NCBI GenBank assembly: GCA_902806205.1
Contig: CADCVR010000015.1
Span: 1 to 36,195 of the forward strand
Source: an uncultured Solirubrobacteraceae bacterium
Lineage (GTDB): Bacteria > Actinomycetota > Thermoleophilia > Solirubrobacterales > Solirubrobacteraceae
DNA length: 36,195 bases
Direction: 5' to 3'
In this document: positions 1-36,195 of the stretch, one piece after another
Numbering within the stretch: position 1 is the first letter of the stretch
How the letters are laid out: each line of letters starts with the position of its first letter
Program-made: the position numbers and the translations under genes
The notes under the pieces: model-generated
What the model saw: only the letters and a program-made list of their open reading frames with translations
Told to the model about the DNA's origin: nothing
Databases searched by the model: none

Positions 1-647
1 GTCAGCGAGCGCTGGGCCTGCCGGACCCTGGGTCAGCACCGCTCTACCCAGCGCCGCGAGCCGACGCGCGCGGGCGACGACGAGGCGCTGCGCGCGCTGC
101 TGCGGCAGTTCGCTGGCGATCGGCCGACGCCTGGGAGGCGATCGAGTACCCCGACGGCGGCCAGGCCCAGATCGCCGAGACCACCTACAGCGGGCGGCGG
201 CTGATCGTGCGCCGCACCCGCCTGACCGGCCCCCAAGCCGAGCTGTGGCCCGACTGGCGGCACTTCTGCCTGATCACCAACCGCACCGACCAGCTCGCTG
301 TCGTCGAGGCCGAGCATCGCGAGCACGCCGTCGTCGAGCAGGTCATCGCCGACCTCAAAGACCAGGCCCTCGCGCACTTCCCTTCCGGCCACTTCAACGC
401 TAACGGCGCCTGGACTGTCCTGGCCGCCCTGGCGCACAACATGCTGCGCTGGACCCAACAGATCGGCCTCCCAGGCACGACCGTCCGCGCCGCCCGCACC
501 CTCCGTCGACGCCTGCTCAGCCTCCCCGGTCGCCTGACCACCCACGCCCGCGACTGGACGCTGCACCTGCCCGCCCGCTGGCCTTGGCGACAGAACTACC
601 TCACCGCGCTGGACAACATCCGCGGGCTGCCGCCCGCCGCCGCCTGA
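1..647 (+). CDS. IS1380-family transposase, 3' part (cut by window edge)
   Basis: The frame is open from the window start to the stop at 645-647, so the 5' end lies outside. From about base 125 it reads like the C-terminal catalytic half of an IS1380-type DDE transposase. It has the segment AETTYSGRRLIVRRTRL, then HFCLITNRTD, then the conserved block HREHAVVEQVIADLKDQ with the late acidic residue, and PSGHFNANGAWTVLAALAHN. Such enzymes cut and join their own element's DNA ends. The first ~110 bases read better in another frame (DEALRALLRQFAGD, frame 1), so a frameshift near base 115 is possible. There is no companion gene, as is usual for this family. The element's right end was not found with certainty. 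Confidence 0.8.
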   Translation, partial: QRALGLPDPGSAPLYPAPRADARGRRRGAARAAAAVRWRSADAWEAIEYPDGGQAQIAETTYSGRRLIVRRTRLTGPQAELWPDWRHFCLITNRTDQLAVVEAEHREHAVVEQVIADLKDQALAHFPSGHFNANGAWTVLAALAHNMLRWTQQIGLPGTTVRAARTLRRRLLSLPGRLTTHARDWTLHLPARWPWRQNYLTALDNIRGLPPAAA

Positions 648-897
648 CCGACCGCAGGCCTGCCGAGACCAAGCACCCCCGCCGCCCCCCGAGCGCGATA
701 ACCGCTGACCGCAACCACCCCCAAGACGCCCTCCGAAGCCACTCGCGACTCCGCGAAGTTGCAGAACACCTCGCCGGCAGCCCCCAAAGGCCGGCGGCGG
801 GCCCAGGCGACGCCCTGCAAGGCCGCCGCCGCCAAAATCACGCTCCCCAGCCCCGCCGACCGGTGGATCCGGGCTTAGCGAGACATGGCTGCAGAGC
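648..897. other. Non-coding flank of the IS1380 copy
   Basis: About 250 bases between the transposase stop and the first small gene. No convincing reading frame was seen. It probably contains the right inverted repeat of the insertion sequence, perhaps ending near the GGTGGATCCGGGCTTAG stretch around 862-878, but the left end is outside the window so the repeat cannot be matched. Confidence 0.4.
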
Positions 898-1035
898 ATG
901 ACCGAGATGACGAAGTCGGATCGGGACGCCGGCCAGACGAAGGGGAGGCGCGCGAAGTTCGCGGTCTACTCGCTCGCCGTCGGGCTCGTCTGCGTCGCCG
1001 GGGAGGCTGTCACTCTCTTCTTCGCGACCTCATGA
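898..1035 (+). CDS. 45-aa single-span membrane peptide, first of three nested small genes
   Basis: An ATG frame of 45 codons with almost uniform G/C at third positions, as expected for a translated gene in this genome. The N-terminus is charged and hydrophilic (MTEMTKSDRDAGQTKGRRAK). Residues 21-43 form one hydrophobic helix (FAVYSLAVGLVCVAGEAVTLFF). The basic GRRAK before the helix predicts a cytoplasmic N-terminus. An alternative start is the second ATG at 907. The stop overlaps the next gene's start in an ATGA at 1032-1035, which suggests translational coupling. No Shine-Dalgarno site stands out. Family not recognised; the position next to an IS and decayed genes suggests accessory DNA. 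Confidence 0.55.
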   Translation: MTEMTKSDRDAGQTKGRRAKFAVYSLAVGLVCVAGEAVTLFFATS

Positions 1036-1208
1036 CGGACGAGCGTCCCGATCCACCGCCCGAACCCCCGAAGCGGCCCCAGCCCGACCCCCTCAAGCAG
1101 GAGCAGAAGGGCATGGCCGATAGGCCGACGCCGACGCGGCCGGAACCAGACAAGATGCGCCGCATCGAGGAGAGCGAGTACCGAGGGGGTGATAGCGATG
1201 GCGGATGA
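1032..1208 (+). CDS. 58-aa proline-rich acidic protein, second of three nested small genes
   Basis: Starts at the ATG inside the ATGA overlap with the upstream membrane peptide and runs 58 codons with strong G/C third positions. The N-terminal half is proline-rich and probably disordered (MTDERPDPPPEPPKRPQPDP). The tail is charged: RPEPDKMRRIEESEYRGG. The motif P-x-P-D-[KT]-M-[KR] recurs in the next gene (RPKPDTMKSFHG), so the two may be an old tandem duplication. The 3' end overlaps the next start by 11 bases. No domain is recognised. A role as a partner of the membrane peptide is only inferred from the coupling. Confidence 0.5.
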   Translation: MTDERPDPPPEPPKRPQPDPLKQEQKGMADRPTPTRPEPDKMRRIEESEYRGGDSDGG

Positions 1209-1353
1209 GAAGAAGCCCGCGGGTGACGGCGACCGCAAGCCCCCGCCGACCGAGAAGGAGCCGCCGCCGAAGCCGGAGCGGCCGAAGCCCGACACGATGA
1301 AGTCCTTCCACGGCTCAGACGAACAGACCCGACAGCGTCGCGATCGCGACTAG
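1198..1353 (+). CDS. 51-aa proline-rich small protein, third of three nested small genes
   Basis: ATG at 1198, preceded by a good purine-rich ribosome site (GAGGGGGTGAT, 1182-1192). 51 codons end in TAG at 1351-1353. The protein is lysine/proline-rich (MADEKKPAGDGDRKPPPTEK), then RPKPDTMKSFHGSDEQTRQ, ending in a basic tail. It resembles the preceding gene in having a proline-rich N-terminus followed by P-x-P-D-x-M. It contains no cysteine and no membrane span. Function unknown. The ribosome site and codon pattern make it the best supported of the three small genes. Confidence 0.55.
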   Translation: MADEKKPAGDGDRKPPPTEKEPPPKPERPKPDTMKSFHGSDEQTRQRRDRD

Positions 1354-1423
1354 CCGTGGATACGCGGCCCCACGGGTGAGCCTGGTGCGCCGGGGCGACG
1401 CCGTGGCATGGCACGATGACGGT

Positions 1424-1479
1424 GTGCTGCGTATCTACCTGGATCAGAACAAGTGATCGACCTCTCCCGGACGGTGTAG
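1424..1479 (+). pseudogene. N-terminal fragment of a YLDQNKW-type (PIN-like) protein
   Basis: From the GTG at 1424 the frame reads VLRIYLDQNK and then meets TGA at 1454. Adding one G after base 1455 continues it as W-I-D-L-S-R-T-V before a TAG at 1477-1479. From memory, YLDQNKWIDLAR is the hallmark opening of a family of PIN-like proteins found in accessory and defence loci. Here only the first ~18 codons survive, with a one-base deletion. The remainder is lost against the neighbouring minus-strand genes. Confidence 0.4.
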
Positions 1480-1540
1480 CTTCGCGGCGATCCGGGTCGC
1501 TCAGCGAAGTTCGCGCGCCCCCACGTCGTCGGAGCGGCCG

Positions 1541-1966
1541 TCATCCGCGTCGCGCTCGCGAGCGCGGAGCCCAAGTGCACGGAGTGGTCAGGCGCATGTT
1601 CGCGCCGCAGTCTTCGAGCGCGTCGGCCTTCCAGCGGCACTCCCACTCGGCAGCGGTCATTCCGGTCCCCTGCTCGAAGGACGCGTGCAGCGCTGCGAGG
1701 TCCTGCCTGTCATCGATCTCCGGCACCCTCGGAGCGTCTCCTGTGAGCTGATGTCTAGACATCGAGCGCCAGGCGCGAGACCGGAGGTTGCGCTCCGTCA
1801 GCCGGGTGGCCTTGAGCCGCCCGCGCTCGATCAGCCTGTAGACGCCACGACGCGAGATGGCGAGCTCCGTCGCGACCTCGGCGGGCGCGAGGTACGAGGG
1901 GGTCCGGCACGCCGTGAGGATCAGCCCAGCTCTGTCTAGTGCGTCTACTCGGTCGACTCCGTCCAC
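1541..1966 (-). CDS. Helix-turn-helix (excisionase/MerR-like) DNA-binding protein
   Basis: 141 codons from GTG at 1966. Residues ~25-60 form an HTH_17-type winged helix: YLAPAEVATELAISRRGVYR followed by LIERGRLKATRL, with the usual 'arginine-glycine-lysine' wing. The C-terminal part contains MTAAEWECRWKADALED, unlike a plain excisionase. It lies 24 bases downstream of the DUF2283 gene on the same strand, so the two and the DUF4258-like gene probably form one operon. It may act as a repressor of that unit or belong to an old mobile element. The last ~20 residues are low-complexity basic and may not be original. Confidence 0.55.
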   Translation of the reverse strand: MDGVDRVDALDRAGLILTACRTPSYLAPAEVATELAISRRGVYRLIERGRLKATRLTERNLRSRAWRSMSRHQLTGDAPRVPEIDDRQDLAALHASFEQGTGMTAAEWECRWKADALEDCGANMRLTTPCTWAPRSRARRG

Positions 1967-1990
1967 GAACGAGAGCGCGGGCGAGCAGCG

Positions 1991-2278
1991 TCAGGCGGCG
2001 CTCAGGCCGGGCGCGAGATCGGCCGCGCTCGCCTCGATGACCTCGGGCACGGTCACGGTGAGGCGGCCGTCGCGGCCCAGGAGCCACTTGGCGTTGATGA
2101 CCGTCAGCCCGACGACCTCGTGGGTGCCCGGGCGGTAGTGCAGCGCGTGCCCCTCGGGCGTCTCCTCGCTTTCGGAGGCCTGCGGCTCCCCGACGTGCAG
2201 GTACAGGACATCGCCGTCGGCGTCGTAGTCCGCGTGGTCGAAAGCCAAGTGTCCGATGCGGACGGTCACGGTGTCCAT
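1991..2278 (-). CDS. DUF2283 family protein (putative antitoxin)
   Basis: 95 codons from ATG at 2278, with an AAAGGA ribosome site about 10 bases upstream. The core DADGDVLYLHVGEPQ followed by HALHYRPGTHEVVGLTVINA is the DUF2283 signature, a short beta-rich fold of about 60-70 residues. In many genomes DUF2283 proteins sit directly next to DUF4258/RelE-like proteins and are thought to be antitoxins. Here the start overlaps the end of just such a gene by 13 bases. The C-terminal extension (RLTVTVPEVIEASAADLAPG) is typical of longer actinobacterial members. Toxin neutralisation is inferred from the pairing, not shown. Confidence 0.75.
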   Translation of the reverse strand: MDTVTVRIGHLAFDHADYDADGDVLYLHVGEPQASESEETPEGHALHYRPGTHEVVGLTVINAKWLLGRDGRLTVTVPEVIEASAADLAPGLSAA

Positions 2279-2490
2279 GTGGGTGGGTCCTTTCGGCTGG
2301 CGAACGCGGTGATGATCCTGGCCGGAACCTGCTCGTAGCTTACGACCACCACAAGCCATCGGCTGGGGCCGACGTGCCGACGGTAGTAGCGAAGGCGGTC
2401 GTCGCGCGGGTCACCCGCGAGCTGGTCGGGCGTGCGGTTCGAGCGCTGAATTCGCCGGCGGGGGCGACCGCGGCTGCCGTCCGATGTCAC
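2266..2490 (-). CDS. DUF4258-like protein (RelE/BrnT-type putative toxin), N-terminus uncertain
   Basis: 74 codons from GTG at 2490; the frame stays open further upstream without a good start. The C-terminal half, DDRLRYYRRHVGPSRWLVVV followed by SYEQVPARIITAFASRKDP, matches the last strands of the DUF4258 fold, in which small beta sheets and basic residues resemble RelE nucleases. Full DUF4258 proteins usually begin with a conserved H-x-x-x-R-M helix, which is not visible here. The gene may be 5'-truncated or the family member may be short. Overlap of 13 bases with DUF2283 implies co-translation. mRNA cleavage would be the expected activity if functional. Confidence 0.55.
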   Translation of the reverse strand: MTSDGSRGRPRRRIQRSNRTPDQLAGDPRDDRLRYYRRHVGPSRWLVVVVSYEQVPARIITAFASRKDPPTWTP

Positions 2491-2522
2491 AACCGCGGTC
2501 TCCGTGCCACTCTCACTCCCGT

Positions 2523-2612
2523 ATGGGCCGTGCCCAGCGACCGGGAGCCGACGTCGAGGCGCTGTACGCCGCCCATCGCGACGGCGTGCTCGTCTTCCTC
2601 GCCCGCCGCACC
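2523..2612 (+). pseudogene. N-terminal fragment of an ECF sigma factor
   Basis: From ATG 2523 the first 30 codons read MGRAQRPGADVEALYAAHRD then GVLVFLARRT. This is the opening of region 2 of an ECF sigma factor (D-[VL]-E-A-L-Y-x-x-H-R-D...V-F-L-A-R-R-T). After codon 30 the similarity stops abruptly and no region 2.4 or region 4 follows. It overlaps the upstream part of the DUF4258-like frame on the other strand. It is a dead remnant rather than a short gene. Confidence 0.45.
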
Positions 2613-2844
2613 GCTATGTCGCGCGCTTCAGTGCGAGCGCTCAGACCAACGCTTGGGACGAGAAGTGCCGGTGGTGGAAGGCGTGTCCTCGCTCTCCGGC
2701 CCGATGGTCTAGTGCTGGTTCGGGAGCCTCGAGGGTCGGGTTGGCACCCCGCGTCGTCCCGCCGCGCTACGTCGCGGGACGCTCTCGCGGCCGAAACTCC
2801 GGCTATCACCGGGACACTTGAGGAAGGTTCGCGAATCGCGTTGC

Positions 2845-3123
2845 TTACGGGAGTCGGAGTGCGAAGCTGCCGACGGTCCCGGTGTCGCTTATCGGCGTGA
2901 AGAGGGCGTTGTCGACTCGCCCGCCGAGCGTCGGTTCGGAGTCGACGCGTTTGCTTAGCTCCTCGGCTTCGCTCGCGGTGGCGTGCCCCAGCAGCAGAAC
3001 CTCCAGGGGCGAACTATTGAGCTCCTTTAGTTTCGCCTCGCGGACCCAGGCGAGCTGGTCTTCTGTGTTGCCCAGTTCATCAAGCCAGACCCTGAGCCCC
3101 TGCACGATCGAGGAGTCGTCCAT
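2845..3123 (-). CDS. 92-aa acidic hypothetical protein
   Basis: ATG at 3123 is chosen because the longer upstream frame is low-complexity. The sequence begins MDDSSIVQGLRVWLDELGNT and has a helical, charged middle (EDQLAWVREAKLKELNSSPLE, about residues 20-40), then LLLGHATASEAEELSKRV. The C-terminus is beta-like (LFTPISDTGTVGSFALRLP). It has no membrane span, cysteines or recognisable domain. Third-position G/C is lower than in the neighbouring core genes, consistent with accessory origin. There is a weak AAGG upstream. It stands alone on this strand. Function unknown. Confidence 0.45.
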   Translation of the reverse strand: MDDSSIVQGLRVWLDELGNTEDQLAWVREAKLKELNSSPLEVLLLGHATASEAEELSKRVDSEPTLGGRVDNALFTPISDTGTVGSFALRLP

Positions 3124-3695
3124 AGGCCTTGAATCTACCCCTGCAGCCCCGCGGCTCACCGGCGGCTTATGCGGCGTGCCCGCCATCGTCAAGCTCGCTG
3201 ATCGCCCGGACGAGTCGAGACCGCCGACTCGGCCGCCGCGGTCGTCCGGAAGCTCAACGACGCTGAACACGATGACCCGTCTTGGTGGCAAGAGGCCGAC
3301 GGCAGGGTGAGCAGGCGTTCCGCGGCGGCGACGTCCTGACCGTCGTCGCGCTTAGGCCGCGCGATGTGGCAGGCCCGGCACAGGACTGGGCCGCGCTGCC
3401 TTCCACCACCCACACCTACGCACGCGACGCCTGTGGAGCACCCCGCCAAGAAGGTCACGGGGGAGTGCTACTCGTCCCAAGCGGTAGTCCAGCGAGAGTG
3501 CCGGAATCGTCGACAAGGGTCACTCTCGTCGCGGCGCCCTCGAGCGATGCGCCGTCGGGCGGCGTGACCGCTTCATTGGCCAACGCAGTCGTCTTCCCGG
3601 AAGCAATCGTGTGATCGCCTGGCCGGGGGGACGAGTCGTCCTGGGGGGCGGCGTTGTCGTGACTGTCTTCTTGCCTCGTCGGGCGTGGCCGTTTC
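3124..3695. other. Eroded intergenic stretch
   Basis: No intact gene was found. One plus-strand frame at 3214-3339 reads protein-like (LNDAEHDDPSWWQEADGRVS, ending at TGA 3337-3339) but has no start; a stop lies just upstream at about 3199-3201. It may be the C-terminal scrap of a lost gene. From 3340 to 3695 both strands have open frames of low quality and nothing recognisable. Confidence 0.4.
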
Positions 3696-3910
3696 CCGTA
3701 CGGCGACCCCTTCAGCGAGCTGGACGGACGCGACCGGGTCCGGGGTGGCGGCAACGACCGCATCTTCGCCGCGGCCCGCGGGCCGATCAAGTGCTGACCG
3801 GGTCGCGACGTGGCCCGCGTGGACGCCTGGGATCGGGTGTCCTGGACTGCGAGGTCGCGATCGTCTCGCGCCCCCGGCGCCGCCGCTGGGCAAGTCGGAC
3901 CTGCGCTTAG
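3696..3910 (+). pseudogene. C-terminal remnant of a calcium-repeat (RTX-like) secreted protein
   Basis: In one frame the sequence reads PYGDPFSELDGRDRVRGGGN, then DRIFAAARGPIKC. A TGA at 3795-3797 follows, and the same frame continues as PGRDVARVDAWDRVS. A shift of one base then gives DCEVAIVSRPRRRR, ending at TAG 3908-3910. Together this is the usual end of haemolysin-type calcium-binding repeat proteins of this bacterial group (RVRGGGGNDRI...C-G-x-G-R-D-V...D-R-V...D-C-E). The TGA fits a GGA-to-TGA change (C-G-P-G-R-D), and the shift fits loss of one G. The N-terminal part and signal peptide are absent. Confidence 0.45.
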
Positions 3911-3940
3911 CCGGCCCGGTGGCTCAGTCGCCGGGCCGGC
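3910..3940. terminator. Strong hairpin at the end of the carboxylate-amine ligase gene
   Basis: A perfect 10-bp inverted repeat: GCCGGCCCGG at 3910-3919 and CCGGGCCGGC at 3931-3940, with an 11-base loop. The loop contains the ligase gene's stop codon. There is no T-run, as is common for terminators in GC-rich actinobacteria. It may end the ligase transcript. Confidence 0.45.
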
Positions 3941-5003
3941 GCGTGAGTGCGTGCAGCAGGCCCCCCATGCCGCCTTCTCGGTGGGCCACGTGCTGGAGGC
4001 CGGCTCCGCCTCCCTGGCCGGCCAGCGCGGTCAGGCCCTCGAGCTCCTCCGCGCATCCCAGCGCCCGCGCCATCGGGCGCGCGAGCTCCATCGCCTCGTC
4101 GAGCAGGTCGGCCACCGGCCGCAGCTGCCCGGCCGCGTCGGGCAGCATGGCCGCCACCCCCGCCCGGGCGGCCTTGAACGACGCCTCGTCGAGGATCTCG
4201 GGCGCCGGTCCCGCCACCGGCTCGGCCTGCGCTTCGTGGCGGGCCAGCGATTGCACGGCGGCCACCAGGGCGGCGGTGTGCTCGGGCCGCGCCTGCACGT
4301 CCAGGGCGCGCAGCTCCACGGTGCCCAGCCGCGGGTGGGGGCGCAGCTTCCACCAGTGGAAGGTGTAGTCGGGCACCTCGGCCACGGCGGTGAGCGCCTC
4401 GGTGGACTTCTCGAAGTCTTCGAAGCTGGCGAACGCGCGCGGGGCTCCCGACCGCGCCCACGCGCGAAGGGTGATCTCGCGCGCGGAGGCGAGGCCCGTG
4501 TCGCGGTCGTGGCGAAACGGCGAGTTCGCGCCCAGCGCCTCGAGCAGGGGCAGGTGGCGGCGCAGCCCGTTGAAGACCCGGATGGCCGTCTCGGGGTCCG
4601 GCACGCCCACGTGCACGTGCAAAGCCGAAACCGGCGTGGCCACGGCGTCGCCCAAGAGCGAGCTGATCAGCCGATAGCGCTCCTTGTCGCTGACCTGCGC
4701 CTCACCCTCCTGGGCGTTCGGGTGGGTGCCCGAGCGCAGCAGCCCCACGCCCGCGTCAAGCACGGCACGCTCGAGCTCGCCGAGCTGTCCCATCGCATCG
4801 GCCACCGTCTCGCACACCCCGCTGATCAGCTCGACCTGACAGGCGAGCAACTCTCCTTCGACCTCGCCGGCGTCCGGAGCCTCGAGGCGGTCGAGCACGG
4901 CGTCCGAGTCGTTGAGCAGCGCCCCAGTGGCGGGCGCCACCAGGCACAGCTCCTCCTCAACGCCGAGGGAGAAGGGTTCGCCGGTGCCGAAGGAGTGCTC
5001 CAC
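3924..5003 (-). CDS. YbdK-type carboxylate-amine ligase (GCS2 family)
   Basis: 359 codons from GTG at 5003, with AGGA about eight bases upstream. Family members form a peptide-type bond between a carboxylate, often glutamate, and an amine such as cysteine, using ATP, in the cytosol. The opening FSLGVEEELCLVAPATGALL carries the GVEEE acidic metal/ATP motif. Further motifs are GELLACQVELISGVCET, SGTHPNA, ALHVHVGVPDPETAIRVFNG and HPRLGTVELRALDVQARPEH. Length is close to the family's usual 360-380. The exact substrate cannot be told: only some members make gamma-glutamylcysteine. It is flanked by decayed DNA but is itself intact, and no operon partner is seen. Confidence 0.85.
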   Translation of the reverse strand: MEHSFGTGEPFSLGVEEELCLVAPATGALLNDSDAVLDRLEAPDAGEVEGELLACQVELISGVCETVADAMGQLGELERAVLDAGVGLLRSGTHPNAQEGEAQVSDKERYRLISSLLGDAVATPVSALHVHVGVPDPETAIRVFNGLRRHLPLLEALGANSPFRHDRDTGLASAREITLRAWARSGAPRAFASFEDFEKSTEALTAVAEVPDYTFHWWKLRPHPRLGTVELRALDVQARPEHTAALVAAVQSLARHEAQAEPVAGPAPEILDEASFKAARAGVAAMLPDAAGQLRPVADLLDEAMELARPMARALGCAEELEGLTALAGQGGGAGLQHVAHREGGMGGLLHALTRRPGD

Positions 5004-5013
5004 CCGCGTGATC

Positions 5014-5229
5014 CTAGGCGCACCGGGCCCGCACCGCCCTGTACTCGATCGGCTCGCCGCTCATCGCCCTGCGGTGCACGAAGCGCTCGCAGTGCAGCTC
5101 TTCGAGCCCCCCGTCGCGCACCTCTCCCGCCAGATAGCGCCCGTAGGGTCCACCCGCGGCGTCGCCCAGGTCCTCGGCGCTCGTGGCCTCGAGCCACGTG
5201 CCGGGCGCGAACGCGCTCCAGCCGGCGTC
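5014..5229 (-). pseudogene. Possible C-terminal coding remnant upstream of the ligase gene
   Basis: The frame reads LDAGWSAFAPGTWLEATSAE, then DLGDAAGGPYGRYLAGEVRD, GGLEELHCERFVHRRAMSGE and PIEYRAVRARCA, stopping at 5014, ten bases before the ligase start. This looks translated, but every upstream in-frame start lies inside the palindrome at 5232-5398 or beyond it. The original 5' end may have been displaced by that element. The family is not recognised. Confidence 0.3.
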
Positions 5230-5231
5230 TA

Positions 5232-5398
5232 AGTGCTCCGATTCGTAAGTTCCGTCGCAGGATCCGGGATGGATCGTCGCGCCGTGGCGTTCGGCGACCG
5301 GCCCTGCTCGTACCGGGCGTACTTGCGGGGCCGTCGCCGGGCGGCACGGCCCGGCGAGGCGCCCGGATGCTGCCATGGAACTTCGGAATCGGAGCACT
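5232..5398. repeat. 167-bp imperfect palindrome (fold-back/MITE-like element)
   Basis: The outer 37 bases at 5232-5268 and 5362-5398 are inverted repeats with 32 of 37 identities, both starting AGTGCTCCGATTC. The symmetry continues inward with small register shifts: 5274-5298 pairs with 5333-5357 (20 of 25), 5300-5304 with 5328-5332, and GTAC at 5310-5313 with GTAC at 5319-5322. A 5-base loop (CGGGC) lies at 5314-5318. Almost the whole unit can therefore fold into one long hairpin. It has no coding capacity of its own. No clear target duplication flanks it. A non-autonomous transposable element or a structured RNA are the main options. Confidence 0.75.
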
Positions 5399-5686
5399 AA
5401 GGCCTCGACCGGTATGTGCGACAGCCCCCCGCGCAAAGGGGCAGCCAGGGCGAATTTGTGCTTCCAACCGAAGCGACGCTTTGCCGTCGCCAATTCTGCC
5501 TGGTCTTGTCACGACCTCGCTATTCCGTTGCGGCGACCAAGGGAGTCGACGTTGACCAGCGCCACCCACCGCGTCACAATGGTCCAGCCTCGTTGCACTG
5601 CGCTCCGAGGAAGACAGCCCCGGAGGGCACGCCCGAGGACACCGAGCGATCGGAGTCGCCTGGGCGGGAGCCGGGGCTCTCGCATG
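5399..5686. other. No gene seen
   Basis: About 290 bases of slightly lower GC between the palindrome and the DUF3800-like remnant. No frame with good codon pattern or recognisable motif on either strand. Confidence 0.4.
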
Positions 5687-6297
5687 TCACGGCCCCTTCT
5701 CGTTGATGTACGTCGGCGCCTCTAGGACCGCGCTGGTCTGCAGCTCGGCGTAGCAGTGCATCTTGCCCTCGGCCGTGAGCAGGAAGTCGGCAACGGCACC
5801 GCAGACGGTATCGGCGAGCCAGAGCAGCGGCTCGTCCTTCGTACGCCAGTCGTAGCTCAGCGTCCGGGATCCTCCGAGCGGGTTGAGCGCGTCGAGGAGC
5901 ACGACGCGGTCCTTCAGGTCGCCGGCCTGCCGCCGGCGCTCGATGCAGATGATCTGCCCCCTCTGTCACTAGGTCTGTGATGAGCAGGCCGAGTGCTTTG
6001 GCGCGGGCGGCCTCTTGTCTGCGGCGGCCCGTCGGGCTGTGGATGACGACACGCGCGACAGCTCCCGCCTCGACCAGACACGAGATCATCGCCGCCCGCG
6101 CCACCGGCCCTCGCGGTGCCAGTGGAACGGGTTGACGCGATCCGCCGGCAGCACCGCGCGGGCGGCCTCGCGTGCGCTGCCTCATCGGCAAGCAGCACTA
6201 CCTCGGTCGTCACATAGGCGATGCCGTTGGGGAGCTCGGGCGTCGACTCATCGAGCGCAGCGAACACGCGCGCGACAGCCTGACGCTCCCGCCGCAT
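5687..6297 (-). pseudogene. DUF3800-like gene broken by three frameshifts
   Basis: Reading three minus frames in turn restores one protein. It begins at ATG 6297: MRRERQAVARVFAALDESTP, ELPNGIAYVTTEVVLLADEA, then (shift near 6180) REAARAVLPADRVNPFHWHR. A shift near 6120 leads to PVARAAMISCLVEAGAVARV and LGLLITDLVTEG. A shift in a G5 run at about 5959 leads to QIICIERRRQAGDLKDRVVL and SYDWRTKDEPLLWLADTVCG, ending at 5687. The late DEPLLWLAD block resembles the C-terminal acidic motif of RNase H-fold DUF3800-type proteins. Removing one G from the G5 run repairs the last shift. It lies just downstream of the replication-relaxation remnant and was probably its operon partner. Confidence 0.55.
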
Positions 6298-6364
6298 CAC
6301 CGGCGACGACGCGAGCGCTGCAGCACGACCTAGCCACGACTCGAGCCCGCCACCTCGATCTTCT

Positions 6365-6994
6365 TCAGGATGCGATCCCGAGCTTGGGCCGAGACGCGTT
6401 CCACGGCAGCACCTCGATCCTGCAGAGCCGTGCACCCGGCGATCCGAACGCGACCAGGAGGTCGCGCTTGAGTCGCGCGATGCGTCCGGCGACGACGGGG
6501 TCTGTGACGAAGAAGCGGACTTCGGCCATCGAGCTGGCGATGTAGGCCTCCAGGATGCGGCTCAGCCGCTCGGTGCCCTTCGCGGCGAACTCGACCTCGA
6601 GAGCGACCGTGCGGCGGCCGTCGGTGACGCTCCCGTCGGGCCACCGCTTCGTCGTCACCCCGTGCTCGGCGCGCACGTCGACCGAGCAACGCCGGTCCTC
6701 GTCGCGCTCGCGCTCACGGGCGTCGCGTTCGGTCAGCACGTCGAGGTCCGGGCGGACGAGCTCGAGCCGACAGACCAACTGCGTGAGGGCAAGCTCGTGT
6801 TCGCGCTGCAGCGAAGGTCGCGGCGCCCGCCGCCGCGTCGACCCGATCAGCTTCGCACCCACGGGCGCTAGGTAGATCGCGTGGGACTGGCCCACCAACC
6901 GGGCGGGGATGTCCGGTTGCAGCCTCGCGGACGCGGGTCCGTGGAGCCTGTTTGCCCCCCAGGAAGGTTGTCCCTCGGCGCCTCGGTAGGTCGG
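6365..6994 (-). pseudogene. Replication-relaxation family protein, N-terminally truncated
   Basis: The frame is open from just after a TAG at 6995-6997 to the stop at 6365. The first usable start is TTG at 6898. The C-terminal domain is recognisable: REHELALTQLVCRLELVRPD, VTERDARERERDEDRR, WPDGSVTDGRRTVALEVEFA, then AKGTERLSRILEAYI and VRFFVTDPVVAGRIARL. This is the pattern of the replication-relaxation proteins carried by actinobacterial plasmids and integrative elements, with a nuclease-like core. Upstream, LVGQSHAIYLAPVGAKLIG fits the end of their winged-helix domain, but the rest of that domain is missing. It indicates an old mobile element here. Confidence 0.55.
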
Positions 6995-7241
6995 CTACAG
7001 CGATAGGAGAGAACCGCTGCCACCGATGAGCGCGCGCGCCTGACGGCCCTTTTGGAAGTTGCGCCCCCGCAGCCGGCCTCCCATCTCGCCTGGTCCTCCC
7101 ACCGAGGACGCGATGAGAGACATGAGCGCCGCTCCCTTCGACCCGCCCCAGCACGACCCGGGCGGCACCACCCCGCCCTTGACGAAACCGTCCGCGCCTG
7201 CTGCTGCTCGTCTTTCGTTGTGCGCATCCGCGTGTACGTGC

Positions 7242-8033
7242 TCAGCGAGCCGAGGGGCCGGCCGCGACGAGGCGACGGAGGGTGTCGACGTCAAGGCGTC
7301 CTGGTGGCTCGAGGCGGTGCGGGTCGGCGAGGACCGAGGCGCGGGACTCTGAGTCCCCGAAGCCGTCGAGGACGAGGTCCGCATCGCCGAAGTCCTGCTC
7401 GCGCGAGTAGTCGTTGGTCACGATGACGCAGGCAAGGCCGGCTGCCTTGGCGGCCCGCAGGCCGTTGTTGGAGTCCTCCACCGCAGGCGCAGCTGGAGCC
7501 GAAAGTGAAAGCCGCTTCAGCGCCAGCTCGTACGCACTGGGGTCGGGCTTCCGCTCTGGCGCCTCCTCGCTGCCGATGATCGCCTCGAAGCGCTCGAGCC
7601 CAAACAACCGCTCGAGCAGCGGATCAACCCATCTGCGGCTGCCCGTCGTGGCCACGGCAAGGCGCACACCCGCACCAGCCAGCTCGTCCAGGAATTCAGG
7701 GACGCCCCGTCGCGGCTCGATCTCTCCCTGGCTTGCGATCTCGGTGAAGAGCTCCGTCTTGCGACGGTGCAGGCTGCTCGCGAGGGGCTGGCGCTCGTCC
7801 GCGGGCATGCCCTGCTCCTGGAAGTAGGCGTCGAGGCGGCGCTCTCCCCCCGTGACGGTGAGCAGCTCGCCGTAGCGCTCCACATCCCAGCGGTCGGCCA
7901 GGCCGGCCTCCTCGAACGCCCGGTTGAAGGCGACGCGGTGACCGTCACGCTCGCTATCGACCAGCGTGCCGTCGACGTCGAGCACCACCGCTTCCAGCCG
8001 CGCCCCATCTCGAAATCGCTGTGGCTCTTGCAT
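7242..8033 (-). CDS. HAD-superfamily phosphatase, CbbY/beta-phosphoglucomutase-like
   Basis: 263 codons from ATG 8033; the frame extends upstream but that part is not family-like. All four HAD motifs are present: DVDGTLVDSE (nucleophile and acid/base aspartates, about residues 17-26), AVATTGSRRW (motif II threonine), ERKPDPSAY (motif III lysine) and VEDSNNGLRAA (motif IV acids). The cap after motif I is helical (RVAFNRAFEEAGLADRWDVE), as in subclass I phosphatases of the CbbY/Gph type. It hydrolyses or transfers phosphate on small phosphosugars. CbbY members remove xylulose bisphosphate in Calvin-cycle bacteria, but no cbb genes are near, so the substrate is open. The tail after DADLVLDGFGD is normal. 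Confidence 0.85.
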   Translation of the reverse strand: MQEPQRFRDGARLEAVVLDVDGTLVDSERDGHRVAFNRAFEEAGLADRWDVERYGELLTVTGGERRLDAYFQEQGMPADERQPLASSLHRRKTELFTEIASQGEIEPRRGVPEFLDELAGAGVRLAVATTGSRRWVDPLLERLFGLERFEAIIGSEEAPERKPDPSAYELALKRLSLSAPAAPAVEDSNNGLRAAKAAGLACVIVTNDYSREQDFGDADLVLDGFGDSESRASVLADPHRLEPPGRLDVDTLRRLVAAGPSAR

Positions 8034-8370
8034 TCGACCGTAGTTTCGCAGCCAACAGCGCCTCGACTCGTGCCGTCGGCGCGCGACCCGATCCCCAGAA
8101 CCGTGCAGGTCGTCTTCGACGATGAGATCGGCGATCTCTTCGCGGCGCCGGACGGTCAACCCCAGGGTTGCCGGCGCTTGATCGACCTGGCGGAAGAGGT
8201 CCTCGATCGTATCTGCGGCCGCGAGTACCGTTCGACCCGGCACTTCCGCGTGGACGCCGGCGCCTTCGTCGTCGGCCCCGAGCGCTTACGCCTCACCGCC
8301 GGGCGCTCCAGCCGCACCCGCGGCTCGGCACCGAGCTCTCTGTCACGCGGTAGCGGTGGCCGCCGGGCGG
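8034..8370. other. Gap between HAD phosphatase and LVIVD protein genes
   Basis: 337 bases. The HAD frame remains open to 8243 and reads protein-like in places (DTIEDLFRQVDQAPATLGLT, then VRRREEIADLIVEDDL), possibly a scrap of another gene on the minus strand. No domain was identified and no start or stop arrangement supports a separate gene. Confidence 0.4.
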
Positions 8371-10521
8371 TCAGCGTACGCGCACGTCGCGCCCGATCGT
8401 CCGGACGTTGCCGGCCGCGTCGGTTGCCCGGACGACGACCCGGTTCCTGCCACGCGGCAACCGGGCGGCCTTGGAGATGCTCCACCGTGACCCGCTCCGG
8501 CGGGTCGCGAGGTAGTTGCGGCGCGCACACCGCTGGGTGGTCCCCAAGCGACCCGAACGCAGCAGGAAACGACACCCGCCGGCGACCCGGCGGGCGATCG
8601 CGATCTCGACCCGTGCGACGCGGCCCTGGCGCGACAGGGCCGCGGTGGCGCCGCGGCACCCGCGGTCGGTGCTGCGCCCGCTCACCGCCACACCGCGCCG
8701 CGTGAGCTTCAGCCTCCGCGCGGCGACGGACAGGCGCGGCGCGGTGCGGTCGTCGCACTGCGCACCCGCGACGACCCCCCGCTCCGGATCGGTGAGCTTC
8801 AGCGAGTAGAAGCCGCCGGTCATGTCGACGGCCAGGATGTGGCCCTTGTAGGCGACCATGTCCCAGATCTCCGGCCGGCCGAGCGGGAAGTCCGTGAAGA
8901 ACCGCTCGACGACGCCGAAGGTCATCGGCTGGCCCAGCAACGGGCGCGTCTGGTCGGGCGGACCCGAAGGCACGTGGAAGCCGATCTCGCTCGGGCGCTC
9001 GCGCTTGCCGCTGAAGGCGGCGGAGGCGTCGAGGACGTAGACGCCGCCGTGGTAGTGCGACAGGTAGATCTTGTCGCCGACGATCTGCTGGTTGTGCGGC
9101 GAGAACGTCAGCGAGCCCGCCGCCCGTCCGGCGGGGTTCGTCCAGGTCGCGACGAGCGCGTCCTGCGAGGCCTTCTTGAGCGCCGGCGCGGTCGCCCGGC
9201 GCTGATCGCGGGTCTTCAGGTCGTCGGCCGGGCCGAGCTCGGAGAAGTCGGTCGCGTCGACGATCCACAGGGGCCCGACCTTGTCGCCGTTGCCGACGAA
9301 GGTGCCACACCCCGCGGCCTTCTCCTGGTCGGACATCTCCGCCAAGCCACTCGGCGACTCCCGATCCTTCTGCAGGAACAACTCGGCGGGCAGCGTGACG
9401 TAGCGCCGGCCGCCGCGGTGGGTGACGTCGATCGTGTGGGCGTACCAGTCCTCGGTGCACTCGGGCGTCAGGTCCCACTCGGCGACGAGCCGGACCCGCT
9501 GCGGGTCGGTGATGTCGTAGACCGTGAAGCCGGTCGAGAAGCCCGCGGCGTTGTAGAGGTAGGTCCGGCCGTCGAGCGGATCGTTCTGGATGAAGGTGTC
9601 GTGGACCTCGTTGTTCTCGATCGTGGCCAGGACGCTGTCCCCCTCCACCTGCGTGACGTGTCGCAGCACGCGCTTGCCGCCGATCCGGCTGACCTTGGCG
9701 ATGTCGATCCCCACGCCGTTCTGGTTGGAGATGACGTACTCGCCGGGGGCGCGCGGCCGCTCCGCGCTCGACGGGCCGGGTGGGATCGTGTGCGATCGGA
9801 CCGTGTGGACGCCGCCGATGCCGGCGATGGGGTAGGACTGCGTCAACGTCGGGCGCGCCGGGTCGCCGAGGTCGATCACGTCGACGCCCGGCAGCGACTG
9901 GCGCGCGACGTTCGGAGTAACCTGGCCGGGCAAGTAGGTGAGCTTCTGCAGCGAAAGGTAGGCCGTCTTGCCGTCCTCGGCGAGGTCGACGAAGGCGCCG
10001 CAGTTGATGTCCAGCAGCAACTGGTCGCACTCCGTCCCGTCGTAGCGCGAGAGGAAGCGGGGCCGGGCCGGATCCTTGACGTCGAAGAACAGGACCCCGG
10101 CGCGCGGCATCGTGACGGCCACGGCCGCGATGTCGGCCTGGACGTCCATCTCGCCGAGGATCACGTCGGGCCGGTCGGCGAGCTGCTCCTTGAGCGACAG
10201 GAACGCCACCTGCTCGATCCGGCAGGAGAACCGGTGGGCGGCGATGTCGTCGTGCTTGTGCGGCTGGTCGACGGGCATCGAGGCCTTCGCGGCGTCGGTG
10301 CACGGCCCGGCAGGGGCCGGGGTGTCCCGGAGCCGCTGGCTCGTGTCGGGCAGCGCGGCCACGAACGCCGCCTGCTGAGGGGTGGCGAGACCCGCAAGGG
10401 CGCCCTTGCCGGCGTAGGGCTGCCCGCGCCCGTTCGTGCCGTGGGCGGCGGCGGAGGCGACGGGCCCTGCGAGGGCCGCCATGGCCACCAGCGCGGGAAG
10501 GATCGACCTGTGGCGTGGCAT
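8371..10521 (-). CDS. Secreted LVIVD-repeat beta-propeller protein
   Basis: 716 codons from ATG 10521. A signal peptide is clear: basic MPRHRS, hydrophobic ILPALVAMAALAGPVASA, cleavage near AAA-HG. The body has repeated LVIVD-type blades: VLFFDVKDPARPRFLSRYDG, VDVIDLGDPARPTLTQSYPI, FTVYDITDPQRVRLVAEWDL and VYVLDASAAFSGK. Such propellers are extracytoplasmic and their ligands are mostly unknown. The motif SLTFSPHNQQIVGDKIYLSH resembles selenium-binding-protein-like propellers. A C-terminal Ig-like, arginine-rich domain starts at DRTAPRLSVAARRLKL and ends ATDAAGNVRTIGRDVRVR, a kind common on surface proteins of this group. Long frames on the opposite strand here are mirror artefacts of GC bias. 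Confidence 0.85.
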   Translation of the reverse strand: MPRHRSILPALVAMAALAGPVASAAAHGTNGRGQPYAGKGALAGLATPQQAAFVAALPDTSQRLRDTPAPAGPCTDAAKASMPVDQPHKHDDIAAHRFSCRIEQVAFLSLKEQLADRPDVILGEMDVQADIAAVAVTMPRAGVLFFDVKDPARPRFLSRYDGTECDQLLLDINCGAFVDLAEDGKTAYLSLQKLTYLPGQVTPNVARQSLPGVDVIDLGDPARPTLTQSYPIAGIGGVHTVRSHTIPPGPSSAERPRAPGEYVISNQNGVGIDIAKVSRIGGKRVLRHVTQVEGDSVLATIENNEVHDTFIQNDPLDGRTYLYNAAGFSTGFTVYDITDPQRVRLVAEWDLTPECTEDWYAHTIDVTHRGGRRYVTLPAELFLQKDRESPSGLAEMSDQEKAAGCGTFVGNGDKVGPLWIVDATDFSELGPADDLKTRDQRRATAPALKKASQDALVATWTNPAGRAAGSLTFSPHNQQIVGDKIYLSHYHGGVYVLDASAAFSGKRERPSEIGFHVPSGPPDQTRPLLGQPMTFGVVERFFTDFPLGRPEIWDMVAYKGHILAVDMTGGFYSLKLTDPERGVVAGAQCDDRTAPRLSVAARRLKLTRRGVAVSGRSTDRGCRGATAALSRQGRVARVEIAIARRVAGGCRFLLRSGRLGTTQRCARRNYLATRRSGSRWSISKAARLPRGRNRVVVRATDAAGNVRTIGRDVRVR

Positions 10522-10527
10522 GACGCC

Positions 10528-10533
10528 ATTATC
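10528..10533 (-). promoter_or_regulatory. Possible -10 element for the LVIVD gene, leaderless
   Basis: On the minus strand GATAAT ends seven bases before the ATG, so transcription could start at or next to the start codon. There is no Shine-Dalgarno site in that space. The -35 region (TGGCAT after a 17-bp spacer) is weak. Confidence 0.3.
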
Positions 10534-10726
10534 CCGCGTGACGAGCGCCGATGCCACCACCAGCGGGGCATCGGTCCCGATCAGCTCAGGAGCATCCGCC
10601 GCGGCGCGCAGTTTCGCCCATCACCTGCGTGGCCCCTTTTTGCGCCTAACCACCTGCAGCTATTAGGCCGACGGACGCGAGGGGAAGCGGGGCGCGCGCT
10701 GACGAGAGCGCTGGATGCGCGAGAAG

Positions 10727-10748
10727 GGGCGCTCCGCGGAGAGCGCCC
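10727..10748 (-). terminator. Hairpin downstream of the cupin remnant
   Basis: GGGCGCTC at 10727-10734 and GAGCGCCC at 10741-10748 form an 8-bp stem with a 6-base loop. On the minus strand it is followed by CCTTCTCG. It lies about 60 bases past the cupin stop and is the likely end of that transcript. Confidence 0.4.
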
Positions 10749-10807
10749 GCCTCCACGCGAAAGCAGACCTCTCGTCGTGTAGACCCGGATCCACCCTGAA
10801 GCAGCGC

Positions 10808-11289
10808 TCAGGATGCGAGCATCACGCTCAGCGGCGGCCCGGTGAACGTCACTCCTGCGCTCTCGAACGCCCCGGCGAGCGCAGCCTGCTCCTCCTCGCT
10901 GGGCGGGCCCTCCGGGACCGGCGGGAGATCGAGCGTCGACGGTTGGGACACTCGGTCGAACGAGTTCTCCAGTCCGCCGGGCGTGCAGAGGAGCATCAGG
11001 CGCGCGATCGGCGTGCGCACCGCGAACCCGTGCTGAAGGCCGCGCGGCAGGAACACGGCCTCCCCGGCCCTGCGTCGATCGTCTCTGAGCCGCGCAGGAA
11101 TGTGACCTCACCCTCCAGGACGATGTAGGCCTCGCCCTCGCGCGCGTGCACATGGACGGGAGGCTCGGACCCGGGTCGGACGAGGACATCGGCGAGCGAT
11201 GCCTGCCCGCCCGTCTGATCGGCGGTCAGGTGCCAGGTGAAGCGGCTGCCGGCGAAGAGCTCGGGGCCGCGTGTGGTGATGGTTGTCAT
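10808..11289 (-). pseudogene. Cupin-domain protein split by one frameshift
   Basis: From ATG 11289 (purine-rich AGGATGAG upstream) the frame reads MTTITTRGPELFAGSRFTWH, LTADQTGGQASLADVLVRPG and SEPPVHVHAREGEAYIVLEG, the first cupin motif with its metal-binding histidines. It goes on to EVTFLRGSETIDAGPG. At a G4 run near 11063 one G is missing; restoring it gives GEAVFLPRGLQHGFAVRTPI, the second cupin motif with P-x-G-x-x-H, and continues to the stop at 10808. The restored protein is about 160 residues, normal for a single-domain cupin such as a small-molecule dioxygenase, isomerase or binder. It is divergent from a LysR gene that is also broken, so the pair may be out of use. Confidence 0.7.
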
Positions 11290-11329
11290 GCGCTCATCCT
11301 GGGGCCGCGCAGACAGGAAGTGAAATACC

Positions 11330-11361
11330 GATCCACGACCGGATTGATCGCAGATCGCGAT
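11330..11361. promoter_or_regulatory. Candidate LysR operators between cupin and lysR
   Basis: In the 97-base divergent gap there are two inverted repeats: ATCC-N6-GGAT at 11331-11344 and ATCGC-N5-GCGAT at 11347-11361. The second contains a perfect T-N11-A LysR box (TCGC...GCGA). Adjacent boxes of this kind are typical of LysR regulators controlling a divergent target. Confidence 0.45.
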
Positions 11362-11386
11362 GGATCGGAGATACGGTCCTGCGCGG

Positions 11387-12269
11387 ATGGACGTCGAGAT
11401 CCGCCACCTGCGGTCGTTCGTCGCGGTCGCCGAGGAGCGCAACTTCACGCGCGCTGCGGGGCGCCTGCACCTCGCCCAGCCGGCGCTCTCCGCGCAGATC
11501 CGCCAGCTCGAGCAGCGGATGGGTGTTCAGCTGCTCGAGCGCACGACGCGGAAGGTGGATCTGACCCCGGCGGGCGAGGTGCTGCTGGAGCGTGCGCGAT
11601 GCTGCTCGACGGAGTCGAGGCGGCCGTGCAGCAGGTGCAGGACACGGCTGCCGGACGCACCGGCCGACTGCGCGTCGGCCTCGCGGCCACCGCCTCGCTC
11701 GACCTCACGCCGCTAGCACTGCGCGCTTTCGCGGAAGCGGTGCCCGGCGCGCAGTCAGCGTGCAGGACGTCCGCTTCGACGATCCGTCGGGCGGCGTTCG
11801 CTATGCAACGACCGACGTCGCGATCATCTGGACACCCTTGGACGAAACCGGGCTCGATGTCGAGCCGCTGACCGAGGAGCCACGCCGGATCGTTCTGTCT
11901 CGCGACCACCGGCTCGCCGATGCGCCGCAGATCACCGTCGAGGACGTGCTCGGCGAGCCGTTCCCCGTCTCGGACAGCACCGACCCGGTATACGAACGCT
12001 TCTCGACGCTCGCCGAAGAGCGCGGCGGCCCGCCCGATCCGGCCGTGCGCATCACCGGCCGCGACGAGCTTCTCGTCGCCGTTCGCAGCGGCCGGCTGAT
12101 CGCTGCGATGCCGCAGGCGCTCGTGCACCAGATCCCCTTCGACGACATCGTCGCCCGTGAGGTCGATGGTCTCCGTCCGGCCGGCGTGGGCAGCTGCCGC
12201 CTCGCCGGCGACGACAACCCGCTCGTCGAAGCGTTCGTGCAGGCCGTCCGCCAGGCTGCCGGCCACTGA
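11387..12269 (+). pseudogene. LysR-family regulator broken by two frameshifts
   Basis: From ATG 11387: [40 protein letters not shown] and [20 protein letters not shown] form a full winged-helix LysR domain. The frame fails near 11595 and resumes as [40 protein letters not shown]. It fails again near 11755 and resumes as AVSVQDVRFDDPSGGVRYAT, TDVAIIWTPLDETGLDVEPL through the effector-binding domain to the stop at 12269. The joined length is ~290, normal for LysR. It would have controlled the divergent cupin gene. The upstream in-frame ATG at 11360 is less likely because it lies in the operator. Confidence 0.7.
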
Positions 12270-12306
12270 TCGGGCCGTCGGACATCGTTTGGCGCGCCCG
12301 CGCGAG

Positions 12307-12344
12307 AAGCAGCACTGTCGCGGCGCCGGCCGAGACTGCTGCTT
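12307..12344 (+). terminator. Terminator-like hairpin after lysR remnant
   Basis: AAGCAGCA at 12307-12314 pairs with TGCTGCTT at 12337-12344, followed by TCG. The 22-base loop can pair further inside. Position 37 bases after the LysR stop suits transcription termination on the plus strand. Confidence 0.4.
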
Positions 12345-12415
12345 TCGTCCGGACCGGCGCTCTGGGTGCACCACGGTTTGTGCCAGTGCCGAACCTCGGA
12401 CGCGACGGCTCTGGT

Positions 12416-12444
12416 TTGACTGCGTACCGCGGGCGTAGAAGGAT
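12416..12444 (+). promoter_or_regulatory. Possible promoter before the NTF2-like/metallophosphoesterase pair
   Basis: TTGACT at 12416-12421 is a good -35; after 17 bases comes AAGGAT, a weak -10. It lies 34 bases before the next start codon, which has its own ribosome site GAGGGAGA. Confidence 0.25.
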
Positions 12445-12477
12445 GCCTGCGACCGGGCCAGGACGAGGGAGACGGCG

Positions 12478-12639
12478 ATGGCGGACGTGGACGAGTTCTT
12501 GGCATCGGTGCTGCCCGTCACGACCGTCTCTCGCCGCGAAGCCGGCGAGTGGAACGTGGTGCATCGCCACATCGATCCGCTGCCGGGCAGTGCGTCAGCG
12601 CGCGCGCAACTCGACCGCATGATCGACGAGCGCACGTGA
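12478..12639 (+). CDS. 53-aa NTF2-like (DUF4440/SnoaL) remnant with internal deletion
   Basis: ATG 12478 follows a good ribosome site (GAGGGAGACGGCG). The opening MADVDEFLASVLP resembles the N-terminal helix of DUF4440-type proteins. The end (REAGEWNVVHRHIDPLPGSA) is the family's last strands, where W-x-V-V-H-R-H is characteristic. The ~80 residues that normally lie between are missing in frame. The product could still be made, but it lacks the cone-shaped pocket of the fold. It is four bases upstream of the metallophosphoesterase start, so it may now mainly serve as a translated leader. An unrelated short peptide remains possible. Confidence 0.5.
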   Translation: MADVDEFLASVLPVTTVSRREAGEWNVVHRHIDPLPGSASARAQLDRMIDERT

Positions 12640-12643
12640 TCGG

Positions 12644-13342
12644 ATGGGCGGGCTCGCGCTCCTCTACGACGTGCACGGCAACCTTGCCGCGCTGGAGGCG
12701 GTGCTGGCCGATGCTCGTGAGCAGGGTGCCACGGGCCACCTGATCGGCGGGGACGTCGCTCTGTTCGGCCCCCGGCCCGACGAGACCGTGGCCCGGCTGC
12801 GGAAGCTCCGGGGCGCGACCTGGATCCGCGGCAACGGCGAACGCTGGACCGCGGCGCCGGGCGAGGCGCCGCGGGGCGATCCGGTGCAGGGTGCGATCGC
12901 CTTCGCGCGTCGCACGCTGGGCGACGACCTCGTGCGCGAGCTGGCCGCACTGCCCGAGAGTGCGGACATCGACGAGACGACCCGCGCCTGGCACGCCTCG
13001 CCGGTCAGCGACGTGCGCTCCTTCCTTCAGCAGGCCGGGGACGACGAGGACGAGCTGCTGGCCGGCGTCACGCAGAGGCGCCTGTTCTTCGGCCACACCC
13101 ACATGCCGTTCCGCCGCATCGCGCGCCAGCGCGTCGAGCTGGTCAACCCCGGCAGCGTGGGCATGCCCTTCGACGGCGACCCCCGCGCCGCCTATGCCCT
13201 CCTTGGTCCCGACGGCGAGCTTCGTCACCGGCGTGTCCCCTACGACCACGCAGCCGCCGCCGCCCTGTTGCGTACCGAGCACGCCGGAGCCCCGTGGGCG
13301 GCGACCGTCGCCGAGAGGATCGAGCGCGCACGCCTCGAGTGA
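12644..13342 (+). CDS. Metallophosphoesterase, YfcE/MJ0936-like
   Basis: 232 codons from ATG 12644. Calcineurin-like motifs are in order: YDVHGNLAALEAVL (D-x-H-G-N), HLIGGDVALFGPRPDETVAR (G-G-D), WIRGNGERW (G-N-x-E/H), LFFGHTHMPFRR (G-H-T-H) and LVNPGSVGMPFDGDPRAAYA. The first motif reads YDVHG, where DIHG is usual. These place it with small cytosolic phosphodiesterases/phosphatases of the MJ0936/YfcE group that use two metal ions; physiological substrates are generally unknown. It probably shares a transcript with the NTF2-like remnant just upstream. The residues before GHTH (VSDVRSFLQQAGDDEDELLA) form a helical insert. Confidence 0.85.
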   Translation: MGGLALLYDVHGNLAALEAVLADAREQGATGHLIGGDVALFGPRPDETVARLRKLRGATWIRGNGERWTAAPGEAPRGDPVQGAIAFARRTLGDDLVRELAALPESADIDETTRAWHASPVSDVRSFLQQAGDDEDELLAGVTQRRLFFGHTHMPFRRIARQRVELVNPGSVGMPFDGDPRAAYALLGPDGELRHRRVPYDHAAAAALLRTEHAGAPWAATVAERIERARLE

Positions 13343-13370
13343 GGCCCGGACTTCGGGTGCCGTCCCGGCC
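13343..13370 (+). terminator. Hairpin directly after the metallophosphoesterase stop
   Basis: GGCCCGGAC at 13343-13351 and GTCCCGGCC at 13362-13370 pair in 8 of 9 positions with a 10-base loop. No T-run. It may terminate the plus-strand transcript. The next gene is convergent; between them (13371-13561) no gene is supported, although one frame has a hydrophobic stretch (LTVAIAAAGMLATIALAG). Confidence 0.35.
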
Positions 13371-13561
13371 CGGGCTGACCGCGCTGCTCGCCCCCCGCTC
13401 ACCGTCGCGATCGCGGCGGCGGGGATGCTGGCGACCATCGCCCTCGCCGGACGGGCGCGGGACTCGCGGCGCGCCCGCGGTGCAGGAGTCCTCCGACGCC
13501 TCACGGGCACCGCGTTCCTGGTCATCAGGACCCGTCTGGTCGGGCGCGGGTCGCTGAGCGC

Positions 13562-13807
13562 TCAGGTCGGGCGGTCGGAGGGGTCGAACTGCGGCGTGTA
13601 GGACGCCTCCTGCGTCGACGGGATGCCCGTGGGCTCGTCTTGCACGATCGAGGAGTTGCGGACCCGGCCCAACAGCGTCCCGCCGAGCAGCGGGATCAGC
13701 GCGAGCAGCGCGATCGGCAGGATCCAGATGAAGCCCGCCCCGAGTACTGCGAGCGCAACTAGGCCGACCAGCATGGTGGCGCCGGCGGAGAACACAGAAC
13801 CAGACAT
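13562..13807 (-). CDS. Small membrane protein, two spans and polar tail
   Basis: 81 codons from ATG 13807. Residues ~8-25 (AGATMLVGLVALAVLGAG) and ~27-45 (IWILPIALLALIPLLGGTLL) are hydrophobic and separated by a short turn. The C-terminal ~35 residues are polar and end STQEASYTPQFDPSDRPT. Small proteins of this layout, with a PSTxEASYxPxxDPS tail, recur in Solirubrobacterales; function unknown. It is a single gene between convergent and same-strand neighbours, with normal codon use. Confidence 0.7.
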   Translation of the reverse strand: MSGSVFSAGATMLVGLVALAVLGAGFIWILPIALLALIPLLGGTLLGRVRNSSIVQDEPTGIPSTQEASYTPQFDPSDRPT

Positions 13808-13867
13808 GCGCCTGGGGTTCCCGGAACGGCTCTGGCGCGAACAGGAAACACGCTCGCGGCCGAACGA

Positions 13868-14812
13868 TCAGCTGGCGAGGGAGAGCTCCGCCCGCTTGGC
13901 CTCGAACTCCCCGGCGACCTCGACGAGCACCTCGAGCATCGCCTGCTTGGCCGGCGACTCCCAGGAACCCGCGAGCGTCGCCGCCTGCACGCGCCGAATC
14001 GGCGGGCGGGCGCCGAGCGAGCGGACGACGACGTCCTCGCGGACCGCCACGAGCGCGAGATCAGGGATGAACGAGACGCCGAAGCCCGCCGCGACGAAGC
14101 CCTGGATCGCGAGGTAGTCGTCGGAATGGAAGGCGATACGCGGCTCGAACCCGGCCTGCTGGCAGGCCTGGACGAGGATCCGTGCGTCGGGGCAGCGGTT
14201 GCCGGAGCCGAGGATCCACTCCTCGTCGGCGAGATCGGCCAGACTCAGCCGCTCCCGTCGGGCCAGCGGATGATCGGCCGCGAGCATGAGATACATCGGA
14301 TCGTCGAGCAGGTGGACGCGATCGATGTCGTCGTCCCGAGCCGGCGGGTCGAACGTCGTGGCGACGGTCAGCGCGATGTCCGCGTCGCCGGCGCGCAGCG
14401 ACACCAGACCGTCCTGCGGCTCCTCGGGCCCGAGCATCAGTTCGACTCCCGGATGGCGGCGACGGAACGCGACGATCGCCTTCGGCATGATCGTCGCCCC
14501 GGCGGTGGTGAACGTCGTCAAGCGCAGGCGGCCGCCGCGCAGCCCGGCGATCGCGTCCAGTTCGGCCTCCGCGTCCGCGAGGCGCGCGAGGATCGCGTCG
14601 GCGTGCAGGACGAGCGCGCGGCCCGCGTCGGTGAGCGTCACCCCGCGGGCCGCGCGGTCCACGAGGCGCGTCCCCGCCTCACGCTCGAGCGCGGCGATCT
14701 GCTGGGAGACGGCGCTCTGCGTGTAGGTGAGCGCCTCCGCCGCGGCGGAGAACGAGCCTCGCGCGGCGACCTCCCGGAGCACCCGCATGCGGCGAACGTC
14801 GAGCATGAGCAC
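13868..14812 (-). CDS. LysR-family transcriptional regulator
   Basis: 314 codons from ATG 14812 (ATG 14806 is also possible). The winged-helix domain covers residues 1-65: LDVRRMRVLREVAARGSFSA, AAEALTYTQSAVSQQIAALE, REAGTRLVDRAARGVTLTDA. A linker helix follows (ILARLADAEAELDAIAG), then a two-lobed effector-binding domain (LRLTTFTTAGATIMPKAIVA ... IALTVATTF ... WILGSGNRCPDARILVQACQ ... GFVAAGFGVSFIPDLALVAV). Length is standard. It is divergent from the plus-strand gene at 14878, 65 bases away, and is probably its regulator. The inducer cannot be guessed. Confidence 0.9.
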   Translation of the reverse strand: MLMLDVRRMRVLREVAARGSFSAAAEALTYTQSAVSQQIAALEREAGTRLVDRAARGVTLTDAGRALVLHADAILARLADAEAELDAIAGLRGGRLRLTTFTTAGATIMPKAIVAFRRRHPGVELMLGPEEPQDGLVSLRAGDADIALTVATTFDPPARDDDIDRVHLLDDPMYLMLAADHPLARRERLSLADLADEEWILGSGNRCPDARILVQACQQAGFEPRIAFHSDDYLAIQGFVAAGFGVSFIPDLALVAVREDVVVRSLGARPPIRRVQAATLAGSWESPAKQAMLEVLVEVAGEFEAKRAELSLAS

Positions 14813-14877
14813 AGCTTATACGTTCGACCGCTGAATGTCATTGGACCTACTGCCCACTTGGTGGCAACGTTCATCCC
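14813..14877. promoter_or_regulatory. Divergent promoter region of lysR and the 115-aa gene
   Basis: A 65-base AT-richer gap. It holds TGCC-N8-GGCA at 14851-14866, a candidate operator half-site pair, and ACGTTC occurs twice (14820-14825 and 14867-14872). No perfect T-N11-A box was seen, so operator placement is uncertain. Confidence 0.3.
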
Positions 14878-15225
14878 ATGCCCGCCACCGAACTGCCCTC
14901 CGCGATTCTCGCGATTCGTCCCGCCACCGCTGAGGACACCGCCGTCGTCGCGCGCCTCGCCGCGCTCGACACCGCCGCGGTGCCCACGGGGGCGCTCCTG
15001 CTCGGCGTGGTCGACGGGGCGCCCCTCGCGGCCATCTCCGTCGACACGGGCGCCGTCGTCGCCGATCCGTTCTCCCCCACCGCCGGTCTCGTCGCCCTGC
15101 TGCACCAGCGTGCCGACCGCCTGCGCGCTCCGGCGCCGCGCCACCGCGGCGTGCGCGACCTGCTTGCCCGCCGCGAGCCTCGCGCCCGGGCGGCGTGGAC
15201 GCCGGTTCCCGGAGAAGGAGGATGA
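14878..15225 (+). CDS. 115-aa protein resembling the N-terminal part of GNAT acetyltransferases
   Basis: ATG 14878. The opening AILAIRPATAEDTAVVARLA followed by ALDTAAVPTGALLLGVVDGA, PLAAISVDTGAVVADPFSPT and AGLVALLHQRADRLR matches a short actinobacterial protein family. It shows the first helix and strands of a GNAT fold but no acetyl-CoA loop (R/Q-x-x-G-x-G/A). It is unlikely to be a working acetyltransferase on this evidence. It may be a stand-alone small domain. It lies 34 bases upstream of the TldD/PmbA-like gene on the same strand and is divergent from lysR, so it probably starts a four-gene regulated block ending in pncA. Confidence 0.65.
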   Translation: MPATELPSAILAIRPATAEDTAVVARLAALDTAAVPTGALLLGVVDGAPLAAISVDTGAVVADPFSPTAGLVALLHQRADRLRAPAPRHRGVRDLLARREPRARAAWTPVPGEGG

Positions 15226-15259
15226 CCCGCACGTCCCCGCGCGGCTAGCGTGACCGCCG

Positions 15260-16597
15260 ATGAACGCCGATCCATCCGAGCTGGCCCGCCGGACCCTCGC
15301 CCTCGCCGGGACGGATCCGGTGCAGGTCACGGTGACGGCGGTCAGCACGGCGACGCGGTGCTTCACCGCGACGGGAAGCGACGATCCGGTCGTCACCGAA
15401 GCGCTCGAGGTTCACGTGCTCGTCCTGCGTGGCGGGCACCCGGGCGCTGCGGTCACCCGAGGCACCGGCGAGCGCGAGCTGCTCACGGCGCTCGAGCAGG
15501 CCGCCTCCGCCGCCGCGAGCGCAGCGGCCGCCGGCGCACCGGGCCCGCATCCTGGCCTGCCAGCGCCGCGGCCCATCCGAGCGCACGCGGGCTACGACCC
15601 CGCCACCGCCCGCCACGAGGCGAGCGCGGCCGAGACGGCGATCGCCACCGTCGTCGCGGCCGCCCCCGGCCTCGGGGTCGAGGGCACCTGGACGACGCGG
15701 GCCGCGGAGACCGCGATCGCCTCGACCGCTGGAGTGGAGCTTCGCGACCGCGTCACCCGTGCGGTCCTCGACGTCACCGTGCGCGACCAGCACACGGACG
15801 GCACGGGCGCCGCCTGCGCAGCCGCGGCCCGGGCGGGTGAGCTCGACGCAGCCGATGTCGTGGCGCGCGCGCTGCTGCTCCTCCTACCGGGCAAGCCCAC
15901 CGGGGTCGAGGCGGGTACGGTCCCGGTGGTCCTCGGGCCGGAGGCCGTCGCCGCGGTGCTCACGGTGCTCGCCCGCACCGCCTTCGACGGCCTCGCCCAC
16001 GCCGAGGGGCGCGGCACGCTCGCCGGCCGCCTCGGCACGCGGGTGGCCGCCTCGGCGATCAACCTCGCAGACGCACCCCGCTTCGCGCGCACCCTCCCTG
16101 CCGCGTTCGACCTGGACGGCGTGCCCAAGGCGCCCGTGCCGCTGATCCAGGATGGCGTGGCGCACCGCGTCGTGCACGACGTGCGCAGTGCCGCGCGGGC
16201 CGGTGGAGCGGCCGCGTCCACGGGTCACGCGACGGCGCCCGGCGGCGCGGAGGACGGGCCCCGCCCCGAGCATCTCGTGCTGAGCGGGGGCGGTGCGGCC
16301 GACATCGCGGAGCTCTGCGCCCCGGTCGCACGCGGCCTCTACGTCAACCGCCTGTGGTACGACTCGGCCATCGCCCCCGATGAGCTCGTCGCCACCGCCC
16401 ACGGCAGCCTATGCATCGAGCGGGGGCGCCCCGCCGGCCCCGCCGCCGGCGTCCGCCTCGCCGCCGACCCGCTTGCGGTCCTGCGCGGCACGGAGGCGCT
16501 GACCATGGCCCAGTGGCTCGTCCCGCAGGGCGCCCGCGCGAGCGTCGTCACTCCGGGACTGCGCACCACCGGCCTGGCGGCGCTGGAGCCCGCCTGA
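15260..16597 (+). CDS. TldD/PmbA (TldE) family protein
   Basis: 445 codons from ATG 15260. The family forms TldD-TldE heterodimers acting as metalloproteases that mature modified peptides such as microcins, and degrade unfolded peptides. Only TldD carries the HExxxH zinc site; none is seen here, so this copy is TldE/PmbA-like. Recognisable parts are VPVVLGPEAVAAVLTVLART, GRLGTRVAASAINLADAPRF, FDLDGVPKAPVPLIQDGVAH and GLYVNRLWYDSAIAPDELVA. The N-terminus is alanine-rich and divergent. A TldD partner is not in the window, although the two are usually adjacent; it may lie elsewhere. The stop overlaps the next start (TGATG). Confidence 0.8.
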   Translation: MNADPSELARRTLALAGTDPVQVTVTAVSTATRCFTATGSDDPVVTEALEVHVLVLRGGHPGAAVTRGTGERELLTALEQAASAAASAAAAGAPGPHPGLPAPRPIRAHAGYDPATARHEASAAETAIATVVAAAPGLGVEGTWTTRAAETAIASTAGVELRDRVTRAVLDVTVRDQHTDGTGAACAAAARAGELDAADVVARALLLLLPGKPTGVEAGTVPVVLGPEAVAAVLTVLARTAFDGLAHAEGRGTLAGRLGTRVAASAINLADAPRFARTLPAAFDLDGVPKAPVPLIQDGVAHRVVHDVRSAARAGGAAASTGHATAPGGAEDGPRPEHLVLSGGGAADIAELCAPVARGLYVNRLWYDSAIAPDELVATAHGSLCIERGRPAGPAAGVRLAADPLAVLRGTEALTMAQWLVPQGARASVVTPGLRTTGLAALEPA

Positions 16598-17142
16598 TGG
16601 CAGGCGCACTGCTCATCGTCGACGTTCAGCGGGACTTCTGCCCCGGCGGCGCCCTCGCCGTGCCCGACGGCGACGCCGTCGTGCCGCGGGCCAACGCAAT
16701 GGCGCGCTCGGGCGCCTTCGACCTCGTCGTGGCCACGCGCGACTGGCACCCGGTCGACCACGGCTCGTTCACCGACGCCGATCCGCCGGGGCGATGGCCG
16801 GTCCACTGCGTCCAGGGGACTCCGGGCGCCGAGCTCCACCCAGATCTCGACCGCGACGCGATCGACACCGTGATCGACAAGGGAACCGCGGTCGACACGG
16901 AGGGCTACTCGGGCTTCGACGGCACCGAGCTCGCCGAACTCCTCCGCCGACGCGGGATCGATCGGGTCACGGTCGTCGGCCTGGCGACGGACTACTGCGT
17001 CCGCGCCACAGCGCTGGACGCGCGGGCGGAAGGCTTCGCCGTGGCGGTCGACCCGGCGGCGACGCGGGCGGTCGATGTCGCGCCCGGCGACGGAGACCGC
17101 GCGCTCGACGAGCTGCGCGCGGCAGGCGTCAGCGTCGGTTGA
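16597..17142 (+). CDS. pncA: Nicotinamidase
   Basis: 181 codons from ATG 16597, overlapping the previous stop by one base, so translational coupling is likely. Isochorismatase-like hydrolase fold. Catalytic triad: D9 (LLIVDVQRDF), K95 (VIDKGT) and C134 (ATDYCVRAT). Metal ligands: D49, H51 and H55 (RDWHPVDHGSF). The cis-peptide region VVGLATDYCV and the substrate-side VHCVQGTPGAELHP are typical of nicotinamidases. It converts nicotinamide to nicotinate plus ammonia in the NAD salvage pathway, in the cytosol. Length is near the usual 180-190 residues. The link to TldE-like upstream is positional only. Confidence 0.92.
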   Translation: MAGALLIVDVQRDFCPGGALAVPDGDAVVPRANAMARSGAFDLVVATRDWHPVDHGSFTDADPPGRWPVHCVQGTPGAELHPDLDRDAIDTVIDKGTAVDTEGYSGFDGTELAELLRRRGIDRVTVVGLATDYCVRATALDARAEGFAVAVDPAATRAVDVAPGDGDRALDELRAAGVSVG

Positions 17143-17157
17143 CGCCGCCCGCAGCGG

Positions 17158-17391
17158 CTACTCCCAGGGCGTCTTCAGCAGGACGATCGTGTTGAGCACG
17201 AAGAGGATCGAGATCGCCACGGTGTAGCGGTTGAGGTTGCGCTCCACCATGGAGCCACCGCCGAGGCGCCCCGCGCCCGAACCGACGCCGAAGGCACCCG
17301 AGAGGCCGGCATCCTTCCCGGAGTGCATGAGCACCAGGAAGATGATCGCCACCGAGAGGAAGACCTGGATCACCGAGAGGATCGTTTCCAT
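17158..17391 (-). CDS. secG: Protein-export membrane protein SecG
   Basis: 77 codons from ATG 17391. Two membrane spans: VIQVFLSVAIIFLVLMHSGK (residues 7-26, running to the conserved H-S-G-K-D-A-G-L) and YTVAISILFVLNTIVLL (about 56-72). Between them is the glycine-rich cytosolic loop GLSGAFGVGSGAGRLGGGSM. SecG is the small non-essential subunit of the SecYEG translocon and helps SecA-driven export. Length is normal. It is the last gene of the minus-strand block that includes the cytochrome c maturation genes, 92 bases after the CcmI-like gene, and converges on pncA with a 15-base gap. Confidence 0.9.
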   Translation of the reverse strand: METILSVIQVFLSVAIIFLVLMHSGKDAGLSGAFGVGSGAGRLGGGSMVERNLNRYTVAISILFVLNTIVLLKTPWE

Positions 17392-17483
17392 CGTCTTCGA
17401 TGGTAGCCGGTGGGTTCAGAAGCTGTTCTCGAGAAAGAGCGGTGCGCCGCGGAAAACCGTCTCGCGGCACCGGAACTCGCCGC

Positions 17484-17843
17484 TCAGGCGCCGTCGCGGG
17501 AGGCCGAGGATGCCTCGCCCGCACGAGCGGGCGCTCCTGCGTCTTCGACCGGTGCCGGCGTGGCTCCGAGCGCGTCGAGGCGGCGCAACAGGTCGATGGC
17601 CTCCCCCCGGCGCGCGCGATCCTGGGCACGGAAGTCCTCCAGGGTGAGCTTGCCCGTGCGGAAGTCCATCTCGAGCTCACGGATCTCACGGTACTTCGCG
17701 CGCTTGGCCTCTTGGAGCGCCTCGATGTCGCGGCGCTCGCGCTCGTCGGCGGCCTCCGCCGTCCCCGAGCGCAACGGGATCCCGACGAGCAGGACCACGA
17801 AGGCGAAGAGCACGATCACCGCGATGAGCGCCACCGGGTCCAC
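17484..17843 (-). CDS. CcmI-like membrane-anchored cytochrome c biogenesis protein
   Basis: 119 codons from ATG 17843. One N-terminal span (VALIAVIVLFAFVVLLVGIP, residues 4-23) is followed by a long charged coiled-coil region: ADERERRDIEALQEAKRAKY, REIRELEMDFRTGKLTLEDF, RAQDRARRGEAIDLLRRLDA. The L-E-x-x-K-x-x-K-Y-R-E-I-x-E-x-E-x-D-x-x-T-G-K-L-x-x-x-D-F pattern is that of the N-terminal part of CcmI/CycH, which helps deliver apocytochrome c; the TPR half is absent. It starts 16 bases after the ccmF stop, so it is co-transcribed. The alanine-rich tail is probably disordered. Confidence 0.7.
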   Translation of the reverse strand: MDPVALIAVIVLFAFVVLLVGIPLRSGTAEAADERERRDIEALQEAKRAKYREIRELEMDFRTGKLTLEDFRAQDRARRGEAIDLLRRLDALGATPAPVEDAGAPARAGEASSASRDGA

Positions 17844-17859
17844 GACTACTCCCCGCAGG

Positions 17860-20052
<2,193 letters not shown>

Positions 20053-20072
20053 GCGTCAAGCCCTCGAGGCCA

Positions 20073-20480
20073 TCAGGACGGCGTCTCGCTCGCGGCCTCG
20101 TACTTGGAGGGGCACTTCGTCACGAGTGAATCCTTCTCGCCCACGAAGATCGGGCCCTCCTTGCGGACCGTGATGATGACCTCACGGCCCTCCCGGAAGG
20201 GATCCGGCACGGCGCCCGTGTACCGCACCGGCACCGACGCGTCGCCTTCGCGGGCCTTGACGCGGAACTCCATCGTCGAGCCGTCGCGGGCGACGCTGCC
20301 GTCGGCGACCTTGCCCGTCAGCTCATAGGACTGCCCGACGACCGCGCTGGCCATCAGGCGGCCCGGATCGACGGCCTCGCTCGAGGTGTTGAAGCTCGTG
20401 TAGACCAGGGCGGCAGCCAGCAGGACGGCAGCAGCGAGGGCGACGACGAGGCGGGTCTTGCGCTTCCGGGAAGGGTCCAT
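20073..20480 (-). CDS. ccmE: Haem chaperone CcmE, cysteine (C-x3-Y) variant
   Basis: 135 codons from ATG 20480; the longer frame upstream is not family-like. Residues 1-10 are basic, followed by a membrane anchor (LVVALAAAVLLAAALVYTSF, 11-30). The outer OB-fold domain follows: VVGQSYELTGKVADGSVARD, TMEFRVKAREGDASVPVRYT, AVPDPFREGREVIITVRKEG and PIFVGEKDSLVTKCPSKYE. In classical CcmE the last motif is H-x-x-x-Y and the histidine binds haem covalently. Here it is C123-P-S-K-Y127. Cysteine-type CcmE proteins are known from some Desulfovibrio and archaea. It hands haem to CcmF, whose gene follows. No Shine-Dalgarno site is visible; GATACT 14 bases upstream of ATG could be a -10. Confidence 0.92.
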   Translation of the reverse strand: MDPSRKRKTRLVVALAAAVLLAAALVYTSFNTSSEAVDPGRLMASAVVGQSYELTGKVADGSVARDGSTMEFRVKAREGDASVPVRYTGAVPDPFREGREVIITVRKEGPIFVGEKDSLVTKCPSKYEAASETPS

Positions 20481-20551
20481 GCTGGAAGGTGAGTATCGCA
20501 AAAGAGGTGGCGCGCGAGCAGGCTCCGGCCGAGCCGGCGAGAAGCCGATGA

Positions 20552-20589
20552 GAGAAGCGAAACCCCCGCGGTCCGGCGGGGTTCTTCTC
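20552..20589. terminator. Long hairpin between divergent ccmE and zinc-ribbon gene
   Basis: GAGAAG (20552-20557) and AACCCC (20561-20566) pair with GGGGTT (20578-20583) and CTTCTC (20584-20589), giving a 12-bp stem with one 3-base bulge and an 11-base GC loop. A-rich/T-rich shoulders resemble a bidirectional intrinsic terminator. It lies 71 bases before the ccmE start and 9 before the plus-strand start, upstream of both genes, which is odd for a terminator. Confidence 0.5.
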
Positions 20590-20598
20590 CTGTAGAGC

Positions 20599-20871
20599 AT
20601 GCGTCTCTCCCGATCCCGCTTCCACGCCGCCCCTCCTGAGCGCCGCCCGCACGCGAAGCCCCAGCCGCCTGCCCCGGCGCCGGGTTCACCTCCCGCCGAG
20701 CCCGAGCCCGAGCCCGCGCTCGAGCCCGCGCTCGCCGCGGAGCGCCGCCTGCGCTCCGCGGGCGGCCCCGACGACCGTGCGACCTACGCGTGCCGCTGTG
20801 GCGCGGTGTTCCCCGCGGCACCGACGACGTCGGTCTCGTGCCCGCTGTGCGGAATCCACCAGGCCTGGTGA
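20599..20871 (+). CDS. 90-aa zinc-ribbon protein
   Basis: ATG 20599. The N-terminal two thirds are proline/glutamate-rich (PQPPAPAPGSPPAEPEPEPA) and probably disordered. The C-terminus is a treble-clef-like ribbon: TYACRCGAVFPAAPTTSVSC followed by PLCGIHQAW, with C65, C67, C81 and C84 as likely zinc ligands. A short protein with this exact ending occurs in many related genomes; its role is unknown, perhaps nucleic-acid binding. It is divergent from ccmE and lies 25 bases before the thiamine-binding gene on the same strand. Confidence 0.7.
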   Translation: MRLSRSRFHAAPPERRPHAKPQPPAPAPGSPPAEPEPEPALEPALAAERRLRSAGGPDDRATYACRCGAVFPAAPTTSVSCPLCGIHQAW

Positions 20872-20896
20872 GGGCCCTCCACCGGCGCGATCCGGC

Positions 20897-21205
20897 GTGG
20901 CGACCGCCGAGCTGACCGTCGTCTCGCTGGGCCGGGCGGAGGTCGGCGCCAGCGCCTACGTCGCCGAGATCCAGCGCCGGCTGGCCGCGCAGGATCGCGT
21001 GGCCTACGCGATGCACGCGATGGGCACGAACCTCGACGGCAGCGTCGAGGACATCCTCGCGCTCGTCGCCGTGCTCCACGCCGTGCCGTTCGAGCTCGGG
21101 ATCCCGCGCGTCTACACGGTGCTCAAGCTCGACGAGCGCCGCGACAAGCCGGCGTCGCTGGAGTCGAAGGTCGCCTCGGTGCGCGCGCTGCTCGACCCGA
21201 CGTAG
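20897..21205 (+). CDS. MTH1187/YqgV-family thiamine-binding protein
   Basis: 102 codons from GTG 20897, chosen because the family alignment begins at AELTVVSLGRAEVGASAYVA. The body (EIQRRLAAQDRVAYAMHAMG, TNLDGSVEDILALVAVLHAV, PFELGIPRVYTVLKLDERRD) and the end (SLESKVASVRALL) match the ferredoxin-like MTH1187 fold that tetramerises and binds thiamine or its pyrimidine. The conserved M-G-T and R-V-x-T-x-x-K-x-D-x-R-R-D-K are intact. Cytosolic; its cellular role is not well settled. No strong ribosome site. Probably co-transcribed with the zinc-ribbon gene. Confidence 0.85.
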   Translation: MATAELTVVSLGRAEVGASAYVAEIQRRLAAQDRVAYAMHAMGTNLDGSVEDILALVAVLHAVPFELGIPRVYTVLKLDERRDKPASLESKVASVRALLDPT

Positions 21206-21295
21206 ATCCGCCTCCGGGACGGACGCAGTTCCGGGCCGGCGGTCAGAACGTCCCCGGATCTGCTTGCGCCCGTGGACTCCGGGTAGGGTCGGCCG

Positions 21296-21568
21296 ATGAT
21301 CAGATTCCTGCTCAAGGCCGAGCTCCCGCTGCTGATCGCGTCGGGCATCGTCGGCCAGAAGCTCGCCGCGAAGCTGTGGGCCGCGGCCGTCGGCAGCCCG
21401 GTGCCCGATACCGCGCAGGAGCGCGTCCGCCCGGCGCAGCTCATCCCGGCCGCGATCCTGGAGGGGACGCTCTACAAACTGACCCGCATGGCGATGGACC
21501 GCGGCCTGCGCGTCGCCGCCGCGAGGTCGGGGGGCACCTGGATCGGCAAGACCGGCGAGGGCGAGTAG
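21296..21568 (+). CDS. DUF4235 small membrane-associated protein
   Basis: 90 codons from ATG 21296. The segment LLIASGIVGQKLAAKLWAAA, then VGSPVPDTAQERVRPAQLIP, AAILEGTLYKLTRMAMDRG, is the DUF4235 pattern of one hydrophobic helix with a conserved G-x-x-x-x-K-x-W and a second amphipathic helix. Such proteins are widespread in actinobacteria and of unknown function. The 90-base gap upstream shows no recognisable site. The C-terminus (SGGTWIGKTGEGE) is soluble. Confidence 0.8.
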   Translation: MIRFLLKAELPLLIASGIVGQKLAAKLWAAAVGSPVPDTAQERVRPAQLIPAAILEGTLYKLTRMAMDRGLRVAAARSGGTWIGKTGEGE

Positions 21569-21664
21569 CGCGCTTCTCGTCCGCGGCGACCTCTCCGAGC
21601 ACCAGGTCTGGCGCAGCGTGGCGTTGTAGTGGCAGTGCCTGCACACCGGAGTCAAGGAGGGAAC

Positions 21665-22048
21665 GTGCCGATGCCTCGACTGAAGATGCTGATCTGCGAT
21701 GACGCGGTGCTGTACGCGACGATGCTGTCGGCGTGGTTCAGCCACGACGCGGAGATCGAGGTCGTCGGCGTCGCGTCCTCGGCCGAAGAGGTCCTCGAGC
21801 AGGCCGAGCGGCTCAAGCCGGATGTCATCGTCCTCGATCACCTTCTGCCCGACGGGAGCTCGGCGCAGCTCATGCCGCAGTTGCGAGCGCGAGTGCCGGG
21901 CGCCGCCATCGTTCTCATCTCCGGGTTGCCCGAGGATCTGCTGGCCCGGACGGCCGCCGACGTCGGAGCGCAGGCGTGGGTGCCGAAGGCGTCCAACCAT
22001 GACGACATCCGGGCGGAGATCCTCAGGGCTGCGGCCGCCCCGCGATGA
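21665..22048 (+). CDS. Single-domain response regulator (first of pair)
   Basis: 127 codons from GTG 21665, which has an ideal ribosome site (AAGGAGG) four bases before it; ATG 21671 is the alternative. Only a receiver domain: acidic pocket D12/D13 (LICDDAVLY), phospho-acceptor D58 (VIVLDHLLPDGS), switch S86 (IVLISGLPED) and K108 (AWVPKAS). No output domain follows. It likely receives phosphate from the PAS-GAF kinase encoded convergently nearby and passes it on or binds a partner. Its stop overlaps the next receiver's start in ATGA, so the two are co-translated. Confidence 0.88.
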   Translation: MPMPRLKMLICDDAVLYATMLSAWFSHDAEIEVVGVASSAEEVLEQAERLKPDVIVLDHLLPDGSSAQLMPQLRARVPGAAIVLISGLPEDLLARTAADVGAQAWVPKASNHDDIRAEILRAAAAPR

Positions 22049-22455
22049 TTCGCCCGCATCGGCGTCATACTGCGGCGGTGCTCCGGGTGGCTCTCTGTGA
22101 CGACGACGCGAACTTCCGCGCTCTGGTGCGGGTCGTGCTGACGGGCGAGGACGACATGGAGGTCGTCAGCGAGAGCTGCGACGGGCGCGAATGCGTCGAA
22201 CGGATCGCCAAGACGCGCCCCGATGCGGTCCTGCTGGATCTGATGATGCCCCGGATGCTCGGGTTCGAAGCGATCCCGAAGCTGACCGACGCGTCGCCGG
22301 ACACCAAGGTCATCGTGCTCTCCAGCCTGCCGGCGGAGCGCGTAGAGGCGACCGTCCGTCAGCTCGGAGCGATCGGCTTCATCCAAAAGGGCGGCGGGCA
22401 GCTCGTCGACTCGCTGCCCGGTCAGGTCCGCGCCGCCCTGCGCGACGTGGCCTGA
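22045..22455 (+). CDS. Single-domain response regulator (second of pair)
   Basis: 136 codons from ATG 22045 in an ATGA overlap; GTG 22078, just before LRVALCDDDANF, is an alternative and fits the family better. Receiver domain with D19-D21, acceptor D65 (AVLLDLMMPRMLGFEAIPKL), switch S93 (VIVLSSLPAERV) and K115 (GFIQKGGGQL). The C-terminal helix ends SLPGQVRAALRDVA with no effector domain. It ends one base before the stop of the convergent histidine kinase gene. Confidence 0.88.
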   Translation: MIRPHRRHTAAVLRVALCDDDANFRALVRVVLTGEDDMEVVSESCDGRECVERIAKTRPDAVLLDLMMPRMLGFEAIPKLTDASPDTKVIVLSSLPAERVEATVRQLGAIGFIQKGGGQLVDSLPGQVRAALRDVA

Positions 22456-24480
22456 TCACTGCGCAGCCGCCTCGCCGTCGTCGGCGGGAAGCGTGAAGGA
22501 GAACACGCTGCCGCCGCCGGGCCGCGCATCGACCCACAGCCGCCCACCGTGCCCGGACACGACCTTCGCGGCCACAGCCAGGCCGATGCCCGTTCCCTCG
22601 TAGCCGACGCCGCCGGCGCCACGGCGGAACATCGCGAACACCTCGCCGGCCTCCTCCGGCGCCACGCCGATGCCGTTGTCGCTGACGTCCACCCGGACCA
22701 TGTCGCCGTCGCGCCGCCCGAGGATCTCCACCTCGGGCCGGCGTTCGGGCGGCGTGAACTTCAACGCGTTGGCCAGGAGATTCTGAAAGACCTGCGCGAG
22801 CTGGATCCGGTCGGCGACGACCCGGGGGAAATCGCCGACCGTGACCTGGGCGTCACGGACCTCGACCTCCGACGCCAGCCCGACGAGTACCTCCTCGACG
22901 ACCGGTCGTGGGTCGACCGGCATCCGCTCGGTCTCCGCCCCGCCCGCCCGCGCGTAGGAGAGAAGCCTCGTGAGCAGCCGGCTGCTGCCCTCCGCGCTTT
23001 CGAGGATCATGCGCACGAACTGCTGCCCCTCTGAGCCCAGCGCCCCGCTGTGGCGGCGTTCGAGCAGCTCTGCGAAGCCGGTGATGGTCTGCAGCGGCGT
23101 GCGCAGGTCGTGTGCGGCGATGTGCGCGAAGGCCTCGAGTTCGGCGTTCGAGCGCTGGAGCTCCACCGCGGTCCGCTCGCGGAGCTCGGCAAGGCGGCGG
23201 GCGGCGGTGACGTCCTCGATCTGCGCGATCAGGTACCCGCCGGAGGGCTCACGCACAAGCGACACGCCCATGCGCACCCACACCGTGTCCCCGGTGGCCT
23301 GCACGAAGCGAAACTCCGTGTCGTCGCTGTCGTCCTCGTCGTGCTCACCGGCGGCCACCCGAGCCAGAAGCGACTCGAGGGCGGGGGTGTCCTCGGGACC
23401 GACGATGTCGCAGACAGCCCCCCGGAGAAGGTCCTCGCGCGCCCGGCCGGTGATCCGGCACAGCGCCGGGTTGACGTCCATCCAGGCGCCCCCGGCGTCG
23501 AGGAGCGCCATGCCGATCGGCGCGTGCAGGAAGGCGTTCGCGAACCGCTGCCTCGCCTCGTCGAGACGCTCCTCGGTCTCACGCCGCCGGAGGTACTCCC
23601 CCGCCTGGCTCGCGACGGTCATGAGCAGGTCGCGCAGGTTGTCGTCACCCGGCGCCGCTTCGCGGGTGAAGCACTCCAGGGCTCCCAGCCCGCGGCCCTC
23701 CGTCAGCAGCGGCAGGCACACGCCCCCGCGCAGCCCGCTCGCGCGCGCCCCTTCCAGACGCCGGAAGACGGGCGAAGCCTCGAGATCGTCCAGCCATACG
23801 GGGCGCCCCGCTTCAAGCGCCCAGCCGGGAAGGCCACTCCCCGGAGCGAGGGCCAAGGCCATCGACGCGCGGACGAACTCCCGCGTCGCGCCGGGATCTG
23901 CCTGCCACGCGTGGCGGACGCGCAACTTCCCGTCGCCGTCGAGCAGCCAGAGGACGCCGACGTCCCACCCGAGCGCGCAGGTCAGCTCCTTCACGATGCT
24001 CTCGCCCGTCTCGGCCGCGGAGCGCGACTCGGCGAGAACCGCGGTGACCGCGAGCTGCGCACGGAGATGGCGCTCCTGACGCCGGCGGACGGTGATGTCG
24101 CGGATGACCGCGGTCAGCGTGCGCTGCCGCCCGGTACCCGTACTGCCCAGGGACAGCTCGATCGGGAACTCCCGGCCGTCGGCGCACGACGCGGTGACCT
24201 CCACGGTGGTGCCGATCAACTCCCCCTCGCCGGTGGCGACGTGCCGCATGTAGGCGACATGGTGGACGCCGCGGAGGCGCTCGGGCATCAACAACGTGAG
24301 CGACCGGCCGACCATGAACGCCGCCGGGTAGCCGAACAGCCGCTCCGCCGCAGGGTTGACGTAGGCGATCCGGTCGTCCACGTCGCCCGTCACGATCGCG
24401 TCAGGAGCCGTCTCGGCGAACGCCCGGAACTGCGAATCCACCTGCCCCGCGTCAGACGTCTCCCGTACGCCGCGTTCCAT
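22456..24480 (-). CDS. Cytosolic PAS-GAF-PAS hybrid sensor histidine kinase
   Basis: 674 codons from ATG 24480; the longer frame adds an unlikely tryptophan/proline-rich start. No membrane span. PAS-1 (about 17-135) is FRAFAETAPDAIVTGDVDDR...LFGYPAAFMVGRSLTLLMPE. GAF (about 150-300) includes ALGWDVGVLWLLDGDGKLRV and GGVCLPLLTEGRGLGALECF. PAS-2 (about 310-430) is FANAFLHAPIGMALLDAGGA...FVQATGDTVWVRMGV. The HisKA box is AHIAAHDLRTPLQTITGF, with the phospho-histidine. HATPase motifs follow: N box QNLLANALKF, G1 DNGIGV, G2 GTGIGLAVA. It likely autophosphorylates and feeds the two receivers encoded convergently; the input signal is unknown. Confidence 0.92.
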   Translation of the reverse strand: MERGVRETSDAGQVDSQFRAFAETAPDAIVTGDVDDRIAYVNPAAERLFGYPAAFMVGRSLTLLMPERLRGVHHVAYMRHVATGEGELIGTTVEVTASCADGREFPIELSLGSTGTGRQRTLTAVIRDITVRRRQERHLRAQLAVTAVLAESRSAAETGESIVKELTCALGWDVGVLWLLDGDGKLRVRHAWQADPGATREFVRASMALALAPGSGLPGWALEAGRPVWLDDLEASPVFRRLEGARASGLRGGVCLPLLTEGRGLGALECFTREAAPGDDNLRDLLMTVASQAGEYLRRRETEERLDEARQRFANAFLHAPIGMALLDAGGAWMDVNPALCRITGRAREDLLRGAVCDIVGPEDTPALESLLARVAAGEHDEDDSDDTEFRFVQATGDTVWVRMGVSLVREPSGGYLIAQIEDVTAARRLAELRERTAVELQRSNAELEAFAHIAAHDLRTPLQTITGFAELLERRHSGALGSEGQQFVRMILESAEGSSRLLTRLLSYARAGGAETERMPVDPRPVVEEVLVGLASEVEVRDAQVTVGDFPRVVADRIQLAQVFQNLLANALKFTPPERRPEVEILGRRDGDMVRVDVSDNGIGVAPEEAGEVFAMFRRGAGGVGYEGTGIGLAVAAKVVSGHGGRLWVDARPGGGSVFSFTLPADDGEAAAQ

Positions 24481-24690
24481 CGCGCAGGAGACTACCCCGC
24501 CGAGGTCGGGCGGCCAGGCGGGGCGGGGTACGGCCCAGGAAACCCACGGCACGAGATGAGTCTCCTCTCGTGAGGGCTCTCGCGGAAGCGGGATACGGGA
24601 ATCGAAACCGCTTGGCCCGATGTTTTCAGACGCTCTGAGATTCGTTAAGGCCCATGAATACTGGGTTCGCGATGTGAGGTTTCGCGAAGA

Positions 24691-24726
24691 TGCCCCCCAA
24701 GTTGCCCCCGATATTGCCCCCCAAAA
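24691..24726 (+). repeat. Three tandem 12-bp repeats before the integrase
   Basis: TGCCCCCCAAGT (24691-24702), TGCCCCCGATAT (24703-24714) and TGCCCCCCAAAA (24715-24726) follow each other without spacer. All begin TGCCCCC and vary at the AT-rich end. They end 28 bases before the integrase ATG, in the region where integrase arm-type sites or the attachment core are expected. Confidence 0.6.
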
Positions 24727-24754
24727 GGCCTCTGATCGCGTACGCTTCGCCGCG

Positions 24755-26023
24755 ATGAGTCGTCGCGGCTACGGCACCGGGTCGCTGACGACCCGCCCCG
24801 ACAAGCACGGCCGGCAGACGTGGTACGTCCAGTGGCGCAGCGACGGGCGCAAAGTCAAGCGTCGCGTCGGACTCGTGCGCACCGCCGCGGTGCGCGGCGA
24901 CGGCACCTTCACCCGGCCGCAGGCCGAGGCGGAGGTCCGGACGCTCATGGCCGCCCACGCCGAGGCCGCGGCCCGCGCGGCCGACCTGCGCCCGGACGCC
25001 CCTGGCCGCACCTTCGACGAGCTCGCCGATGCCTACCTCGACTATCTCAAGATGATCGGCCGGAAGAACAGCACCATCGGCGACGTTCGCGGACACCTCC
25101 GGCACTGGCTGCGCCCCTACTTCGCCGCGACCCCCGTCGAGGCGATCGAGCGCGACCAGGTCAAGGCACTCGTGCTTCTCATGCTCGACGGCGAGCGTCC
25201 CTCAGGCATAGATCGCGACAAGCCGCTGACCCCGAAGTCGATCCAGAACGTGATCGGGAACCTCTCGGCCATGCTCCGCTGGGCCGAGCGCGAAGGGTGG
25301 CGCCTGGGGAACCCCGCCGAGGGGCTCGACCTGCCAGCGCCGCGTTCCAGCGACGAGATCCGCTGGCTGGAGCCCGATGAGGTCCGCCTGCTGGCCGCGC
25401 ACGCCCATGACAGCCCGTATCAGCACCTCGACCGTGCGCTGTACGTCGTGGCGGCGATGACGGGCCTGCGACAGGGCGAGCTGGTCGAGCTGCGCTGGCG
25501 CGATATCGACTGGACCGCCGGCGCCATCCGCGTGCGCCGTTCCTTCTCCCGTAATGAGCTGGGGACGCCGAAGAGCCGTCGCTCCGTTCGGAGCGTGCCG
25601 ATGGCGGACGACGTCGCGGCCGTCCTCGAGGAGCTCTCGCGCCAGGTCCCCGACGGCGCTGACGACCTCGTCTTCCCGAGTCCACTGACCGGAGGCCACC
25701 TCGCCGCCGCGCAGATGCTTCGCCGGATGCGGCGCGCGCTTCGCGCCGCCGGGCTGGACGAGAGGCACGTCTTTCACGACCTCCGGCACACCTTCGGGAC
25801 GCAGATGGCGGCCCAGGGCGTACCCATGCGGGTCCTGCAGGAGTGGATGGGTCACCGCGACATCGCCACGACCCAGCGCTACGCGGACTACGCCCCCAGG
25901 CACGACGAACGCGCCCTCGTTCAGGCGGCGTTCGCACGCCGGCCGGGGATGCCGCCCGCCGCGCCCGCCGAGAGCTCCGCACGCCACCATGCGTCGACGG
26001 ACGCCGGGTCGAACCTCACGTAG
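24755..26023 (+). CDS. Phage-type tyrosine site-specific integrase
   Basis: 422 codons from ATG 24755; 45 more upstream codons are open but run through the 12-bp repeats. An N-terminal AP2-like arm-binding region (GTGSLTTRPDKHGRQTWYVQ) is followed by a SAM-like core-binding domain (FDELADAYLDYLKMIGRKNS...IQNVIGNLSAMLRWAEREGW). In the catalytic domain are R239 (TGLRQGE), K273 (TPKSRRSVR), H341-x-x-R344 (FHDLRHTFGT), H367 (MGHRD) and the nucleophile Y376 (TTQRYADYAP). All six catalytic residues are present, so it should be active. It integrates and, with an excisionase, excises the element. Its 3' end overlaps the convergent excisionase-like gene by 103 bases. Confidence 0.93.
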   Translation: MSRRGYGTGSLTTRPDKHGRQTWYVQWRSDGRKVKRRVGLVRTAAVRGDGTFTRPQAEAEVRTLMAAHAEAAARAADLRPDAPGRTFDELADAYLDYLKMIGRKNSTIGDVRGHLRHWLRPYFAATPVEAIERDQVKALVLLMLDGERPSGIDRDKPLTPKSIQNVIGNLSAMLRWAEREGWRLGNPAEGLDLPAPRSSDEIRWLEPDEVRLLAAHAHDSPYQHLDRALYVVAAMTGLRQGELVELRWRDIDWTAGAIRVRRSFSRNELGTPKSRRSVRSVPMADDVAAVLEELSRQVPDGADDLVFPSPLTGGHLAAAQMLRRMRRALRAAGLDERHVFHDLRHTFGTQMAAQGVPMRVLQEWMGHRDIATTQRYADYAPRHDERALVQAAFARRPGMPPAAPAESSARHHASTDAGSNLT

Positions 26024-26220
26024 TGCCCGAGGCGCACGTGCGGAAGGACGCCACGCCTGACGGCGCAGCGCACCCACGTCACCGGCACGCCGAGCTGCTC
26101 AGCGACCGCCACCGCGTCCACCAGGCGGGCCGGCGCCCGCCCGGCGATCAGCTCGGCCGTCCGTTGCGCGATCGCCTCAGCGATCTCGGTGCCCACACCC
26201 GCTGTTTGCTCACTCCTCAT
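25921..26220 (-). CDS. Excisionase-like HTH protein
   Basis: 99 codons from ATG 26220. The middle (residues ~32-80) is an HTH_17 winged helix: LVDAVAVAEQLGVPVTWVRC, AVRRGVLPHVRLGHYVRFDP, ASVDAWW. An alanine-rich helix precedes it (TEIAEAIAQRTAELIAG). Proteins like this direct integrase toward excision and often repress it. It is convergent with and overlaps the integrase 3' end, an unusual layout that could let xis transcription reduce integrase mRNA. Confidence 0.75.
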   Translation of the reverse strand: MRSEQTAGVGTEIAEAIAQRTAELIAGRAPARLVDAVAVAEQLGVPVTWVRCAVRRGVLPHVRLGHYVRFDPASVDAWWRAELSAGAAGGIPGRRANAA

Positions 26221-26330
26221 AACCGCCTAGCGACGCTGACGTCCACTTCGTTCACCGCCATGGCGCGGCGGTCGCGCCTACATGCACCGAGCACGGGTCG
26301 TTTCGTGCGGGCCCGCAGTGTGGGTCCGGG

Positions 26331-27017
26331 GTGAGGCTGGCCTACATCGACGAGAGCTACACCGGCGAGAGCTACTGGTTCGGCGCGATCCTCGTGCCCG
26401 AGAACCGAGACGCTGCGCTGCAGCGCGAGGTGCTCTCGATCCCCGCCCGATACGCGGACCACGGCGTGCCGGCCGGTGCGGAGATCCGCGGCTATCCGCT
26501 GTGGAACGCGACGGGCGAGTGGCACGCGCTTGCTCGTGCGCCCTGGCTACGCGGCGACGCCATGCTGCGCACCGCCCAGACGATCCGACGCGCGGGCGCG
26601 GACATCGTGTTCGTCGGCATCGACCGCAGGGCGGACCCGACCCGGCGCCGGCTGGACGTAGCGCGCGCCCACGCCGTCGACGTCATGCTGAGCGCCTTGG
26701 AACGCCAGTGCGCCGATCGGCTCGGCGAACGCTGCCTGCTCATCTTCGACGAGGAGACCAGCAGCTTGCGGCAGCTCTTCGATGTTGTCCACCGCCACCA
26801 TCGCGCCACGCTGATGAGCGGCGCCGACCCGATGATCGTCGAGAGGCCCGTCATGGCCCCCAGCGCCGAGACGCCGGGAGTTCAGGTGGCCGATGTGACC
26901 GTGTACCTCCGCCAACGCGATCACGCCGGACGCGAACGCGACCCGCGAGCACAGGCAACGCGCGACCGGTTGCTCGCGGAGATCCAGAGCGCGATTGTCT
27001 GCGACATTGTGCCGTAG
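26331..27017 (+). CDS. DUF3800 domain protein (RNase H-like fold)
   Basis: 228 codons from GTG 26331; no ribosome site is visible. The opening MRLAYIDESYTGESYWFGAI is the DUF3800 signature with the first catalytic-type aspartate. Acidic residues follow in IVFVGIDRRADPTRR and CLLIFDEETSSLRQLFD, and the end has GVQVADVTVYLRQRD, where Q-x-A-D is the last conserved acid. The fold is predicted to be RNase H-like and metal-dependent. Members are frequent in mobile elements and abortive-infection-type loci; no activity is established for this one. Here it is cargo of the integrase-bearing element and is followed by a hairpin. Confidence 0.8.
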   Translation: MRLAYIDESYTGESYWFGAILVPENRDAALQREVLSIPARYADHGVPAGAEIRGYPLWNATGEWHALARAPWLRGDAMLRTAQTIRRAGADIVFVGIDRRADPTRRRLDVARAHAVDVMLSALERQCADRLGERCLLIFDEETSSLRQLFDVVHRHHRATLMSGADPMIVERPVMAPSAETPGVQVADVTVYLRQRDHAGRERDPRAQATRDRLLAEIQSAIVCDIVP

Positions 27018-27024
27018 ACGCGAC

Positions 27025-27050
27025 GAAGGCCGTCCGGGTGGGCGGCCTTC
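27025..27050 (+). terminator. Terminator hairpin after the DUF3800 gene
   Basis: GAAGGCCG at 27025-27032 and CGGCCTTC at 27043-27050 form a perfect 8-bp stem with a 10-base loop, seven bases past the stop codon. No T-run follows. Confidence 0.6.
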
Positions 27051-27231
27051 GCGTGGTTGCAAGAGCCTGGTGGCCGCTCGCATACCGAGGGTAGCGCGCA
27101 GCCCCTCGCCCAGCAAGCCGGCCGGCGGACCGCGGAAATCGGCGGGTCAGCTCCACGTGCAAGCAGGCGACCTTGCCGGCGCGCGACAGGAACGTGCGCG
27201 CAGACTTCGCCGCTGGCTCCGCTCACCGTCA

Positions 27232-28266
27232 CGTCGAAGCAGTCGGATGGTCTGCCGCTGCTAGCGCCGCAGCTAGCTGTTGAGCCCGGTGACCTCCCGA
27301 ACGCGTGTGAGGGGAGTTCGGTCGCCGAGGGCGCTGTGGGTGCGCCGCTCGTTGTAGTGGCGCATCCAGTGTGGCAGCGATGCCCGACGTGCATCGCTTG
27401 AGGCGTATTCGAGCGCGTAAGCCCATTCGCGTTGTAGCGTCTGCTGGTAGCGCTCGACCTTGCCGTTGGTGCGGGGCGTGTAGGGCCGGGTGCGCAGGTG
27501 GCCGATCGAGCGGCGATCAAGCAGCTCGCGCAGAGAGCGGCTGTTGACGTAGGCAAACGCGTTGTCGGTCATCAACCGCTCGGCGACCACGCCGTGGTTG
27601 AGAAAGAAGTCCAGGGCGCGCTCGGTAAACGCGGTGACGGTGTCGGCACGTTCGTCGTCGTGCAACTCGCTGTAAGCCAGCCTGGAGCAGTCGTCGACGA
27701 TCGAATGGCAGTACTCCCAGCCGACGCGGCGCGAGCGCCGGGTGCGATCGCCGGTCACCTTGTGGCCGGGCTCGGTGAACTTGCCGAACTTCTTGACGTC
27801 CATGTGTAGCAGCTGGCCCGGGCACGGCCACTGGTAGCGCACGATCGCGGGGCGCTCAAGAGCCGGGCGGCGTGAGCAGCCGCCGCGCCGCAAGACCTGA
27901 TGGACCGTCGAGTGCGGGCGTGTGATCGTCGGCTCATCGGCGAGCCTGCGCGGACTCCAGCCCGTGCTCTCGCGCAGCTCACAGATCCGTGCGGCCTCCT
28001 CGACTGGGACCTGCGCCGGTGAGTGCTGCGGCCGGCTGGAGCGCTCAGCCAGGCACGCCAGCGACGCCTGCTCGGCGGCAGTCGCCTCGCGCCAGCGACC
28101 CACCCACTCCCAAACGGTGGACTTCGACACCTTCGCCCAGGCCGCGGCCTGGGCGAACGTGTCGCCTTCCTGCACGACACGACGTACGACCATCCACCGT
28201 CCAAGCGGCGTGTGACGGGCTTTATGGTGCGGCACTCCGGGCCTCCTTGAGGGGTGAGCTTCGACA
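27232..28266 (-). mobile_element. IS481-family insertion sequence
   Basis: About 1035 bases containing one transposase gene. Inward-facing ends share GTCGAAGC: 27233-27240 on the left and, on the minus strand, 28265-28258 on the right. The right end reads TGTCGAAGC, with the TGT start usual for this family; the left reads CGTCGAAGC, one mismatch. Target-site duplication is not evident, so the limits are provisional. It sits between the DUF3800 gene and the relaxase region of the larger element. Confidence 0.55.
27273..28235 (-). CDS. IS481-family transposase
   Basis: 320 codons from GTG 28235, with AAGGAGG seven bases upstream. The N-terminal HTH is TPLGRWMVVRRVVQEGDTFA, QAAAWAKVSKSTVWEWVGRW. 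A second helical domain follows (ARICELRESTGWSPRRLADE). The rve catalytic core has D146 (LLHMDVKKFGK), D224 (ERLMTDNAFAY) and E261 (RTNGKVERYQQ), a complete DDE triad. The C-terminal signature HYNERRTHSALGDRTPLTRV is intact. The enzyme mobilises the insertion sequence by cut-and-join or copy chemistry. It is full length and probably active. Confidence 0.92.
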   Translation of the reverse strand: MPHHKARHTPLGRWMVVRRVVQEGDTFAQAAAWAKVSKSTVWEWVGRWREATAAEQASLACLAERSSRPQHSPAQVPVEEAARICELRESTGWSPRRLADEPTITRPHSTVHQVLRRGGCSRRPALERPAIVRYQWPCPGQLLHMDVKKFGKFTEPGHKVTGDRTRRSRRVGWEYCHSIVDDCSRLAYSELHDDERADTVTAFTERALDFFLNHGVVAERLMTDNAFAYVNSRSLRELLDRRSIGHLRTRPYTPRTNGKVERYQQTLQREWAYALEYASSDARRASLPHWMRHYNERRTHSALGDRTPLTRVREVTGLNS

Positions 28267-28775
28267 CCCACACCTTCTCGGCAGGCCCGGACCTACTACC
28301 TCACGCCGTTCGGAACGTCCCTGGGCACGTCATCTAGCTCGCGTGCTAGCCAGCGAGCACGCTTGCCTCGCAGCAAGGCGTCCCGTCCGCCCGAAGGCTC
28401 GAGCGCCTGCTTGCCCGCACAACGCACTGCTCGCCCGAAAGCCTGCCGGCACGCCCCCGTGCGCGGCGTCGGGCTCGACCGCAGGCCCCTCGACGGCCCG
28501 CGGCACCGGTTGCCCGTGCGCGGGTTGCCAGCCCCCCGGTCAACGGCACCCCAGATCCCGACGGGCTGCCCGGGCGCCAAGCGCAGGGCTCTCGCCCTGA
28601 TTGCGGGGAACCGCTGGGCGTGGGGCGGGATGCCACGTGGCGGACACCGAGGAAGAGAGGAGCAGGCCGCGTTGTGCGACCGCGGTGATACGGACGCACG
28701 CCTGCGTCCATGCCATGGCCGTGACGGCAGGAGTGCCGGGCGTGGTCGGTCGCGCTCGTGGGGTCCCAGCGCCCA

Positions 28776-28792
28776 GGGGCCCACAGGGCCCC
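28776..28792. repeat. Perfect GGGGCCC/GGGCCCC hairpin
   Basis: GGGGCCC at 28776-28782 and GGGCCCC at 28786-28792 separated by ACA. A tight 7-bp stem with a 3-base loop in the non-coding stretch before the relaxase. Could be a terminator or part of a transfer origin; nothing decides between them. Confidence 0.4.
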
Positions 28793-28901
28793 AAGCCGCA
28801 GACCTCAGACCACGGCCAAAGCCGACGCCTCACGCCATGCCCGAGCCGTTCGCGCCGCAGCGCCCCGGGGCGAATCGGTGGGGCGTGTCGCTAGAAGGAG
28901 C

Positions 28902-29207
28902 ATGAGCCAAGAACCGCGCATCGCGACGGCCACGAAAACGGCCCGGCCGTTGGGGGTCGCGTCAAGCAGCATGAGCCCGCCGAGCAACCCGTCCCGGGGC
29001 AGCGAGCGGTTCGACCCGCTCGCCATCGACTGCCCGAGGTGCGGAGCCCCGACCAGAACGCGCTGCCGCGACGCCTACTCCCAACGCCCGGCCCGGCGAG
29101 GATTGCGTGACCCCCAGCGGCCGGCCCGCCCGCCGGCTGCAACCGCGCGCCGTAGCGCGGCCGCGGGGGAGCGCTGGCCCCCGACCGGCCCGACGACTTC
29201 GATCTGA
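28902..29207 (+). pseudogene. Cys4 zinc-ribbon remnant
   Basis: From ATG 28902 the frame reads MSQEPRIATATKTARPLGVA and then SERFDPLAIDCPRCGAPTRT, RCRDAYSQRPARR. The C-x-x-C-G-A-P-x-x-x-x-C-R motif matches short zinc-finger proteins of actinobacterial phages and plasmids, where one or two more histidine/arginine ligands follow. Here the sequence turns into low-complexity RP-rich residues, so the true 3' end has probably shifted frame. AAGGAG is only one base from the ATG, too close to be a good ribosome site. Confidence 0.35.
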
Positions 29208-29991
29208 CGGGGGACTCCGACCGCGCCTCGGGCGGACCACGCCGGCTTGGGCTTGCCGCACTTGGTGGCCACCCGCTTGCGCTGAGCATCACCCTCGACA
29301 CCCGGCTCCACGCCGGCGGCGACCACGGTCGCGGCCGCCGAGCCGAGCCCGGAAGGCTCGTCAAGAGCACCGCTGACCCCGATCTGGCCGGCAGTTACAT
29401 CACCGTCTACGTCGGTGCCCCGGCCGGCCCCCCCGGGTCGCCGCCAGCGGCGCGGGACAGCTACCGGTCAGAGAGGCCCGCACGGCCTGTCGCTTGACGA
29501 CGAACGGCCGCGCTGCCCGGAGCTGGCCCGCCGCGCCTGCAGTTCGCTGACCTCGTCGACGTTCCTGCCCGCCGCTTCAACGTCCTCGCACGCCCGCTAC
29601 GCAGCCTCTGGCGATGCGCGCCCGGCCGGCCGCATCGACGCCCGGCACCTCCGGGGTCGCCCCCGCCCGCGGGCAACGCCTGAGCGGCCAGCGCCGAGCA
29701 CATCACCAAACCCGACCGCGACCACTTCGGCGCTACGGACCAAAGACCTCCCTCGGCCTCACGCCATCCACAAGTCCTAGGCAGGACGACAGCGGCACGA
29801 GTGACCTCGTCCGGCAACAGCCGGCGAGCCTAGACGGTCGCTCGACCCCCAACCGAGCCGCCATCGAACAACAGACGACCGACCGTCTCGGCACCTTCGA
29901 GCCCTTGCCTGCCCAGGAGCCGAGATCGGAACACACACTTGCACTGAGTGCGAGACGCGTGAACGCGAACGGCCCGCGGGGCGCTTCCCGT

Positions 29992-32900
29992 GTGGTGCTG
30001 ACCACCGGGAAGATGAGCGGCAACCGTGCCGCCTACTACGAGGACGTCGCCGACGGCCGCGAGGACTACTACGCCGAGACCACCCCCACGGACGACAACG
30101 GCGACGACCCTACGGGCGGTGATGAGGACGCCCGAGGCCGCTGGATCGGCCAGGGCGCCGAGCAGCTCGGACTTCACGGCAGCCTGGTCCGCGGGGAGCT
30201 CTCGCGGTTGGTGAGCGATCTGCATCCGTGGACCGGGGAGCTGCTTGGGGCGCGCAAGCGGATGACCGCCACCCACCGCGACGGCCCCAACGCCAAGCGG
30301 ATCAGCGTCGCGCCGGTCTCCGGCTGGGATCTCACCTTCTCGGCGCCCAAGAGCGTCTCGGTCCTCTACGCCATCGCCGACTCCGACATACGCGACGCAG
30401 TCCGCGACGCCCATGACGAGGCGGTCAGCGACGCGCTGGCGTTCGTTGAGCGTCACGCCGCGTTCACTCGCCGCGGGGCCGGGGGCGTCGACATCGTGCC
30501 CGGCGACGGGTTCATCGCCGCCGCCTTCCGTCACGTCACCTCCAGGGCCGGCGACCCGCAACTGCATTCCCACGTGGTGGTTTCGAATCTGGTTCAGGCC
30601 GCTGGGCGCTACACGCGCCTGGACGGGCGGCCGTTGCTGGGGATGCTGAGGACCGGCGGCTATGTCTATCAGGCCGCGTTGCGCGAGAAGCTCAGCGAAC
30701 GCCTTGGCGTGCAGTGGGGAGCGGTGGTCAACGGGCACGCCGACCTAATCGGCGTCCCCGAGGCCGCGTTGGCGGCGTTTAGCCGGCGCTCGGAGGAGAT
30801 CGCCGCGCGGATGGCCGAGCGCGGGGAGACCTCCGCCAAGGCGGCGCAAACCGCCGCGCTGGCCACGCGGGCGGCCAAGGACTACGCCGTCAGCACGCAC
30901 GAGCTGCGAGACCGCTGGCAAGCGGTCGCCGCCGAACACGGGCTCACCCGCGGCCAAGTGGCCGACGTCCTGAACCACGCGAGCCCAATGCCCCCGTCGG
31001 ATGACCGGCTTCGCGAGATCGCCGCGCACCTCGTCGGCCCGCGCGGCCTGACCGCGGAGAACTCCGCATTCGCCATCCGCGACGTGGTCCGCGCCTGGCC
31101 GCAGGCGCACCCCGCCGGCGCGACCCCCGAACGCCTGGAGCAGTTGGCGGAGTGGACGCTCTTGCAGCCCGGCGTGCGGGAGATCGACGGCACCGCCCAC
31201 GGCGCCGTCTACTCGACGCAGGAGCTCCTCGACCTCGAGACCAGCCTGATCGAGCAGGCCACCCGGCGCGCCGACGACGGCGTGGCCATCGCCTCACCCG
31301 AGCATGTCGAGGCGGCGCTCGCGCGGCGCCCGTCGATCAGCGATGAGCAGGCCGCGATGGTCCGTTCGCTGACTGGCACCGGGGCCGGGATCGAACTGGT
31401 CCGCGGGTATGCCGGGACCGGCAAGACGTTCGCCCTGGAGGCCGCCCGCGAAGCCTGGCAAGCCGGCGGCACGCGCGTGGTCGGCGCCGCGTTGGCCGGC
31501 AAGGCCGCCGAGGGCCTGCAGGCCGGGTCGGGGATCGCCTCGAGCACGATCGTTCGTCTGCTCGACGACCTGGACCGCGGGCACGGCCTGCCGCGCGGCG
31601 GGGTGCTCGTCGTCGACGAGGCCGGCATGGTCGGTACTCGTACCCTCCACCAACTCGCCACCCACACCGCGAAGGCGGGCGCCAAGCTCGTGCTCGTCGG
31701 TGACGACGCCCAGCTCCCGGAGCTTGAGGCCGGCGGCTCCTTCACCGCGCTGGCCCACGCGACCACCGTCAGCGAGCTTGTCGAGGTGCGCCGCCAACGC
31801 GACCCCGCAGACATCGAATTGCTCTCAAGGGTCCGCCACGGCCACGCCGACCAGGCCCTCCAAGTTCTCTCCGCGTCGAACCGCGTCGTCGCTGGGGCGA
31901 CCGGGGAGCAGACCCGCGAACTCTTGGTCCGCGACTGGCTGCGCGACCAGCAGAGCCTGGGTGGGCGCGGCGTGATCGTCGTGCGCTCGCGCAGCGACGA
32001 GCGCGACCTCAACCAACGCGCCCGCGCCCAACTGCGCCCGCACGGCCTCCTCGGCCCCGACCTCGTCGAGGTCGAGGGGCGCGCCTTCGCAGAAGGCGAC
32101 CGGGTCATCTGCGGGCGTAACCGCCCGAGCCTGGGCGTCACCAACGGCACCACCGCCACCGTTGAGGCCTACCACAACGGCGTGCTGCAGCTGCGCACCG
32201 ACACCGGCACTCAGGTCGCACTGCCCGGCGCCTATATCACGGGCCGGCGACCCGACGGCCGCGCCTTCCTCGAGCACGCCTACGCGACGACGACCGCACG
32301 CGCTCAGGGCGCCACCTGGCAGCGCTCCTACGTCCTAGCCGACCAGGGCACCTACCAGCAGGAGGCCTACACCCAGCTTTCACGCCACACCGACCAGATC
32401 CGCCTCTACGCCCTCGCCGCCGACCATCTGCCCGACGACGCCGCCCCCGACGAACTCCAACACGCCGCCCCCACCGAGGACGACCCGCTCGCCGCGCTCG
32501 CACGCGCGATGAGCCGCTCACGAGCCAAGAGCACCGCGACCGACCTCGCCGCGCAGGCCGCCAGCCTGCGCCTGGCCGACACCGCCGCGCTGACCGGAGA
32601 ACTCCAGCAGCTCGAAGGACAGCTGCAGGCGCCGGCGATGCGAGTGCGGCGCGCCGAGACGCTCGACACGCAGCTCAAGCGCGACACCCAGTCGCTGAGG
32701 CGCCTGGTCGACCGCGCCGAGCAAGACGACATCTCGCGGGCCCAGCGCGACGCGATCGACAAGCTCACCCACCGCATCCAAGCGGCCCGCAGCCACCGCG
32801 AACAGCTCGGTGACCTCCAGCCCTTCCAAGTTCCACTCCAACGCGCACAAGCCGTCCGCGGCGAGCTGCACCGCCGAACGGCCATCCAGATCAGCACCCG

Positions 32901-33081
32901 AGTCCGCAGTGCCGCGCTGGACCCCCCAGGCCATCTCGTCAGCGTCCTCGGGGCGCGCCCCCACGAGGCCGAAGGCCGCGCCGCTTGGGACCGCGAAGCG
33001 CAGATCATCGAAACCTACCGCCACCGCTACGCCCCCGACCTACCGGAAAGAGCTCGGTCTCGGGCCGGTGCAGACCGCTAG
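29992..33081 (+). CDS. MobF-family conjugative relaxase-helicase (TrwC/TraI-like)
   Basis: 1029 codons from GTG 29992 (or GTG 29995); the frame is open upstream but not family-like. The N-terminal relaxase domain has Y15-Y16 and Y26-Y27 (AAYYEDVADGREDYY), paired tyrosines as used in MobF nicking, and the three-histidine metal site H181 (FRHVTSR), H192 and H194 (DPQLHSHVVVSN). The SF1 helicase has Walker A at ~472-479 (GYAGTGKT), Walker B with D542 (VLVVDEAGMVG), motif III VLVGDDAQLPELEAGGSF and late motifs TARAQGATW and YTQLSRHTDQIRLY. It nicks the transfer origin, stays bound to the 5' end and unwinds the strand. The C-terminus seems altered by a frameshift near 33045. No coupling protein gene is nearby. 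Confidence 0.92.
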   Translation: MVLTTGKMSGNRAAYYEDVADGREDYYAETTPTDDNGDDPTGGDEDARGRWIGQGAEQLGLHGSLVRGELSRLVSDLHPWTGELLGARKRMTATHRDGPNAKRISVAPVSGWDLTFSAPKSVSVLYAIADSDIRDAVRDAHDEAVSDALAFVERHAAFTRRGAGGVDIVPGDGFIAAAFRHVTSRAGDPQLHSHVVVSNLVQAAGRYTRLDGRPLLGMLRTGGYVYQAALREKLSERLGVQWGAVVNGHADLIGVPEAALAAFSRRSEEIAARMAERGETSAKAAQTAALATRAAKDYAVSTHELRDRWQAVAAEHGLTRGQVADVLNHASPMPPSDDRLREIAAHLVGPRGLTAENSAFAIRDVVRAWPQAHPAGATPERLEQLAEWTLLQPGVREIDGTAHGAVYSTQELLDLETSLIEQATRRADDGVAIASPEHVEAALARRPSISDEQAAMVRSLTGTGAGIELVRGYAGTGKTFALEAAREAWQAGGTRVVGAALAGKAAEGLQAGSGIASSTIVRLLDDLDRGHGLPRGGVLVVDEAGMVGTRTLHQLATHTAKAGAKLVLVGDDAQLPELEAGGSFTALAHATTVSELVEVRRQRDPADIELLSRVRHGHADQALQVLSASNRVVAGATGEQTRELLVRDWLRDQQSLGGRGVIVVRSRSDERDLNQRARAQLRPHGLLGPDLVEVEGRAFAEGDRVICGRNRPSLGVTNGTTATVEAYHNGVLQLRTDTGTQVALPGAYITGRRPDGRAFLEHAYATTTARAQGATWQRSYVLADQGTYQQEAYTQLSRHTDQIRLYALAADHLPDDAAPDELQHAAPTEDDPLAALARAMSRSRAKSTATDLAAQAASLRLADTAALTGELQQLEGQLQAPAMRVRRAETLDTQLKRDTQSLRRLVDRAEQDDISRAQRDAIDKLTHRIQAARSHREQLGDLQPFQVPLQRAQAVRGELHRRTAIQISTRVRSAALDPPGHLVSVLGARPHEAEGRAAWDREAQIIETYRHRYAPDLPERARSRAGADR

Positions 33082-33169
33082 CGCAACGCGCGCCTGGCAC
33101 GCATTTGACCACCAACTCGAACTCGTGCTCGCCGCGCTCGACCGACCCGAACCGCGCCGAAGCTTGTAA
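33049..33169 (+). pseudogene. Out-of-frame original C-terminus of the relaxase
   Basis: In another plus frame, KELGLGPVQTASATRAWHAF and DHQLELVLAALDRPEPRRSL run to a TAA at 33167-33169. This continues the charged C-terminal region of the relaxase far better than its current in-frame tail (ERARSRAGADR). A one-base insertion near 33047 (or loss of two) separates the two. The restored protein would be about 28 residues longer. Confidence 0.5.
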
Positions 33170-33669
33170 CCCGCCCAAGGACGCGGTTTCCGCGCTCGAC
33201 GCGATCGACAATCAATCTCAGAACGAACATTGATGCGGCTCCAGCGACGACGGTTGTGCCTGTGACGCGACAGCCGATTGGCCGCCCGGTTCTGCACACC
33301 TGTGGCGCCACGTTCGAGGACGGAACGGAAGCCTCGATGATGGTCAACTCGCAGATCGCCGGCCAGCCCGCGGGCGTCTTCGCCGACAAGCCGGTCGGCC
33401 CGGCGAACCCGTGCGGCATCCTCGTCGCGGCCTGGAAGGCGTCGATGTAGCTCGGGCATTCCGACAGCGCGGGGCGCGGGCCCGGGGCGTCAGCTCCGGG
33501 CCCGTCTGCGTCGGCAGGCGATGCGGTGTGTTCAGTCCAGCGCGAGCGCCTGGGGAGCGTCGGCCTCAGGCCCGCACCCGGCACCTCGCCGCCGAGAACC
33601 CGAAGGGATCCGCGCCCGCGGTCGGCAACGTGGCTTGAAGCACCGGCCGGACGTAGACTCCGCCGGGCC
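33170..33669. other. Boundary region between mobile element and LAL regulator
   Basis: 500 bases without a convincing gene. A 64-codon frame at 33256-33450 (GTG start, PVLHTCGATFEDGTEASMMV) is open but its mirror frame on the other strand is equally open, so it is not called. The element's right attachment site should be here if the relaxase belongs to it; no direct repeat of the integrase-side sequence was seen by eye. Confidence 0.4.
33477..33504. terminator. Hairpin upstream of the LAL regulator
   Basis: CGGGCCCGG at 33477-33485 and CCGGGCCCG at 33496-33504, a perfect 9-bp stem with a 10-base loop. No T-run. It could isolate the regulator from read-through of the relaxase region. Confidence 0.4.
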
Positions 33670-36195
33670 GTGCCCGTGGTGAGCGCCCATGACCTGCTCG
33701 AGCGCGAGCTCGAGGTCGCCGAGACGACGTCGAGCATCGACCAGGCGCGCCAAGGTCGGGGACAGCTGCTGGTGGTGCAGGCGCCGGCCGGGCTCGGCAA
33801 GACCTCGCTGCTGGCCACCGCGGGCCGGACGGCCCGGGCGGGCGGGATGCGGGTGCTCAGCGCCCGGGGCAGCGAGCTCGAGGCGAGTTTCCCCTTCGGC
33901 GTGGTGCGCCAGCTGTTCGAGTCCATCCTGCACGGCGCGCCGGCCGAGGTCCGCACCCGGTGGCTCAGCGGCGCCGCCGGGCTGGCGGCGCCGATGTTCG
34001 ACGCCTCCGCCGCGGTCGAGAGCCTCGACGTGGCCGACGCCAGCTACGCCCGGCTGCACGGCCTCTACTGGCTGGCCTGCAACCTCGCCCACGAGCAGCC
34101 CCTGCTCCTCGCCGTCGACGACGGCCACTGGGCCGACGATCCGTCGCTGCGGTTCCTGAGCTTCCTCGCCCGCCGTCTCGAGGACGTCCCCGTGCTGCTG
34201 CTGCTCGGCACCCGGCCCAACGACGAGGCGCTGAGCCCCCAACTGCCGACGCTCGTGTCAGACCCGGGCGCGCGCAGGGTCGAGCTGGCGCCGCTGAGCG
34301 ACCGCGCCGTGCGCACCTGGGTCCGCGCGGCGCTCGGCCCGAGCGCGGCCGAGGAGTTCTGCCGCGCCTGCCACGGCGCGACCAGCGGCAACCCGCTGCT
34401 GATGAGCGAGCTCATCCGGGAGGTCTCCTCGGGCCGCATGGCTCCCACCGCCGCGCAGGCGGCCCGCGTCGAGGCGCTCGGCGGCGGGGTCGCGGAGGTC
34501 GTGTTCATGCGCCTGGCGCGGCTCCCGGCTGGGGCACGGGAGCTGGCCCGGGCCGTCGCCGTCCTGGGCGACGCGGCCAACCTCTCGCTGGCCGGAGCGC
34601 TGGCCGGGCTGGAGGAGCCTGCCGCGACGGCGGCGGCCGAGGCCCTGCTGGCCGCGGAGATCCTGGTCGGGGGCGACGGGCTGAGCTTCGTCCATCCCAT
34701 CGTGCGGACGGCGATCCACGAGGAGATCCCCCCGGCCGAACGCCCGGAGCACCACGCGCGCGCCGCGCGAGTGCTGGACGAGCGGCGCTGCCCGCCCGAG
34801 CAGATCGCTGCCCAGCTCCTGCAGGCCCCGCCGGCCGGTGCGGCGTGGGTGGTCGACGCACTGCTCGCGGCGGCGACGCCGGCGCTCGCCCTCGGAGACG
34901 CCAAGACGGCCGTTGCCTATCTCACCCGAGCCCTCGCCGAGCCGCCCCCCGAGCCCCGCCGCCCGGAGGTGCTGGCGTGCCTCGGGCGGGCCGAGGCACG
35001 CACCGGCGCCCCCGGCGCGGTGGAGCACCTCGAGCAGGCGATCGCGCTGGCCGAACCGCGCGCGGCCGCCGGGGCGGCCCTGGAGCTGGCCGGCCTGCTG
35101 AAGTTCGCCGGGGACGCGGTGACGGCCGTCGGGGTGCTGGAGCGCGCCCAGGCCGGGCTGGGGGACGCCGCGCCCGAGCTCTACGACCGCCTCGAGGTGG
35201 AGCTCCTCGGCTGCGCCTACATCAGCGTCAGCGCGCGCCGCATGCTGGCCGGCAAGGTCGCCGGCCTCGACGACCGCGGCGGCGCCCCGAGGACCTTCCT
35301 CGAGCGCTTCACGCTCGCCGGCATGTGCTTCGACGCCTTCGCGGAGGGCCGCCACCGCGACCACGTCGTCAACCTGGCCATGCGCGCCCTGGCCGGCGGC
35401 GACCTCCCCACGGACCCGATCTCGGGTGGGCACGCGTTCGTCAGCGCGGCGATCGGCCTCATGTTCGCCGAGCACTACGAGGAGGCCGAGCGCCTCTACA
35501 CGGGCGCCCTCGACGACGCGCGCAAGCGCGGCTCGGGCGTGTCCTTCGCCACCGCCGCCAGCCTGCGCTCGCTCGTGAACTACCGCCGGGGGCGCCTGTC
35601 GGACGCCGAGGCCGACGCGCGCTCGGCGTTGAACCTCGCCGGCGAGGTGCACGGCTCGCAGGGCTTCCTCTCCGCGGCGCTGGGGACGCTGATCTACGCC
35701 TCCCTGGATCGCGGCACCGTCGACGCGGAGCTCGAGGCACTGGCCGACCGCTTCCTGGTCGAGCAGGCGACCGACAACCTGCCCTACAGCCACGCCATCC
35801 ACTCCCGTGCCTGCCTGCGTGTCGCGGCCGGCGACCTGCACCGGGGCCTCGCGGAGCTGCTCGCCGCCGGGCGGCGCGAGCTCGAGTGGGGCGCGCCGAA
35901 TCCGGCGATCACGCCGTGGCGCTCGAGCGCGGCGCTCGTCTGCAACCGGCTCGGCGACCTCCAGGAGGCACGGCGCCTCGCGTCGGAGGAGGTCTCGCTG
36001 GCGCGGTCCTTCGGCGCGCCGCGCTGCCTGGGCGTGGCTCTGCGGGCGGCCGGTCTGGTGGAGCAGGGCGGCCTGCGCGTGGCCCTCCTGCGGGACGCGG
36101 TCGAGGTGCTCGAGGAGTCCGACGGGGTGCTCGAGCTCGCGCGGACGCTCGTCGACCTCGGCGCCGCCGTCCAGCTCGCGGGCGCGGCTGCGTAG
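33670..36195 (+). CDS. LAL-type (LuxR-associated) AAA ATPase regulator lacking the C-terminal HTH
   Basis: 841 codons from GTG 33670 (33676 or 33679 also possible) to TAG at 36193-36195. The N-terminal NTPase has Walker A at residues 38-45 (APAGLGKT) and Walker B with D150-D151 (LLLAVDDGHWADD). It continues with LLLGTRPNDEALSP, GNPLLMSELIREV and the winged-helix segment FVHPIVRTAIHEEIPPAERP. A long alpha-helical TPR-like part follows (AVAYLTRALAEPPP, YEEAERLYTGALDDARKRGS, LGDLQEARRLASEEVSLARS). LAL proteins normally end with a LuxR HTH after D-L-G-A-A-L-R-R-A-G-x-R. Here the frame stops at DLGAAVQLAGAAA. Either a frameshift/premature stop removed the HTH or it lies just beyond the window. A signal-dependent transcription role is inferred from the family. 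Confidence 0.85.
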   Translation: MPVVSAHDLLERELEVAETTSSIDQARQGRGQLLVVQAPAGLGKTSLLATAGRTARAGGMRVLSARGSELEASFPFGVVRQLFESILHGAPAEVRTRWLSGAAGLAAPMFDASAAVESLDVADASYARLHGLYWLACNLAHEQPLLLAVDDGHWADDPSLRFLSFLARRLEDVPVLLLLGTRPNDEALSPQLPTLVSDPGARRVELAPLSDRAVRTWVRAALGPSAAEEFCRACHGATSGNPLLMSELIREVSSGRMAPTAAQAARVEALGGGVAEVVFMRLARLPAGARELARAVAVLGDAANLSLAGALAGLEEPAATAAAEALLAAEILVGGDGLSFVHPIVRTAIHEEIPPAERPEHHARAARVLDERRCPPEQIAAQLLQAPPAGAAWVVDALLAAATPALALGDAKTAVAYLTRALAEPPPEPRRPEVLACLGRAEARTGAPGAVEHLEQAIALAEPRAAAGAALELAGLLKFAGDAVTAVGVLERAQAGLGDAAPELYDRLEVELLGCAYISVSARRMLAGKVAGLDDRGGAPRTFLERFTLAGMCFDAFAEGRHRDHVVNLAMRALAGGDLPTDPISGGHAFVSAAIGLMFAEHYEEAERLYTGALDDARKRGSGVSFATAASLRSLVNYRRGRLSDAEADARSALNLAGEVHGSQGFLSAALGTLIYASLDRGTVDAELEALADRFLVEQATDNLPYSHAIHSRACLRVAAGDLHRGLAELLAAGRRELEWGAPNPAITPWRSSAALVCNRLGDLQEARRLASEEVSLARSFGAPRCLGVALRAAGLVEQGGLRVALLRDAVEVLEESDGVLELARTLVDLGAAVQLAGAAA

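Follow-up and report, generated by a model that had tools for sequence, protein, structure and literature searches.

The near-palindrome at 5233–5397 of the window (the whole 36,195 nucleotide stretch of DNA from an uncultured Solirubrobacteraceae bacterium that was analysed) is one full-length copy of a non-autonomous, fold-back MITE. It is very likely that this MITE is moved in trans by an IS630-family transposase, and a hairpin folded from one of its strands may aid its propagation.

The element is 165 bp long, starts with GTGC and ends with GCAC. Its outer arms, with one flanking base included (5232–5268 and 5362–5398), complement each other at 32 of their 37 bases, and the arm symmetry reaches a 5 base loop (CGGGC, 5314–5318) with GTAC on either side, just as the earlier note on this DNA had described it; a repeat search of the window finds a 51 nucleotide inverted pair, flank included. 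The predicted RNA fold of the palindrome has an energy of -141.6 kcal/mol, versus -88.5 ± 4.6 for shuffles (z = -11.55). The element matches the family covariance model described below with 166 bits, its plus strand is the better-folding one, and its arm mismatches are six G.T and no A.C. The terminal inverted repeats, GTGCTCCGATTCGTAAGTTCCG at 5233–5254 (plus strand) and, read inward, GTGCTCCGATTCCGAAGTTCCA at 5376–5397 (minus strand), are common to IS630-type ends, and the stem of the apical stem-loop GTAC-CGGGC-GTAC (5310–5322, plus strand) covaries across the order. The element has no coding capacity, so the earlier reading that it has no gene of its own stands; a coding element was considered and rejected, the element lengths, taken together, not being multiples of three.

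The same genome (G000) carries about ten full-length copies (86–99% identical); nine of these, the window copy counted, are intact at 93–100% identity and one is at 86%. One further copy is interrupted by a contig end, and about 20 additional ones are deleted forms or fragments. These numbers derive from searches and are lower bounds; several of the genomes are fragmentary bins. The 13 nucleotide end occurs 49 times in this genome with no more than one mismatch, versus three times for the reversed control pattern. Many internally deleted copies retain both ends (the smallest is 42 bp), and the deletion junctions differ among the derivatives compared by eye, so deletion derivatives arise yet seemingly do not multiply. 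Two family elements (L009 and L011, contig C58:10913–11888) point the same way and are separated by about 650 bp. A search for copies in plasmids and phages found none.

The copies in this genome have the layout CTNA[GTGC...GCAC]TNAG. TNA is identical on both sides in seven of the 11 copies that have both the CTNA and TNAG motifs, N differs in four, and two copies have TCA/TCA flanks. Comparison of flanks and an empty allele place the duplicated target (TAA, within C-TNA-G) of the window copy at 5230–5232 and 5398–5400. The empty allele, L219, belongs to genome G043 of another family of the same order; it is 96% identical to window positions 3597–5233 and resumes at 5399–5435, and exactly 168 bp are absent from it, namely the 165 bp element and the three duplicated bases (TAA). 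It reads GGCGTC-GAA-GGCCTC without the element, and thus has GAA where the window has TAA, a one-base difference. A second empty target is found in a short repeat, which reads CTCCCTAAGCTCAG in L069 and carries elements in L002 and L014. Three or more instances of the short repeat GTTGAGAGACGCTCCCTNAGCTCAG are present in this genome, and elements have inserted twice at the same CTNAG in it (L002, L014, L069). Dispersed copies, target duplications and the empty allele bear out the fold-back MITE that the earlier note had put forward; a single-copy palindrome, which it said would favour an RNA, is not what is found, since the element is multicopy and dispersed in its own genome. A TA duplication is what has been described for the IS630 family, and the transposase of its member ISY100 acts by cut-and-paste with duplication of TA (PMC2170065). 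The commonest flank across the order, CTA/TAG at 140 of 234 ends, is compatible with a TA duplication; in the own genome TNA within CTNAG fits better, which, with the differing N of four copies and the GAA of the empty allele, counts against the IS630-dependent explanation favoured below. We note that elements of genome G094 (L189–L217) have CTA or CTC at the left and TAG or GAG at the right, independently of each other, and that the CTC/GAG flanks are unexplained by simple TA duplication.

The element sits in what is left of a methyltransferase-like gene (5014–5232, minus strand), recognised from homologues and the empty allele; the remnant encodes the C-terminal 72 aa of a protein of about 300 aa, and its relatives (42–47% identity) have weak methyltransferase-domain matches. 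By homology to L219 the same gene fragment continues past the element at 5401–5435 (minus strand), up to a second breakpoint. This homology runs 35 bp beyond the element and stops at about 5435, so most of the gene was removed by the second breakpoint and not by the MITE. The cut-off of the 5' part of the remnant, which the earlier note had likened to the effect of an insertion, is thus caused by the element in part only: the remnant is real and the MITE sits inside it, but the 168 bp insert leaves the reading frame open. The neighbouring gene, which lies outside the element (3924–5003, minus strand), belongs to glutamate-cysteine ligase family 2 (GCS2; PF04107, E 2.6e-41). The block that holds the GCS2 gene and the remnant (about 3550–5435) is 95.5% identical to G043, of which 40 kb were compared, and similarity is confined to it, so it is probably, as far as the sequences tell, a small segment exchanged horizontally between families into which the MITE was inserted.

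A DDE_3 profile search of the own genome finds L064, a 1.27 kb IS630-type element with a frameshifted transposase gene, neither fragment of which reaches the curated IS630 cut-off (100 bits). The ends and target of L064, CTAA[GTGG...CCAC]TAAG, have the pattern of the MITE, including its left/right asymmetry (TCGTAAGT versus TCGGAAGT), and its relative L071 has ends GTGCTCCG and GTGCTCTG and the target C-TTA-G. Across the order 18 IS630 ends match element ends at 15–21 of 22 nucleotides, whereas random GTG-anchored 22-mers average about 12 of 22; the ends of L096 match those of G079 elements at 21 of 22 and the ends of L085 those of G153 elements at 20 of 22. These IS630-family ISs of the same order (L064, L071, L076, L085 and L096) share with the MITE their terminal repeats and CTAG or CTNAG targets, but are about 1.1–1.3 kb long, have a transposase gene, and are similar to it only at the ends. 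The matching IS ends that the earlier note had looked to for the name of the helper thus point to the IS630 family, and the element is likely moved by a transposase borrowed from such a larger IS, the identity of which we infer from the shared ends. The own genome yielded no intact helper whose ends are identical, which counts against this assignment. Its sole relative there, L064, has a frameshift and ends that have diverged; the active helper may thus have been lost or be missing from the assembly. The DDE_Tnp_1 and DUF4096 transposases of this genome were rejected as helpers for want of matching ends or of any hit, and an IS5/IS1031-type helper, hinted at by the TNA duplication, was dropped because the ends as well as the CTNAG target are those of IS630-type ISs.

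A covariance model built from copies of G000, G001 and G094 has matches in 18 genera and in 38 of the 232 genomes. Of the 119 elements analysed, nearly all have lengths of 158–166 bp and 55 have exactly 162 bp, and an alignment of 34 elements (A3) is nearly gap-free. This alignment was used for covariation; that of the covariance-model search (A2), in which both strands are mixed, was left out. Both-side, compensatory changes are present in 41 of the 48 stem pairs of the A3 consensus fold, and the covariation score is 0.521, versus 0.198 when shuffled and 0.07–0.12 with slid partners; none of 500 shuffles attains the observed score, with the caveat that palindromes can self-correct. The length, bulge positions and pairing of the MITE interior are conserved over at least 17 genera. 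No Rfam family matches over the window at the gathering score or overlaps the elements of 14 loci at E<=0.1, and no matching family was found in the literature searched.

The arm mismatches are strongly biased toward one strand. On the reference strand there are 860 G.T and 93 A.C mismatches among all elements; when each genus is represented by a single element the counts become 108 and 9, and G.T exceeds A.C in 17 of 17 genera. Element orientation was partly set by the covariance model, which tolerates G.U, and a two-sided test is free of that bias; the orientation-free combined p for the G.T excess is 7e-9, a value that is too small because the elements share ancestry. One misoriented element (L385) was reoriented by its sequence. 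The better-folding strand is the same in 118 of 119 elements, under RNA or DNA parameters. Some wobble sites are lineage-specific, and columns 46/125 alternate between U.G and G.U. As a control, seven Bradyrhizobium hairpins, a small sample, have one G.T and two A.C mismatches and no such bias. From the compensatory pair changes, the one-strand G.T bias and the better folding of the same strand, selection seems to keep a single-strand hairpin of RNA or ssDNA. The covarying pairs and the wobble bias would also fit the hairpin RNA that the earlier note gave as its alternative to a MITE; the two are not exclusive, however, and the folded strand may be ssDNA.

It is possible, though rather unlikely, that the element is a conventional IS630 MITE in which the palindrome serves no function, its covariation having arisen by arm-to-arm template switching and its G.T bias by strand-skewed mutation or ancestry. 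Palindromes do self-correct, but a symmetric correction is unable to produce a ninefold excess of G.T over A.C. The best-folding strand is G-rich (A.G exceeds C.T, and G.G exceeds C.C), and this G-richness contributes to the G.T excess without accounting for it, the skew estimated from G.G/C.C or A.G/C.T being too weak for the G.T/A.C ratio. Young copies, judged by within-genome changes, have a G.T:A.C ratio of 27:12 and are less biased than the genus representatives (108:9), as a palindrome without a role would allow; taken as a comparison of mutation with selection, which is not a clean one, these ratios suggest selection. The insertion of copies in both orientations, the alternation at columns 46/125 and the apparent failure of deletion derivatives with both ends to multiply also speak against a palindrome without a role.

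Order-wide, the usual flanks are CTA-GTG...CAC-TAG. In 79 of 135 CTA-G junctions the TA+G stop is precisely where a reading frame open for 90 codons or more terminates; for other CTAG sites this is so in 28 of 144. The first base of the element is G and its last is C, so that a duplicated TA recreates TAG stops, and does so for both genes where a pair is convergent; such regeneration of stops at CTAG insertions is a neat route to harmless residence in dense genomes. Placement at gene ends, covariation and the G.U bias would all fit a hairpin RNA that benefits the host and is retained wherever it sits (a 3' UTR stabiliser, RNase III site or terminator) with incidental mobility, and ERIC and NEMIS hairpins do act on mRNA (PMC2229807). 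We consider this improbable, since CTAG targeting by itself explains the gene-end location, Rfam has no match to the element, and elements between tandem genes have no orientation preference (24 sense, 31 antisense), which leaves a cis role in mRNA unsupported. As to conservation in place, which the earlier note had named together with covarying pairs as favouring an RNA, a single orthologous site was found: at one CTAG that lies between convergent genes, both of two species carry an element (L316 in G076 and L382 in G193), each element being closest to paralogues in its own genome, and this double occupation could be recurrent insertion or gene conversion.

The family resembles REPINs (RAYT-mobilised REP doublets) in its one-strand hairpin, compensatory changes and length constraint, which recall their constrained spacer (PMC3116915). 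A REP/REPIN-like element, in which a Y1 (RAYT) transposase works on one strand and mobilises a single-stranded hairpin, is nevertheless highly improbable. It is mostly refuted by the absence of Y1_Tnp from the own genome and most carriers, element-rich G079, G015, G094 and G087 included (any Y1_Tnp is present in only about 10 of 38 carriers), on which ground a RAYT helper was rejected, and it is at odds with the target duplication and IS630-type ends.

In the IS630-dependent mechanism that we favour, an IS630-family (Tc1/mariner-type DDE) transposase supplied in trans would recognise the ends GTGCTCCG...AAGTTC, excise the element and paste it into CTNAG, duplicating TNA (TAA here). Efficient propagation would need more than the ends, namely a 162 nucleotide hairpin that one strand forms, be it RNA or ssDNA, a need suggested by the constant length, the compensatory changes and the one-strand G.T bias. 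The hairpin may be an RNA with a part in transposition or an action in trans, or it may be a stage at which ssDNA is folded. More generally, and more tentatively, these may be order-wide mobile hairpins, parasites that use IS630 transposases and for which a one-strand fold, in an element RNA or ssDNA form, is required for spread beyond the ends; this has about as much against it as for it, or slightly more. The literature searched reports no such required fold for IS630 MITEs.

MITEs are usually viewed as two passive ends that enclose mere filler, and YPAL is a known palindromic MITE in the size range of about 100–170 bp. In the present family the filler itself is conserved and one strand alone folds well; if that strand is RNA, MITEs can carry a functional RNA, and if it is ssDNA, the movement of a DDE-type element may pass through a single-stranded, folded step. 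RUP, REPINs, ERIC and NEMIS are the nearest kinds described. RUP of Streptococcus pneumoniae, compared by its description, is a 107 bp MITE attributed to IS630-Spn1, which is likewise short and non-coding, with ends that match an IS630-family IS of the same genome and TA-containing targets (PMC2229807); the present family differs in being 162–165 bp long, palindromic throughout and order-wide, with CTAG/CTNAG targets and a one-strand fold. ERIC and NEMIS/Correia elements are also mobile palindromes of about 100–170 bp that can form hairpins in mRNA (PMC2229807). They and YPAL have other hosts and other ends, whereas the present family is unbiased in orientation to genes and is known from sequence alone. 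The 18 nucleotide end motif is also found in about 80 loci (L100–L187) of the Bradyrhizobium MAG clean1649 and of a small number of further genomes, there in a different element of about 161 bp, which consists of two hairpins and a short spacer, has CTA/TAG flanks, and has an interior unrelated to the MITE family.
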